Source: Candidatus Bathyarchaeota archaeon
GTDB taxonomy: Archaea > Thermoproteota > Bathyarchaeia > Bathyarchaeales > Bathycorpusculaceae
NCBI GenBank assembly: GCA_026014615.1
Contig: JAOZHZ010000004.1
Span: forward strand, 124,001 to 188,000
Direction of reading: 5' to 3'
Length of the DNA stretch: 64,000 nucleotides
Below, piece after piece: positions 1 to 64,000 of this stretch. The notes beneath the pieces are model-generated. The model searched no databases. It had not been told where the DNA came from and saw only the letters and a list, made by a program, of their open reading frames with translations. A program made the position numbers and the translations under genes. Position 1 is the first letter of the stretch. The number at the start of each line of letters is the position of its first letter.

Positions 1-1551
1 TTTTGCAGCCAACGCAATAACACAAGTCACCAAGCCGAAGGCAGCCAACGCACTTGTGGTGGACAGTTCGGGAACAGTGGGAGACGCTGTGGGGGTCGGC
101 GAGGGCGTTGGAGATGTAGTAGATGTTGGTGAGGGCAGCGATGCCCAGTTGCCTGCGTTAAAGGGTACCATAAGAGGATAGTTGTCTACATTTAAGTTGT
201 TTTTAACTTGGAAAGCGGTGTCGTGTATCCCATCGTGGTTTTCGTCCACGTAACAACCCAGAAGACTCCAATAGTTGCCTGTTGTGCCGTTGTCCCATCG
301 GTTCTGATCGCCACTATCTATTGGTCCAGTCCAGTTGCCAAAAAAATCGTTAAGCCATATTGTGTTTTTGGAGTTGTCACGCATGTTAAATAGGCAATAG
401 TTGTCTGCAACGTGGTTCTCGGTTATGGTACATTCTGCTGCTGTTTTAAGGTAAATGGCCGCATAGCCGTTGTTCACTATCAAATTCTTGGAAATTTCGA
501 TATTGCGACTGCTAATCAGGTGAATAGCGTTAAAGTTTCCAGTTAGGTTGCAGCAGGTTATCTTGGCGTTTTTTACGTTTAGGAATAAAATGCCGTCCCA
601 ATTGGGCGTGGACACCCAGTTTTGGACGGTAATATTTTCGCAGTCTACCGCGGCTATCCAGCCCGCATTAGGTGGAACCTGAAAGTTAGTGCGGTTCACC
701 AGAAAGTAAACGGGATTTCCGTTGACCGTGTTAGTATTGTCGATGCTTTGCAGGTTGTGTTGCAAGTCTGAACCCCACAGCTTAAACCCGACTTGGTTGT
801 CGCGAAGAGTGTTACCTGAGAAGATCAAATTGGTGGATTGCCATATGTTCACGCCTATGGCTTTTCGTTCAAGCGTGTTGTTAAAGAAGCCGCAGCTGCC
901 GCAGTTATCAACGTATATTGCGCCCTCGTCGCCTACAGACCGCAACCCACGGTCAACACGCTCTGGGTCCGAAAATGTGTTATTTGTAACGGTTACTGTG
1001 GAAGACCAAGAGAGCGTTAAGCTGCTTGCAGTGTTTCTGAGAACTCGGCTGTCGTGGACATCTCCGAAGTTTATGTTGCGTGAGACTTTGTTGTCTGTGA
1101 TTAGGTTACCGCTTGAACTCTGAATTTCAATGCCGCAACCGGTTATGTTGTTCTGTGTTATCACAGCGTTGTTTGAAGCAGTCAAGAAGATGCCGTAGCG
1201 GAAACCCGCAAAGTGCAGGTTTCTCACTGTAACGTTACTTGCGTTTTTTATCAGGCATCCAGTTCCTTCACCAATTCCCTGCACACAAAACCCAGCGCCG
1301 TCAACGATGACATCACTACATTCAACGGCGAACCCAGTTGTAATGTTTGCGGTAAAGGTGTACGTGTTGCCGCTACACAGAATGGGAGAATCCAAAGGCT
1401 CAATTGTTCCGTCACTTCGAATGAAGATTCCTGAGTTATGCTCAATTTGGAAAAAGAAATTCGCAGAAGCAAAACCTGGTAGTCCAGTCAAGAAAGCGGC
1501 AAAGGATACAACTACGGAGAGAGCGGCTATCTTGCTTAACGAACGCTTCAC
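1..1551 (-). CDS. NosD-like right-handed parallel beta-helix surface protein, C-terminus cut by window edge
   Basis: Open minus frame missing from the ORF track because it runs off the window. GTG start at 1551 overlaps the preceding stop (GTGA). Translation has NITVQN / NTFSDN / SGNLITDNKV beta-helix repeats and a C-terminal SPTPSPTPTASPTVPELS-TM. Confidence 0.85.
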   Translation of the reverse strand, partial: MKRSLSKIAALSVVVSFAAFLTGLPGFASANFFFQIEHNSGIFIRSDGTIEPLDSPILCSGNTYTFTANITTGFAVECSDVIVDGAGFCVQGIGEGTGCLIKNASNVTVRNLHFAGFRYGIFLTASNNAVITQNNITGCGIEIQSSSGNLITDNKVSRNINFGDVHDSRVLRNTASSLTLSWSSTVTVTNNTFSDPERVDRGLRSVGDEGAIYVDNCGSCGFFNNTLERKAIGVNIWQSTNLIFSGNTLRDNQVGFKLWGSDLQHNLQSIDNTNTVNGNPVYFLVNRTNFQVPPNAGWIAAVDCENITVQNWVSTPNWDGILFLNVKNAKITCCNLTGNFNAIHLISSRNIEISKNLIVNNGYAAIYLKTAAECTITENHVADNYCLFNMRDNSKNTIWLNDFFGNWTGPIDSGDQNRWDNGTTGNYWSLLGCYVDENHDGIHDTAFQVKNNLNVDNYPLMVPFNAGNWASLPSPTSTTSPTPSPTPTASPTVPELSTTSALAAFGLVTCVIALAAK

Positions 1552-3431
1552 CCGTTTTTACCTCTCCGTTTCACCATGAAGGAGACGCAAACTGCTCCGA
1601 TGAGCAGCACAAACATGGAAAAAACTGGAAACTCTGGGATTGAAGGGGAAGGCTGCGGGCTCTCGGATGGGCTGGGGGAAGGTGAAGACGAAGCATTTAC
1701 AGATGAACTTGGAGAAGGCATAGTCGCATCAACACCACAGGGCGCTATTAAGGGGTAGTTGTCTTGATTATTGCCGTACAGGAAAAACGCGGTGTCACCT
1801 ACCCCATCCCCGTTCTTGTCGGTGCCGTTGTAGTCGCTCCAGTAGTTGCCTTGGGCGCCGTTGTCCCAGTTGTTGGCTGACAGAGGAGGCGGACCAACAA
1901 AGTTGGCGGGCTCAACAGTCACACAGGCAAGAGGTTGAACCTTAAGGGGCTCCGAGTTGTGACTAAGCGTTGTCACCGCGACGGAGGCGTAGAGGTGGGT
2001 CATGCCGCTGTCGCTGACTTGCTGAGGGTTGGTTTGGAAGTTGTTAAGGAAAATGTTGTTGTCGTTGGCGCTGCTAAAGTGGATGGCGTTTTGGTTTTCT
2101 GTAAAGGTGTTTTGGGTGATGGTGTTGCTTGAGCTGCTGGAGAGGTAGATGCCGTAGTTGTTGGCTGTGAAGTTGTTGCCGCTGATTAGGTTGTTGAAGC
2201 TGGAGGATTCAAGGGATAAGCCTTTGTCGTTATTTGTGAATTGGTTGTTTGTGATTGTGTTGTCGGAGGATGAGTAGAGGCGGATGGTTGAGTTTTCGGA
2301 TGCGTAGTTGTTGGTGACTGTGGAGTTTTGGGTGTAAACCATCAAGACAGCATCACCTTTGCCTGTGAAGCTCTGGTTTTGCACAGTTATGTCCGTGCAG
2401 TTCACGAGAATAACGCATCCCGCATCAGAAGGCACCACCTTGCCAGTCTCGTTTATCCAGTAAACTACAGGGTTACCATCTACCCAGTTGGAGCCGTCCA
2501 CGTCATTAAACCAGCCCCCCGACGAGTAGGAACCCACCGCTAAACTCCTGCCGTTTCCGACAAGCCGATTATCCCGCAGCAGGTTACCGTGTGATGAGGC
2601 GAGGCTTATGCCATCTCCGCTGCAGTTTGCCACGTAATTTTTAGTCAGTATGTTCTGGTTGCTGCTGACGCGGATGCCGTCGTTGCAGTTCACCACATCA
2701 TTTTCCAACAAGGTATTGTTATTTGACTGCCCTTGCAAGTTGATACCCGTCATGGGAAATCCATCAATGTGGTTTTGGCAGATGGTGCAGTTGGTGGAGC
2801 CATCAAATTGAATTCCTGCAGCCAGTGGAAACTCGGAAGCCTGGTAAACGATGTTGTTGCCTAAGATAAGGGGGTTTGGGGAGTAGCCGCAGTTGACGGC
2901 GTCTACCATGTGGCTTATGATGGTGTTGTTGGCGACTACGGTGCCGGGGGAAAACGCCAGCACCAAGGCGTATTCAACGTTGGCTTCGATTTGGCAGTCA
3001 ACGATTACGCTTACTGTTAGGTTGCGGGCGCGGATACCAGCACGCTCCCCATAAAGGGTCACGCCGTGCACCGTGAAGCTTGAGACTCTGTTGACAAGCA
3101 TTCCAGTTCCAGAATCGGCATTCACCGAAAGGTCTCGTATGGTGACGTTGGTTTGGTCTTCGATAGTGAAGCCGTCAGCGTCTGCTTGAAGCGTAAAACC
3201 GTTGCCGTCAAGGACTACATTATTTTTTTCAATCACAATGGAGCCAGCCACATCAGCCGTGAACGTATAGAGGTCGCCGCTTCGCTGGATTAGGTTTGTT
3301 CCTTCCACACCGCCATCTTGGCGTATGAATATTTGGTTTGGCGTTGTCTGGGCATTTGTAGTTTGGGGAAGAATAACAATTGTGGATAGCAAAACAAACA
3401 GGGTGATTATACTTACTACAGATTTTTTCAT
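1548..3431 (-). CDS. NosD-like parallel beta-helix surface protein with PEF-like C-terminal anchor
   Basis: 627 aa; signal peptide; SSSNTITQNTF/NNLISGNNF repeats; NYWSDYNGTDKNGDGVGDT cap; C-term SIPEFPVFSMFVLLIGAVCVSFMVKRRGKNG. Confidence 0.88.
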   Translation of the reverse strand: MKKSVVSIITLFVLLSTIVILPQTTNAQTTPNQIFIRQDGGVEGTNLIQRSGDLYTFTADVAGSIVIEKNNVVLDGNGFTLQADADGFTIEDQTNVTIRDLSVNADSGTGMLVNRVSSFTVHGVTLYGERAGIRARNLTVSVIVDCQIEANVEYALVLAFSPGTVVANNTIISHMVDAVNCGYSPNPLILGNNIVYQASEFPLAAGIQFDGSTNCTICQNHIDGFPMTGINLQGQSNNNTLLENDVVNCNDGIRVSSNQNILTKNYVANCSGDGISLASSHGNLLRDNRLVGNGRSLAVGSYSSGGWFNDVDGSNWVDGNPVVYWINETGKVVPSDAGCVILVNCTDITVQNQSFTGKGDAVLMVYTQNSTVTNNYASENSTIRLYSSSDNTITNNQFTNNDKGLSLESSSFNNLISGNNFTANNYGIYLSSSSSNTITQNTFTENQNAIHFSSANDNNIFLNNFQTNPQQVSDSGMTHLYASVAVTTLSHNSEPLKVQPLACVTVEPANFVGPPPLSANNWDNGAQGNYWSDYNGTDKNGDGVGDTAFFLYGNNQDNYPLIAPCGVDATMPSPSSSVNASSSPSPSPSESPQPSPSIPEFPVFSMFVLLIGAVCVSFMVKRRGKNG

Positions 3432-4813
3432 GTTGACTTAACTCCTTTAGATTTATGAACAGAAATTTTGGTCTTGACTAAGATGCAAACTGAGGCTGCT
3501 CCTAAAAGAGACAGAAACATCCATGATTGAAATTCAGGAATTGAAGGCGAAGGAGACACCAGAGTTGGCGAAGGCGCCCTAAATTTGACAAGCACAATCG
3601 ATAAGGGACCTGAAGCATCTGCGCTATGCTTAAACCCAGTAGAAACGTAGCTGTCGCCCCCTGCGTCGATTATACTCGTAAGAATGCATGATTGTGTCAT
3701 GTTAAGGTAATCAATTATCCATTCCGTGTTTCCTGATGCATCTAACTTGATTATTGAAGTACCCCAAGGCGGACTTCTTAATGACGCATCAACCGCAACT
3801 AAAGCAATGTATCCACCATCTGTGGTCTGCAAAACCGAGTTAACAGCATCTTCGCCGTCACCACCATACGTCACGTTCCACAGCATGTTTCCTTGCGAAT
3901 CAATTTTCGATAGCCAAGCGTCATCATGAAAGTACGTTACAGAATCCGAAGAATAATTCAGCATCGTGCTTCCGCCTAACAGGAACCCTCCATCTGCAGT
4001 TTCGATAAAGGCACTGGGACGGTCATTGAGAGTTCCTCCGTAGGTTTTATTCCATTGTATGTTGCCGTCTGAGTCTGTTTTGATGAGCCAGAAATCGACG
4101 TTTTCTACCGTTGGAACAGCCTTTGTGGTGAAGTCTGCAACAGAAAGCAAGGCGTATCCGCCATCTTGGGTTTCTACGGCTGAAATGTGCATTTGAGCCC
4201 AAATTGCGTCTGCCTCAAACAGTTTTTTCCACTGCATATTGCCTTCGTTGTCGGTCTTGATGAGGCATACGTAGCCAGTTCCAGAGCTCATTATGCCGTG
4301 TCCTGTTTCGGCGTATCCAGCCACAGCGTAGCCCCCATCGCTGGTTTTGAGAAGAGACCTAGCGATAAACGGGGTTTCTTTTGTAGAGAAGTTTCTGCTC
4401 CACTGCACCTCTCCAGACGCATCGGTTTTAAGAAGATTGAAGAGGGTTCCGTTTGGACCTATGAAGTTCGGCCAAGGAGTTCCTTGTCCAGCGAGAACGT
4501 AGCCGCCGTCGTCAGCCTGCACAATGGCGTCGGCAAAGCTTTGAAATTCTGCGTCCGTTCCATAGGTTTTCTCCCATTGAACATCTCCAGACTCGTCGGT
4601 TTTAAGAAGCAAGAAACCACCGTCTTTGCCGCCTGCAATTGCAAACCCACCGTCAACCGTTTGTATTACCGAACCTAAAGAAATCGGGCCAATATCCTTA
4701 ATCCACTGAACTGTTTCATCCGCCGCCTTCACCTGAACAAAATCACCCGTAATCATCGTCGAAAACGAAAGCACCACAACAACGCCTAAGGCAACCAAGA
4801 CTTTACGTCTCAA
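3428..4813 (-). CDS. DGGY-repeat beta-propeller-like surface protein with PEF-like anchor
   Basis: 461 aa; repeated (T)DGGYA.AGY / IKTDxxGNxQWxKTYGG units; C-term PSIPEFQSWMFLSLLGAASVCILVKTK. Confidence 0.8.
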   Translation of the reverse strand: MRRKVLVALGVVVVLSFSTMITGDFVQVKAADETVQWIKDIGPISLGSVIQTVDGGFAIAGGKDGGFLLLKTDESGDVQWEKTYGTDAEFQSFADAIVQADDGGYVLAGQGTPWPNFIGPNGTLFNLLKTDASGEVQWSRNFSTKETPFIARSLLKTSDGGYAVAGYAETGHGIMSSGTGYVCLIKTDNEGNMQWKKLFEADAIWAQMHISAVETQDGGYALLSVADFTTKAVPTVENVDFWLIKTDSDGNIQWNKTYGGTLNDRPSAFIETADGGFLLGGSTMLNYSSDSVTYFHDDAWLSKIDSQGNMLWNVTYGGDGEDAVNSVLQTTDGGYIALVAVDASLRSPPWGTSIIKLDASGNTEWIIDYLNMTQSCILTSIIDAGGDSYVSTGFKHSADASGPLSIVLVKFRAPSPTLVSPSPSIPEFQSWMFLSLLGAASVCILVKTKISVHKSKGVKST

Positions 4814-6903
4814 GGCGTTCCCTCCTGTTTTGTCGTCGTAAAAAGCGTCCGTTTACAAATGAATGCCACTACCAAAACAACAGCCAACAAAATAACCAGT
4901 AGTGTTCCTGTGGGGAACTCGGGACTCACGTTGGGCGCGGGTTGTATGAGGGGGTAGTTGTCGGTGTTTCTTGCGTAAACCACGTAGCTGGAGTCGCCTA
5001 TACCGTTGCCGTCTGCGTCTGTGCCTGTGTAGGTGCTCCAGTAGTTTCCTTCTTGTCCGTCGTCCCAAACGTTCTCAGAAGGCGGGGAGTCCATAGTATA
5101 GGCGCCTGCTAAGTCATAAAGGGTCTCGTTGTTGCCTGCGAAGTTGTTGCAGAGAAACAGGTTGCCTGAAGACGGCGTGTACGACATGGGTGGGAACCCG
5201 AAATAGGTGATGTATCCTCCACTTATGTAGAGGGCGTAACCGTTGTCTGTGACGTTGTTGCCAACGAAAGTGTTGTTTGGGGCGCCGTAGAGGTAGATGC
5301 CGTTTTGGTTGCCTGCAAATAGGTTGCCTGTGACGTTCGAGTTAGTAGTGAATGCCAGAAGTATGCCGTTGACCTGATCTTTGAGGGAAAGCCCCTGAAC
5401 AGTTATGCTTGAGCAGTTAACGAGGGCGACAAAGCCTGCGTCTTGGGGCACGGTTTGGTTGTGCTTGTTGACCCAGTAGCATATGGGTTTTCCGTTTAGG
5501 GTGTTAGATAGGTCTACGTCATTGTCGAAGTTATCTTGGGTAATGGGCAAACTGTCTTTGTTGTCGTCAAAGCAGTTGTTCCTGAGCACGTTTCCCGTGG
5601 ACTGCAAAGTCACACCTCGCTCGTTTCCCTTGAACATGTTACCCGTGATTGCGTTGCCGCCACTGTAACACAGAACCGCCTGCGCGTTGCCCACAAACGT
5701 ATTGTTCTCAACTTGCATGTTACCCCGCACGGTGAGGGCAACGCTGTTGTCGGTGAAGTTGTTTGAGGCAATAATTGTACCTGAAGAGGCGCTATCTTGG
5801 AAGGGAGCAATAGCATAGCTGTTGTTGAAAATGGTGTTGCCTATAATGCGGGTGTTGGTTACGTTGCCGAGGTTGATGCCGCGGGTCATGAAAGTGGAGA
5901 TGTCGTTGCCTCTGATGGTAATGTCTTGCGAGCTTTCAATGCCGATGGCGATTGCCCCATCATACAGAACATTGTTCAAAATTTCTATTTCTCTGCAGTC
6001 GAGCAGGTCGATTCCGTCGCTCCGCCGACCCTCCATAGTCACGTTGCGTATGGTGCTATTTGTGGTTGAAGCTAACACGACACCTTTCGGATTGCAGTCT
6101 TGAACCGTTATGCCGGTACAGTTAACCAACATCACGTAGGCGGCGTCTGATGGCACCGTTTGGTCTTGGGCGTTGCGCCAGTAAATAATGGGCTTACCGT
6201 TGAGGGTGTTTGACGCGTCTAAGTCGTTGTCATACTGGTATTGGGGGTAGGCGCGTACAGAAAAACTGCAGTTGCTCAAACGGTTGTCTCGGAAGACACA
6301 TTCTGAAGAATCCTCTAAACTGACGCCCAAAACGCCGTCAACCAAATCGTTTCCAATCAGGGTGCTGCCGTTGGACCTTTGAAGGGAAAGAGCGTAAAAG
6401 AATTCTTTAATGAAGTTGTCTTTAACGGTGATGTTCTGGGAATGCAAGAAGTTTATGGCTATAGGTCCTGACAAAGTCGGCATATCCTCAAACCCAGGCA
6501 GAGGTTGGGGGTTACCGATTAACGAGTTATTCAAAAGTACACAGTCACGGGCTTCCCTAACATCGATAACATAGCCGCCTTCAACCAAAAGACGCAAATT
6601 CTTCACAGTCACATTTTGTCTGCCTTCGAGTACTACTCCTCTGTTGTCGCCTTCTAACGTGAATCCCGCCCCGTCTATGACGACGTTGTCTTTCTTGACT
6701 GTAAGCGAACCCACTATGTCTGCCGTGAAGGTGTAGAAGTCGCCGTCGCGTTGAATGTTACCTGTCCCAGAAACGGCGCCGTCTTCCTCAATCACGTTCT
6801 CGTCCTCTATGCGTGCATTGACTACGCAGTCTACGGAGAGGAAAATCATGGGCACAAGTAAGATTACGGTTAGGATTGTGACGGCGGGGGCAAGTTTTTT
6901 CAT
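4810..6903 (-). CDS. NosD-like parallel beta-helix surface protein with PEF-like anchor
   Basis: 697 aa; beta-helix repeats; two copies of a DxDxSNTLNGKPIxYWxN...VPxDAxxVxLVNC module; C-term SPEFPTGTLLVILLAVVLVVAFICKR. Confidence 0.87.
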   Translation of the reverse strand: MKKLAPAVTILTVILLVPMIFLSVDCVVNARIEDENVIEEDGAVSGTGNIQRDGDFYTFTADIVGSLTVKKDNVVIDGAGFTLEGDNRGVVLEGRQNVTVKNLRLLVEGGYVIDVREARDCVLLNNSLIGNPQPLPGFEDMPTLSGPIAINFLHSQNITVKDNFIKEFFYALSLQRSNGSTLIGNDLVDGVLGVSLEDSSECVFRDNRLSNCSFSVRAYPQYQYDNDLDASNTLNGKPIIYWRNAQDQTVPSDAAYVMLVNCTGITVQDCNPKGVVLASTTNSTIRNVTMEGRRSDGIDLLDCREIEILNNVLYDGAIAIGIESSQDITIRGNDISTFMTRGINLGNVTNTRIIGNTIFNNSYAIAPFQDSASSGTIIASNNFTDNSVALTVRGNMQVENNTFVGNAQAVLCYSGGNAITGNMFKGNERGVTLQSTGNVLRNNCFDDNKDSLPITQDNFDNDVDLSNTLNGKPICYWVNKHNQTVPQDAGFVALVNCSSITVQGLSLKDQVNGILLAFTTNSNVTGNLFAGNQNGIYLYGAPNNTFVGNNVTDNGYALYISGGYITYFGFPPMSYTPSSGNLFLCNNFAGNNETLYDLAGAYTMDSPPSENVWDDGQEGNYWSTYTGTDADGNGIGDSSYVVYARNTDNYPLIQPAPNVSPEFPTGTLLVILLAVVLVVAFICKRTLFTTTKQEGTP

Positions 6904-6912
6904 GCTGAAGCC

Positions 6913-8796
6913 TCAAAATACTACGGGAGCTGTTGGGTTAAATGGGTTTTTGTAAAGGTTTTTTGACCAAAACTGGTCATTTAGGAGGTTGGTGTTAGTC
7001 AAGAAACCTTGACCTAAGCGACAAAGCGTTCTAAAAAGTGGAAAACAGAAAAAATGAGCGCGGTTGCTACTTTGCGCGCCTTTGCCTGCCCTTTTGCCAA
7101 AAACTAATGCACACACAAAAGCTGCAAGCCCCAAAGTTAGAACCGCAGTTTGCGCGGGCATTTCTGGGACGGTTGGAGAAGGCGAAGGCGAGTCAGCGGG
7201 TAAAGTTGGCGTCGGCGATGACGACTCGGAAGTTGGAGGCTTCTGTGTTGTAGCTGTAGGCGGTGTGGGTAGCGGTGTTACGTCAGAGATGTTTATGGGC
7301 GTCATGGCGGGGTCATGGTCGATGTTGTTCGCATTGACTACGAACGGCTCGTTGCCGATGCCTGTGGGTGTGGTTTGGGAGGCGTTGGGGTACCGCGTCA
7401 GGTAGTCGCTCCAGTAGTTGCCAAGCGTGCCGTTGTCCCAGACATCAGGGTTGGCGAGTCCAGTCATTGACACTTGAAGCCGCGTGTACCCCGGCGTTGT
7501 TTTGGAGTTGTTGACAAAGTTGTTGCCGTATATGCTGTTGTTTTGTTGGGTTCCTTGAAGCTGCATGCCCCAGCACCCGTTATCCGTTAAGTTGTTTGCC
7601 ACCACCATGTTGTCCTGAGAGTCCACCACGTATACGGCTGCTTGGGATGAAGTTCTGTGGTTATAGACGTTATTTAGGCTGACAACATTACCGTTGGAAC
7701 CGTCGAGAAGGCTTATGCCGTTATGCCAGTTCTCCGTAATGATGTTTTCCTTAATTATCGAGTTTGACGATGCCGTGGAGGATATGCCCGCGTTCCAGTT
7801 GCCAGAAATCTTGTTACCCACAATTGCGATTGCCTGCGAATCGGTTAGGCTGACGCCGTCTCCGCCATTATCGTTTCCACCGATGTTCCCCCAGATTTGG
7901 TTGCCGTTGACAGTACAGTTTGTTGAGGATACAACTGTGACTCCAGATATGCAGCCGTGAATATAGCTGTCTTTCACCACAGAGTCGGTGGTCCACGCAA
8001 GCAAGACACCTTGGGTGTTGTAGAGGTTCTGGTTTTGCACAGTTATGTTTCTGCAGCCGATTAACGCAACGTAAGCCGCGTTGGCGGGCACTGTCTGGTC
8101 GGCGTGTTCGGTCCAGTAGCAGATGACTTGTCCGTTTACTGTGTTTGATTCATCGATGTCGTTAAGAAAGTGGCCTATTGAGGAGCCTAAAACCACAAAG
8201 TTGATACCTAAACCCGACGGCGCACCCACATCGTCCTCGCGAGGACTGTCTTGTTGGCTTAGGATGTGGTTGTTTCTTAGGGTGTTGCTGCCAGAATCTT
8301 TAAGGTACACGTCGAAGTAGCAGCGGATTAAGAGGTTGCCTTCAATTAAGCTATTGCTGGAATTCTGAAGATGGATACCGTAGTTGCAATAGTAGTTGCT
8401 TTCAGTCACGTTGTTGCAGCAAATTCTGTTTTCAGAAGAGCTGTTTAGGTAAATTCCGCTGTTGCAGTCAACAACGTTGAAGTTGGAAACGGTTACGTTG
8501 GTTACATAGTTTAGGGTTATTCCGTTTTCCGCTCCGTTCCCCTTAACCGAGAAACCTGAGCCTTCCAACACGATGTTGCTGTATTCCACAGAAAGAACGT
8601 ACTTCGTTAAGTTACCCAAAAGGGTGTAAACGGAGCCGTTTCTTTGGATTAGGGCGATTTCTTCGGAGAGGGTTCCATCGCTTTGGATGCGAATTGCAGG
8701 CAGCGGCGCGGGCTTAAAGTTTGCATTCACAAGGAAAGGCTGCATGCAAAAAACACACAGAAGCGCAACGGCTAGGCTGACGAGAACTTTATTCAT
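6913..8796 (-). CDS. NosD-like parallel beta-helix surface protein with extended C-terminus
   Basis: Start refined to MNKVLVSLAVALL (8796) within the 644-aa ORF; beta-helix repeats; VPEMPAQTAVLTLGLAAFVCALVFGKRAGKG followed by an atypical tail of about 45 aa. Confidence 0.82.
   Translation of the reverse strand: MNKVLVSLAVALLCVFCMQPFLVNANFKPAPLPAIRIQSDGTLSEEIALIQRNGSVYTLLGNLTKYVLSVEYSNIVLEGSGFSVKGNGAENGITLNYVTNVTVSNFNVVDCNSGIYLNSSSENRICCNNVTESNYYCNYGIHLQNSSNSLIEGNLLIRCYFDVYLKDSGSNTLRNNHILSQQDSPREDDVGAPSGLGINFVVLGSSIGHFLNDIDESNTVNGQVICYWTEHADQTVPANAAYVALIGCRNITVQNQNLYNTQGVLLAWTTDSVVKDSYIHGCISGVTVVSSTNCTVNGNQIWGNIGGNDNGGDGVSLTDSQAIAIVGNKISGNWNAGISSTASSNSIIKENIITENWHNGISLLDGSNGNVVSLNNVYNHRTSSQAAVYVVDSQDNMVVANNLTDNGCWGMQLQGTQQNNSIYGNNFVNNSKTTPGYTRLQVSMTGLANPDVWDNGTLGNYWSDYLTRYPNASQTTPTGIGNEPFVVNANNIDHDPAMTPINISDVTPLPTPPTATTQKPPTSESSSPTPTLPADSPSPSPTVPEMPAQTAVLTLGLAAFVCALVFGKRAGKGAQSSNRAHFFCFPLFRTLCRLGQGFLTNTNLLNDQFWSKNLYKNPFNPTAPVVF
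6944..7013. promoter_or_regulatory. Second copy of the TTGACC palindromic leader, upstream of 4810-6903
   Basis: GTAAAGGTTTTTTGACCAAAACT box; TGACCA-AAAC-TGGTCA (6964-6979) and GTCAAG-AAAC-CTTGAC (6998-7013). Confidence 0.55.
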
Positions 8797-10684
8797 GGGG
8801 GTTTGCCTGCCGTTTAAGGATAAGTAGGCTTGAAGCCAAAGCAACAAGCAGAAACAGGATTGCCCATGAAGGAAACTCGGGGACGGAGGGCGAAGGGGCT
8901 GCCGTTGGAGGAGTTGTTTGAGTTGGCTCTGGGCTGGTGGACGGCGTAGGCGAGGCGCTGGGTGAGGGACTGGGTGTTGGCGTAGGTTTTTCAGTCTGCG
9001 GTGGCTCCAAGGAGGCGACGTTGAAAGGCTTGACGGCGGGACAGTGGTCTATGTTGTTGCTGTTAATCACCCAAGGAGTATCCCATATGCCTGCCCCTGC
9101 AACTTCCGAAGCGTTGGAATACCGGGTTTGGTAGTCGCCCCAGTAGTTACCCACTTCTCCGTTATCCCAGAAGTTGCCGACGCCCTCCACGTAGCCGTTT
9201 GGGTACGCCCAAATCCCGGGTATAGAAACGTCTAAGCCGTCTTCCTGCTGGTTGCCTATGAAGTTGTTTTGGGTTATGGTGTTGTTTGAGGCGGTCATGA
9301 AGTGGTCGCTGGCGCTTTTCAGTTGTATACCCCAGCCGGTATTGTTGATAACGGTGTTTTGTAGGATGCGGTTTTGTTCGGCTTCATCGAGCAGGATGCC
9401 TTGGCTGTTGTTGTCGATGTAGTTGGCGTTGACGGTGTTTTGGGTGGTGGAGTACCAGAGTCTGATTGCCCAATCCGTACTTTGGGTGATGCGGTTCTCG
9501 GTTACGTTGTTAAAGGCGCATTCAAAAAAGCCAATGGCGATGCCACTGGTTGCAGTTATATTGTTTTGGCATATCAAGTTGGAGTTGCAGCTTTGTAGGT
9601 CAATTCCTTCGCCGTTGCCTGTCAAAGTGTTTTGGATTATGAGGTTGTTTGAGGAGCTTGAAAGGCGAATGGCGGCGCGTCCCGTGTTTCCCAGAACTTG
9701 AGCGGAAGGTGTCCCGTCAAGACCGTTCTCCAAAAACATGTTCTTTTCAATTTTGTTACTGTTTGAGGATTGAAGGTACAATGCGTTATATTTGTTGTCC
9801 GAGAAGAGGTTTTCAGTTATGGTGTTGTTTTGGGAGTCTACGAGCCATATGCCGTTTCCGTTGCCTTCTATTGAATTGTGGGTTATTGTCACGTTGGAAA
9901 CAGAGACAAGAAGCATAGCTTGACCGTTACCACTCAGATTAAAACCTTGCAGAGTCAGGTCCTTGCAGTTAAACATGGCAATGTAGCCCGCGTCTGCGGG
10001 GACTTCTCCTCCCTGCTGATTGACCAAGTATACGATGGGTTTGCCGTTGACCATATTTGAGGTGTCGATGTCGTTTGTGCTGCTTGATGAATAAGACCCC
10101 GCGGTGAAGAAGTTTGGGGTGTTGTTGTCCATGCGGTTGCTTCGGAGGGTGTTGTTGCCGCAGGAGCCCAAGTAAATGCCGTAAGTGTTGTTCGTAGCAG
10201 TGTTTCCAGTTAATGTGTTACCCGAGGAGAAGTCGTTAAGGTGGATTCCGTAGGTGTTGTTTGACAGGGTGCAGTTAACTACTGCGTTGCTTCTGTGACT
10301 GGAGGCGCCGTAGTAGTACCATGTGAACAAAACGCCGTAGGTGAAGCCGCTGATGTTTAGGTTCTGCAGGGTTATACCGTTGCGTTCTTGAAGAAAAACA
10401 CCAGCCTTGTTGTCTGTTCCCTTGATGCTGTATCCTGCGCCGTCTATGACTGCGTTGTTGCGTTCAATCACAAGCGTATACCCGACAATGTCTTCCGTTA
10501 AGCTGTAGACATTGCCAGTTCGATTTATCGGTGAAAAATCAGGGGAAACGGTTCCGTCCGCCTTGATGATTACAGCGGGTGTAGGCGTAGCCATAGGAAT
10601 GAAATTTGCTTCCGCAAAACCCACAAAAAGCAAACTTATCAGGAGTGAAGAAAGCAAAAGCAAACCAAAAGACCCTTTCTTCAT
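8789..10684 (-). CDS. NosD-like parallel beta-helix surface protein with PEF-like anchor
   Basis: Start refined to MKKGSFGLLLLSSLLIS (10684), overlapping the previous stop; Ser/Thr/Pro linker; C-term SVPEFPSWAILFLLVALASSLLILKRQANPHE. Confidence 0.87.
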   Translation of the reverse strand: MKKGSFGLLLLSSLLISLLFVGFAEANFIPMATPTPAVIIKADGTVSPDFSPINRTGNVYSLTEDIVGYTLVIERNNAVIDGAGYSIKGTDNKAGVFLQERNGITLQNLNISGFTYGVLFTWYYYGASSHRSNAVVNCTLSNNTYGIHLNDFSSGNTLTGNTATNNTYGIYLGSCGNNTLRSNRMDNNTPNFFTAGSYSSSSTNDIDTSNMVNGKPIVYLVNQQGGEVPADAGYIAMFNCKDLTLQGFNLSGNGQAMLLVSVSNVTITHNSIEGNGNGIWLVDSQNNTITENLFSDNKYNALYLQSSNSNKIEKNMFLENGLDGTPSAQVLGNTGRAAIRLSSSSNNLIIQNTLTGNGEGIDLQSCNSNLICQNNITATSGIAIGFFECAFNNVTENRITQSTDWAIRLWYSTTQNTVNANYIDNNSQGILLDEAEQNRILQNTVINNTGWGIQLKSASDHFMTASNNTITQNNFIGNQQEDGLDVSIPGIWAYPNGYVEGVGNFWDNGEVGNYWGDYQTRYSNASEVAGAGIWDTPWVINSNNIDHCPAVKPFNVASLEPPQTEKPTPTPSPSPSASPTPSTSPEPTQTTPPTAAPSPSVPEFPSWAILFLLVALASSLLILKRQANPHE

Positions 10685-12243
10685 TCGCTCGCCCTCCGTT
10701 TTTCTACAGGTCGCCACGCCAAACAGGCAGCCAAACCAAACACTGCCGCGATAACCGCCAGAGCACCTCCAATAACCAGTTCCTGAGGCACCGTTTGTTC
10801 ACTATTTGGCGCTTCCGCGGGAAGTCCCGAAGTGGAAAATGCAGATGAGTCAGATGACAGATTTATGGATGGTGCGGGAGGTAGATTTAGTGGCTCAGGA
10901 AAAGCGTAGGGTTCTGAACTCGGCGTGTAGTCGTAATCGACAGTGTAGTTACCATGAATCATTGTAGGAAGCTCGATTTTGTAGGTGGAGCCGTCCGGTT
11001 GGTTGCTCCAGTAGTTTTGGCTCCAGATGTTGTGCCCCGAGTTCCAGCCGCCCACGTCACGGCGGTTGGTAAGGAAGTTGTTTTGGGTTATGGTGTTCTG
11101 GCGGCATCCGTAGCCGATGAATATGGCATAGTTGGTGGTGTTGGCAATTGTGTTCTGGGTGATGGTATTGTTTTCGGTGTAGGATTCCGTAAGGGAGTAT
11201 GTGAAATCTACTCCGTCGGGACTACCTGCGATGAGATTCCCTCGGATGGTGTTGTTTGAGGAAGCAACCAAGTAAACGCCGTAGTGGGGATTGTTTAGCA
11301 TTTCGTTGTGGGCTACGGTGTTATTGAAAGAATCATGGAGTGATACGCTGGTTCGGCATTGGAGAATTTGGTTATTTGAGCCGCTGTTCACCCAGACGCC
11401 ACACTCAAAACCGACAAATTCAACACGTGTTACGGTTACGTTGCTGGTTTTAACGAGTAAGATACCCTTTGAATCATCGCTGCCTGTTCCTAATAAGGTG
11501 TATCCAGCACCGTCCAGTACTATGTTGTCTTTTTCTATCATAATAGAGCCGCTGATGTTGCCCTTGAACCTGTAAACGTCGCCGTCACGCTGAATCTGGT
11601 CTGTGCCTTCCACCGTACCGTCTGAAGCTATACACTTATCCGCAAAGTTGGAGGAAGCTGCAGGGTTTCCAGTTGAGGGAATCGGAGCGTCTATGTTGAA
11701 GCCTACTGTTGTTGGTAAGCTTTGGACGGCTGTGCTGTCTTGGTAGTACTCCATCCAGTGTAGCTCGCGGCTTTCTTCAGACAAATAGTAGGTTGTGCCC
11801 TCAGCGCTTACGGTAACGGTGTGATACCCACGGAATAAACCAGTCAAGTTCACTGAGTAATCCACGGTTTGGTGAGCGTTGGTTAGCCAACCGTCGTTAA
11901 CGGGGATGGTTACGTTGCCTTTGCCGTCCACGCTGTATGTTATAGCTGTGATTTTTCCTAGGCTGGCGTTGGGATAAAGTGTTTCATGGTACATTTTGAA
12001 CCATTCGTCAGGCTTGATTACGGTGAAGTAAAGAAGGATGTTGTTTTCACGGTAGGTTTGGTTGACGGCGGGCTGGTGAATAGTGATTATTGGCGGGGCT
12101 ATTTCAGGTGTTGATGGAAGGTCGTACTGGTAGAAAGGATTTGCCCACGCAGCCTCAAAGGTCCCGTCAACAGCAAACAGCAAAAAAATTACTGTTGAAA
12201 GAGCGATTATTAGGTAAAGGGGTCTGCGTTTCATTGCCATCAA
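10681..12243 (-). CDS. Beta-helix (NosD-like) surface protein with extra N-terminal domain; first gene of the array
   Basis: 520 aa; signal/TM N-terminus; Ig-like-looking N-terminal half; SNNTIRGNLI / QNTITQNNF repeats; C-terminal TM segment without a clear PEF motif. Confidence 0.8.
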   Translation of the reverse strand: MMAMKRRPLYLIIALSTVIFLLFAVDGTFEAAWANPFYQYDLPSTPEIAPPIITIHQPAVNQTYRENNILLYFTVIKPDEWFKMYHETLYPNASLGKITAITYSVDGKGNVTIPVNDGWLTNAHQTVDYSVNLTGLFRGYHTVTVSAEGTTYYLSEESRELHWMEYYQDSTAVQSLPTTVGFNIDAPIPSTGNPAASSNFADKCIASDGTVEGTDQIQRDGDVYRFKGNISGSIMIEKDNIVLDGAGYTLLGTGSDDSKGILLVKTSNVTVTRVEFVGFECGVWVNSGSNNQILQCRTSVSLHDSFNNTVAHNEMLNNPHYGVYLVASSNNTIRGNLIAGSPDGVDFTYSLTESYTENNTITQNTIANTTNYAIFIGYGCRQNTITQNNFLTNRRDVGGWNSGHNIWSQNYWSNQPDGSTYKIELPTMIHGNYTVDYDYTPSSEPYAFPEPLNLPPAPSINLSSDSSAFSTSGLPAEAPNSEQTVPQELVIGGALAVIAAVFGLAACLAWRPVEKRRASE

Positions 12244-12270
12244 AAAAAGATGGTGCCTAATGACCTAAGA

Positions 12271-12342
12271 GGTTTTTTGTAAGGATTTCTTGACCAAAAC
12301 TGAACTTTGACAAATAATGGCTTGGTCAAAGTTTCTTGACCA
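12271..12342. promoter_or_regulatory. Palindromic leader upstream of the surface-protein operon
   Basis: GTAAGGATTTCTTGACCAAAACT box plus TGGTCAA-agtttc-TTGACCA inverted repeat and an outer TTGACCAA/TTGGTCAA pair. Confidence 0.6.
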
Positions 12343-12502
12343 GAAAGGTATCGACTAATAATTATGATAGAACCTAAAGAATAGCAAAATTATCGAGGTT
12401 TTTGCCTTGAGCACACAAGGAATCTTTTTTGCAGGATACATCGAGCAGCCAATAAAGCTATAAGCATAGCACAGTTAGCCTCAACAAAGACGGGGATTAA
12501 AC

Positions 12503-13306
12503 GTGGTTGAACGAATCGTTGAAAAAGCCATCAAGAAAATTGAAGCAGTCACACCAAATCTTGATGAAATAATCGTCAACCAAGCTGTTTTGGGTCTTGG
12601 CTACACGGCGGTGAAACTGAGTAGCGGACATGCAGGGCTCTGCTACACTTTTGAAACTGAAGTAGCACAAGCCATGTCGCACTGCCAAAAAACTAACTTT
12701 GCCGGAACCATCGCAGGCACCCCTGCCTGTAAGGTAGCTGAAAAGGCAAAATCGTGGGACGTAAATGAAAGCATACTAGGTTTAGCCACTTTAAACGCTT
12801 TATCCCAAATAGCAATAGAAAAAAACCCTGATAACTACACATTCTTTAACGGTGACGCATTAGACCACATCAAATTAACAAAAGAAGACACCGTAGCCTT
12901 AGTTGGCTGCATCAAACCGTTTATCAAACCCATCCAAGAAAAAGTCAAAAAACTCTATGTTCTCGAAAGAACCGTTTCTAGACGTGAGGAAGGCATCCTA
13001 CCAGATACGGCTTGCGATCAAATCTTGCCCACCGCCGATGTCGTATTAATCACAGGAACAGCAATAGCAAACGGCACAATAGACCACCTGCTTAATTCGT
13101 CAACCAAAGCAAAAGAAATCGCCATCATCGGACCTTCAGCAGGTATCCTTCCTGAAGTTCTTTTTGAACACGGAGCCACCATTATAGGCGGAGTCAAAAT
13201 CATAGACACAGACAAAATGATGCAGATAGTGTCAGAAGGCGGCGGCACACCAGCACTCAAAGCAGCAATGCAGTTCGTAACCATCAAACCAAAGCAAACG
13301 CATTAG
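12503..13306 (+). CDS. DUF364-type (putative heavy-metal chelation) protein
   Basis: 267 aa; DUF4213/DUF364-like layout (AVLGLGYTAVKLSSGHAGLCYT; VLITGTAIANGTIDHLL; GPSAGILPEVLFEHGATIIGG). Confidence 0.75.
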   Translation: MVERIVEKAIKKIEAVTPNLDEIIVNQAVLGLGYTAVKLSSGHAGLCYTFETEVAQAMSHCQKTNFAGTIAGTPACKVAEKAKSWDVNESILGLATLNALSQIAIEKNPDNYTFFNGDALDHIKLTKEDTVALVGCIKPFIKPIQEKVKKLYVLERTVSRREEGILPDTACDQILPTADVVLITGTAIANGTIDHLLNSSTKAKEIAIIGPSAGILPEVLFEHGATIIGGVKIIDTDKMMQIVSEGGGTPALKAAMQFVTIKPKQTH

Positions 13307-13433
13307 GAAAAACATCGAAGGATTTTGATTCTGAAAAAGGAAGGCAAAAGGCAACTTAGAATCCCTCAAGCCTTCTTGTAAAGCTTTCCAGAGGGTATAG
13401 CAAGAAAAAGGGCTATTTTGTCGAAAAGGGAGC

Positions 13434-14819
13434 TTATGAGAGCTTAATGTGCATTGCTCTGAGGGCATACGCCGCTGATGTTTTCACGGCGGAGATGCCG
13501 TAGGTTCCGCCTCGTCGCATCATCTTTAACACGTAGCCGGGTCTCAGATAGAATTGTTGGTAGGCTTTGTAGCGAAGTTCCGCCAGTTTCTCCATGCTCA
13601 GCCAAGGTGTCTCAAACGTGGGTCCCGCGGTGTCGAACTTGTTGAAGTCTGTGACGCGGAGCCAGCCGTTTTTGATGACTTGGTCATACATGGGCGTGCC
13701 GGGGTAAGGCGTGGCAACGTAGAAGCCTACGTCGTCAGGATTGAGCTGTTTGACGAAATTTATGGTTTCTTTGGCGGTTTTTTCGGTTTCTCCGGGGAAG
13801 CCTAAAACCACGTTTGCTATAGTCATTAAGCCAACGTCGTGGGCGGTTTTCCAAGCTAAACGGGTCTGGTCTAGCTTGATTTTTTTGTTCATGGCGCCCA
13901 AGATTTCTTCGGAGCCAGATTCGACGCCCATCCAAACTGCGATGCACCCTGCGTCATGCATGGTTTTGAGCATTTCTCGGTCTACCATGTCTACGCGGGT
14001 TCCGCAGTCCCAAGTCATGTCTAGTTTGCGTGCGTGGAGTTCTTCGCAGATTTTTAGCACGCGATTGCGGTCAACGGAGAAGGCGTCATCGTAGAAGGTA
14101 ACTTGGTCCACGCCGTACTCGTCATGAAGGAGCTGCATTTCGTCGACTACGTTTTTGGCGCTGCGCCATCGGTAGCCTCTGCCAAACATGCGGACGGTGC
14201 TGCAGAAGTCACACCAAAACACACATCCGCGGCTGGTCATGAGGGGGAAGAGGATTTTGCCCATGCGTTTGAGGTTTTCCAGTGGCATTAGGTGATGTGC
14301 TGGAAAGGGGAGGGCGTCAAGGTCTTCGATTAGGGGGCGGTCGGGGGTGCGGACGATTTTGCCGTCTTTTCCGCGGAATGTGATGCCTAAAACTTTGCCC
14401 AGACTTGCTTTTTCCTGTAGTTTCTCGAGGAGCTCGATGAAGGTTGTTTCTCCTTCTCGTCGGACTACTACGTTTAGGCTGGGGTATTCGTTGAGGGCGT
14501 TTTCGTCCCAGAAGGTAACGTGTGAGCCGCCGAGTATGGTGACTGCGTCGGGGTGGACTTCGCGGGCTATGTCTATGAGTTGCATGGCGGACTTGTAGAG
14601 CAGGGTGGTGGCGGTTAATCCGACGACGTCAGAGGGGACGCTACTGAGGCGGGTTCGGAAGGCGGTGTAATTGAGGTGTTCGGCTTGGCAGTCGATGACG
14701 GTGACTTCGTGCCCTGCTTGTTCGGCGACTGCGCCCAAATATGCGAGCCCAAGCGGTATAAACGGAGGGTGACTGTGAACGCCTAGCGGATAAGGAGGGT
14801 TAACTAGAGTAATTTTCAT
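13434..14819 (-). CDS. B12-binding-domain radical SAM protein
   Basis: 461 aa; N-terminal cobalamin-binding-like region; MTSRGCVFWCDFC (CxxxCxxC) radical SAM motif. Confidence 0.9.
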   Translation of the reverse strand: MKITLVNPPYPLGVHSHPPFIPLGLAYLGAVAEQAGHEVTVIDCQAEHLNYTAFRTRLSSVPSDVVGLTATTLLYKSAMQLIDIAREVHPDAVTILGGSHVTFWDENALNEYPSLNVVVRREGETTFIELLEKLQEKASLGKVLGITFRGKDGKIVRTPDRPLIEDLDALPFPAHHLMPLENLKRMGKILFPLMTSRGCVFWCDFCSTVRMFGRGYRWRSAKNVVDEMQLLHDEYGVDQVTFYDDAFSVDRNRVLKICEELHARKLDMTWDCGTRVDMVDREMLKTMHDAGCIAVWMGVESGSEEILGAMNKKIKLDQTRLAWKTAHDVGLMTIANVVLGFPGETEKTAKETINFVKQLNPDDVGFYVATPYPGTPMYDQVIKNGWLRVTDFNKFDTAGPTFETPWLSMEKLAELRYKAYQQFYLRPGYVLKMMRRGGTYGISAVKTSAAYALRAMHIKLS

Positions 14820-15174
14820 GTTGACGTAGCCCTTCTGCAGGGGAATAAAAACATTCGAAGGTAATATATTGTTTTCTTAGAAAACGTGGACGTGCAGGGT
14901 TCTGGGTTTGCAAGGACAGCACGGTTTCGGAAGGGGACTTGTGAATTTGTTTGCAGAAACAAATTGATGATTTTTTGTTATTTTTTGTGACTTTGGGTGT
15001 TGTGGGGATTTTTGTTTTCTGTTGGGCGGTTAGATTTATGATTGCTTTGTAACAACGATAAGCAATAAGTTTTTATTAGTTTAGAGGTTTTTGAAAAGTT
15101 TTATCCAGTAAGCAAATGTACTAGTAAACATTCGTACCATAAAACCTATTTAAATTAAAAACCCATCACCAGCT

Positions 15175-15864
15175 ATGTCACCAGCCATAGAAACCGTGCA
15201 ACTCGAAAAAGAATACGGCGCGGGGCAACTGTCCGTCCATGCACTCCGCAACATCAACCTCCAACTCAGCAAAGGCGAATTCACCGCCATTCTGGGCGCG
15301 TCAGGCTCAGGAAAAACCACCCTGCTAAACATCCTCGGCACTTTGGACCGCCCAACCAGCGGAAAAGTCCTCATAGACGGCAAAGACCTCGCCAGCCTAA
15401 ACGAAAAAGGCTTAGTTAAGCTTAGGCGCGAAAAAATCGGTTTCATATTCCAATTCTACAACCTCATGCCCGTGCTCACAGCCTTTGAAAACGTGGAGTT
15501 GCCTATGATTATTAGCGGGGTGCCCAAAAAGGAAGCTCAGAAACGAGCCGACGAACTGTTAGCCGCTGTCGGTTTACAAGACCGCGCCAGCCCCCGCCCC
15601 GACGAACTCAGCGGGGGACAACAGCAGCGTGTCGCCGTTGCCCGAGCCCTCGCTAACAAGCCGACCGTGATTTTAGCCGACGAACCTACAGGCGACCTTG
15701 ACTCAGCAACAGGCGAACAAGTCCTGAACCTACTGCTGCAACTTTCCAAAAAGCAGGGCACCACAGTTTTGGCGGCTACCCATGACATCTCAATTCTGAA
15801 GCTGGCTGATCGCGCAGTAAGAATGAAGGATGGGCAAATCGTCTCCGACGAAAAACTCAGGTGA
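15175..15864 (+). CDS. ABC transporter ATP-binding protein (MacB/LolD-like)
   Basis: Walker A GASGSGKTT, signature LSGGQQQRVAVARAL, Walker B VILADEPTGDLD. Confidence 0.95.
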   Translation: MSPAIETVQLEKEYGAGQLSVHALRNINLQLSKGEFTAILGASGSGKTTLLNILGTLDRPTSGKVLIDGKDLASLNEKGLVKLRREKIGFIFQFYNLMPVLTAFENVELPMIISGVPKKEAQKRADELLAAVGLQDRASPRPDELSGGQQQRVAVARALANKPTVILADEPTGDLDSATGEQVLNLLLQLSKKQGTTVLAATHDISILKLADRAVRMKDGQIVSDEKLR

Positions 15865-18587
15865 CACCCGTGTCTCTGTTTAAAGTTTCCCTGCTTCAAC
15901 TCAAACGAAAAAAGTTCCGAACAGCTGTCCTTGTTGTAAGCGTGATGCTTGCGCTGAGTCTTCTTGTAGGGCTAAATGCGGGCGTCGATGGACTGCAAAA
16001 AACCTACAACGACTTGGTTGGCAACAGCTTAGGCTACACTGACATTATCGTCAAGTCCAATGTGACAGCCCCAGCCTTCAGCACACAACCACTTGAGTTA
16101 CTGCTCCAAAATGAACCCATCGCGGCTTATTCATTCAGGGTCCAGTATTGGATGCCTTTTGCTTCGGCAGATGGACATTTTAACGGGACAAGCGGTGGAT
16201 ACCTACTTGGAATCAATCCAGAAGCGGACGAGAATTTTGGTTCTTACAAGATTTCCGAAGGCAATTATGCATCCATCACCCAAGCGTTGGAAGAAGGCAA
16301 CAATTCGTGTGTGCTTAGCGAGAGCTTCGCTCAGAGGCTAAACCTGCACGCAGGAGACATATTGATGCTGGGCTACTATAACCTTAGCGAATCCTTGCCT
16401 GCAGCGCCCTCACAAACCCTGAACCTGACCGTTGCATGCATCATACAGGATTACGGCAGAACATACTGGTTTGACCCTGAAGACCCAACCACCTTCAGAA
16501 GGGTCAACTCGGACATAACCATAAACCTGAACGTCGCCCAAGCCCTCTTTTACCTCAATCAGATTGAAGCAATCCAAGCCTACATTCACCTTGAAGACCT
16601 AAAACAAGCCCAAAACGTGCACGCCAGCTTACAAAAGGGGTTAGGCTCCGATTATTCTGTGGGAAACTTGAAAGCGACCATGTACGAAAGCGTCCAACAG
16701 AACTTTTCCACGTACAACACAATCACCTACATCGTCGGCGGCATGGCACTGATGATTGCCGCGATGCTTCTGCTAAACACGATGCTGACTAACGTGAGTG
16801 AACGCAAACGAGAAATCGGCATACTGCGTTCGGTGGGCGCGTCAAAAACGCAGGTGTTTGGCATGTTCATGACGGAGCTGCTGCCAGTCACGCTTCTCGG
16901 CGCCTTGGCTAGCATTCCTTTATCTATGGTCGCAGCAAGCCTAATCACCTCAATTTTGCCCGCAATCTACGTCGACAACGTAGGCACTGCATCTGCCGTG
17001 GAATTTAGTTTCCCTCTTTCGACCTTGATAAGTGGTTTAGCAATCGGCGTAGTCATGACGTTGTTTGTTGGTTTTGTGCCAGCGTTGCTTGCTTGCAGAG
17101 TTAACCCTGTTGAAGCCCTGCATCCCCAAATGCGCAGCTTCCACACAAGAAAAAAAGCGAGGTTTCTGCTGCCCAGCGCAGGTTTTATCCTGACTCTGCT
17201 TGGGCTGTTTCTGGTGCAAAACGGCTTCTCAGCGTCCACTTCATGGTTCCCCACAGCAACCGTCCTGCTCGGATACGTCGCCACGCTAGTAGGCGCTGTA
17301 CTGTTGGCTTCCGCGCTTCTGTCACCGCTTTCGAAAGCGTTTGCGCAACTGTTAAAGCCCTTCATAGCACGCGCCTCCGTTATTGTGCATCGCAATATTC
17401 TGCTGAACTTTAGGCGCTCCGTCTTCTCCTACGGGGCATTAGCCATTTCGATTGCTGTTCTTGTTTCGTTTAGTTCTCTTGTGACAACAGCAGCTTCCTA
17501 TAACTTAGAGGTTGATAAGCAGTCCGTCGGCGCTGACGTTCAGATTTGGGTGAATGCACCAGTCAATTTTGCTGACCAGTTGGAAGCCGTGGAGGGCGTG
17601 CGGAACGTTGCGGGCGTTGGGTACGTCAGTTATAGGCAGAGCAACATGACCTTCAACAGTCACCAGCAAGACAACATAATGATAACAGGCATAGCGTCAG
17701 AGGAGTATTTTGCCACCATTTACGAGACCCACCTGACGAACACGTTAAACGACATGACCACTGAGCAGGTTTACGCCCTTTTGAACGCAGGCGAGGGCAA
17801 AGTCATATTGCAAGATGCGTTAGCCAGAAACTTGACCGTGCAGGTCGGCGACACCCTCACATGGAGCATAACCAACCAAACAGGCACCTACAAGCAAGAC
17901 TTGCAGGTGATTGCTACGGCGGATTTTGTCGCGGGCAGGTGGGAAACAATCTCCAAGTTCGCACAAGGATACTACGCAGCCATAGTCAGCTTCGGTGACA
18001 TGCAAGGGTTTAGGCATTCGCTGTTGGCTTCGAACTTGGACGAGTTCTACGTTTCTCTTGACTCTTCAGCAAACGTAACCCAAGTAGTTAACGATTTAAA
18101 CCAAGCCTGCTACGACGCGGGCTACAGCCCAACCATCTACACAGCCAAAGAGACCTTAGCTCAGACACAGGCGAGTTTTGACCAGACGGAGATGCTGGCG
18201 GTATCGGTGACTGCTTTCTTTTTAGTTGTGGGAGCTTTGGGAATAACCGCAGCTACAGCATACACAGTGGTTGAGCGAAAACGGGAAATCGCTGTCCTGA
18301 CAGCTTTGGGCATGGATAAACGTCAAAATCGAATAGTCATTGCGGGGGAAGCGTTACTGTTGGCGTTCATCGGAACGGTTGTAGGGTTGGTTTCAGGTCT
18401 GGGGCTTTCCCTGTTTGCCATAAACGCGATTCCTTGGTGGGCTAATGCCCCTGCACCTTCGCTGGTTCTGTCACCGTTTACGCTGGCAGTTGCCGTAGTA
18501 GTCATCGTGGTTTCAGCAGTACTAAGCGCGGTTTACCCAGCCAACCGCATATCCAAACTCAACACAGTAGACGCACTCCGAGAATAA
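15861..18587 (+). CDS. ABC transporter permease, FtsX/MacB-like, two FtsX modules
   Basis: 908 aa; GTG start overlapping upstream stop (GTGA); NVSERKREIGILRSVGASKTQVFGMF and VVERKREIAVLTALGMDKRQ FtsX signatures. Confidence 0.92.
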   Translation: MTPVSLFKVSLLQLKRKKFRTAVLVVSVMLALSLLVGLNAGVDGLQKTYNDLVGNSLGYTDIIVKSNVTAPAFSTQPLELLLQNEPIAAYSFRVQYWMPFASADGHFNGTSGGYLLGINPEADENFGSYKISEGNYASITQALEEGNNSCVLSESFAQRLNLHAGDILMLGYYNLSESLPAAPSQTLNLTVACIIQDYGRTYWFDPEDPTTFRRVNSDITINLNVAQALFYLNQIEAIQAYIHLEDLKQAQNVHASLQKGLGSDYSVGNLKATMYESVQQNFSTYNTITYIVGGMALMIAAMLLLNTMLTNVSERKREIGILRSVGASKTQVFGMFMTELLPVTLLGALASIPLSMVAASLITSILPAIYVDNVGTASAVEFSFPLSTLISGLAIGVVMTLFVGFVPALLACRVNPVEALHPQMRSFHTRKKARFLLPSAGFILTLLGLFLVQNGFSASTSWFPTATVLLGYVATLVGAVLLASALLSPLSKAFAQLLKPFIARASVIVHRNILLNFRRSVFSYGALAISIAVLVSFSSLVTTAASYNLEVDKQSVGADVQIWVNAPVNFADQLEAVEGVRNVAGVGYVSYRQSNMTFNSHQQDNIMITGIASEEYFATIYETHLTNTLNDMTTEQVYALLNAGEGKVILQDALARNLTVQVGDTLTWSITNQTGTYKQDLQVIATADFVAGRWETISKFAQGYYAAIVSFGDMQGFRHSLLASNLDEFYVSLDSSANVTQVVNDLNQACYDAGYSPTIYTAKETLAQTQASFDQTEMLAVSVTAFFLVVGALGITAATAYTVVERKREIAVLTALGMDKRQNRIVIAGEALLLAFIGTVVGLVSGLGLSLFAINAIPWWANAPAPSLVLSPFTLAVAVVVIVVSAVLSAVYPANRISKLNTVDALRE

Positions 18588-18656
18588 CTAGACTAAAACA
18601 ACTAAAAACAGAATTCAAATACCTACGTATTCAAAAAAGCGGAGAAGAAGAAGCCG

Positions 18657-18884
18657 TTAAAGGGAGGCTTCTTTCCATTTTTTCATGTATCTATCGATTA
18701 TTTCTCGCGCTTGGCGTTCAGTGTTTGGAAGCGGCATCTGGGTGCTTGTTAGGCGGTACTGTAGGTCTGAGTTGTCTTGGCGGTAGTTGACGATTTTGAA
18801 GTTGATTTTGATGTTTGACTGTGCGAGTTCTTGGGCGATTTCTTGTTCAGCTTTCTTTAGATTCTGAGGGACAAACAGGGTCAT
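18657..18884 (-). CDS. Small hypothetical protein
   Basis: 75 aa complete ORF in an otherwise empty interval. Confidence 0.5.
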   Translation of the reverse strand: MTLFVPQNLKKAEQEIAQELAQSNIKINFKIVNYRQDNSDLQYRLTSTQMPLPNTERQAREIIDRYMKKWKEASL

Positions 18885-19170
18885 GGTTTTAGGTCTCCTT
18901 TCGAGTGGGTCTTTTTTCCAAAAATGGGTTTGGCAGATTAGGGTTGGTTAACCCAGCGTGGACGTTTAAAAATGGCTTTACTGGGGAATGAGGGGACATG
19001 TTTTCCGCGCCTTCGTAAAGTCCTAATCCACCAATCATCAAGAGTTCAGGAAACATGACAATACTTACTCTGGACGCCTAATAGGAATATGTGACTTCAA
19101 AGCGCAACAACAAATAATCTGAAAAAGTAGCCTAAAGAGAAACTGAAGAAAGGAAAAGAGGGTGAAGAAA

Positions 19171-20088
19171 TTATGCTTTTTGCATTTTTTCCCAGCAGTT
19201 GAACAGTTCGAGGACTTCGTCACCGCCGTGGCCCTTGAGGAACTCGCGGGTTTTGGTGTCTGCGACTGCTCTTCTCTGGAATTCGTGTATGTATTCGGCT
19301 TTTTCGGCTAGGAAGATGATGCCGTCTACGCCTTGCCTTGCGACGCGTGTTGCGACTGTCATGATTTGGTTTGCGGGTGCTACGGTGTCCCAAGTTTCGT
19401 TTGGTCCACGGACATAGAAGTTCACGAAAAACGGCTTCTTCAGAACGCTCTTAAAGCCACGTGCGATGGTTTCCCAGTACCATGGAGTCGGATAAGCCTT
19501 GCTGAACATGGGGATAACGAAGTAGTCGGTGTAGTCTGCCATGGCGTCAAAGTCGTATCCAAAGCGTGTCCTGCCTAGCAACGGGTCAGGCAGAATGTTT
19601 ACGTACAGAGGTTTGTCTGGGACGATTTCCTTTACTTCGGCTAGGAAGTCGGTGACGGTTTTGGCTCTCCAGTCAACCCAGCTTAAGCCGCTTTTGCGTT
19701 GTTTTTCGATACATCGGGGGCAAGTGCAGAAGCCTTGGTCTGCGAAGTGCTGGCTGCTGATGCTTATGCCGGGTGTGGTTTTGGCGCTTTCAGCGATGAT
19801 TTTTAGGTTGTACTCGCGGGCTTCAGGGTTAGTCATGCAGACGACGTCCCAGCGGAGGTTGTAGCGTTTGTTAGTGCGCAGTGATGGACCATTTGCGCTT
19901 ACAGAGACCCAGTCGGGGCGTTTTGCAGCCATGAAGTTGTCGCCGAAACACGCAATGTTAGTGTACATTTCAGGGTTTGGTTTTCCAACAATTCCAGATT
20001 CAGATTTCAGACGGTAGAAGTTAATGTCTACGCCTGCAGCTGGTTCGGGTTCATATAAGAAAACTCCGGATTTCAAGTTATTCACCAT
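19171..20088 (-). CDS. Uncharacterised protein (TIM-barrel-like?), CxCPRC family
   Basis: 305 aa; QHFADQGFCTCPRCIEKQRKSGLSWVDWRAKTVTDFLAEVKEI, paralogous to 21528-22418. Confidence 0.8.
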   Translation of the reverse strand: MVNNLKSGVFLYEPEPAAGVDINFYRLKSESGIVGKPNPEMYTNIACFGDNFMAAKRPDWVSVSANGPSLRTNKRYNLRWDVVCMTNPEAREYNLKIIAESAKTTPGISISSQHFADQGFCTCPRCIEKQRKSGLSWVDWRAKTVTDFLAEVKEIVPDKPLYVNILPDPLLGRTRFGYDFDAMADYTDYFVIPMFSKAYPTPWYWETIARGFKSVLKKPFFVNFYVRGPNETWDTVAPANQIMTVATRVARQGVDGIIFLAEKAEYIHEFQRRAVADTKTREFLKGHGGDEVLELFNCWEKMQKA

Positions 20089-20139
20089 TATGTGTCCTTG
20101 TTCTTACCGCAAAAGGATTTTGCAGCATATTTAAGGCTT

Positions 20140-21243
20140 TCAGTTTTCCCTTCTCGCCAACGCATTTTTCGCCAATTCAAGAAGAGCAAATTTTAGAAAC
20201 GGCGGCAAACCCACCGCGTCTGCATCGGCATCGGTGATTGTTTGAAGCGGACGGGTACAGTTCTGTTTTGATAGAAGCGCACCGAAATCTCTGCCGACGG
20301 ATTTTAGGTCACTGAACTGCGGTGGAAGAAGCCCCTTTTCGAATTCCTCGTTAAGCTTAACCGCCGCAAGCACTGCAGAAGCAAACACAGCGTCCTCGCG
20401 AATCAGTTGGGAGAACAAAGCTGCCAGTTCCTGCTTGTCCACGTTCAAACTTTTAGCTTTGGATAACTCAAACGCCAACTGCCTAATCGACAGGTGCCTA
20501 GCGTCAAGACGCGAAAGAAGCGACCTGTGGGGGCTGCATTCTTTGCCTTTGGCTATGGCTTCTTTGACGGCTTTTTTGGTGCAGTAACCCACCAGCTGCC
20601 CCAGCGGAGAGGCAGGTCCCCCGTAAACTATGGGTTCGCCGCGTCCAGTTTCAGCTACTACGATAGCGTCGGTTATGGTTCCTGTTGCAACGTCGCCTGT
20701 GTAGCGGCTTCTGATGTCCAACTCCAGCATAGCCGCGGTTTTGGCTTCTGTCGCCGTGATTATGTTTCCTACCAGACAGCTTTCAGTGGGGTTGCCGTCG
20801 ATAAGCACAATAATGTTGATTGTGCCGCCGATGTCATGCGTATTCATCTCTTCCCCAGACGCCTCCGCGAAATTGCATGTGTTACCTGCGTCGTCAGCCG
20901 CAGTGGCGATGACACTTACACCGATACCGTCTACCCTCTTGGATGCCAAAGCAAAATTGCGCACACAAGCAGCCGTAACCATGCTGATGAAACCATTCTG
21001 AACGCCTATTTTTTTGGATGAATCCGCCACCAAAACGTCGGGGTCAGCGTGCAGGTTGCCGTCTCCGTAGTTTTTAGGAACCTCAATGTTTAGAATGCCG
21101 CGGGTTTTTTTTATGCCTCCACCATTGTAGAAGGCTGAGCTTACCGTGCTGAGGGGCTCCTCGGAGAGGACAGCCAAAACGTTTTCTTGAAGAACTAGTT
21201 TTGTGCCTTTTGCTTCAAGCGTGAATTCTTTCAGGAAAGTCAC
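20140..21243 (-). CDS. cbiZ: Adenosylcobinamide amidohydrolase (CbiZ family)
   Basis: 367 aa; LSTVSSAFYNGGGIKKTRGILNIEVPKNY, GFISMVTAAC, GGTINIIVLIDG, TATEAKTAAMLEL, ATGTITDAIVVA. Confidence 0.8.
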   Translation of the reverse strand: MTFLKEFTLEAKGTKLVLQENVLAVLSEEPLSTVSSAFYNGGGIKKTRGILNIEVPKNYGDGNLHADPDVLVADSSKKIGVQNGFISMVTAACVRNFALASKRVDGIGVSVIATAADDAGNTCNFAEASGEEMNTHDIGGTINIIVLIDGNPTESCLVGNIITATEAKTAAMLELDIRSRYTGDVATGTITDAIVVAETGRGEPIVYGGPASPLGQLVGYCTKKAVKEAIAKGKECSPHRSLLSRLDARHLSIRQLAFELSKAKSLNVDKQELAALFSQLIREDAVFASAVLAAVKLNEEFEKGLLPPQFSDLKSVGRDFGALLSKQNCTRPLQTITDADADAVGLPPFLKFALLELAKNALARREN

Positions 21244-21464
21244 CTTAGGTCAGTTTTGATTTTCTTGTTTACCGTGATGGCTTTGGCTGGGCATAAGTCT
21301 GCGCATACACCGCACTGGGTACAGGCTTTTTCGTCAACGACGCGGGGTTTTTTGTTTTCGCCCTCCTCAAGTATGCCAACGGGGCAAACCCCAACGCAGA
21401 GTAACCCTAAACAAGAAATACATTTTGCGTGGTCAATTGTTACATGTGCCCTATGCGTAACCAT
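21240..21464 (-). CDS. 4Fe-4S ferredoxin-type protein
   Basis: 74 aa; CISCLGLLCVGVCP and CTQCGVCADLCP clusters; start/stop overlap with cbiZ. Confidence 0.9.
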   Translation of the reverse strand: MVTHRAHVTIDHAKCISCLGLLCVGVCPVGILEEGENKKPRVVDEKACTQCGVCADLCPAKAITVNKKIKTDLR

Positions 21465-21527
21465 CGGGAATCAACAGTTTAATAAGCCCCACAGATATAT
21501 TTGTTGCGCGCGGAGTGAGAGACCACC

Positions 21528-22418
21528 ATGAAAATCGGATTAGTCACCTACACACCAGAAAAAGTTCCCGGTTACGAAATGCATGTGTACTACTCAAAAT
21601 GGGCAGACGGACAAGCCTTCCCAGCCGCCAAGCACATGCAAAACGACGCCACATGCTTCTGTGACGCAAAAGCCATACGGGAAGACCCTAGCATCGCCGC
21701 AGTTTCCAAGCAAGGAGCTGCCCTGCGGAAAAACAGATTATTCAACATGCCCTTTGATTACGTCTGCCCCACTCATCCCCAGTACCGCCAGAAGGTTCTG
21801 GACTACGTGAAAAGCTTAAACAGGGAAAACATTGAGGGCGTCACCATGAACCTTTACCATTTCCCTGACCAAGAATTCTGTATCTGCCCCAGATGCTTAA
21901 AACTATGGAAAGAGAGCGGTTTAGAGTGGGTTGATTGGCGAGCCAAAGTGGTCACTGAATTCCTCGCCGAAGCCAAAGCCCTAACTAAGGGCACTTTTGC
22001 GGTGGAAATGTTCCCTGACCCCCTTATGGCTAAGGAGCGGTTTGGCATAGACTTTGAAGCCATCGCCCCACTGGTTGATTATTTCCATGTGCCACTTTCG
22101 TCGAGGGATTACTTGACAAACTACTGGGTAGACCTGCTGACACGAGACTTCATCAAGCTGCTTAAGAAGCCGGTGGTGGTGGAGCTCAGCGGTGAAATGC
22201 TAAACGACGAAAAAACCGACGCCCTGCTGAAGACAGTGGCTTACTTGAGCCGACATGACTTGTTGGGTGTCCTGTTGCTAGTGCATGACTCTGAAAACGC
22301 TAAACAAATAGCCAAGTTCGCTGTGCAGGACAGTGGCTTCCGTAACTGGCTTAGCAGGTATGAGTTGCCTGAGATGACGCGGATAGTGGAGAACTGGGAA
22401 AAAATCTACAAAGAGTAA
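21528..22418 (+). CDS. Uncharacterised protein, CxCPRC family paralog
   Basis: 296 aa; YHFPDQEFCICPRCLKLWKESGLEWVDWRAKVVTEFLAEAKAL, collinear with 19171-20088. Confidence 0.82.
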   Translation: MKIGLVTYTPEKVPGYEMHVYYSKWADGQAFPAAKHMQNDATCFCDAKAIREDPSIAAVSKQGAALRKNRLFNMPFDYVCPTHPQYRQKVLDYVKSLNRENIEGVTMNLYHFPDQEFCICPRCLKLWKESGLEWVDWRAKVVTEFLAEAKALTKGTFAVEMFPDPLMAKERFGIDFEAIAPLVDYFHVPLSSRDYLTNYWVDLLTRDFIKLLKKPVVVELSGEMLNDEKTDALLKTVAYLSRHDLLGVLLLVHDSENAKQIAKFAVQDSGFRNWLSRYELPEMTRIVENWEKIYKE

Positions 22419-22559
22419 ACCAGTTTTTCTTTATTTTTGACTTTTTCGCTACTTATATAGGATAATTCGATTATTTTTTTCAAGTTAAAAGCCCTGTTCA
22501 GAATCAAGGCCTGCCCTGTTTGGTAACTCTTATAAGTGCAAGATAGCTCATTTGGAAAT

Positions 22560-23138
22560 ATGTTTTATGACAGCAAGAAATTGGCGGGTCTACTGCTTTT
22601 TGTTGGCGGTGTACAAAGCGTCTTGTCCATTATTATTGCTGAGACGCGTTATCCGGGCTACAGTGTAGCAAACAACTACATCAGCGACTTAGGCGTGAAC
22701 CCACACTCAGCCTTCATCTTCAACACTTCCACCCTGATACTGGGCTTACTAACTATCGCCGCAGCCTACAACATCCAACGCGCGTTCAGCAACCGCGTCT
22801 TCACGGCAACCATAGCCTTAGCAGGCATCGGAGCGGCAGGAGTAGGCTTATTCAACGAACTCCACCTCATACCACACTACACCTCAGCGATAACAACATT
22901 TCTTTTCGGCGCAATATCCGCCGTCTACTCCATAAGAATAATAAAACCACCGCTCGGATACGCCTCATTAGCGTTAGGCGCCATAGCACTTGCAGCAATT
23001 GTCTTTGCCGTGTTACGTATGGATCTTGGTTTAGGCGTCGGCGGAATGGAACGCATCATTGCCTACCCGACGCTGATGTGGATAATCGGCTTCGGCGGCT
23101 ATCTTATTGGAACCTCAGCAGGCTCCACAAAAAATTAG
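22560..23138 (+). CDS. DUF998-like multi-pass membrane protein
   Basis: Start refined to ATG (MFYDSKKLAGLLLF); YPGYSVANNYISDLGVNP motif; several TM helices. Confidence 0.75.
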   Translation: MFYDSKKLAGLLLFVGGVQSVLSIIIAETRYPGYSVANNYISDLGVNPHSAFIFNTSTLILGLLTIAAAYNIQRAFSNRVFTATIALAGIGAAGVGLFNELHLIPHYTSAITTFLFGAISAVYSIRIIKPPLGYASLALGAIALAAIVFAVLRMDLGLGVGGMERIIAYPTLMWIIGFGGYLIGTSAGSTKN

Positions 23139-24727
23139 TTACGAGAATACGCCACTTTTCCGCCTATCACCGTCATTTCCACAGCGATATCTTGAATTTG
23201 ACTAATAGGAACCTCATGAGGGTCTTGAGCAAGCACTGTAAAATCAGCGAGTTTGCCCTCTTCAATGGAGCCTTTCACTTTTTCTTCACCGGAAGCCCAT
23301 GCGGCCTGAGTGGTGTACATCTGCAACGCCTCATCAACGCTCAACTGTTCCTCGGGATAAAACCGCCTCGTAACCGCAGACTGGATACCCAACATCGGGT
23401 TCAGGGGCTCCATGGGACAGTCACTACCGCCGCAGACACAGACGCCTTCACCGAAAAGCGTTTTCAATGGATAAAGCCAACGCGCCCGTTCTTCGCCAAG
23501 ATGTTCCACAGCGTCATAAACGGAGAACTCCGATACCGCAACCAACGGCTGCACTGAAACAACCACTTTGGCTTTTTTAAGACGCTGAATAAGGGCGGGA
23601 TTAAGAAGTGCCGCTGGGTCTATGCGGTGCCTCCCTTTGTCGTCGGCGGATTCTATGACGTTTAACGCTGCATCCACGGCTTTGTCGCCCATGGCGTGCA
23701 TAACCAACTGGAAACCCCGTTCAACCACGTTTTTTGCGGAAGCAGCCAAATCCTTTTGAGGAGACGTTAACTTGCCGCTGCCCTGTGCATCACCTAAGTA
23801 AGGCTTAGCCAAAGCCGCCGTCCGAGAAGCCAAGTAGCCGTCAGCGCAGACTTCGACTCCTCCAATCTTTGCAGAACCTTTCTCTAATCCTTCCAGCAAC
23901 CCAGAATCGCTAAGCAGGTTTGCAGGAATCACCATGTACACACGCAGAGGCATTTTCCCCGCTTCCAAGAGGCGTTTGAGGATTTGCACATCCATCGCCG
24001 ATTCAGCCAACCAATGAATACTCGTTATGCCCGCCTGCACAATTTTCTCGCAAGCCAAAGCCGCAGCATCAACAAGCTCGTCTAGAGTTGGCTCAGGAAC
24101 CATCTTCCAAACCAAATCCGTGGCGGTTTCCCTCAAAATGCCTGTTGGCTCGCCTTTTCCGTTTCTGTCGATGAATCCGCCCAGAGGCGCCTCGGTTGCT
24201 TTGGTTACGCCCGCCAACTCCAAAGCTTTACTGTTCACTAACGCGATTTGCCCGTTTTGGTGGTAAAAAAGCACGGGGTTATTTGGGGAAATCACGTCTA
24301 AGTCGTGTCGTGTGGGTAACCGTTTTTCAGTGAAGCGGGTTTCGTTCCAGCCTCTGCCAACCACCCACTTATCAGGCTGCATACCTTCTAAACGGCTACC
24401 GAGAAGTACCTGCATTTGGCTGATGGAGTTCGCCGCTAAATCCATCCACATCAGAAACCTGCCAAAATCCGCTACATGAATGTGCGTGTCGATAAAACCC
24501 GGCAGCACGGTTCTGCCGTCTAGGTAAACGATTTGCGTGTCTTTTCCGATTAGATAGGTGACTTCTTCGGTGGTGTCGACCTTGATGATTTGGTCGCCTT
24601 TGACTGCAACGGCTTCAGCGCAAGCTAAGGATTTGTTCATTGTGTAGATTTTGCCGTCGATTAACGCGAGGTCAGCTAACGTTTCACCGTTCACCGTTAC
24701 AATCCCTTTTGCAACTGTTCGTGACAA
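23135..24727 (-). CDS. Amidohydrolase family protein (YtcJ-like)
   Basis: 530 aa; PGFIDTHIHVADFG, HAMGDKAVDAAL, GSDCPMEPLNPMLGIQ. Confidence 0.9.
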   Translation of the reverse strand: MSRTVAKGIVTVNGETLADLALIDGKIYTMNKSLACAEAVAVKGDQIIKVDTTEEVTYLIGKDTQIVYLDGRTVLPGFIDTHIHVADFGRFLMWMDLAANSISQMQVLLGSRLEGMQPDKWVVGRGWNETRFTEKRLPTRHDLDVISPNNPVLFYHQNGQIALVNSKALELAGVTKATEAPLGGFIDRNGKGEPTGILRETATDLVWKMVPEPTLDELVDAAALACEKIVQAGITSIHWLAESAMDVQILKRLLEAGKMPLRVYMVIPANLLSDSGLLEGLEKGSAKIGGVEVCADGYLASRTAALAKPYLGDAQGSGKLTSPQKDLAASAKNVVERGFQLVMHAMGDKAVDAALNVIESADDKGRHRIDPAALLNPALIQRLKKAKVVVSVQPLVAVSEFSVYDAVEHLGEERARWLYPLKTLFGEGVCVCGGSDCPMEPLNPMLGIQSAVTRRFYPEEQLSVDEALQMYTTQAAWASGEEKVKGSIEEGKLADFTVLAQDPHEVPISQIQDIAVEMTVIGGKVAYSRN

Positions 24728-24786
24728 ACTCAGGTCAGGCTTACTTTAAAAAGGCATCTGGTCAACCGACCCAAACCCTGTTTAGG

Positions 24787-25986
24787 TCACACCATCTGCT
24801 GAGCCTCACGGTAAACCCCCAGCATTTTCTGGGCACAAACATCCCAAGTTAACTCGCTCACGATGTACTTTCGACCGTTAACACCCATACTCTGCCGCAA
24901 CGAAGCATCCGACAAAAGCTTCAAAACGGCGTCAGCGAACGCGTCCGAATCAGCAGGTTCCACAAGTAAACCTGTCTCTCCAGTCAGCACCGCTTCTGAT
25001 ACGCCACTCACGTTAAAGGCAACCACCGGCGTCGCGGAAGCCTGTGCCTCAAGCAGTGCGATGCCCTGCCCTTCCTGAATTGAGGGGAAAACGAAAACTT
25101 CTGCGCAGGCGTAAGCAGCGGACAAATCCGTCTCGGAAACATCACCAAGAAACAGGAAGTTCCCCGAAAGATTGGCTTGCGCAACTTCAGCCTCCAAGCT
25201 ACTCTTTGAGGGTCCATCACCCACTATTACAAACAGGGTTTGGTTGCGTCCTTGCACTATGTTCTTGGCTGCTTGGATGAGGTATGAAAGCCCTTTGCGA
25301 GGTATTAGCCTGCCCACAAACAGCACCACCTGACGCCCATCCGCGCCAATACGCGCTTTGAATTCGCGGCGGCAGCCTTCAGCGTCAGGCTTGAATCTTT
25401 CGGGGTCCACGCCGTTGGGAACTATCCTGATTTTTTCTGGGTTTACGCCGTAGAGTTCAACAATTTTTTGCTTCGAATACTGGCTTATGGTCACAACAAA
25501 GTCGGCTTTTTTGGCGGATTCTTCCTCTATTTTGGCGAGGCGCTTCATGAAAAAGTTCGCCGTTTTCGCCCGTGTGGACATGCAGCCGCGAGCCTGCACC
25601 TGCGCATACTCATCAGCCAACACGCCGTGAACAGTGGTGATGAAGGGCGCTTTGACTCCCCGTCTTTTGAGGGCGTTCTGAAAGCCGTAGCCGCTGACGT
25701 TGTGAGACTCGTGAACATCAGCGTTTATTTTGTTGGCCATTTTGGAAAGCGTTCGGTTAAAGGTTAAGTTGTCCAGCGGGAAAACGCGGTCAGTACTACT
25801 GCATGGAACAATCGATACGCCGTCCACAGTGGTGGGTGTGTGGAAGCCTGCTTTTGTACCGCTATACACCGTGAAGTCAACTTCACTGCTAAGGCGTTTG
25901 CCTGTTTCCAGTATGCGCCGTTCGACTCCTCCCAAGTAAAGGTGGGGTGGTTGAGTATTGAAAACGGCGAGGCTTAGTTTTTTCAT
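24787..25986 (-). CDS. Glycosyltransferase, GT4-like
   Basis: 399 aa; VVLFVGRLIPRKGLSYLIQA, EGQGIALLEAQASATPVVA. Confidence 0.92.
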   Translation of the reverse strand: MKKLSLAVFNTQPPHLYLGGVERRILETGKRLSSEVDFTVYSGTKAGFHTPTTVDGVSIVPCSSTDRVFPLDNLTFNRTLSKMANKINADVHESHNVSGYGFQNALKRRGVKAPFITTVHGVLADEYAQVQARGCMSTRAKTANFFMKRLAKIEEESAKKADFVVTISQYSKQKIVELYGVNPEKIRIVPNGVDPERFKPDAEGCRREFKARIGADGRQVVLFVGRLIPRKGLSYLIQAAKNIVQGRNQTLFVIVGDGPSKSSLEAEVAQANLSGNFLFLGDVSETDLSAAYACAEVFVFPSIQEGQGIALLEAQASATPVVAFNVSGVSEAVLTGETGLLVEPADSDAFADAVLKLLSDASLRQSMGVNGRKYIVSELTWDVCAQKMLGVYREAQQMV

Positions 25987-26097
25987 GGGGGAGTCAACTT
26001 TCAGTGTCCAAAATGTTGTATAAAACGTTTCCCTGAAAAGTCAAAGCCAACAACAATAAGCCGCTTCGCCTTTTCGCAGCCAAAACAGAAATGGAAC

Positions 26098-28989
26098 TCA
26101 TTTTTTGCTGCTTTTCACGTAAATGTACCCAGCAATGACGATAACCACAATCAAAGCGCCGATGACTGCGAAATATACGTACAGCAGGGGCACGCCTAGA
26201 AAGGTTAGCTGGTCAAACGGGGTGGGCGTCTGTCCGGGCTGGTGAGTGGGCGTGGGCGAGGCATCGATAGGACTTTCAGAGGGTGACGGCAGCGGGGGAG
26301 CATCCACAAACAAAGCTGCTGTTTTGCTGGTTGCTGACTTGTAGAAGCTTTTGTCTGACTGCCATTGTGCAGTGACGGACCAGTTTCCTCCCGCTTTAGG
26401 CATGAAAGCAAAGGCGAAACTTCCTGTCTCAGTGGTTGAGGCATCCAAGGTTGTCATGGAGCCGTCTGGTTTAACCAGCATAACTGTTATGGTGGCGTTG
26501 CTTAAGGCGGGTGTAAGTTGCCCCCAGCCTGTGACAAGTTCGTCTGATTCAACCTCGTTCTTGTCTAAAACAACAGTTACGCTACTGGTCAAAGCGCTAT
26601 ATTCGGATAAGCAGTAGACGTTCCAGTCGTTGCTTCCCACGTAAACGCGCCCTTCATAAACGCTGGCGGATGACCAACTGTTAGAGTTCATAGTGAAAAG
26701 CCCAAGTTTCTCGCCGTCTGTGGCGTTCAACACCCAAACGTTGCGTTCATCCGTGACAACATACAACTTGTTGCCCGCGTAAGTAGGTGAAACATACAAC
26801 TCGTCACCCGTGAAACATGTCCAGATGACATCGCCGTTTCGGGCGTTCAAGCAGACTATCGAGAACTTGTCCACAATAAAGAGCCTACCATCCAAGTAGA
26901 TTGGAGAGCACAAAATGAACTCTGCCGCTTCAGGATCCTTGTAAGACCACACCGTTTTACCCGTCGCAGCGTCTACAGCGTAATATGCTGAGACGTCAGA
27001 AGCTACAAACACCATGCCGCCCCCAACCACAGGCGACGCATGCATATCTGTGCCGCCGATGAAAACGGGTTCGTAGGGTATGGTGTGCTTCCAGATTACA
27101 ACTCCGTTGAGGGCGTTTAGTTTGTAGAGGGCACCTGCTTCTGGTTCCTGTGAGACCACGTAAACGGCGCCGCCTGCCACAGCGGGTGATGATGTGATGT
27201 ATCCTTGTGTTTGATATCGCCAGACAATGGAGCCGTTTTCTGCGTTTATGCAGTAAGTGTAGTTATCCAGTGCTCCCACGTAGACGTTGCCGTGGGCTAC
27301 GGTGGGGGAAGAACGTAGTTGAACTGCCGCGTTAAAGTTACCTGTCAAGTCGCCTCCTGCGAATCTTGACCAAATGAGGCTACCGTCGGTGGCGTTTAAG
27401 CAGTACACAAACCCGTCATCAGGTCCAGTGAAAACTCGACCGCCCGCCACCGCAGGGGAAGACCAGACGCGTTGGTGAGTAGTGAACTTCCAAATAAACG
27501 TGCCATCCCGAGCGTCCACCGCATAGATGTTCTTGTCTTGAGAGCCAAAATAGACGACACCATCGGCGATGCTTGGCGACGAAATCACGGCACCGTCTGT
27601 ATAGAAGTTCCAACGCAACGAGAGGCTCGTTGGACCTGACTGGCCAACCGCAGAGTGCTCGGCATCATGACGAAACATAGGCCAGTCACTTGTGCCAAAC
27701 GCCCAAACTTCATTTGCTGTTGAATACTCTGCACCTGAAATGGTGTCTACTGCGGTGGTGACGTTGCCAGGGATCATGTACAAGTTTCCGTACGCAATTG
27801 CCACGGATTCTCGGGGGGCAAACGCCTCTATAGGCAGCTTCCAGATAACGTGTCCTGTGTAAGCGTCAAGGCAAACAAACTCCGACGCAGTGTTATTGAT
27901 GCCTCCATAAGCCTCCAGTTGACCGCTAGTCACGTAGATTTTGCCGTCGGCTATTGTGGGGTTTCCTGGAAACATCATGGGTCCTGGACCAGAATACTTC
28001 CAGACAACTGCTCCCGTGTCGGCGTCAAAGGCATAGATGCCGCCGTCCATGTTAGGTTCATAAACCATGCCGTACGCGGCTGCTCCGCCCGTGCAGAAGT
28101 AGCCGTCCTCGGTGTCAGCGCGGTAAGTCCACAAGATATCACCCGTTACTGCGTCAAAAGCGTAGAAGGTGTTATCGTGGGCACCGCCTCGGAAGAATTT
28201 ACCAGCATAATAAGTTCCAGAGAAAATCATGGCTGCCTTAGTATTTGTGTCCCACAACACTTTGCCTGTTTTGGCGTCCAAAGCCATCTGGTGAGCCTGA
28301 TAGGAGCCTGGGAAAACCTTGCCGTCACCGTACTGGATTCCAGAGCCACCCATGCCGCTGCCTGAAACGTATGTTTCCCACACCATTTCAGGCGGGTTTT
28401 CGGGGTCGGAGAAGTTCCATCCTTGCACGTGAGAGTTTGACAGGATGTAGAACATTTTTTCTTCGGGGCTGTAAACGTTATAGTTAAAGAGCGGGTTTGG
28501 TCCTGCAGTGAAGTTTTGGCTTGTCCACAGGATGTCTCCAGTGTCTGGGTCAAGGCAGAAGCGACCGATTATCATGTGGTGACCGTCGATTTTGTAGACT
28601 GCGGGCCACTCTTGAGACTCAGGTAAACTGGTCTGCCAGAGTACAGAGCCTGCTGATTCGTCCAGCGCGTAAACGGTGGTTTTGGTGCATACGTACACTT
28701 TGTTGTTGAACGCGGAAATGTAGGGTTGTATACCGTTGATGGTGGCTTTCCACAGGATGTCAGGAGCTTCGGGGGCAGGTCCATCGGAGAAATGGGAAAA
28801 AGCGGCGTCCCCCGTGAACTGGGGCCACTCATAATTGGACAAATCGCTGTAGCTTAAGGCTTCGGGAACGTCGGCAGCTGACGCAGTTAACAAAGAACCC
28901 TGCTCTAACCCCCCAAAAAACGCTGCATCCGACATAACCAACAATAGAATTACGACAACTGCTGTGGAGATAACTTTTGAAGTTTTCAT
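26098..28989 (-). CDS. PQQ-like beta-propeller repeat extracellular protein
   Basis: 963 aa; signal peptide; repeated VYVGS.D..VYAVDA.DG..IWKF units; C-terminal TM. Confidence 0.9.
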   Translation of the reverse strand: MKTSKVISTAVVVILLLVMSDAAFFGGLEQGSLLTASAADVPEALSYSDLSNYEWPQFTGDAAFSHFSDGPAPEAPDILWKATINGIQPYISAFNNKVYVCTKTTVYALDESAGSVLWQTSLPESQEWPAVYKIDGHHMIIGRFCLDPDTGDILWTSQNFTAGPNPLFNYNVYSPEEKMFYILSNSHVQGWNFSDPENPPEMVWETYVSGSGMGGSGIQYGDGKVFPGSYQAHQMALDAKTGKVLWDTNTKAAMIFSGTYYAGKFFRGGAHDNTFYAFDAVTGDILWTYRADTEDGYFCTGGAAAYGMVYEPNMDGGIYAFDADTGAVVWKYSGPGPMMFPGNPTIADGKIYVTSGQLEAYGGINNTASEFVCLDAYTGHVIWKLPIEAFAPRESVAIAYGNLYMIPGNVTTAVDTISGAEYSTANEVWAFGTSDWPMFRHDAEHSAVGQSGPTSLSLRWNFYTDGAVISSPSIADGVVYFGSQDKNIYAVDARDGTFIWKFTTHQRVWSSPAVAGGRVFTGPDDGFVYCLNATDGSLIWSRFAGGDLTGNFNAAVQLRSSPTVAHGNVYVGALDNYTYCINAENGSIVWRYQTQGYITSSPAVAGGAVYVVSQEPEAGALYKLNALNGVVIWKHTIPYEPVFIGGTDMHASPVVGGGMVFVASDVSAYYAVDAATGKTVWSYKDPEAAEFILCSPIYLDGRLFIVDKFSIVCLNARNGDVIWTCFTGDELYVSPTYAGNKLYVVTDERNVWVLNATDGEKLGLFTMNSNSWSSASVYEGRVYVGSNDWNVYCLSEYSALTSSVTVVLDKNEVESDELVTGWGQLTPALSNATITVMLVKPDGSMTTLDASTTETGSFAFAFMPKAGGNWSVTAQWQSDKSFYKSATSKTAALFVDAPPLPSPSESPIDASPTPTHQPGQTPTPFDQLTFLGVPLLYVYFAVIGALIVVIVIAGYIYVKSSKK

Positions 28990-29110
28990 GCCTCAGCCCC
29001 GAGGAACCTACAACGGGGATACACTTATGTTCCCCTTCGCTTGCATGTTGAAATAGAGTAGTTTCACTATAAACCTTTTGCCGAAAAACCACTTTGAGTT
29101 AACGGCGACA

Positions 29111-29126
29111 GTTTGACCTATCAAAC
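29111..29126. promoter_or_regulatory. Inverted repeat between divergent genes
   Basis: GTTTGA-CCTA-TCAAAC. Confidence 0.35.
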
Positions 29127-29178
29127 GTGTGAATGCCTATAAGTTCAATAACTCATTTAAATTCGTTAATTAATAGAG

Positions 29179-29194
29179 ACCGTGTTCACACGGT
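29179..29194. promoter_or_regulatory. Inverted repeat upstream of 29261
   Basis: ACCGTG-TTCA-CACGGT. Confidence 0.35.
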
Positions 29195-29260
29195 GGTTCT
29201 TGTAAATTTTTCACAGGCAACCTTAATAAGTCAACTTTTGCTTTGAAATCAGGACTTTAA

Positions 29261-29542
29261 ATGGTTGATTCCCTGTTTCTGGTCGCCGTTCCCATCATTG
29301 TGGTAGGTTTCGCAGTGCTTTTCATTTTGCTACCCAGATATGGTCCCCATTACACGTCAAGGCTCATTTGCCCTCACTGCCGAAAGCCGTTCAATTACCA
29401 CTGGGTTCCGGGAGCAACCTTAACGGCTCTGCGGTATGGTAACAAGCGCCGCCTACACTGCCCGTACTGTAACACGCTGTCAACTTTTGAGATAGCAAAA
29501 ACCAGAATCAGCAAACCAAATCAAGTCAACAAAAAGAAATAG
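29261..29542 (+). CDS. Small membrane protein with zinc-ribbon-like CPxC motifs
   Basis: 93 aa; N-terminal TM; LICPHCRKPF and LHCPYCNTLS. Confidence 0.7.
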   Translation: MVDSLFLVAVPIIVVGFAVLFILLPRYGPHYTSRLICPHCRKPFNYHWVPGATLTALRYGNKRRLHCPYCNTLSTFEIAKTRISKPNQVNKKK

Positions 29543-29645
29543 TACCCAAAGTAATTTAAAATTTAATGCCTGTTGTAGATTGCTTATAATGTTCGCGATA
29601 AGCATTTAAATTTAAAAGTCATAGGATTCCAAGGAGTTTCCAAAA

Positions 29646-30830
29646 GTGAAAGTATTACTTAATGACGGCTTAGAAAAAGAAGGCATACTAATGTTCCAAC
29701 AGGCAGGGATAGAAACCGACGCCAAAAAACGTGACCCCGAAGCACTCGCCGCTGAGATTGCAGATTTCGACGCGTTGGTTGTGCGCAGCGCCACCAAGGT
29801 CAACCGCGAAGTCATCGAAGCAGGAGCTAAAGGAAAGCTCAAAATCATCGGCAGGGCAGGAGTCGGCTACGACAACATAGACGTGGAAGCATCCTCGGAA
29901 CAGGGTATAGTTGTGAAGTCTGCTCCTTACGGAAACACCAACGCAGTTGCCGAACTCACCATCGGCTTAATACTGAGCGTTTCCCGAAACATTCCTCAAG
30001 CCCACAAGACACTGAAAAGTGGGATGTGGGAGAAAAGCAAACTTAAGGGAACTGAACTTTCTTACAAGACGCTGGGCATTTTAGGCTGCGGCAGAATCGG
30101 ACAAAGAGTAGCCGACCTTGCACGTCGCGGCTTTGAAATGGAAGTTCTGGGCTACGACATATGCCCCTGTGCAGAGTCAAAAATCAATTACGTCTCCAAA
30201 GAAGAGGTGCTGTCAAAAGCAGACTACCTTACCATTCACACTGGCGGCAGAACCGTCATACTAGGCGAAAAAGAATTCAACATGATGAAGCCGTCTGCAT
30301 ACATCATTAACACGTCCCGAGGGCAAAACATCGACGAAGAAGCCCTCTACAACGTCCTCAAAGAGAAAAAAATTGCAGGCGCAGCCCTTGACGTTTACTC
30401 TTTGGAGCCAAAAGGGGAAGGCTCAGAATTCCGAAACAAACTCCGAGAACTCGACAACGTAGTTTTCACGGCGCATTTAGGGGCTTCAACTGTAGAGGCG
30501 CAGAGGGAAACATCCACAGAGATTGCACGGGTAGTTTCAGGTTACCTTTTGGGCGGAGACTTCGCGAACGCGGTGAACGCAGGGGAAAGCATCGAATTTG
30601 AAGAAAAACCCGTCTACACGCTGTTTATTCACCACCGTGACGTACCGGGAGTTTTTGCAAACATCGACAAAGTCCTTGGCGAAAACGACATCAACATACG
30701 CGCTAACTATTCAAGGCAGATAGGGAAAAGCGGCTACGCCGTCTCCGTCTACGTTTTGCATCAGCGGGTGAAGCCAGAAATCCTTGAAATTCTGCGAAAA
30801 AGCCCCAACGTATGCGACGTTAAAACCTAA
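29646..30830 (+). CDS. serA: D-3-phosphoglycerate dehydrogenase
   Basis: 394 aa; LGILGCGRIGQRVADLARRGFEM NAD motif; INTSRGQNIDEEAL; C-terminal ACT-like domain (HHRDVPGVFANIDKVLGENDINI). Confidence 0.88.
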   Translation: MKVLLNDGLEKEGILMFQQAGIETDAKKRDPEALAAEIADFDALVVRSATKVNREVIEAGAKGKLKIIGRAGVGYDNIDVEASSEQGIVVKSAPYGNTNAVAELTIGLILSVSRNIPQAHKTLKSGMWEKSKLKGTELSYKTLGILGCGRIGQRVADLARRGFEMEVLGYDICPCAESKINYVSKEEVLSKADYLTIHTGGRTVILGEKEFNMMKPSAYIINTSRGQNIDEEALYNVLKEKKIAGAALDVYSLEPKGEGSEFRNKLRELDNVVFTAHLGASTVEAQRETSTEIARVVSGYLLGGDFANAVNAGESIEFEEKPVYTLFIHHRDVPGVFANIDKVLGENDINIRANYSRQIGKSGYAVSVYVLHQRVKPEILEILRKSPNVCDVKT

Positions 30831-30839
30831 CCGCCTTTC

Positions 30840-33053
30840 TTACGTTTTAGCTGTTTTTTCAACCTGCGCTTTTTTACTAACTAATTCGCGAAGCAAAGGT
30901 ATAACGTGTCGCTGAGAAATCACGTTAAATCGTGCTTTGCTTGCGTCTAGCCCTACTTTTACAGAGTACGCCGTAGAAGGCAGCACTTCGAAAAGGTCTT
31001 CGTCAGTTTTGTCGTCGCCTATCGCCAAGATGAAGTCCCAGTCCTGTTTAGAAAGCCAGTTCTGCGCCGCCAGCCCCTTGTTTACCGTGGCGTTTTTGAT
31101 TTCGATGACTTTTTTTCCTTCAACAACCGCCAATCCAAGATTAGAAGTCAAATACATTAGGTCATCTTTGAGTTCGTTAGCGCGCAGAGAGGCTAAAACG
31201 GGGTCTGCTTTGCGGTAATGCCAAACCAGCGAATACGGCTTCTCTTCAAGCAAGGAGCCGGGTGTGCGGTCAGTGTAAAGTTCCAGAAGCGGAAAAATTT
31301 GGTCTTTCCACTCATTTGACAGCAACCGTGGAGCGCGGGTCTTTCCTGAACGTTCCCTCATCCATGCCCCATGTTCACCAATTAAGCAGATGTCAAAAGA
31401 GCCGAACCAATTTTGAAGGGTGTTTCTGTCGCGACCGCTAATGAGCACCACTTCGTTTTCGGGTGGCTCTGAAAGGGCTTTTAGGGCTTCTTTGGATTCT
31501 GCAGTCGGCACCGCCTTTTCGGGTTTATCAGCGAAGGGGACCAGCGTGCCGTCGTAGTCAAGCATAATAAGCCTTCGTTTACTTTGGTTGTAGCTGTTGA
31601 TTAATTCGGTTCGGATGCGTGTCGTCATTACGTGTTGTGTATTTTGTTCTTGGGCAATCCACGCGTCATCCAAACGGTTCAAGAAATCCTGCGCCCAACG
31701 GGCTATGTCATAACGTTTCAGCCGTTTCTGCATTACGCGGTTAATCCTCTGCTGCTCTTCAATAGGCGTTGTAAGTGCCTTTTCGATGGCTTTGACGATT
31801 TCGCCTTGATTGTTTGGGTTAACAATCAGTGCCTCGCCCAACTCCTGCGCTGCTCCAGTCATCTCCGACAAAATTAGCATCCCCGCGCCGTTAACTTTGC
31901 AGGCAATGAATTCTTTAGACATCAGGTTCATGCCGTCGCGAATCGGCGTAACCAACCCCACATCAGCAAGCGAATAAAAAGCCACCAACTGCTCGAACGG
32001 GAGAAAACGGTTAAAGTAACGCACGGGCAGCCAGTCGGTGGTTCCGTATTTGCCGTTGATTCGCCCCACCAACTCGTCTATCCGCTTCCGCAGAGCCTGA
32101 TACTGAGCCACGTTACTTCGGGAAGGCACGGTGACTAGAATCATGGATACTTTGCCGCGGTACTCGGCTTTTTGGCTAAGCAAGGCGTCAAAGGCTTCCA
32201 GACGCAACGGAATTCCCTTGGTGTAGTCAAGACGGTCAGAGGACAAAATGATCTTTTGCTTTCCCGTTTTTCGTCGCAGGCGCTCGACCTCTTTTTGGAC
32301 TCTGCTGCTGGAGGCGCCGTTGGAGTAACGGTTGTAGTCAATGCCCATGGGGAAAAGGTCTACGCGGACAAGCCTTGTGCCCGTCTGAACCTCATTTAAA
32401 GAATGCTCAAAACCTAAAATTCGGCGGACACTTGAAAGAAAGTGCCTCACGTAGTCGTAGGTGTGGAAACCCACAAGGTCTGCGCCAAGCATCCCCGAAA
32501 GAACTTCCGAGCGCCAAGGAAGAAGCCGGAACACCTCATACGAGGGAAAGGGGATGTGAAAGAAGAAGCCGATTTTGGCGTTGGGTAACCTTTCCCGTAT
32601 CATCTGAGGCAACAACATGAGTTGATAGTCATGCACCCAGAAGACGTCATCGGGCTTTGCAACCTCCATCACAGCGGCACAGAATTTCTCGTTAACCTTC
32701 ACGTAGCTACTCCAATAGTTAGGGTCATACTTTGCATACAAGTTAAAGTAATGGAACAGGGGCCAGACGATGTTGTTGCAGAAGCCCCCATAGTACTGCT
32801 TAATTTCGTGCGGCGTGAGAAAAACGGGTTTACATTTCTCCTGTTGCAGCCTACTGAGAACTTGTTCACGTTCTTCTTTCTGCAGGTTCTTAAGGTTGTA
32901 GCCGGGCCATCCTACCCAGAGGCTTTCTTGGGACTTATAAACTGAGCCGATACCTGTTGCTAACCCGCCCACGCTACGCTCTATACGAAGTTGTCCTTTC
33001 TCTTTGGAAATGTTAACAGGTAACCTGTTGGAGATTATTAATAATCGGCTCAT
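30840..33053 (-). CDS. Bifunctional trehalose-6-phosphate synthase / phosphatase (OtsA-OtsB fusion)
   Basis: About 737 aa; GT20 motifs ([33 protein letters not shown]) plus C-terminal HAD phosphatase ([23 protein letters not shown]). Confidence 0.93.
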
Positions 33054-33183
33054 AGTCCCATTCACTACTGCGAAAACCGACTATAAGGGGGCTCCATCAG
33101 AGATTAACATTACGCTCAGCCCAAAGCAATTATCTCGTGAACTGTTGCTGTGTATTTAAGCAGGTTTCCGTGTTAGGGTACTG

Positions 33184-33864
33184 ATGAAACTCGGGGTTCT
33201 GTTTTCAGGCGGCAAGGATTCCACGCTTGCCTTGCACAAAGCAGCACAAAAAGAGCAGGTCAACTGCCTAATCACGCTACGGTCAAAAAACCCTGAGAGC
33301 TACATGTTCCACACCCCTAACATCGACATGACGGTGCTTCAGGCTGAAGCTTTGGAGTTGCCCCTGCTGGTCAAGGAAACCGAGGGCAAGAAAGAAGAGG
33401 AACTCGCCGAACTGGAACAAGCAATCTCAGAGGCTGTCCAACGTTTCCAAATTGAGGGCGTCGTGACGGGTGCGGTTGAGTCCGTCTACCAAGCTGAACG
33501 AGTGCAGCGCATATGCCAACGGTTGGGGTTGTGGTGTTTTAACCCGTTGTGGAAGCGCAACCAGAAAGCCCTGCTGGAGGAACTCGTCGCCGAAGGCTTT
33601 GGGGCGGTTATTTCGGGGATTTTTGTGTATCCGCTGGATGAGAAGTGGCTGGGAAAAAGAATCGACGCCGAAATCATCGACAAGCTGGTTGCGCTTCAGC
33701 AACAGTACGGCATCAGCCCGTCGGGGGAGGGCGGCGAAATTGAAACGACCGTTCTTGACGCGCCCATGTTTAAGCAGCGAATCGAAATTGTTGACTTCGC
33801 GGTTGAGACGAGGGGTAACTCGGGGGTTTTCAGGGTAAAACAGGCGAGGCTGACGCAGAAGTGA
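33184..33864 (+). CDS. dph6: Diphthine-ammonia ligase family ATP pyrophosphatase
   Basis: 226 aa; LFSGGKDSTLALHKA PP-loop; GVVTGAVESVYQAERVQRICQRLGLWCFNPLW; GEGGEIETTVLDAP. Confidence 0.88.
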   Translation: MKLGVLFSGGKDSTLALHKAAQKEQVNCLITLRSKNPESYMFHTPNIDMTVLQAEALELPLLVKETEGKKEEELAELEQAISEAVQRFQIEGVVTGAVESVYQAERVQRICQRLGLWCFNPLWKRNQKALLEELVAEGFGAVISGIFVYPLDEKWLGKRIDAEIIDKLVALQQQYGISPSGEGGEIETTVLDAPMFKQRIEIVDFAVETRGNSGVFRVKQARLTQK

Positions 33865-34409
33865 TTCTGGTTGTAGACATGAACGTTAGGAAGAACTCGC
33901 TTGGCTACTGTGAGTTCGTGCTGCCCATTCTTGAAGTTGCCCAACCGCAAGAAAGCTGTACGGTAAAGCATTACGTGGAAGTATCAGAGGCTGATATCGA
34001 TAGTTACAGTAAGGTTATCCTTTCAGGTACACCGCTAAAAGACAGTGCAGCCCCACGGCAAATTGAAAAGTTCCGTTGGCTAAAAACCACGGATAAACCT
34101 GTCTTGGGAATATGTGCAGGCATGCAGGTCTTAGGCGTAGTTTTTAGTTCAAAACTTGTTGAATACCTTGAAATAGGCATGACCCAGATAGCAACGCTGA
34201 AAGAGAATCCGCTGTTTTCGGGAGAATTCAAGGCTTACTCACTTCACAATTACTGCTTGGAACCTTCGGGCGAGTTTGAGGTTTTAGCGAAATCCGCAAA
34301 CTGCGTCCAAGCCATTAAGCATAAGCAGAAACCGTTGTATGGGATTCTGTTTCATCCTGAAGTGAGAAACCCTGAGATACTGAAACGTTTCCTCAGCTTG
34401 AAACAGTGA
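33861..34409 (+). CDS. Class I glutamine amidotransferase (GMP synthase glutaminase-subunit-like)
   Basis: 182 aa; GICAGMQ nucleophile elbow, LFHPEV; start overlaps dph6 stop (GTGA). Confidence 0.8.
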   Translation: MILVVDMNVRKNSLGYCEFVLPILEVAQPQESCTVKHYVEVSEADIDSYSKVILSGTPLKDSAAPRQIEKFRWLKTTDKPVLGICAGMQVLGVVFSSKLVEYLEIGMTQIATLKENPLFSGEFKAYSLHNYCLEPSGEFEVLAKSANCVQAIKHKQKPLYGILFHPEVRNPEILKRFLSLKQ

Positions 34410-34427
34410 GTGCCAAAAAGAAGAGGG

Positions 34428-35234
34428 TTAAAGTTTTGTTGCTTGGACTTCCAGCCGCACCATGTTCACGTGGACAATACTTGATGAGTCCATGGGGTAC
34501 GCGGCGAGGTAACGGTCGGCAAGTTCGTTTATGAATGAATCCCGCAGGTTCTCGGGGACACGCTCGGTGAAGGGCAGCCAAACGGATTTTATCCATCCGA
34601 GTAAGGCTTCTTTTCCGTGAAGTTTCATGTCTTTGGGGAACATTTCAAGCCGTTCAGGTTTGAATCCTGCTTCTTTGAGCCATTTGGTGTATTCTTCAGG
34701 TCCATAGAAGCCGTAAGGGAAGGTGAAGTTTTTGAAGTAGGGCTTGCAGTCCTCTTCACTGATGAGTTCTTCCAAGACTGCTATGATGTTTTGGGCGTTA
34801 CCTTTCCCCGCCATCTGGAACAGAAGCCTACCGCCCTTATCAAGGCTGTCATGTACGCATTCCAGTACAGCTTGATGGTCGATAATCCAGTGCAACGCAG
34901 CGTTAGAGAATGCGACGTCAAACTGCTCTCTAAAAGTCAACTCGCGGATGTCCATACGCAGAAAAGTTAAGTTTGGGTAATGACAATGTGGGAAGGCGCT
35001 TCTTGCCGCGGTTATCATATCTTCAGAACTGTCCACACCTACAACCTGACCATGTGGAAGATACGATGCTAACAGGGCGGTTACCTTGCCCTCGCCGCAA
35101 CCGATGTCGAGTACACTTTCAGTGCCTTTGAGTTCAAGTTTTGGGATAAGCTCTTTTGCCCACTCGTACGGGTTGGAAGAATTTTTTGTGTACTCGTTGG
35201 CGTTCCAGCAATACTTTCCGGTGTTAATTGTCAT
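34428..35234 (-). CDS. SAM-dependent class I methyltransferase
   Basis: Start refined to MTINTGKYCW (35234); VLDIGCGEGKVTALLASYLPHGQVVGVDSSEDMI. Confidence 0.88.
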   Translation of the reverse strand: MTINTGKYCWNANEYTKNSSNPYEWAKELIPKLELKGTESVLDIGCGEGKVTALLASYLPHGQVVGVDSSEDMITAARSAFPHCHYPNLTFLRMDIRELTFREQFDVAFSNAALHWIIDHQAVLECVHDSLDKGGRLLFQMAGKGNAQNIIAVLEELISEEDCKPYFKNFTFPYGFYGPEEYTKWLKEAGFKPERLEMFPKDMKLHGKEALLGWIKSVWLPFTERVPENLRDSFINELADRYLAAYPMDSSSIVHVNMVRLEVQATKL

Positions 35235-35270
35235 TTCTGTCGCCGAGTTTGAACAAACTTTTTCTGGATA

Positions 35271-35295
35271 TAAACGTTTAGAGTGCAAACGTTTA
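35271..35295. promoter_or_regulatory. Tandem palindromic operator candidate upstream of the methyltransferase
   Basis: TAAACGTTTA-gagtg-CAAACGTTTA, downstream of a minus-strand TATA-like TTATATATTT. Confidence 0.5.
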
Positions 35296-35417
35296 AAAAA
35301 TATATAACAACACGCTACTTTGATGTATAAATCAAGGCGTGTATGCGGGGAATGTGGTTCGCCAAGATTCTTTAGGGAGAGAACCATACTTTTTGAGCAA
35401 AACTGGAGAACACTAAG

Positions 35418-35771
35418 TTGAGCTACAAAAACCGTATGCACCCTAAAGTAAGCAACGCCGAAATGGCAGTTTTCAAAGCTTTAAGCGCACAGGGACTAAC
35501 AAGCGGCATGGTAACCCAGCAACCCATCGTCCTCAAAAGCACCATCCCCGACTTCTGCTGGCTAAGCAAACGCAAAATAGTCTTCCTTGACGGCGTACCC
35601 GTGCACACTAAAGACCGCGCTCAGCAGCGGGATGCAGAAATCGACGAGTTGTTGGAGCTACAAGGCTGGGAAGTCCTCCGAATCCCGTATGACCCGCCGT
35701 TGACTGAGAAGGCGCTGCAGGAGATAATGGCAACTATCAGGGAGTTTCTGGGCGTAAACGACGACGAATAA
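35418..35771 (+). CDS. DUF559/Vsr-like small nuclease-fold protein
   Basis: 117 aa; IPDFCWLSKRKIVFLDGVPVH...RDAEIDELLELQGWEVLRIPYD resembles a PD-(D/E)XK core. Confidence 0.65.
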   Translation: MSYKNRMHPKVSNAEMAVFKALSAQGLTSGMVTQQPIVLKSTIPDFCWLSKRKIVFLDGVPVHTKDRAQQRDAEIDELLELQGWEVLRIPYDPPLTEKALQEIMATIREFLGVNDDE

Positions 35772-35931
35772 ACCCCCGCTCCCACTACACTGACCGCAAA
35801 TTTTGCCTTCTATGTGCAATTGTCTGTTTCGTTTTTTGTAGATACCCATTATTTTCTGCAGGTGTTTATGACATGATTTATATCGCACATTTTTCGATGT
35901 TTTTCTTCAGGACACTACTGGGGAATAGTAA

Positions 35932-36216
35932 GTGACAAGCGTAAGAAAACGACTAGACCACGTAATACTTGAGCTTGAATCGATGGGGACAGAAGTTGAC
36001 GAGGAAACCGCCAAAAACGTCATCGCCGAATTAAAAGTCATACATGGGGCTTACCGAGAAACCAAGAACGCGCCTATATGCTGCTTTTGCTACGACGGCG
36101 ACCATAAAATAGTCTGCGACGTTGCGGGTCCACTGGAGCATGAGCGGTTTATGGAGAAATGCAAGGAATGCCAAGCGCAAATGAAAAATGTGCTGGTTAA
36201 CCTCGAAACCACGTAA
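35932..36216 (+). CDS. Hypothetical protein with Cys residues
   Basis: 94 aa GTG-start ORF; CCFCYDGDHKIVCDVAG and CKECQAQ. Confidence 0.55.
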   Translation: MTSVRKRLDHVILELESMGTEVDEETAKNVIAELKVIHGAYRETKNAPICCFCYDGDHKIVCDVAGPLEHERFMEKCKECQAQMKNVLVNLETT

Positions 36217-36265
36217 ACAACCCCTGATTTCGCGCCTACAAAAGCAGATTGTACTGATTCCCCCC

Positions 36266-36393
36266 ATTTTACGCCTTTTTCAACCTTTTTCCGCCTTTTC
36301 CAGCCTTTTCCAGCCGCGGGTTAAACCCATTTTGAACGCTGAATTGGGAAAACAGCCCAAAACAGACGTTTCAGAAAGAAGGGAGGGTAGACG
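36266..36393 (+). repeat. Copy A of a novel dispersed intergenic element
   Basis: Five tandem 10-nt units (ATTTTACGCC TTTTTCAACC TTTTTCCGCC TTTTCCAGCC TTTTCCAGCC), then GCGGGTTAAACCC, a conserved tail and GGGTAGACG. Confidence 0.85.
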
Positions 36394-36500
36394 GAAAACG
36401 CGGCGCAGATGCCTTTGGGTGTGGTTGCTTCTGGGCAGTCACACATCTTTAAACCATGCTTCAAGCTTCCCTTCTGCGGTGCAGCAACATGCAAAAGTCC

Positions 36501-36779
36501 ATGGAGTCCAAACAGAAGTACTTGGTACTGGTGAAACTGAACCCTACAAAAACCGAAAGCTTCTACAATTCACTCATGTCAATATCTGAAATGCCCTCCG
36601 AAGGCGTCAGGCTAAACTCCACCTACAATGTCTTTGGAGAATGGGACTTCGCTGTATGGTTTGAAGCAAACAACAACGACGACGCAGTTCATTTTGTTGG
36701 AGAAAAAATCCGCGCCATAGACGGCGTTGTCGAAACCGTCACGATGCCCGCCACTCCCATCAAAGAATACCGCATGTAA
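36501..36779 (+). CDS. Stand-alone Lrp/AsnC ligand-binding (RAM)-like domain protein
   Basis: Start refined to MESKQKYLVLVKL; YNVFGEWDFAVWFEANNNDDAVHFVGEKIRAIDGVVETVTMPA. Confidence 0.65.
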   Translation: MESKQKYLVLVKLNPTKTESFYNSLMSISEMPSEGVRLNSTYNVFGEWDFAVWFEANNNDDAVHFVGEKIRAIDGVVETVTMPATPIKEYRM

Positions 36780-37014
36780 CCCTCTCTCTTCCTTTTTTCC
36801 CAAAAAAACAATTTCAAAGTTAGTTCTTCTCAGTTTTCCTTTAGCGTAACGCCTTTTTGAGGAACGCAGTTAACACCCTCCTCAGTGATTACTTGTGGAC
36901 TTGATTCATTGAGCAAAAACATCAACAAAACACAAAGGTGCCTAATCGCTTGTAGCGTGTTAAAAAAAGAAATTCAACAACTCGTCCGCCCAAGGAGCGC
37001 TGGATGTCGATGTT

Positions 37015-37527
37015 GTGTTTGTTTCAAAAGCGTTTCATGTGGATTTTGAGCTCTTAGAAAAGAATCTGCGCTTGATGATTGAACGGACTATTCCAAGGTA
37101 TCCTGAAAAACCCATTTTGGTTTATGGAGATTTATGCCTTGGATTGAATGGGGAACTGAAAAAACTCGCCGAAGAATACGGGTTAACCAAAATTGACGCC
37201 CTAAACTGTGTTGATTGCCTTCTGGGCGGAAAAGGAAAAATCGAAGAAGCAGACCCCAACCACGAATACCTGTTTATGGACCCGGGCATGATTGAGTTTT
37301 TCCGTGACGGAAAAGAGAAAATGAAACAGGAAGGCATAGACGAAGAAGCATTTAGAGAGCTTTTTAGCGGAATCAAAGGCATTATACTTTTGGATTCTTT
37401 GGGAGAAGCAGAAAAATGCAAGGCGGAAACCAAAAAGTTAAACACTGGTCTGGCTGTTTTGGAGACAAACGAAGTCGGGCTAAACAATTTGAGAAAACTG
37501 CTTTCAGAAGCAACTAACAAAACGTAG
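37015..37527 (+). CDS. DUF1638-like protein
   Basis: 170 aa; YGDLCLGLNGELKKLAEEYGLTKIDALNCVDCLLGGKGKIEEADPNHEYLFMDPGMIEFF. Confidence 0.65.
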   Translation: MFVSKAFHVDFELLEKNLRLMIERTIPRYPEKPILVYGDLCLGLNGELKKLAEEYGLTKIDALNCVDCLLGGKGKIEEADPNHEYLFMDPGMIEFFRDGKEKMKQEGIDEEAFRELFSGIKGIILLDSLGEAEKCKAETKKLNTGLAVLETNEVGLNNLRKLLSEATNKT

Positions 37528-37615
37528 TAAGAATCAATTTCTTTTGTTTTCTTTTTTAAAGCTATTGCTATTTAGGCGATACAGGCGAGCACTCCGAGGT
37601 ACGAAGGATGGCTAG

Positions 37616-38455
37616 CTATTTGGCGTATGCCTCGACGAGGTCACGCGCAGTAATTACGCCCACTATCCTGTCCGCTGCTTCCACCGGTAGTCGTCTAATA
37701 TGCTTCATTGACATCGCGGCGGCAGCAACATGCACGCTGGTCCCTTCAAGAACAGTAATGATAGGTGTTGAAGCAGCTGTTCCCACTTCTGAGTGTAACG
37801 TTTTATCTTTTGCCAAGAACTCCGTTAACAGGTCGCGTTCTGTGAAAATTCCAAAAGGCGCTCCGTCGCGGGAAATTATCACGCTTCCTATGCGTTCTTT
37901 ACCCATAATTTTCGCTACATCAATCACGGGTGTTTTCTCGTTTGCAGTTACGACTGGTTGGGACATGAAGTCTTCGACTTTAACTGCTGTTTCAGGAACC
38001 TCAGGCAAACTCCGAATCAAATCGGAAGCTGTGATGATTCCTACAAGGTCTCCAGCGTCGAAAACTGCGAGTCGTCCCTTCTTGTGTATCATCATTTGGG
38101 CAGTCTCCTTGATTTTGGCGGCGACACTTATCTTCACAAGGGGATAACTCATGGCATCTTCAACTTTCTCTTCCGCGGGGTCTTTTCCGCTTGCCAGAAC
38201 TTTGGTTAAAAGGTCTCTTTCGGTGACTATGCCTACGTGTGCGCCGTATTTAGTTACAATTAGGCTTCCAATGTGTTCTTGTCCCATTGTTCGGGCGACT
38301 GCGTCCATGGAGGCTTCAGGTGTTGTGGTGATGATGTCGCGGGTCATGATTTCTTTGGCTTCTTTGTAGCGGGAAAGGTTTCGTTTGTACTGGGCGTATG
38401 CGCTGTCGAGGACGCTTGGGAACTCCTTTTTCAAGTTAACGGTTGATGCGCCCAT
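37616..38455 (-). CDS. Protein with four tandem CBS domains
   Basis: 279 aa; four IGSxxxxxxGxxxGIxTERDLLT / VGIITASDL motifs. Confidence 0.92.
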   Translation of the reverse strand: MGASTVNLKKEFPSVLDSAYAQYKRNLSRYKEAKEIMTRDIITTTPEASMDAVARTMGQEHIGSLIVTKYGAHVGIVTERDLLTKVLASGKDPAEEKVEDAMSYPLVKISVAAKIKETAQMMIHKKGRLAVFDAGDLVGIITASDLIRSLPEVPETAVKVEDFMSQPVVTANEKTPVIDVAKIMGKERIGSVIISRDGAPFGIFTERDLLTEFLAKDKTLHSEVGTAASTPIITVLEGTSVHVAAAAMSMKHIRRLPVEAADRIVGVITARDLVEAYAK

Positions 38456-38545
38456 AAAACTTCCTCACCTTAAACTATGGTTAAGCAGTTACTTAAGAGT
38501 TCATTTCAGAACCGTTTAACAGGCGAAACGTTGCTTGTAGCTGAT

Positions 38546-39361
38546 TTATCCGATTTTTTTGTACATGAAGGTCAGCATAAAGAACAAACCCGATATGAAC
38601 ACAATCAACCCGCCCGTCGCGATATCTAGAATCGCTGAAAGCATTATGCCCAAAACCGTGCTTGCAATGCTGAAGCCAACCGCCGCAAACAGGGTTTTTC
38701 GGAAAGAAAGATTCAGCTTCAAAGCGGAAAGCCCTGGCAACACAAGAAGCGCAACCACCAGAATTGTCCCGATCACTTTTATCGAAAGAACAATGGTGAC
38801 TGCCACGAGCAAATCGAAAGCGGTGGAGAGCGTTTTGGTGGGTATGCCCATGACTCTGGAGTCGTCTTCGTCAAACACCATCGAAAGCATTTCCCTGCGG
38901 AAAATGCCCACAAACATCAACGTTGCTGCGCCCAGTAGGGCAACCATCAGCAAATCGGCTTGGTCAATGGTAAGTATTGAGCCGAAGAGGTAACTGAACA
39001 ACTCGACGTTGAAGCCGTTAGCAATACTTATCACTATCAAACCCGTAGAGAAACCCAATGCTAACATGACTGCGATGGCGGAGTCAGATGGGGCAATGCC
39101 TTTTCTGCGCATGTACGAAATTGCGAAGACAGCCAATACACTGGCGCCTAAAGCCGTTAAGAGGGGGTTAACACCGAACAGAAGCCCTAAAGCTAAGCCG
39201 CCGAACGCGGTGTGTGATAATCCGTCGCCTATCATGGCTTCTTTTTTCAGAATTAAAAACAAGCCGACTATCGCGCATGCTACTGCGGCTATGCATCCGC
39301 CTATGAGCGCGTTTTGGAAGAACTGGTACCCGAATAGGTCTATGATGTTAACTGCCGTCAT
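38546..39361 (-). CDS. Metal ABC transporter permease (ZnuB-like)
   Basis: Start refined to MTAVNIIDLFG; GDGLSHTAFGGLALG motif; multi-TM. Confidence 0.9.
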   Translation of the reverse strand: MTAVNIIDLFGYQFFQNALIGGCIAAVACAIVGLFLILKKEAMIGDGLSHTAFGGLALGLLFGVNPLLTALGASVLAVFAISYMRRKGIAPSDSAIAVMLALGFSTGLIVISIANGFNVELFSYLFGSILTIDQADLLMVALLGAATLMFVGIFRREMLSMVFDEDDSRVMGIPTKTLSTAFDLLVAVTIVLSIKVIGTILVVALLVLPGLSALKLNLSFRKTLFAAVGFSIASTVLGIMLSAILDIATGGLIVFISGLFFMLTFMYKKIG

Positions 39362-40139
39362 TTTCAAAGACACCTGAACATTCGTGTTTGTGGAATACAA
39401 AGTGGAAGTGGTCGCCGTAAGCTCTTTTCAGAAGCGAGTTCGGGTCCAGAACGTCTGTTATTTGGGCTACTTCGACTTTTTTGTTCACACACATAACCTT
39501 TGACATTCGACAGAAAACCGAGGTCAAATCGTGAGTAACCAGCAAAATGGTGGTTTTCTTTTTGGTGTTGAGGTCACTGAGTTTCTTGAAGAATTTTTCT
39601 TGCGTTGTTGAATCGACGCCAACTATGGGTTCATCTAAGAAGATTATTTCGGGATTTCGCGCTAAAGCTTTAGCGACAAAAACCCGCTGTTTCTGTCCTC
39701 CCGACAGTTGCCCGATGCGTCGGTCGGCTACGTCAGTTAACCCCATGAAGCGGATGCTTTCGTCCACTGCTGTCCAGTCTTCAGGTTTGAACCTTCGCCC
39801 AATGTTGCCTTTCCTGATGCAACCCAAAGAAACAAGCTCTTTCACCGTCAACGGAAACTGCTTGTCAAAACCTGTTGCTTGTTGGGATATGTACGCAACT
39901 TTTTCCCATGATGAAAACTTGTCTATGTCTGTGCCGAATAGGCGAATGGAGCCTTTGGTTTTAGGCAAAAAATTAAGAAGAGCTAGGATGAGGGTTGTTT
40001 TGCCTCCGCCGTTAGGTCCAACTATGCCAACGTAGTCTCCCTTGTTTATCGAGAAACTCGCGCCTTGAAGTACGAGTTCTCCGTTTCGGGCTACCTCAAC
40101 ATCCTTTGCTTCTAAAATGGGGACAGGGGTCTGAAGCAT
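39348..40139 (-). CDS. Metal ABC transporter ATP-binding protein (ZnuC-like)
   Basis: GPNGGGKTT, LSGGQKQRVFVAKAL, IIFLDEPIVGVD. Confidence 0.93.
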   Translation of the reverse strand: MLQTPVPILEAKDVEVARNGELVLQGASFSINKGDYVGIVGPNGGGKTTLILALLNFLPKTKGSIRLFGTDIDKFSSWEKVAYISQQATGFDKQFPLTVKELVSLGCIRKGNIGRRFKPEDWTAVDESIRFMGLTDVADRRIGQLSGGQKQRVFVAKALARNPEIIFLDEPIVGVDSTTQEKFFKKLSDLNTKKKTTILLVTHDLTSVFCRMSKVMCVNKKVEVAQITDVLDPNSLLKRAYGDHFHFVFHKHECSGVFENDGS

Positions 40140-40188
40140 TTCTTGTGTTCGCCACTAATTGGTCACGTTCCTGTTTTATAGCTCTTGT

Positions 40189-41160
40189 TCAAGGAGTTGC
40201 TTCCAAGCCTACTTTGATGTTAACCAAGTTTGATTGCATTTGCTGAATATAGTCTACGTCATTATGTGGGCCTAGCATCAAGTACAAGTCTAAGACTGTG
40301 ACCGACTGCCCTGTCTGTGTCTCCAACTCATTTTTTAGTGTCTGTGCATATTGGCTTGAATATACGGGGTCAACATAGACGACATAGGTTTCATGTTCTA
40401 TCATCAAGTTCACTATGTTGGCGATGGCAGCGGCGCTTGGTTGCTCATCTGCAGACAGACCGATTACACCGTGCTGTTCAAAACCGTATCTGCTTGCAAC
40501 GTACCCAAAAGCTTCATGTGACACAAAAATGGCGTCTTTCTGTTTGGTGGAAAGACCCTCTGCGTAGTCAGTATCAAGCTGTTCGAGCCTGTTTTTCAGG
40601 TTCAGCCACCTTTCAGAGTAGTAGCTTTCGTGCTCAGGGTCTTCCGCTACAATGGCGTTGTATATTTTTTCAGCTTGAAGCCTTGTCATGTACGGGCTTA
40701 CCCAAGTGTGAGGGTCATAAAGACCATGTTCGTGCACCTCTTGAGTGGTTTGTGCATGCTCGGCTTCATGTTCATGAGAACCGCTTGACAAAAGCGTTAA
40801 GCCCTCAGTGGTTTCCACGACGACGCGGCTTTTGGCGCTCGAAAGAGAAGGCAAAACATCATCTTCCATCCAATGATCCAAACCCGCCCCATTGTAAAAG
40901 ATTATGTCCGCGTCTTCGGCAGCTACCAAATGCGAAGCGGCAGGTTCCCAAGAGTGTATCTCGGTGTTGTCAGGCACCAACTGGGTTACTTCTACGTGGT
41001 CGCAGCCTATTTCTTGGCTGAGAAAAGCCAGTGGGTAAAAGGTGGCTACGATTTTGATACGGTCCGAAGTTGGCGGTACGACTAACAGTGCAGCGCCTGC
41101 ACCTACAACGATTATGATGAGAATTGTGGTTGCAAGAAGTATTTTCTGTTTCTTATTCAT
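40189..41160 (-). CDS. Metal ABC transporter substrate-binding protein (ZnuA-like) with His-rich loop
   Basis: Start refined to MNKKQKILLATT; SHEHEAEHAQTTQEVHEHGLYDPHTWVSP. Confidence 0.9.
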   Translation of the reverse strand: MNKKQKILLATTILIIIVVGAGAALLVVPPTSDRIKIVATFYPLAFLSQEIGCDHVEVTQLVPDNTEIHSWEPAASHLVAAEDADIIFYNGAGLDHWMEDDVLPSLSSAKSRVVVETTEGLTLLSSGSHEHEAEHAQTTQEVHEHGLYDPHTWVSPYMTRLQAEKIYNAIVAEDPEHESYYSERWLNLKNRLEQLDTDYAEGLSTKQKDAIFVSHEAFGYVASRYGFEQHGVIGLSADEQPSAAAIANIVNLMIEHETYVVYVDPVYSSQYAQTLKNELETQTGQSVTVLDLYLMLGPHNDVDYIQQMQSNLVNIKVGLEATP

Positions 41161-41182
41161 AATTGATTGGGGAACCTCGCAG

Positions 41183-41210
41183 TTATTAAACACTGTGTTT
41201 TTGTTAATAA
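41183..41210. promoter_or_regulatory. Candidate NikR-type operator
   Basis: Perfect inverted repeat TTATTAA-N14-TTAATAA, 28 bp total, between divergent znuA-like and nikR. Confidence 0.5.
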
Positions 41211-41285
41211 TTTTAATGTGTTATATGGAGAAAAATTAATAAAACATATTAGTGACTAAACCCAAATTCTAATAAGGGGACTACT

Positions 41286-41684
41286 TTGACAGTTGTCAGC
41301 TTATCCATACCCAACTCCCTCCTCGAACAAGTGGATGCAACAATAAAAGAAAAGGGCTTCGTCAGCCGATCCGAAATCATACGCCAAGCCCTCCGCCTCT
41401 ACCTGACCGAAGACCTAAAAATTGAGGAACTCAAAGGTGAAACCACCGCCACCATAACCATAATCTACCGCGAAAACGCCGACCGGCGACGCCTTCTCGA
41501 AGCCCAGCACGTGTACGGCGGATTAGTTTCGACGTTTCTTCACGCGCACGTTCACGAAGGTTTCTGCCTCGAAGTCATAATTCTGAAAGGGCAGGCACCT
41601 CTGATTAAGAAGTTCATAGACAACCTCAGACAAAATGAGCAGATTACCCAAATCAAAGTCGCTGTCTTAAATCAAAGGCAATAA
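41286..41684 (+). CDS. nikR: Nickel-responsive regulator NikR family
   Basis: 132 aa; N-terminal ribbon-helix-helix (VVSLSIPNSLLEQVDATIKEKGFVSRSEIIRQALRLYL), HAHVHEGFCLEVIILKG metal-binding region. Confidence 0.9.
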   Translation: MTVVSLSIPNSLLEQVDATIKEKGFVSRSEIIRQALRLYLTEDLKIEELKGETTATITIIYRENADRRRLLEAQHVYGGLVSTFLHAHVHEGFCLEVIILKGQAPLIKKFIDNLRQNEQITQIKVAVLNQRQ

Positions 41685-41714
41685 AGAAAAAAGCGGAACG
41701 TAAGTGTTTTCAGG

Positions 41715-42176
41715 CTATTTCTTGACTGAGCTATACCAGAGCCGTTTACCTTCAACAAACGCGTCTTTACCGTTCCGTTTTATGCTTCGCAGGTTCTTTT
41801 TGTGAGCGTCACCATGAACAGGAACCAGAAAAGCCAGTTCTTTGCAGTTTTCAAATTCTGTGCAAAGCCAGCAGCCTTCTAAGCCCTTCTTCTGAGCACA
41901 TTTCCTGATTTTACAGAAAGGTGAACCGCCACCGTTCAGGCAGCCTTTTTTGCAGCGGAACTTCACCATGGCACCAAGAACTTTGTAGCATTCCTCGTAG
42001 TCTGCGAAATCTTTGCCGAACCCATATTGCGAGATGAACCCCGCGAATTTATCATAGTTAGCTTTTCTGAGCTCTGCACGCAAATCCCGTGCTAAGTCAG
42101 GGATTTTCCCGTTAAAGCCGTGACAGTCACCACAGTACAAGCCGCAATAAGCGATACGCTTAGCATCTGGCTTCAT
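41715..42176 (-). CDS. DUF3795-like Cys-rich protein
   Basis: Start refined to MKPDAKRIAYCGLYCGDC; FRCKKGCLNGGGSPFCKIRKCAQKKGLEGCWLCTEFENC. Confidence 0.8.
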   Translation of the reverse strand: MKPDAKRIAYCGLYCGDCHGFNGKIPDLARDLRAELRKANYDKFAGFISQYGFGKDFADYEECYKVLGAMVKFRCKKGCLNGGGSPFCKIRKCAQKKGLEGCWLCTEFENCKELAFLVPVHGDAHKKNLRSIKRNGKDAFVEGKRLWYSSVKK

Positions 42177-42293
42177 TTTCTTCTTCCCTGTTAACAAATT
42201 GCTCTGGTTAGGTTTTAGTTTTATTGACACAGACGCATCAAAGTAAAAAATTATTAACATAAAGAACAATAGAAATTATTGGAGGCTGGGAGA

Positions 42294-43322
42294 TTGAAAA
42301 CAAAACTTCCCTCAACAGCCGCAGTAGCTATCGTGCTTTTCATTATGCTGATTCCTGCTGCACTGGCACATGCACCCCTAGAAACAACAGATAACGAATC
42401 CATAGAAACCTCCACAGTCATTTCAGACCCGACTAAATCGTGGGCAATCTACGCAAAACTAAACAGCAACGGCGACCCCCAATACTACACTTTCAACGTC
42501 ACATCAGACCAAGAAATACGCATCACCCTATACAAATCCATGAGACCCGAAGACACCGACTTCAAGCCGCAACTGGTCATTATGGGTCCAGAATTAACTC
42601 CACAAGGCAGCATCCCGGCAGAAATCACCGTCCCTTCCGGCTACGGTGCCTATCTGGTGAAACAGTCGGAACCGCAACCCACTTACGAGCCGTTTTCTCC
42701 AGGCACCTTCGTCGGACTGGCAGAAGAGACACTACAGAACCCCACCGCGGGGCAATATTATCTTGTTGTTTATGAGCAGTCGGATGCGCCTCAAGGCGGA
42801 AACTACGGCATGGCAATCGGCGAACGCGAAACCTACAGCCTTGAAGAATGGATACTAATTCCCTTTAACCTCATAGGCATTTATCAGTGGGAAGGACAAA
42901 GCTTACCCGTCATTTTCGCTCCCATGATTGCCACCTTAATCGTCGGCGCAACCCTGCTCACATGGCAACTAAAGAGAAAAGGTGAACTGGGCAATCTTTT
43001 GGCGTGGGTAGGTGCAATAGCAGGCATAACATTTGTAGGCACCGCTGCAACAACGCTGTTTCAAAAGCTTTCCGCCGCCACACAAGTCCCGTTAGGAGCA
43101 GAAGCCATACTTACCATGATCTTTGTTATTATCCCCTTAGTCCTTGGGCTCACTACGGTTAGGCTCGCCCTTAAGGACAGCGGGAATGCTGGCGTGAAGA
43201 AGCGAATTTACTTTGTCATTTTGGGCGTGGCTGCCTTGTTTGCGTGGGCAGGGCTCATTGTTGGACCCGCACTCGCCATTGCAGCCAGCGTGATGCCGAC
43301 TAAAGTTGGGAATAAACAGTAG
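42294..43322 (+). CDS. Membrane protein, extracytoplasmic N-terminal domain plus several TM helices
   Basis: Putative TTG start after GGAGG-like SD; signal peptide; C-terminal TM segments. Confidence 0.65.
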   Translation: MKTKLPSTAAVAIVLFIMLIPAALAHAPLETTDNESIETSTVISDPTKSWAIYAKLNSNGDPQYYTFNVTSDQEIRITLYKSMRPEDTDFKPQLVIMGPELTPQGSIPAEITVPSGYGAYLVKQSEPQPTYEPFSPGTFVGLAEETLQNPTAGQYYLVVYEQSDAPQGGNYGMAIGERETYSLEEWILIPFNLIGIYQWEGQSLPVIFAPMIATLIVGATLLTWQLKRKGELGNLLAWVGAIAGITFVGTAATTLFQKLSAATQVPLGAEAILTMIFVIIPLVLGLTTVRLALKDSGNAGVKKRIYFVILGVAALFAWAGLIVGPALAIAASVMPTKVGNKQ

Positions 43323-43398
43323 AAACGGTTGCTGATTAAGCCAAAACAAGTCGAGCTTCGACCGATAAACAAAGCCCTGATAGCTAATTGCTGTGAGT

Positions 43399-44349
43399 TT
43401 ACATCCATTTCTTTAGCCATTCAAGCATTTTTTCAGGGTGTTCTCCAAAGTACTGGTAGCCTTGGAATCTGTGGTTAAGTCCTTCCAGCCAATGAAACTC
43501 TTTGGTTGACTGCGTGTTCTCGTAGAAACCCAAAATGTCTGCGGGTTCGGTCCACGGGTCATTTCGTGTTTGCACGTATAGGGTGGGCACTTTGAGGTCT
43601 TTGACAAAGTTTGCTGGGGACATGTCTTCCAAGCGGTATTTGCTCTGCCAATTAACAAACCGCGTCACGGCTGGAAGAATCAGTTTGGCGCCCGTAGGAG
43701 TGAACCGTTTTTTGAGGTATGAACGCACGAAAACAGCCATGGAAATCGGCTGGGTGGCTACTAAGCATTTGACTTTGCTGAATTTTTCGGGGTTTTTGCT
43801 CATGGCTATGATTGTGGAATTTGCGCCCATGCAGAAACTCACAAACCCCACGTCCTTGTCCGTCAGGTCGGTTCGGCTTTGGATGTAGTCCATCGCTGCG
43901 GAAACATCCCTGTACTCTTCTAAACCTATTCCTACTTTGCCGTCGTTTGGGCTGGGGTCGCTTTCGCCGTGGTTGCGGAAATCAAACATCAGCACGCCGT
44001 AGCCTTCGCCACGCAGATGTTTGGCTACTTTGAGGAATTCAACTCCTTCGTTGAAGAGTTTGGAGAAGCTCTTGTAGGCTTTTGTTGAGCCGTACTTGGT
44101 TAAGCCACCAACGTGGGTGATTATTACCAGCTTGTTTGAGTTTGCGGGTATAAGCCAACCTTTGAGGTTGACGCCGTCTGCCGCCTTGAACTCTACGTTT
44201 TCGAAGTTCATGCCGTAGTCTTTGGGCGTTTTCGGAACAGGCTGCCTGTCCAAACGGATAACCGTTCCAGAAAGGAAATAACAAAAGAAAACAAAAACCG
44301 CTACAACTATAGCAACTATGTATAGAGCAACCTCAAGTATCAAAGTGAC
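43399..44349 (-). CDS. Alpha/beta hydrolase
   Basis: YGVLMFDFRNHGESDPSP, GFVSFCMGANSTI; N-terminal TM. Confidence 0.85.
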   Translation of the reverse strand, partial: VTLILEVALYIVAIVVAVFVFFCYFLSGTVIRLDRQPVPKTPKDYGMNFENVEFKAADGVNLKGWLIPANSNKLVIITHVGGLTKYGSTKAYKSFSKLFNEGVEFLKVAKHLRGEGYGVLMFDFRNHGESDPSPNDGKVGIGLEEYRDVSAAMDYIQSRTDLTDKDVGFVSFCMGANSTIIAMSKNPEKFSKVKCLVATQPISMAVFVRSYLKKRFTPTGAKLILPAVTRFVNWQSKYRLEDMSPANFVKDLKVPTLYVQTRNDPWTEPADILGFYENTQSTKEFHWLEGLNHRFQGYQYFGEHPEKMLEWLKKWM

Positions 44350-44478
44350 CTGCCTCCTATAGCCATGAAACCCACACACTCTTTGTTACGTCTAAAGCGT
44401 GGTTCAATTTATAAGACATTGCATAAAAAACGAAAGAAGAAAAAGTCGAGTTGAAAAAAATCTGAGGAAACGAAAAGG

Positions 44479-45630
44479 TTATAGTTTTTTGAATTGACTC
44501 AAACCTTTAGTGACGTCGTCTCCGAGGTAGAGGTTACTGAAAACGGTTCCCTCGCTTTCTCTGAGCTTCATGGCATCGATGAGCGGTTGATATTTTCCTC
44601 CTGCTAAACCGTTGGCAAAAACTGCTGCGCCTTCCGCTGCTTGTTTTCCAACCTTCGCCGCGCCCCCAAGCACACAAACGTCTATGTTTAGCCCCGTTTG
44701 CTTGAAGAAATCAGCCAACCTGCCTTTCAAATCCTCTAAGAACTCAGCGATTTTCACGAACCGCCCACTCAGAAGGATTTCGCGGGGTTGGACGGAGGGC
44801 AAAAGTGAAGCAACGTCCTTGATTACGGCTTCTATCATCATTTCGTAGGCTTCTTTTGCTTCAGGATTCGTTTTTGCGTTCTTGACGAATTCTTCCAAAG
44901 GTTTTGAGATGTCAATCTTTCCAACGGACGCGGCTCCACCCGCGAACAGCAGCATCTTCGAAACATCGTCGACACTGTTGGCTACTGCGTATGCCACTTC
45001 GGAGTCGAGGAAGCCCATGCCAAGGAAGGAAGGGAACCCTGCGGTGCCTGCCATAGCGTCCACGATTTGGCCGTTTTTAACCGCCATTGCTGCCGTGTAG
45101 GCAAATCCGACTTCAACCAGAATCAAGTTGGTTTTATCATATGGAACCTTTAGGCGTTCGGCTTGGTCCTTTACGGCTAGGATGACGCTGTAGACTTTGT
45201 CTGAGGTTCCCATGTCGATCCGGTTGGCTTTTCGGTATTTAGGAACCGTAACAAGGTGAATAACGCCCTGCGTGAACCAACTGTTCAAATCGTCAGCGCC
45301 TCTGAGCAGCTGCATGAGTTCTCTTAACCCGATGATTTTCAGTCTACGTTTGACGTCGGCTTCCGTTACAAAAGTGGCTTCTGCAATTTCCTCGTCTGTT
45401 GCCTGTTTCGCCTTTTTGAGTTGGAAGCCGTATCCAGACGACGCCACGATGGCATCTATCTTTCCCACACGGTTCTGCGCTTCCCTGAGCTTTTCCACTA
45501 CGAGGTTGGCGCTTTTCGTTATCTCGTCACGTGGAATTGCCATGTCAATTATGACGGTTCCGTCTTTGTCGTCGAAGCCAAAGATATCCATTGTTTTGGT
45601 TCCAGAGTCAATACCTATGGCTTTAACCAA
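44479..45630 (-). CDS. DUF1464 family (ASKHA-like kinase) protein
   Basis: 383 aa; IGIDSGTKTMDIFGFDD, LLFAGGAASVGKIDISKPL. Confidence 0.75.
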   Translation of the reverse strand: MVKAIGIDSGTKTMDIFGFDDKDGTVIIDMAIPRDEITKSANLVVEKLREAQNRVGKIDAIVASSGYGFQLKKAKQATDEEIAEATFVTEADVKRRLKIIGLRELMQLLRGADDLNSWFTQGVIHLVTVPKYRKANRIDMGTSDKVYSVILAVKDQAERLKVPYDKTNLILVEVGFAYTAAMAVKNGQIVDAMAGTAGFPSFLGMGFLDSEVAYAVANSVDDVSKMLLFAGGAASVGKIDISKPLEEFVKNAKTNPEAKEAYEMMIEAVIKDVASLLPSVQPREILLSGRFVKIAEFLEDLKGRLADFFKQTGLNIDVCVLGGAAKVGKQAAEGAAVFANGLAGGKYQPLIDAMKLRESEGTVFSNLYLGDDVTKGLSQFKKL

Positions 45631-45633
45631 CGT

Positions 45634-46596
45634 TTACAACTCCTTTAGGGTGGCTCCAGAGTTAGCTGCTTTGGTGTAGAATACTTCGCCGCCGCCATTT
45701 TCATCCAAGAAAGCCCTGAGCTCCTTCACCAGCGTTTCTGCTTGGTTCTTGCCGTCCACGATGCCGTAGAAGGTTGGACCCCAAGAGGTTTGGCAAGCGC
45801 ATGAGCTTCTGCGAAGCACAAGTTTTATGCCTTCTTCAACAACAGGGTGACAGTAGGTTCTGCCGCATTGGAACTCGTTCCAGAACTTGCCCAGCTTAGA
45901 GTTAAAGGCAGTTAACCCTTCGCCAAACGCCTGCAGGTCCTCTTCGATTATAGCAGGCATAATCTTAACCAGCACTATTCTTGCGAGTTCGTCGGAGTTT
46001 TCTTTGGGTAGCAGCTTAAGGTTGCGTAGGATATTGTCTTCGTCGGTGCGCATTTCCACGATTTTCTGGATGGGGGCTTGAGGTATGGCTACGACGAAGA
46101 GCCAGTTATCAGGAACTGGACGTTGAAAGACTATGGGGGGAATCATTTTTTCTCGTTGGTCAATTCGGTAGCCCCCTTCAACTATGAAGCCGCCGACCTT
46201 AAACGCGTGCACACCCAACGATGTAACTGCACCTCTTTTCATGGTTAACGCAATCTGTTCAGTGGTTAAATCCAAATTGTACAGCCGCGCCAACGCCGTA
46301 CCTATGGAGAGGGCAAGGGTTGTGTGATAACCGACGCCGACAAACTCGGGAATGCGTTGGGTAACTTTAACTTCTGCTCCAGCCAATTGGAAGGTGTCAA
46401 CAAAACGGTTGGCAAAAAGGTTTGCAGACGCATCTTCGGCTTTGACGCCGTCGGCTTTTGCCACTTCAATCTTTAACTGCCTGTCAATGGCGAACCCGAC
46501 GGTTCCAAAAAATCTGCCTAAGTCACCTGTTACATCAAAGTTGCCCGTGTGCAGATGAGCAGGCGCGCTAACTGTCACTTTGTTAAGGTTTTGCAT
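45634..46596 (-). CDS. Beta-ribofuranosylaminobenzene 5'-phosphate synthase-like GHMP protein (copy 1)
   Basis: VSAPAHLHTGNFDVTGDLGRFFGTVGFAID; GVGYHTTLALSIGTALARLYNL. Confidence 0.82.
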   Translation of the reverse strand: MQNLNKVTVSAPAHLHTGNFDVTGDLGRFFGTVGFAIDRQLKIEVAKADGVKAEDASANLFANRFVDTFQLAGAEVKVTQRIPEFVGVGYHTTLALSIGTALARLYNLDLTTEQIALTMKRGAVTSLGVHAFKVGGFIVEGGYRIDQREKMIPPIVFQRPVPDNWLFVVAIPQAPIQKIVEMRTDEDNILRNLKLLPKENSDELARIVLVKIMPAIIEEDLQAFGEGLTAFNSKLGKFWNEFQCGRTYCHPVVEEGIKLVLRRSSCACQTSWGPTFYGIVDGKNQAETLVKELRAFLDENGGGEVFYTKAANSGATLKEL

Positions 46597-46671
46597 GGTA
46601 ATCCCTTCTTGAGCTTTTTCCATTTTAGGATATAGCGTTCTGTTCCAAGTACTTAACAGTAATGTTAAGCA

Positions 46672-47646
46672 CTACTTGTGAACCGTGATGACTGAGCCGC
46701 TGTTGCGGACTTTGGCAACAAAGACTTCGCCGCCGACGCTGTCATTTAGGAAGCCTTCGGTTTTGTTCTGCAACACCTCAGCTTCAGGCGCTTTGACTAC
46801 GCCGTAGACAGTGGGCCCCCAAGAACTCTGCCCCGCGCCGTAAGCCCCATTCTGAAGCATGAATTCGATACATTGCGCGGCTGGTGAACTTGCGAATCGT
46901 CCACCTTGAGCCGCCGCAAAGGAGTCCCCAACCACATTCTGGATTTGGGCTAACGCTTCGCCAAAGCTTCGGATGTCCTTTTCCGCGACGGCGGGCATAA
47001 GCTTCATGACTAGGAGGCGGCAGATTTTCCCCACTTCAACTACGGGCATCGGCGGAAGGCTCTTAAATGCGGAAGTTTCAAGTTCGTTTGCCAAGCCCTT
47101 TTTCACATTTGGAATTGCGACGACAAAGCGCCACTCGTTGGGGAAAGGTTGACGGCAGATAAGCGGCAGACTTTTGTGTTCAGGGTTTTGGGTGTTCTTG
47201 CCGCCTTCAACCACCAAGCCCCCTTGCACAAATACGGCTGTACCTACACCTGACTGCGACGTGCGCCCCATCGAAGCAGCTAACTCATACGCTGACGCCT
47301 TTACGTTAAATAATCGTGCGATTGACGTAGACACTGCTAAAGCCAGTTGGGTCCCAGAACCAAGACCAACATGCTCAGGAATCAACTCTTGAACATCAAT
47401 TGCCACTTTGTCATTGATTTTGTAGGCTTCTAAGAATCTGTTTGCGAGTTTTTCGGTCAGCTCACGGTTTTTTCCTGTTACCCGAAGTGTCCGCGACTTT
47501 TTAGCTTCAAGAATTACATTTGGGTGGTCAATGGCTACGCCTAAGCCCCCGAAAAGTCTTCCTAAATTACCGTTCAAATCTATAAGACCCAAATGCAGAC
47601 GTGCAGGAGTTTTAACGTAGACCTTAAGGTTCCCCGCGGGTTCCAT
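46672..47646 (-). CDS. Beta-ribofuranosylaminobenzene 5'-phosphate synthase-like GHMP protein (copy 2)
   Basis: Start refined to MEPAGNLKVYVKTPARLHLGLIDLNGNLGRLFGGLGVAID; VGLGSGTQLALAVSTSIARLF. Confidence 0.85.
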   Translation of the reverse strand: MEPAGNLKVYVKTPARLHLGLIDLNGNLGRLFGGLGVAIDHPNVILEAKKSRTLRVTGKNRELTEKLANRFLEAYKINDKVAIDVQELIPEHVGLGSGTQLALAVSTSIARLFNVKASAYELAASMGRTSQSGVGTAVFVQGGLVVEGGKNTQNPEHKSLPLICRQPFPNEWRFVVAIPNVKKGLANELETSAFKSLPPMPVVEVGKICRLLVMKLMPAVAEKDIRSFGEALAQIQNVVGDSFAAAQGGRFASSPAAQCIEFMLQNGAYGAGQSSWGPTVYGVVKAPEAEVLQNKTEGFLNDSVGGEVFVAKVRNSGSVITVHK

Positions 47647-48130
47647 AGGTAGCCACCTTCTTGATTTCAGATTTGTCATAGTCAAGCTCGGACAGCAGTT
47701 GAGCAATAGTCTTACCGCACGTTGAATGTACGAACTGCGGCGCAATTTCAGCCAGTGGAACAAGAACAAACGCGCGTTCCTGAATCCGGGGATGAGGAAT
47801 CTGCAAATCGGGCTCATCAACGACTTGATTTCCGTAGAACACAATGTCTAAATCGATGATTCTTGGGCCATTTCTTTCCACGACTTTCCTACCGAACTCT
47901 TTCTCTATGTTCTTTAGAAATTTGAGCAGTTGTTGGGGTGACAAGTCTGTTTCTACTTTGGCGGCGCAGTTCAAGAACCAGTCTTGGTTTTCTAAATACA
48001 TCGGTTTGGTCTCGTAGATAGAAGACGCCTTCAACACGGTCAGTTGGGCTTCTAAGAATTGAAAGGCGTTTCTTATGTTGCCTTCACGGTCTCCGATGTT
48101 TGACCCTAATGCAATAAAAGCTTCAACCAA
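47624..48130 (-). CDS. folK: 2-amino-4-hydroxy-6-hydroxymethyldihydropteridine diphosphokinase
   Basis: 168 aa; FIALGSNIGDREGNI, RNGPRIIDLDIVFYGNQ, IPHPRIQERAFVLVPLAEIAP. Confidence 0.93.
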   Translation of the reverse strand: MVEAFIALGSNIGDREGNIRNAFQFLEAQLTVLKASSIYETKPMYLENQDWFLNCAAKVETDLSPQQLLKFLKNIEKEFGRKVVERNGPRIIDLDIVFYGNQVVDEPDLQIPHPRIQERAFVLVPLAEIAPQFVHSTCGKTIAQLLSELDYDKSEIKKVATYGTRGEP

Positions 48131-48503
48131 GACGATCCCTTGTTATCTCAATTCCCATAACTGGCTGCTGCGCATACTTCTCTTTCTTGATTCCTACCGT
48201 AACCTGCGTGACGCTTGGGTTTTTTAAAACCACTGCAGCTATGTGTTCTGCGATGGGTTCAAGAAGTTTGAATTCGCATTCCGCGACGAACGCGGTGACT
48301 TGCTCTTTGATTTCCCAGTAGTCAACGGTTTTCTGCAGGTCATCCGAGTTGCCCGCGTCAGCTAAACTGCAAGCCATTTCGATGTCGATTACGATGTTTT
48401 GCGGTTGCTGTCGTTCTTCTTCAAAGACGCCTACCTTGCAGGGCACCACCAGTTTTTTAATATACACCTTGTCAGGTGCGGTCTCAGCTTTCAAAGTATT
48501 CAC
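48123..48503 (-). CDS. folB: Dihydroneopterin aldolase
   Basis: 126 aa; VPCKVGVFEEERQQPQNIVIDIEM, TVDYWEIKEQV, LLEPIAEHIA. Confidence 0.85.
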   Translation of the reverse strand: MNTLKAETAPDKVYIKKLVVPCKVGVFEEERQQPQNIVIDIEMACSLADAGNSDDLQKTVDYWEIKEQVTAFVAECEFKLLEPIAEHIAAVVLKNPSVTQVTVGIKKEKYAQQPVMGIEITRDRLG

Positions 48504-48843
48504 ACCAACTTGTCGGAGTCTCCCAAATCCGAACCTTCTCCAACGTCGCGCCCGAAGGCAAAGCTTTCATGTTTTCAAAGATGTATCTGGCGAGGTTCTC
48601 CATGGAGGGGTTACCCACTTCCTTGAAGTCGTTTAGGAAGCTGTGGTCAAATTTCTCCGTGATTTCCTGTAGCGTTTCCTTCAAAACTTTCTTGTCAACA
48701 GAAATTCCAATCGAATCAACATTTTTTGCAAGCGCAAAGACTTCGATTTTGTAGGTGTGCCCATGGAGGTTGCTGCATTTTCCTTGGTATCCTTCCATTT
48801 TGTGGGCGGCGTCGAATTTGGCTTCAATTCGGAGTCGATACAT
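48484..48843 (-). CDS. queD: 6-carboxytetrahydropterin synthase / 6-pyruvoyltetrahydropterin synthase family
   Basis: Start refined to MYRLRIEAKFDAAHKM; GKCSNLHGHTYKIEV (CxxxHGH). Confidence 0.85.
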   Translation of the reverse strand: MYRLRIEAKFDAAHKMEGYQGKCSNLHGHTYKIEVFALAKNVDSIGISVDKKVLKETLQEITEKFDHSFLNDFKEVGNPSMENLARYIFENMKALPSGATLEKVRIWETPTSWCEYFES

Positions 48844-48856
48844 TGTAACGCCTCGC

Positions 48857-49621
48857 CTATAGGTTTCCTCGCCATTCCGAGGAGGCGTTATGGTCGTGGA
48901 TGGACTCGAAGCTGACACATTTGACACTGCAGTACCTGTTGGGGTATTTCTGTCGGAGGGATTGTACGCATTTTCTGACCACGTCCTCGACGAATCTTGC
49001 GTTTTCGTGCATTTTTTCAACCAGTTTCTTTTCTTCAGGGCGTTTTAAGATCGAGAATGTTGGTGCACTGAAGCTTTCTGTGCAGATGTTGAGTATGTCA
49101 GTTACTTCTATGTTGCTTTCGGAAACATCGATTTTCACGCGGAGGTTTCCTCGCTGGTTATGTGTTAACCCGCCACACATTTCCTTCGAACACGGACAGG
49201 CAAGTGCACCATTGAGGGAAATACCCAATGTTTTCCGTTTAGTCTCCGTTGAGTATTCAGCGAACAGTTTGGCGATTCCGCATTCTTTTGTGCCGTTTGG
49301 TCTTGTTCGTTCAAAGGGGAATTCACAGAAAACGCGGGTGCAGCAGTTAAAATTGTGCTTGGCAAGCGAGGTGACGCTGATTTTTTGGGCAAGGTCTTCG
49401 ATGGAAGGGGTTTCTTCGGGGATTTCCTCGATGGACTCTGCGAACCTGCTCATGTTTGCGCCCCGCAGATTTGAGGGCAATTTAATGTAGCTGTTTACTG
49501 TGACTATTGTGTGGTAGTTTTTCTTTGGGCGCTTAACCACCACATATTTTCTTAGCCCTTCAACGCCGACCCTGTTTAATTCAATCTCGTTTTCAGGCTT
49601 TTCATTTTGTATGTCTTTCAA
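48857..49621 (-). CDS. mptA: GTP cyclohydrolase MptA (FolE2-like)
   Basis: 254 aa; TTG start; LNRVGVEGLRKYVVV, SNLRGANMSRFAESIEEI, ACPCSKEMCGGLTHNQRG. Confidence 0.88.
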   Translation of the reverse strand: MKDIQNEKPENEIELNRVGVEGLRKYVVVKRPKKNYHTIVTVNSYIKLPSNLRGANMSRFAESIEEIPEETPSIEDLAQKISVTSLAKHNFNCCTRVFCEFPFERTRPNGTKECGIAKLFAEYSTETKRKTLGISLNGALACPCSKEMCGGLTHNQRGNLRVKIDVSESNIEVTDILNICTESFSAPTFSILKRPEEKKLVEKMHENARFVEDVVRKCVQSLRQKYPNRYCSVKCVSFESIHDHNASSEWRGNL

Positions 49622-49988
49622 TACACAATTACCTTCTCGGGAGACGGTTCCCGAACTCTAATTTCGAGCGAAAAATGTTTTGCATACACTTTTTTGTGAA
49701 TACTGGTCACCTTAAGCCAGCCAGCCTCGTTACGCCTATTCCTTATGTCTAAGGGGGTTGGATTGAAGTTTTTTTCAACCTTGTGTAGTTTTTTACCTTG
49801 GGCATAAAAAAATGTTCCTGTTTCAAACTTGCGAATACTGGTTGCGCTGACTGGGTAAATCAGTAGGCAAGAGGCATGTTCGTAAGCATCTTGACTCTTT
49901 AATGGACAAAAAAAAAGAAATGGACTGCCCCACTTACGACGGAGTAACCTGCGGCAATCCTGTAACTGATTTAACCGCTTAAACAAAT

Positions 49989-50102
49989 TGGCGCCGAGAG
50001 AGGGATTCGAACCCCCGCGGCCCAAGAGGCCACAAGCTAATTGGTGCTTGTAGATTCAAGGCATCTCCAGGCTTGCTCCCTACCTGGCTAGGAGACCTCG
50101 GC
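49989..50102 (-). tRNA. tRNA-Ser(GGA) with 26-nt intron; CCA encoded
   Basis: Minus strand: acceptor GCCGAGG/TCTCGGC + GCCA; T-arm GGGGG-TTCGAAT-CCCTC; anticodon stem CAAGC/GCTTG; long variable arm GGCCTCTTGGGCC; intron after position 37 at plus 50039-50064. Confidence 0.88.
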
Positions 50103-50251
50103 ACATGTTTCCTGCTTAGTGATGCATAGCGGTTTTATTATAGTTTCGCAAGACCGACTTAACCTTTACGGAAAAAAGAAACCAGCTTAACCCATAAGGC
50201 GGGGTGTTCTTATAAAGTGGAAAAACTATTCAAGATGCTGAGGAGTCAATC

Positions 50252-51001
50252 TTGGACAAACCTATTCACCTTTGGCTTGACGAGTTAAGCACCCAAGAAG
50301 CCGCACAAGCCGCCGCAGACGGAACCGTAATCATCTTCCCAATCGGAAGCGTCGAAGAACACGGCGCGCACTTGCCACTCTGTACCGACAGCATCCTATC
50401 TGAATACATCGCTGTAGAGGTAGCGAAGAAAACGGGTTGTTTGCTTGTGCCCGCGTTTAGGCATGACATTTGCAACGCTGGATACAACTTTCCAGGAACC
50501 ATATCCATAGAGTTTGATACGCTTTACATGGTGGCACGGGATGTCATGTCAGAGTTGGTGCGCAACGGCTTCAACCGCATCATCGTACTTACGGGGCACG
50601 CGGGTTCGTCGCATATGACGGCGCTCAAGATTGCAGCACAAAAAATCATCCGCAAACAAGCAAACATCGAAGCCAAACGCAAAACCCGCATCATGGTCTT
50701 GTCGGACTACGACTTCGCGGATGAACTCAGCGAGCAACTAGAGTTTCCCAAGGGCGACGGGCACGCAGGAGCCATCGAAACCAGCCGCGTCATGGCAATC
50801 CGACCTGACCTAGTCAAAGGGAAAGGCAAAACATGTTATCCCAATTTTCCCCGTTTCGAAGTTGTCCCTGACCCCGAACGGTATTTCCCATGCGGCGTGA
50901 TGGGAGACCCCACAGCAGCTTCCGAGGATAAAGGCAAAAAAATGAACGCGTACATCATTGAGCAAGTTGCCAAGCTCGTGGAGGAACTAAAAAAAGACTA
51001 A
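50252..51001 (+). CDS. Creatininase family protein
   Basis: 249 aa; FPIGSVEEHGAHLPLCTDSI, VLTGHAGSSHM, DGHAGAIETS. Confidence 0.9.
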   Translation: MDKPIHLWLDELSTQEAAQAAADGTVIIFPIGSVEEHGAHLPLCTDSILSEYIAVEVAKKTGCLLVPAFRHDICNAGYNFPGTISIEFDTLYMVARDVMSELVRNGFNRIIVLTGHAGSSHMTALKIAAQKIIRKQANIEAKRKTRIMVLSDYDFADELSEQLEFPKGDGHAGAIETSRVMAIRPDLVKGKGKTCYPNFPRFEVVPDPERYFPCGVMGDPTAASEDKGKKMNAYIIEQVAKLVEELKKD

Positions 51002-51014
51002 CGCCAAAGCGCAG

Positions 51015-51632
51015 TTACTCTTTTTCGCCCATTAAAACGCGGTAACCGCTCTCTATCGCCAACACCTGCACGTTCCCAAACGCCTCCGTGAAAGCGTCGG
51101 GAAGCGTTTTTTTGCCGATTTTACTTCGGACAACCATCTGCAACGAGCCACCGCTCTCAAGAACTGCGGGTGCCCCCGAGATTATGGCTTGGACAGTTTG
51201 CATGCCTGCACTCACAGGCGGGTTTGACAGCACCGTGTTGAAGCAGATGTCCTGCACGGGTGTGTAGAGGTTGCCTTGGCGGAAGTCCACGTTTCTTACG
51301 CGGTTTTTTTGGGCGTTTTGTCTTGCCAGCAGGACAGCACGGCGGTTTATATCAGTAAGAACAACTCGGAGGGCAGGGTTAAGTTTTGCTGCGGTTATGC
51401 CGACGGCGCCGTATCCACAACCAATGTCTAACACGCATCCCTCGGTTGGCAGGTTCATGTTTTCTATGAGGATGCGGGTGCCTGTGTCTATGCGTTTGGT
51501 GCTGAAAACGCTGCTTGCGGTGGTGAATTCAAAGTTTCTGCCGCGTAGATTGGCGTGGACTGTGCCGAATCGGGCGGCGCTTTGGGGTTTCTCGGAAAAG
51601 TAGTGGTCAGTTCTTTTTGGGTTGGCGGTCAT
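51015..51632 (-). CDS. RsmC-like class I methyltransferase
   Basis: DHYFSEKPQSA, VLDIGCGYGAVGI, VLSNPPVSAG. Confidence 0.9.
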   Translation of the reverse strand: MTANPKRTDHYFSEKPQSAARFGTVHANLRGRNFEFTTASSVFSTKRIDTGTRILIENMNLPTEGCVLDIGCGYGAVGITAAKLNPALRVVLTDINRRAVLLARQNAQKNRVRNVDFRQGNLYTPVQDICFNTVLSNPPVSAGMQTVQAIISGAPAVLESGGSLQMVVRSKIGKKTLPDAFTEAFGNVQVLAIESGYRVLMGEKE

Positions 51633-52644
51633 GTTTGTTGGCACTGTCGGTTTTCCATGTTTTAGGATAAGTACCCCTGTCCATCAGGACACGCTCCAAC
51701 GTAGCCACGGTTCCGCGTTTAGCACTAAGAATTTCGAAGGTGTTCATGGCTGCCTTGGCAAGAGCAACTGCTTCACCTTTCAAGGTGAGAACTGCAACAA
51801 TTGAATCTTTGGCGACGCCGCTTTCCACCGACAAAACACCGGGCGCAGTTAGGTTTGCTCCGTGGCAAAGTGCATCAACGGCGGAGTCCCGCACGACGAT
51901 TTTTGGTATTAACTCCAGCGCGGTTTCCATGGGCTGAATAATCCTATGTAGCGCTTGGGGGTCTTTGTTTTCTTGCCATTCTCCAAACCAGTACGCCACG
52001 TCATGCAGTGTCACGAAGCCTTCGTTTTCTTCGCTGAACGGTCCAGAGCGACTTCGGCGGAGTTCTTGCATGTGACCGCCGACACCTAAGATTTCGCCGA
52101 TGTCGTAGCAGAGTTTGCGGATGTAGGTTCCGCCTTCACAGCCTACACGGAAAAGCACGTTCCTGCCTTCCATTTCAATGAACTCGTTGTAGTAGATGCG
52201 GCGGGTTCGGATTTGCCTCTTCACCGAAGACCTCAACGGTGGGCGCTGATAAATTTCATCCTCGAATTCGCTTAGCACTTTGCGGACTCGGCTTTCCTGT
52301 ACGTCGCCGTGGAGTTTCATGACGCAGATGTATTCTTTGCCGCTGTAGAGCAGTGCCTGCACGACTTTGGTGGCGTCTTCCAGCGTAATGGGCAGGACAC
52401 CTGTGACTTTGGGGTCGAGGGTTCCGCCGTGTCCGATGTTTTGGAGTTTGAGGATTTTTTTGGTCCATGCCGCAACTTCATGGCTGGTTGGTCCCGCTGT
52501 TTTGTCGAGGTTTATGACGCCGTAGCGGATGTACTGTTCGGGGGGTCGCTGTTGGGGGGTGCTACCGTATTTGGGGTCGGTTGTGTCCTCGTTTTTTACG
52601 TGTAGTTCGCGTTTGGTTTCCCATGGCGGGCGGGTTTTTGGCAT
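51607..52644 (-). CDS. cbf5: tRNA/rRNA pseudouridine synthase (Cbf5/dyskerin)
   Basis: 345 aa; INLDKTAGPTSHEVAAWTKKIL, GHGGTLDPKVTGVLPI, C-terminal PUA domain. Confidence 0.93.
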   Translation of the reverse strand: MPKTRPPWETKRELHVKNEDTTDPKYGSTPQQRPPEQYIRYGVINLDKTAGPTSHEVAAWTKKILKLQNIGHGGTLDPKVTGVLPITLEDATKVVQALLYSGKEYICVMKLHGDVQESRVRKVLSEFEDEIYQRPPLRSSVKRQIRTRRIYYNEFIEMEGRNVLFRVGCEGGTYIRKLCYDIGEILGVGGHMQELRRSRSGPFSEENEGFVTLHDVAYWFGEWQENKDPQALHRIIQPMETALELIPKIVVRDSAVDALCHGANLTAPGVLSVESGVAKDSIVAVLTLKGEAVALAKAAMNTFEILSAKRGTVATLERVLMDRGTYPKTWKTDSANKHDRQPKKN

Positions 52645-52706
52645 AAGCTGGCTGTTTCTCCTATTGAACGTAGAAAAAGAATATCGGGGAAGTATAAGAG
52701 TTTACG

Positions 52707-52976
52707 TTACGCTGGTTGCTTCATCTCGTCGAGTTTGCCTGCTGCCTCTAAAGTCTGGGTGACTTCTTGGTCGGAGGCTCCCCGGTTAAGGTCCAGTTTA
52801 TCTTGAAGTACCATTATGTGGTTTATGTTGGCTCTTTTGCGTTTTACGCCTGTGATTGCTTTAGGTCCAGTGACAAGGACGAAGCTTTTGTCCATGACGT
52901 CTACGATGACGCATTTTTTGCCGTTTTCTCGTCCAGCCGTTTTCATGCATATTCTTCCGACTTCAACTGCGGGCAT
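52707..52976 (-). CDS. rpl14e: Ribosomal protein L14e
   Basis: 89 aa; VGRICMKTAGRENGKKCVIVDVMDKSFVLVTGP; next to cbf5 as expected. Confidence 0.92.
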   Translation of the reverse strand: MPAVEVGRICMKTAGRENGKKCVIVDVMDKSFVLVTGPKAITGVKRKRANINHIMVLQDKLDLNRGASDQEVTQTLEAAGKLDEMKQPA

Positions 52977-53060
52977 CCCGTTTCCAAACTCCTATGTAAA
53001 ATCTATAGATAGAAAATGTCCCAGCGGTATTTAAGCATACCACAAATCAGCTTCGAAGCG

Positions 53061-53423
53061 TCAGCAGGTTACGTGGATTATTGCAACTGCTGCACGTTTT
53101 TCAAGTTCAAATCTTTCTATAAGCTCAGGGGTCGGCAGTACAACCGTTTCAAATTTCGCCAATGCTTTTTGTGCCTTTTCAGTTATGGGTAACGCAGCAT
53201 CATAACCCGTTCCAACATACACCACTTCAGGTTTCTCGTCGCCAAGAAAATCCAACTCGTTCTCTGACAGGGGAGTGTGACCATAAATGAGCTTGAACTC
53301 TTTGGACTTCTTCTTTTTCCGCTTCGTCACACGCCCATCCACATGCACAACTATGTCCGTTTCATACTTCTCTCCAAAAACTTGGACTGAACCAAAAGAA
53401 GCCTGCATAAAACGCGCCCTCAA
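53061..53423 (-). CDS. MTH938/NDUFAF3-like domain protein
   Basis: 120 aa; FGEKYETDIVVHVDGRV...EVVYVGTGYDAALPI. Confidence 0.7.
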   Translation of the reverse strand: MRARFMQASFGSVQVFGEKYETDIVVHVDGRVTKRKKKKSKEFKLIYGHTPLSENELDFLGDEKPEVVYVGTGYDAALPITEKAQKALAKFETVVLPTPELIERFELEKRAAVAIIHVTC

Positions 53424-53654
53424 TTAAATAATACTTGGATACGCTATTAAACCCTTCCAGACCATCTCCTCCGGCACACTAAGCCGTTTACAGCGGCAAA
53501 TCACGAACCTATTTGGCTTCTATTTGGTTGCTATTAGTAATTCTATGCAGAAACGATAGGGGGGTCTACCCTATTGGCGTTTTCAGCAGTCAAAAACATG
53601 TTGAAGTTGAAGCTCAACAATAGAAAAGAAAAAAGAAGAAAAGGGGTTTTGTGT

Positions 53655-56600
53655 TTAATCTTTCTTTTCGTAGAGTGTTTTAGACCTCTTGAAGATGGGC
53701 AGGGGGTTGTACCAGTTCCACCGTTTAAGCGCTGACATCACGGCGGGCACCAGATAGGTCCGCACTACCAACGCGTCGATGAGGATGGAGAACGCGAATG
53801 CAAAGCCCAACTCTTTGAGGAGCAAGTTGCTGGACAGCATCAGGGCGCCAAGCGAGCCCGCGAGGATTAAGGCTGCAGCGGTTATGATACCGCCCGTCTG
53901 TTGGATGGCGTGCACGATGGCGTCGTTTAGGTTTTGTCCTTTGGCGGATTCCTCTCGAATGCGTGTGAGGATGAATATGTTGTAGTCCATTCCTATGCCT
54001 AAGAGCAGCACCAGCAGAACCAGCGGCGTAATGAACAGCAGACCGTAGTTGAAGACTGATTGGAAGACCAGTTGCGTAACTGCCAAAGTCCACACGATGC
54101 TCATAAGAACCGACAACACCGCAAATATCGGCAAAACCAGAGAGCCCAGCACTACAAACAACACTATAGCAACGCCGACAGTGACAATGGGCAGTATGGC
54201 GTTGAATTGACCATCAAAGATGTTTTTCACATCCAACATACCACCTGTGGTTCCGCCCACATACAAGCCTGTTACGCCGTCTTTATCTTCAAAATCTGAA
54301 TGCAAGTCATCTCGAATGTCTTGTACTATCTGAATTGCTTGGGTAGAGTATGGGTCAATGTTGAACTTCAGCGAGACGAGGGCAGTTTTGTTGTCGGCGC
54401 CTATACTTTGCAGGACGACAGCGTAATCACTGGTTGAACTTTCTGTAACTGCGAGAGCTTGGTAGACTATGGGGGCACCGTAGGGCATCGTGGAGCTAAC
54501 CACTTCGCTAACATTATCATACTTTAATGCTTTCTCCGAAATCGCCTGCACCGTAGACAGTTCTGCCGTGTTCAAAACGCCGTTGGCGTCCACCAGAGGC
54601 TGCGAAAACGTTAGCACAATGTAGGTGGGGAACATGCTGCCGCCTCCAAAAGACGAAGTAAGTGTTTTGGAAGCGCTAATGGACTCCAAGTTATCTGAGG
54701 CACCTTCAAGGAAATTATACGACGGCGTGGCAGTTGCGTACATGTAAAACAGCGGCACTGTTACTAGAACAGCAACAAGAATCAACACTTTGGCATGCGT
54801 CACTGAAAAGGCACCACTGCGGGCGAAGTATCCTGTGTGTTTCTGGTTTTTTGTTTGTGGTTTCGAGGTTCGTTTTCGGGCTTTGCCCATAGATGGCCAG
54901 AACAGTTTTTCGCCCAGCACCGCAGCTAAGGAAGGCACCAGCGTCAACGAAATCAGTAACGCAACTATGACGCTTGCGCCGACTATGAGTCCTAGTGTTT
55001 GAAGAAGAACCATGGTTGTTGCTGCCAACCCCAAGAAAGATATGATGACGGTTGTGCCGCTGGTGGCTATGCTTTCGCCTGCCCAAGTTACCGAGCGTAC
55101 AATGGAGTCTTTGACGGATAAGCCGTTAATCATTTCTTCTCGGTGACGGGCGATGATGAAGATGCTGTAGTCGGTGCCTACACCTATCAGGACAGTTAAC
55201 AGAATAGTTGGAATCATGAAGTCAACTTGGTTAACGTATGTGCCTACCAGAACCACAAATATCTGTGAAATCCCCAACCCAACACCGATGGTTCCCAAAG
55301 TGACAAGGGGAGTAACGATGGATTTGAAGAATAAACCTGTGGCGATAAGAAGCAGAGCGATGGTTACTGGGAGGATCAGGTCGAAGTCTTGGGTTGCGGA
55401 GCCGCCGAAGTCGTAGTTGAGGGCACTGGTTCCTGTGACAAGTGCGGATTGGATGTTGCCGTTGTCGTTTGACATTTCGTTTTTGATTATTTCTCTGATG
55501 GCAAGGAGGTCTGCGTCGTTGGATTCACTCAAGCCTATAGAAATCAATGTTGCATCTTTTAATGGGGAAACCAGCGATTCCACAGCGGAAGTTAACTGGT
55601 CCCCGATGGCGTACTGAGCAGGGTTGCAGAGGATGTTGCCTGCTAAAGTCTGCAAAGCATTTATGCCGCAGTTTCTGCCCAGCGTGCTTGAAGCGTTGAT
55701 AAGCTCAGTGGAGAGCCCTGAGGAGTTGGAGACATAATCGACGGCGAAGCTGCATAGTTTCTGGTTGTTCTGCTCTGCCGAGTTAGATAGGAAATCCGTC
55801 AGCGTGAATGTGCTGGTGAGGGCGATTCCGAAGTCTTCGTTGCCCGTTAGGCAGGTTTCTATGTACTGCTCGTTTGCTTGTTCGCTGGTTGCCTTGGCGC
55901 GTTGCTGTGGGGTGTAGTTTAGGGTTTGTTGGTTTTCAAAGCTCTGTTCCCACGCGGCGTTGAATAGGTCAAGCAGGGGGGCAGTGTACTGGTCAAAGGA
56001 TGAGGGGTCAGCTTCGCTTAGGTAAATTGCGGTTTGGTTGTATGAAACTTCATTGAACGTTGCTATGAAGTCTTGTCCCATGTTATAGGTCTGCGGGTTC
56101 CAGATTACATCTTTAGATAATGTTTCTAAAGCGTTCAGGCTTGGTTTTTCTCCCATGTCGTAGGCTGCATTGACAAATTCAACGGATGCGTTGCCTGTGT
56201 TAGCTAGGAACTCGACAGAGAAGCCGTGCAGTTTAGCCGTGTTCTGTGCTTCGCTGTTTGTGAGGAAATCTTCAAACGTTAAAGTGTTTGTTAATGTGGA
56301 GGCAAACGCTTTTTCGGTTTCGTTGTTACCTAAAAAGTTGTTGATGTACTGTTGGTTTGCTTGGTCAGAGACTACTGCGGCACGTTGCATAGGCGTGTAC
56401 TGTTTTGATTCGGGGTTTTGGAAGCTCACAGACCACGTAGCGTCAAACAAGTCAAGCAAGTGAGATGTGTACTGGCTAAACGATGCTGGGTCTGCCTGAT
56501 TCAGAAAGGCTGCACTTTCGTCGTAGGCGACTTCGTTGAACATTGTTAGGAAGTCCTGTCCCATGTTGTAGTCTTCGGTGTTCCAGATGATGTCTTCAGA

Positions 56601-57869
56601 AAGCGCATCTATCGCGCTTAGGCTTGGGTTTCTGCCCATATCGTACGCGGCGTTAACAAATTCTTTTGACGAGTTTGCTGAGCTAGCGACGAACTCAACG
56701 GCGAAATCTTTCAGTTGAGCATTGTTTTGGGTTGGGGTGTTAGTTAAGAAGTCTTGAAGAGAAAACGTGTTTGTTAATGTTGTAGCGACGGCTTTTTCGC
56801 TGGCGTTGCTGCCCAAAAAGGCGTCAATATACTGCTGGTTAGTTTGAGCCGCTGCAACAGTGGCTCGTTCAATTGGCGTGTACTGCTGGGTTGCGGGGTC
56901 TTGGAAGCTTAATACCCAAGAGGCGTTAAAGGCGTTAAGCAGATGTGAAGTGTATTGGCTAAATGCTTCGGGGTCAGCTTGGGAAAGTATGGCAGAGCTT
57001 TGGGTATAGGCGATTTCGTTGGACATGGGTATATTTTGAGTTTGATTATACGTTTGTAACCAGACGTTAAGGTAGGTTGCTGGAACGCCGTAAAGGAGGT
57101 TGTAGGTCATGTTTGCGTTATCAAAGACTGTGTAGACGGCTTGGTTTGTCTGGGTAAGTCCCGAAATTAAGGATTCTTTGGTTTGGTTATATGCAGTGGA
57201 CCAAACGTTCACGTATAAAGCGGGGACTCCATAAAGCAAATTATACGTCATGTTGGCATTCTCAAAAACTTCGCGGACTCCTTGGTTAGTCTGATTAAGT
57301 CCCAGAACCAATGATCTCTGAGTTTGGTTGTATGCCTGTTCCCATATCGTCATGTAGGCGGTAGGTACCCCGTAAAGCAGATTGTAGGTTTGGTTTGCGT
57401 TATCTAAAACAGTGTATGTTGCCTCGTTAGTTTGGTTAAGCATGGGAATTAGAACAGAGTAAACGGATGTTACGTTTTTCACTCGCGACAGGTCTGGGCT
57501 GGACTCTATCTCTGCTGTGACTTGGTTTATGAAGTTCTGTGTCTCCAGCGAAGAAGCATCATTGCAGGAGACTACGACAATCAAAGTGTCGGTGGGTATT
57601 GTTGATGAAAATTGCGTGCTGATTAGGTTGCTTGCTTTTTGGGATTCCAAATTTTCGTCTGAGGCGCTATTCATTTGTAGAGAAATCACGTTGCTCAAAT
57701 CTAAAATGAATGGAACAACCAAAACCAGAAGCAATACCCAAACTAAGATTACGGATGTTTTTCGTTTCGTTACAAGGTTACCTATTTTTTTAAAGACGTT
57801 ACCTTTTCCTTTTGTGCCCAAGAAGACCCATCCTGAATTGTGGTTTATTTGAGTTTCAGCTTCAAGCAA
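53655..57869 (-). CDS. MMPL/RND-family transporter with large repeat-containing extracytoplasmic domain
   Basis: 1404 aa (start may be internal); two MMPL modules (ILLTVLIGVGTDYSIFIIARHREE; LVLLVLLLGIGMDYNIFILTRIREE). Confidence 0.9.
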   Translation of the reverse strand: MLEAETQINHNSGWVFLGTKGKGNVFKKIGNLVTKRKTSVILVWVLLLVLVVPFILDLSNVISLQMNSASDENLESQKASNLISTQFSSTIPTDTLIVVVSCNDASSLETQNFINQVTAEIESSPDLSRVKNVTSVYSVLIPMLNQTNEATYTVLDNANQTYNLLYGVPTAYMTIWEQAYNQTQRSLVLGLNQTNQGVREVFENANMTYNLLYGVPALYVNVWSTAYNQTKESLISGLTQTNQAVYTVFDNANMTYNLLYGVPATYLNVWLQTYNQTQNIPMSNEIAYTQSSAILSQADPEAFSQYTSHLLNAFNASWVLSFQDPATQQYTPIERATVAAAQTNQQYIDAFLGSNASEKAVATTLTNTFSLQDFLTNTPTQNNAQLKDFAVEFVASSANSSKEFVNAAYDMGRNPSLSAIDALSEDIIWNTEDYNMGQDFLTMFNEVAYDESAAFLNQADPASFSQYTSHLLDLFDATWSVSFQNPESKQYTPMQRAAVVSDQANQQYINNFLGNNETEKAFASTLTNTLTFEDFLTNSEAQNTAKLHGFSVEFLANTGNASVEFVNAAYDMGEKPSLNALETLSKDVIWNPQTYNMGQDFIATFNEVSYNQTAIYLSEADPSSFDQYTAPLLDLFNAAWEQSFENQQTLNYTPQQRAKATSEQANEQYIETCLTGNEDFGIALTSTFTLTDFLSNSAEQNNQKLCSFAVDYVSNSSGLSTELINASSTLGRNCGINALQTLAGNILCNPAQYAIGDQLTSAVESLVSPLKDATLISIGLSESNDADLLAIREIIKNEMSNDNGNIQSALVTGTSALNYDFGGSATQDFDLILPVTIALLLIATGLFFKSIVTPLVTLGTIGVGLGISQIFVVLVGTYVNQVDFMIPTILLTVLIGVGTDYSIFIIARHREEMINGLSVKDSIVRSVTWAGESIATSGTTVIISFLGLAATTMVLLQTLGLIVGASVIVALLISLTLVPSLAAVLGEKLFWPSMGKARKRTSKPQTKNQKHTGYFARSGAFSVTHAKVLILVAVLVTVPLFYMYATATPSYNFLEGASDNLESISASKTLTSSFGGGSMFPTYIVLTFSQPLVDANGVLNTAELSTVQAISEKALKYDNVSEVVSSTMPYGAPIVYQALAVTESSTSDYAVVLQSIGADNKTALVSLKFNIDPYSTQAIQIVQDIRDDLHSDFEDKDGVTGLYVGGTTGGMLDVKNIFDGQFNAILPIVTVGVAIVLFVVLGSLVLPIFAVLSVLMSIVWTLAVTQLVFQSVFNYGLLFITPLVLLVLLLGIGMDYNIFILTRIREESAKGQNLNDAIVHAIQQTGGIITAAALILAGSLGALMLSSNLLLKELGFAFAFSILIDALVVRTYLVPAVMSALKRWNWYNPLPIFKRSKTLYEKKD

Positions 57870-57946
57870 CAGTTTTCCCTCGGATTAAGATTCTACCGAG
57901 TATATTCGGGTCTCCATAACGCATATATCCCTAAGAAAGAGGATAA

Positions 57947-58603
57947 ATGGACATGCGCAGGTTGATTCTGGAAGCATCCGAAAAAGAAATCGCCAAAATC
58001 GGAATAGAGCTATCCACAGTCCAACATATAAAATTCCTAGAACTGCAACACGTTCTCAGGCTAGACTCAACCGAGTTTGCAGCCATAGGGAAAATAGAAT
58101 TCAAGGATCCCGCCGCCAAAGTCGACTTGATGGCAAACGGGTTTTTGATGGAAGCGCAGGTGCTGGAACAGGAAAAAAACGGGGTCTACACGGTCTTCAT
58201 GCGGGGTGGACCAATTTTATCCAACGTTTTAAACTCTGTAGGCATTGTGGAAGGCTACTTGTTTCCGCCTTTGAACATCCAAGACGGCAAAATCCGAATA
58301 TCTTTCGTAGGCAACGAACGGCAGGTGGGACAGTTTCTGGAGAAATTAAACCAAAAAGGAATACGCTACAAAGTTGTCTTGCTGGCGGAAGCAGATTTTT
58401 CGCTCAACTCTCCACTTAATCAGTTGACGGAAAAACAGAGGAAAATTCTGATCGCAGCCTACAAACACGGATACTACGATGTTCCCAGAAAAATAAACTC
58501 TCAGCAGCTGGCTCAAAAACTCGGCGTAGTGGACTCGACGCTGGTGGAGCATCTGAGGAAGGCAGAACATCGTTTGCTCACTCACGTACTAAACGGCATC
58601 TGA
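57947..58603 (+). CDS. Bat-type HTH transcriptional regulator
   Basis: 218 aa; C-terminal LTEKQRKILIAAYKHGYYDVPRKINSQQLAQKLGVVDSTLVEHLRKAEHRLL. Confidence 0.85.
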   Translation: MDMRRLILEASEKEIAKIGIELSTVQHIKFLELQHVLRLDSTEFAAIGKIEFKDPAAKVDLMANGFLMEAQVLEQEKNGVYTVFMRGGPILSNVLNSVGIVEGYLFPPLNIQDGKIRISFVGNERQVGQFLEKLNQKGIRYKVVLLAEADFSLNSPLNQLTEKQRKILIAAYKHGYYDVPRKINSQQLAQKLGVVDSTLVEHLRKAEHRLLTHVLNGI

Positions 58604-58699
58604 GTATCACAAGGGACAAGGTAATCTTACGTTGGTACTAACAATAACAGAGCAAAAAAGAAAAAAGGGAAACAGCCAACAAAGAACGCTTCAGAGCCG

Positions 58700-60061
58700 T
58701 TATGTCATGAACCGTTTAACCGTTTCATACAGCACACTAACTCCAAACACTAAATTCTCCACCGCAATCCGCTCGTCAATGCCGTGTTCCCGTCGCGTTG
58801 CCTTTTCGCCGTACACTGTTTCGCTGCGTAGCGGATGAAAACCGTAGCAGACAGAGCCCATTCGGCGGAAGAAACGGCTGTCCGTGCCCCCTGGCATAAG
58901 CAGAGGCACCACCCCGCAGCCGGGCTCAACATCATGCAAAACGTCTGTTATCGTGCGGTAAAGCGGTGTATCAGCTGGTGATTCGGAAGGTTCCTGAATT
59001 TGAATAACCTCAAACGAAAGCTTATCCAAACCCGCGCCATTCAGCAGAGACTTGGCAAATTCCAATGCTTCGGCGGTGGATTGACCGGGCAGAACGCGGC
59101 AGTCAAAAACCGCTTCGCATTCGGAGGGGATAATGTTCTCTTTTACGCCGCCGTGAATTATGGTTGGGGTGATGGTCATGCGTATGCGTGGGCGAATTTC
59201 GTCGGCTATGTCAGGCGCAACTTTGTCTAACTCGGCTAAAACTGGGTCACTCTGTTCAGGATTTGTCAACAGCCGTGCAATAAATGGCTGCAAGCTTGCA
59301 TCCTCTTGTCCGATTTCGGTTAAGAACTGTTCTACCGCAGGCACAAACCGCACTGCTCCACGGTAATTGCCCAAGCAGTCAACGACTTTGTTCATGCGCA
59401 TGATGGCGTTGTCAGCTGCAGAAGGCACTGAACCGTGACCAGGAATGCCCCCCGCGCGAACCCTAAACCACACCAGCCCCTTCTCAGCAACATTAATCGT
59501 AAACAAATTCTTGCCCCGCAGCGGCATCGACGAACCGCCCCCCTCATTCAAAACGTACTCTGCAAAAACCTTCTCAGGGTAATTTCGGCAAAGAAAGTCT
59601 GCGCCGCCGACGCCACCCATTTCTTCATCAGCGGTAGCCGCCAAAAGCACATCCCCCTTCAACTTAACACCGTTACGCTTCAGCAGCTTAAGCGTTAGAA
59701 CTTCTATGGCAGTCATGCCTTTCATGTCCAACGTGCCGCGTCCCCAAACAAACCCATCCTTAAAGGCGCCAGAGAACGGGGGCACGCTCCATTCTGCGGG
59801 GTTCGCCGCGACCACATCAAGATGTGAAAGCAGCATCAGTCGGGGTTTTTCGCCTGTGCCTTTTAGTCGGGTGACTAGGCTGCCTCTTTGGGGGGCAGAT
59901 TCGAAGATTTCACATTGAAAACCTTCTTCGGCGAGGTTTTGGGCGAGGAAGTTTGCGGCGGTTGTTTCGTTTCCAGGTGGGTTTGTGGTGTCAAATTGGA
60001 TGAGTTTGCTTAAAAGGTCTGTGACTTCGTTTTTGATCTCTTGTTGTGTTTGGATGGTCAT
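58700..60061 (-). CDS. M20 family metallopeptidase (ArgE/DapE-like)
   Basis: 453 aa; LMLLSHLDVVAA, WGRGTLDMKGM, ATADEEMGGVGGAD. Confidence 0.92.
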   Translation of the reverse strand: MTIQTQQEIKNEVTDLLSKLIQFDTTNPPGNETTAANFLAQNLAEEGFQCEIFESAPQRGSLVTRLKGTGEKPRLMLLSHLDVVAANPAEWSVPPFSGAFKDGFVWGRGTLDMKGMTAIEVLTLKLLKRNGVKLKGDVLLAATADEEMGGVGGADFLCRNYPEKVFAEYVLNEGGGSSMPLRGKNLFTINVAEKGLVWFRVRAGGIPGHGSVPSAADNAIMRMNKVVDCLGNYRGAVRFVPAVEQFLTEIGQEDASLQPFIARLLTNPEQSDPVLAELDKVAPDIADEIRPRIRMTITPTIIHGGVKENIIPSECEAVFDCRVLPGQSTAEALEFAKSLLNGAGLDKLSFEVIQIQEPSESPADTPLYRTITDVLHDVEPGCGVVPLLMPGGTDSRFFRRMGSVCYGFHPLRSETVYGEKATRREHGIDERIAVENLVFGVSVLYETVKRFMT

Positions 60062-60251
60062 TTTTTGGGGCTCCTGCGGGTTTTAGAAGTGTGTTGTTTT
60101 TCTTAAGGCTTTTTTTCTTTCAGTTTTATTCGGGTTTTTTCAAATTTAGCGGTAATTAAGTATCGAATTGATTTTGTCTGACAATGAAGTTTATATATGA
60201 ATGTCGAAATGCATATGGATTCGGAATAAAACTGGAATCAGGCAGATTGAA

Positions 60252-60761
60252 ATGAAAGAACTGAAACCATTGGATTATCAATTGCTCTTTGAGCTTATGA
60301 AAGATTCTCATCGAAGTGACAGGCAACTTGCGAAGGCACTGGGAATTTCTCAGCCAACCGTTACCCGCAGAAGAGCCATGCTTGAAGACAGCACCATCGA
60401 AGGGTACACTGTTATCCCGAAGTTTGGTCAAATCGGTTTTGAGCTCGCCGCGTTCACGTTCATGAAGACTCAACTTAATCATAAGAAGGGCAAAGAGAAA
60501 GAAGACGCATTTACTAAACTGAAAGAATGGTACTTGAAGCAACCCAACGTTGTCGCCGTTTTAGATGGTCAAGGTATGGGTTGGGACGCAGTTTGTGTTT
60601 CACTTCACGAAAACTACACCGGTTACGCAGAGTTTTTGCGGGCACAGCAATCAGACCTCTCGGACATGATTGTGGAAACACAGAGCTTCCAAGCTGACCT
60701 CAAACCAGGCGTACTGATCAAACCATTCCACCTCAAGTACCTCGCAAAGCCAAACAAGTAA
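60252..60761 (+). CDS. Lrp/AsnC-like winged-helix transcriptional regulator
   Basis: Start refined to MKELKPLDYQLLFELMKDSHRSDRQLAKALGISQPTVTRRRAMLE; TATA-like TTTATATATG upstream. Confidence 0.82.
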   Translation: MKELKPLDYQLLFELMKDSHRSDRQLAKALGISQPTVTRRRAMLEDSTIEGYTVIPKFGQIGFELAAFTFMKTQLNHKKGKEKEDAFTKLKEWYLKQPNVVAVLDGQGMGWDAVCVSLHENYTGYAEFLRAQQSDLSDMIVETQSFQADLKPGVLIKPFHLKYLAKPNK

Positions 60762-60791
60762 CCGCCCATTTTTCGGGCTTAAGGTGTCCAG

Positions 60792-61100
60792 TTAAGTGCC
60801 TTCGGGTTTCTGTTGGGCGCTTTGCTTTTTCCATTTTTCCTGAAGCACAGTAGCCATTTTCCCGTCCTCCAGAATTACTGGTCCACGGTAACCGCAGTTG
60901 TGACATTGCCAAAGCGACCAAAACTGAGGCATACCTTGCGCCCAATAAACATTAGTTGAGCCACATTTTGGGCAAAACTTCACCGAATACGGCTTCTTCT
61001 TGTCGGGTTTGTCATCGTTTTTCATGACGCTACTTTCCTTTTCGGTAAACGAAGGCATCTTTGGACGTTCAAGTTTCTTCGTGCTGAACGTCTGTGCCAA
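60792..61100 (-). CDS. Small zinc-ribbon protein
   Basis: 102 aa; KFCPKCGSTNVYW...LWQCHNCGYRGPVI. Confidence 0.8.
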   Translation of the reverse strand: MAQTFSTKKLERPKMPSFTEKESSVMKNDDKPDKKKPYSVKFCPKCGSTNVYWAQGMPQFWSLWQCHNCGYRGPVILEDGKMATVLQEKWKKQSAQQKPEGT

Positions 61101-61170
61101 AAGTAGCCTTCATGTTGTAATAGTCGATTGTGCTTTTAAGGGTTAGTACGGAGTGCTCTGTGGCTAAAAA

Positions 61171-61297
61171 CGTCTACCCCCTATGTTTTTGAAACACCTG
61201 TTTTGGGCTGCTTTTCCAATTCAGCACCTGAAACGGGTTTAACCCGCGGCTGGAAAAGGCTAGAAATGGCGGGAAAAGGGTAAAAATGGCGCGAAAG
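61171..61297 (-). repeat. Copy B of the novel dispersed intergenic element, inverted relative to copy A
   Basis: Minus strand has five 10-nt units (CTTTCGCGCC ATTTTTACCC TTTTCCCGCC ATTTCTAGCC TTTTCCAGCC), then GCGGGTTAAACCC, the tail and GGGTAGACG. Confidence 0.85.
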
Positions 61298-61393
61298 GTC
61301 AACTTCACATAGCCTCTGTGGTTTTCTGTATCGAAACAACATTACGCCTGATAGACAAAAATAATTAAGAATGCTTCACTTATTTTTTAATTG

Positions 61394-61762
61394 ATGACTT
61401 CTAAAAAGGCTGCCTCAGTTGAAAAGCCGTTTGGCGTGCGTCTGATAACAGTTTGGTTAGCAGTAAACATAGTCATGATGACGTACATGATTTTAACCCA
61501 TCAAGAACTAAACGCCCTCATCGAAATACTGCTGTGGATACCCTCAGCAGCGGGTTTATGGCTGATGAAGAAGTGGGGTGCAGCGGTAACCGTAACCACG
61601 CTTGGCATAACTTTGGGAATCAGCCTAAGCGAACTACTCTTAACCTACAACTCTGCAGCACCCGTCTTGACGTTTGTGCCCATCAACGCCCTCCGCGTAA
61701 CCCTAAACGCAGCCGCAATCATCTACCTTTTCCAAGCCATATTCGCAGGAAAATTTGAATAA
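61394..61762 (+). CDS. Small multi-TM membrane protein
   Basis: 122 aa, mostly hydrophobic helices. Confidence 0.65.
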   Translation: MTSKKAASVEKPFGVRLITVWLAVNIVMMTYMILTHQELNALIEILLWIPSAAGLWLMKKWGAAVTVTTLGITLGISLSELLLTYNSAAPVLTFVPINALRVTLNAAAIIYLFQAIFAGKFE

Positions 61763-61781
61763 AAGTATCATAACTTTTGCG

Positions 61782-63806
61782 TCATTGAATTAGTCGGGAG
61801 TGGTGCCGTTTTGAGTTACGTTTACTACCGAGCACCATAAATGCCAAGACCGCCGCAATAGCAGCCGCCCCAACTATAATGTAGATGGATCCTGACTGCA
61901 GCGTGGGTTGAGGTTGCGCCTCTCCTGTAGGTTCAGCTGTTGCATGGATAGATGCGGGCGTTGGGCTTGCTGATGGGGCAGGCTCCAAAGTTGGGTTTGA
62001 TGTTGACGTATGAGTTGGGCTTGGGCTTTGAGAGGGCTCAGCGGCGGGTTTCACGTTGAATTGAATTGTGTTTGAAGCGCCAACAAGTCCCAGTTCATCC
62101 TGCGCGTAAAGTGTCAAAGTGTGTGTTCCTGAAGCTAAGCCTGCCAGAGTTGTGGTTGGGTTGAAGGTCTGGTTTGTTTGTCCATCTATGCTGTAGGTTA
62201 CCAAGGCAACGGGTTTGTTAGCTGTGAAATTCAAAGGTATACCATCCGATTCAAATGTGCTTTTATCCTGTAAGCTAAGCGTAACAACTACTGGGACCGT
62301 GTCCACTACGAAGTTCTCAAAGTGAACTGTCTCTGACCGCCCGTTGTTGTAGTCTACGTCTGCAGCGTAAAGGGTCATGTTATGGCGTCCATCAGGTAAG
62401 TCAGTGATTGTGGTGTTTCCTGTGATGGTAACGTTTCTGCCGTTGTCAATTTGGTACCCCATCCAGATAGCAGGCTTGTTTATAGTGAAAACTAAGGGAA
62501 TGCTGCTGTTTGTGTAGATTTTGTTTTCAGGCGACAAAACCGCGATTACAGGGGGGGACGTGGTGTCCTCAACGTCCCGAAGGGTGACCCGAATTAGCTG
62601 CGCGTCCAGACCCGTCAGAAATTGCCCGTAGCTTTGCTGGGTGCTTCCCATCAAGAACTGGTTAGGGTTCGGCTCGATAATGCAGTAGGCGCGGGTAAAC
62701 TGGAGGTTATCTTCGGATAGGCTGTCGTAGTTTCGGCTCCACAAAACATCGCCATCTGAGTCAGTTACGATTAAGCACGCACGGTCGCCGCACATCGCAT
62801 AACCACCTTCGCTTGTTTGAGCAAGGGAGTACACGCCGAGGATACCGCCGTAGTCTCTTTCCCACTGCAGATTCCCAGATGGATCGGTTTTGACCAGCCA
62901 AGGCGAAGAAGAATTAAAACCGCTCGTCACTATGCACCCTGCTAAAGCATAGCCGCCGTCAACTGTTTGAATCATCGACTCCACGTGTGCTTCTGTCCTT
63001 GACCCAGCGTATGTTTTGTTCCACTTTACCTGACCAGTTGAGTCAATCTTAACGAGCCCAAAAGCGTTAGGTTGCTCCGTGGCTAACACGTATCCGCCGT
63101 CATCCGCGGGGGTTACGGATTTGACACTCTGACCAGAATAGGTGGCGTTCCACTGCAGGTTGCCATCAGAGTCAGTTTTGACTACCCAAGCGCTTTGCGA
63201 GGGCACATCCGAATTGGTGTAGCCAGCCAAAAGGTAGCCTCCATCGTCTGCCAAGACAATGGCATTTGTCCCATCATCCTCAGCGCCACCGAACGTTGCT
63301 TGCCAGAGCAAACTGCCATTACAGTCGGTTTTCACCAAGTACGCATCCGAACCCCCAGCGCCACACGACTCAGTGTACCCCGCCAAAACAAAGCTACCAT
63401 CACTGGCTACCACAACGCCTTTTGCGGCGTCGTTTTGGGTTCCGCCGTAAGTTTTTCGCCACTCTACTGAATCCATGTAATGATCACCCATCCCTGGAAA
63501 GACATTTAGCCGCAGAACGGTTTTGACCAGCCACATGTCGGAGCCGCCCGCGCCCGAAGATTTTGTGTACCCCGCTAGCACCGTGGAGTTTTCAAAGTTT
63601 GCAATGGAGTAAATTACGTCGTCTTTTTCCAAGCCGCCTTCTGACCCGCTACTTAAGTTCAATGTTCCAGATGACTGCGGCTTGTACTCGGCTTTAGCGG
63701 GTAAAGCGCCAAACAGAACAAAGACTAAAAGCATCAGCGTCAAGCTGGCAAAAACTACACGTTTTGTAACGGCGCGTTTATGTAGGGAGGGATTTCGCGT
63801 ATTCAC
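61782..63806 (-). CDS. DGGY-repeat beta-propeller-like surface protein with Ig-like domains and C-terminal TM
   Basis: 674 aa; repeated DDGGYLLAGYT / WVVKTDSDGNLQWNATY; Pro/Ser/Thr linker; C-terminal IYIIVGAAAIAAVLAFMVLGSKRNSKR. Confidence 0.85.
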   Translation of the reverse strand: MNTRNPSLHKRAVTKRVVFASLTLMLLVFVLFGALPAKAEYKPQSSGTLNLSSGSEGGLEKDDVIYSIANFENSTVLAGYTKSSGAGGSDMWLVKTVLRLNVFPGMGDHYMDSVEWRKTYGGTQNDAAKGVVVASDGSFVLAGYTESCGAGGSDAYLVKTDCNGSLLWQATFGGAEDDGTNAIVLADDGGYLLAGYTNSDVPSQSAWVVKTDSDGNLQWNATYSGQSVKSVTPADDGGYVLATEQPNAFGLVKIDSTGQVKWNKTYAGSRTEAHVESMIQTVDGGYALAGCIVTSGFNSSSPWLVKTDPSGNLQWERDYGGILGVYSLAQTSEGGYAMCGDRACLIVTDSDGDVLWSRNYDSLSEDNLQFTRAYCIIEPNPNQFLMGSTQQSYGQFLTGLDAQLIRVTLRDVEDTTSPPVIAVLSPENKIYTNSSIPLVFTINKPAIWMGYQIDNGRNVTITGNTTITDLPDGRHNMTLYAADVDYNNGRSETVHFENFVVDTVPVVVTLSLQDKSTFESDGIPLNFTANKPVALVTYSIDGQTNQTFNPTTTLAGLASGTHTLTLYAQDELGLVGASNTIQFNVKPAAEPSQSPSPTHTSTSNPTLEPAPSASPTPASIHATAEPTGEAQPQPTLQSGSIYIIVGAAAIAAVLAFMVLGSKRNSKRHHSRLIQ

Positions 63807-63944
63807 TTGCTACACCAGTTAATACTTTTGTGAGGTGCCTTTTAATTCTCCCTGAGGAACAGCACCGTTCCCCAAAAAGAACATAGCTAACTCTTCGCGA
63901 GTTTGCCTAAGCTTTTTATCTTCTTTGTGTCTGTGACTCTAACT

Positions 63945-64000
63945 GTGGGTGATTATTCCTTGGAATCGGAATTGCTAACGAAACTTGCGGATAAATCCAT
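63945..64000 (+). CDS. Possible truncated CDS at right edge
   Basis: Open frame from GTG (M)GDYSLESELLTKLADKS to window end. Confidence 0.25.
   Translation, partial: MGDYSLESELLTKLADKS

Follow-up and report, generated by a model that had tools for sequence, protein, structure and literature searches.

Copy A, at 36258–36412 on the forward strand of the window (the whole stretch of 64 000 nucleotides that was analysed), is one member of a family of dispersed elements that is restricted to one order, intergenic, helically phased, conserved in position and concertedly evolving. The association of this family with the gene of a protein of ∼90 amino acids with two AbrB-like halves (tandem-AbrB) is solid, and the ancestral form of the element was probably the upstream region of this small, PhS018-like protein gene. 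We explain the family as phased operator arrays for an MraZ/AbrB-like protein, which would regulate its own gene at the home site and bind the copies now fixed elsewhere on the chromosome, a reading to which we give about an even chance of being correct.

Copy A is composed of a unit array, a core, a G-run and an A-rich tail, and corresponds to a profile match at G000:C17:160262-160403 (E = 8e-32), where G000 is the window's own genome (2.63 Mb, 29 contigs). Its five helically phased 10-nt units (36266–36315, forward strand) read, in order, ATTTTACGCC, TTTTTCAACC, TTTTTCCGCC, TTTTCCAGCC and TTTTCCAGCC; on the other strand the array reads GGNNGAAAA..., i.e. an AAAGG-type box every 10 bp, in agreement with autocorrelation peaks at lags 10 and 20 and with the unit consensus of each genome. 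The units are followed by GCGGGTTAAACCC (36316–36328), a 9-nt spacer, a 28-nt block and GTTTCAGAAAGAAGGGAGGGTAGACG. The conserved non-repetitive core, GCGGGTTAAACCC...CTGAATTGGGAAAACAGCCCAAAACAG..., then the G-run GGGAGGGTAGACG, occupies 36316–36393 (forward strand), as seen from the column conservation in 30 copies and from a column constraint that is correlated with that of sister genomes. Beyond 36393, a weakly conserved A-rich tail (36394–36412, forward strand; alignment columns +86 to +100) extends to about 36410, so that the limits of 36266–36393 first drawn from the letters alone were too narrow. Copy B lies on the reverse strand at 61152–61305 (profile match G000:C17:185161-185299, E = 3e-29), with its five units CTTTCGCGCC ATTTTTACCC TTTTCCCGCC ATTTCTAGCC TTTTCCAGCC at 61248–61297 (reverse strand). 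For these two copies the sequence-only reading had described five 10-nt units, an identical 27-nt block, a 9-nt spacer and a 28-nt block with two mismatches, all of which we find exactly as described: the 27-nt block does not differ between A and B, and the 28-nt block differs at two positions. The upstream neighbour of copy A is a 94-aa CxxC protein with no convincing Pfam family (35932–36216, forward strand), and the downstream neighbour is a protein with an Lrp/AsnC ligand-binding (RAM) domain (36456–36779, forward strand; PF01037, E = 1.9e-7). Elsewhere in the window, a tRNA match on the reverse strand at 49992–50102 is probably an intron-containing tRNA gene, as it measures 111 nt against a model of 71 positions.

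The element had been taken for a two-copy feature, and possibly a relic duplication, for which a search of the host genome and its relatives was proposed. BLASTN with copy A finds 30 places in G000 (E down to 4.9e-31, excluding self), well past anything chance would give, and a profile built from the sequences of these 30 places gives 48 matches, corresponding to about 43 distinct elements once fragments and array extensions are merged. Within the genus, the number of profile matches per genome at E ≤ 0.01 is 48 (G000), 38, 26, 17, 16, 15 and 0 (G005), i.e. 15–38 in five sister species, and with these further copies both notions fall. In another family, 21 matches are found in G029 and 10 in G086, with a scatter of further genomes carrying 1–6, and outside the order no match at E = 1e-5 is seen among 300 genomes drawn from the phylum. 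A look for viral carriage gave five pattern matches in viral contigs, while the profile matched there just once, weakly and in part (E = 0.015). A 10-kb contig put in another genus (L166, G104:C58) shows 99% identity to G029 over 2.1 kb, and is a probable contamination of that MAG.

In the 30-copy alignment of G000 the unit approximates (T/G)TTT(C/T)(C/T)NGCC and is repeated 3 to 9 or more times; the longest array seen, in the copy at G000:C8:363001 (L030:1982-2136, reverse strand, and beyond), has at least nine near-perfect TTTTCTAGCC units. Downstream of the units follow GCCGCRGGTTAAGCCCAAATCAAACGCTGAATCAAAAAAGCAGCCCAAAACGGGC, a TTTCAG stretch, the G-run (GGGGGAGGGTAGAC) and the A-rich tail. 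Most copies are only about 70–80% identical to copy A, with substitutions that are mainly transitions (ratio 1.67), and indels are almost absent over about 110 nt. For the columns beyond the array, conservation in one genome is correlated with that in another (0.70 for G000/G006, 0.66 for G006/G002), which argues for a shared constraint beyond conversion, although part of the correlation comes from common ancestry. The GGGTT-A-AACCC palindrome that had been read as part of the element is indeed present in A, B and a few others, but is not conserved in the family, as its position is occupied in other copies by GGGTTAAGCCC, GGACTACGCCC or AAGTTACGCCC; the GGGTTAAACCC palindrome and a GCCC-AAAAC-GGGC hairpin were both rejected as family features because they are disrupted in many copies. 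A coding element was discarded since no frame is open in all copies (the best in 16 of 30), as was a CRISPR array, the 10-nt units being degenerate and without spacers. At loci L134–L158 of G029 and G086 the element has an additional 5′ domain (about 75 nt, CTGCGGTTAAGGAGCACGYGCGCGTTTGCAACATCACATGAAAACC...), which is conserved and shows no clear RNA structure.

The tandem-AbrB gene points to a candidate partner. In genomes with one or few elements, and in some others, from several Bathyarchaeota families, the element lies directly before the start codon of this gene, namely in G001, G019, G024 (two), G029 (two, one a pseudogene), G046 (two), G086, G090, G127, G139 and G147 (several). An element (E ≤ 0.01) abuts the start codon at about 16 of the 27 tandem-AbrB loci fetched, with two G046 cases added by coordinates, and the polarity at these loci is invariant, the unit array pointing toward the start codon. 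Read in the gene direction, the layout is a C-run (in some), a GGTTGCTTTTTTGA-like motif, a TATA-like box (e.g. AGCGTTTAAATC, AAAGCTTAAATCG; GTTTAAATC is an example of the archaeal-type TATA of these copies), and GG-containing 10-bp units that continue to the start codon. These units recur every 10 bp as AAAGGCNNGA, AAAGGTNAAA, AAAGATGGGA or AAAGTCNNAA, with a consensus of AAAGGT, AAAGAT, AAAGTC or AAAGGC per 10 bp depending on the genome. As for the protein, 14 of 15 members match TIGR01439 (NCBIfam AbrB, looped-hinge helix), with a best E of 1.3e-5 and, in the one case with a bit score, 24 bits against a cut-off of 28.3; PF02381 (MraZ) is matched by 1 of 15 at E = 0.03, below the cut-off. 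PhS018 of Pyrococcus is the best sequence match (E = 1e-6), and is also the best fold match (2glw) of an AF2 model (pLDDT 87.8), followed weakly by an MraZ–promoter complex (E 0.045).

MraZ is itself a protein with two AbrB-like halves, and its boxes lie upstream of the bacterial dcw cluster. The present element resembles the MraZ operator in having 10-nt direct repeats with an AAAG-type core beside a gene whose product is made of two AbrB-like halves; in all ten genomes named above the array stands upstream of what would be the regulator's own gene. Relative to the MraZ site of Mollicutes, (AAAGTGKN3)3 (PMC5282649), the period of 10 and the AAAG-type units are alike, and GGC, GGT, GAT or GTC stands in place of the GTG core. 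Unlike the MraZ operator, the element is archaeal, combines 3 to 9 or more units with a long non-repetitive core, occupies tens of dispersed intergenic sites, and is bound only putatively; the linked protein is moreover closer to PhS018. As this protein fails the MraZ family test, we do not claim membership of the MraZ system; the element most likely is an operator-type protein array that works like the MraZ operator. The AbrB consensus site, TGGNA-N5-TGGNA (PMC11497800), has the same 10-bp period of a GG-containing box, whereas the unit core varies here by lineage (GGC, GGT, GAT, GTC) and the array is long and ordered. The likeness to PhS018 (PDB 2glw), a RIFT-barrel protein of Pyrococcus horikoshii, is one of sequence and predicted fold. 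Phased direct repeats also occur as the iterons of plasmid origins, where an initiator binds them close to the gene that encodes it; unlike these, the element is dispersed over the chromosome in tens of copies and has no initiator gene.

In the genomes where the element is abundant, its relation to the gene is looser. The tandem-AbrB gene was not found in G000 or G003 and gives only weak matches in G004 (G003 and G004 are 95% complete), and these genomes with no clear gene contain about 43, 16 and 17 elements, respectively; other AbrB-family genes are present in all three, with seven matches in G000. In G002 and G006 the tandem-AbrB gene is present with no adjoining element. No convincing remnants of this gene were found beside dispersed copies, in which the TATA-like core is broken (TTTGATTT) and the A/T-only core is lost. 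The broken core speaks against a promoter role for the dispersed copies, among which we see no regulon either. Taken together, the missing gene in G000, G003 and G004, the non-adjacency in G002 and G006, and the lost TATA core imply either that the binder has been replaced, or that the dispersed copies are old relics kept alike by conversion. Two AbrB/VapB-type antitoxin genes of G000 lie within 0.1–0.7 kb of elements (L024 and L036), L024 with the polarity of tandem-AbrB loci.

Intergenic placement holds for 134 of 136 copies, of which 41 lie between convergent, 37 between divergent and 56 between tandem genes (gene calls from a simple hexamer scorer), and with copies in all gene orientations the element is no UTR, terminator or promoter that belongs to a single neighbour. 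The sites themselves are conserved: side and direction are kept in 37 of 41 reciprocal-best flanking protein pairs at ≥55% identity, and 13 of 19 sampled copies of G006 and 18 of 41 of G000 are matched in another species by a copy beside the same gene, on the same side and in the same direction (2.5e-15 and 3.9e-18, respectively, under a simple null that assumes 2500 genes). On the 3′ side of the phosphoglycerate kinase (PGK) gene, for example, the element lies about 45 bp past the stop in G000, G002 and G006, and is lacking at this locus in several sister species, which, with its whole absence from G005, indicates that elements are dispensable. One of the most widely conserved sites is upstream of a CdvA-like coiled-coil gene in G000, G001, G002 and G006, with a further case in G090; a CdvA link as a general rule was rejected, since all 19 genomes tested have cdvA-like genes and the element precedes them in these five only. 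At L172 (G090:C1:1473200-1475300) a single element separates a tandem-AbrB gene, whose frame has an internal TAG, from a divergent CdvA-like gene.

Site-equivalent copies of different genomes share a mean identity of 0.64, which is close to the 0.61–0.62 of cross-genome pairs from non-equivalent sites and lower than the 0.70 found inside G000 (0.61–0.78 within genomes with at least 10 sampled copies). The unit type of the array is specific to the genome (GCC, GAC, ATC or ACC). Non-equivalent copies of one genome share exact tracts of 195 nt in G006, 89 in G003, 86 in G029, 81 in G002 and 60 in G000 that end inside the element, and by such conversion tracts we explain the concerted evolution of the copies. 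At the G029/G086 locus L142/L153 the flanks are nearly identical, and the array differs by exactly three units and by unit type. The homogenisation is best read, from such sequence comparisons, as the work of ectopic gene conversion, together with the gain and loss of units. The arrangement X–element–Y at L134 (G029:C28) appears in G086 as X–element and element–Y (L154/L155; C31, C27), a rearrangement with its break at the element, both G086 halves being well inside contigs.

Such recombination between copies also speaks for a mobile element of a non-autonomous, MITE- or SINE-like kind, whose spread in the ancestor of each genus later stopped, leaving fixed relics homogenised by conversion and devoid of host function. 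In favour of this explanation, the main rival though an unlikely one, are a copy number that ranges from 0 to about 43 among sister species, the species-level presence or absence at the PGK locus, and the g24 genus, in which the element with its additional conserved 5′ domain was amplified independently; old insertion followed by gene conversion could moreover yield fixed sites that have no function. Against it, terminal inverted repeats are absent from the copy A region and the alignments, no long autonomous version, encoded enzyme or mobile gene was recognised near copies, the 5′ end varies with unit number, sites and direction are common to species, indels are nearly absent and genomes have a column constraint in common. 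Recent near-identical insertions at unrelated sites were not found, the best match (195 nt) ending inside the element, and clean empty sites, where target-site duplications would show, were lacking. The miniature mobile element initially considered finds no support in its usual sense, given the fixed positions and the lack of terminal inverted repeats, whereas an ancient insertion burst is conceivable. Bacterial BIME/REP repeats are likewise short, intergenic, present in tens of copies and mosaic by conversion, and contain hairpin palindromes; the present element differs from them in lacking such hairpins, in keeping its sites and direction across species, in its helical phasing and in its link to a regulator gene.

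The phasing itself could suggest an element of intrinsic curvature, for example one that positions nucleosomes, on which archaeal histones or a different chromatin protein of general kind would sit. All eight genomes tested have autocorrelation peaks at lags 10 and 20, W-rich tracts and GCC stand in opposite helical phase with G/C half a turn from the tracts, and the predicted bend of the array is twice that of shuffles (61.6 versus 30.1 degrees; 29 of 30 copies) in a dinucleotide wedge model. Gaps between elements on the G006 chromosome are slightly more even than random (CV 0.71 versus 0.95, fraction 0.051), although this even spacing is only suggestive. Curvature leaves unexplained the long non-periodic core, the polarity and the linkage to the tandem-AbrB gene. 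In addition, G006 and G001 have other letters in place of the T-tracts, with the G of the unit kept at close to 100%, and on this balance we consider an element of this kind improbable.

A small RNA gene or structured RNA from either strand would agree with positions that are independent of neighbour gene orientation and with the archaeal-type TATA in copies preceding tandem-AbrB genes. This TATA is degenerate in dispersed copies, RNAalifold returns 0 pairs, mutual information is strongest in neighbouring columns with no long-range signal, the single-copy fold z is about −0.7 on both strands, the g24 5′ domain has no significant structure and Rfam has no match at the element; a leader RNA or ncRNA, as had been offered from the letters alone, is thus very improbable. 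A transcription terminator or UTR element, as the U-tract array on one strand and the 41 of 134 copies between convergent genes might suggest, is hardly credible, since 37 copies have divergent neighbours and another 23 lie in tandem pairs of the opposite orientation.

We take the element for a DNA site rather than a gene or an RNA. Operator-like protein sites, the iteron/operator option of the sequence-only reading, are the best-supported explanation, by the exact 10-bp periodicity in every genome tested, the few indels and the AbrB/MraZ-like gene linkage, while protein binding, the identity of the binder, the autoregulation and the role of dispersed copies are inferred. A protein, most likely the ∼90-aa tandem-AbrB protein of the PhS018/MraZ fold class, would assemble along one face of the helically phased operator array. 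At the home gene the array, with a TATA box inside the element, would cover the start region and repress its own gene. From there the array may have reached the tens of intergenic sites that it occupies in this genus and, outside its family, in one other genus. Ectopic gene conversion keeps the copies of each genome uniform, and they would thus act as chromosome-wide binding sites, for nucleoid organisation or global regulation, that may serve the tandem-AbrB protein or a functional replacement.

Dispersed prokaryotic repeats are usually mobile and variable in site, or else short binding motifs, whereas the element described here is long and phased, with fixed places and direction, and the joint change of all copies of a genome at fixed sites is a pattern better known from eukaryotic repeats. 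A bolder proposal, tentative and rather doubtful at present, is that the copies are fixed nucleoprotein assembly sites, distributed over the whole chromosome and derived from a tandem-AbrB/MraZ-like autoregulatory operator, that would organise the nucleoid or coordinate cell division (the site upstream of the CdvA-like gene being among the most widely conserved), with array sequence and binding specificity co-evolving in each lineage. With a defined candidate for the binder protein, the family may help to show how an abundant and mostly uncultured archaeal lineage organises its chromosome or regulates its genes globally.
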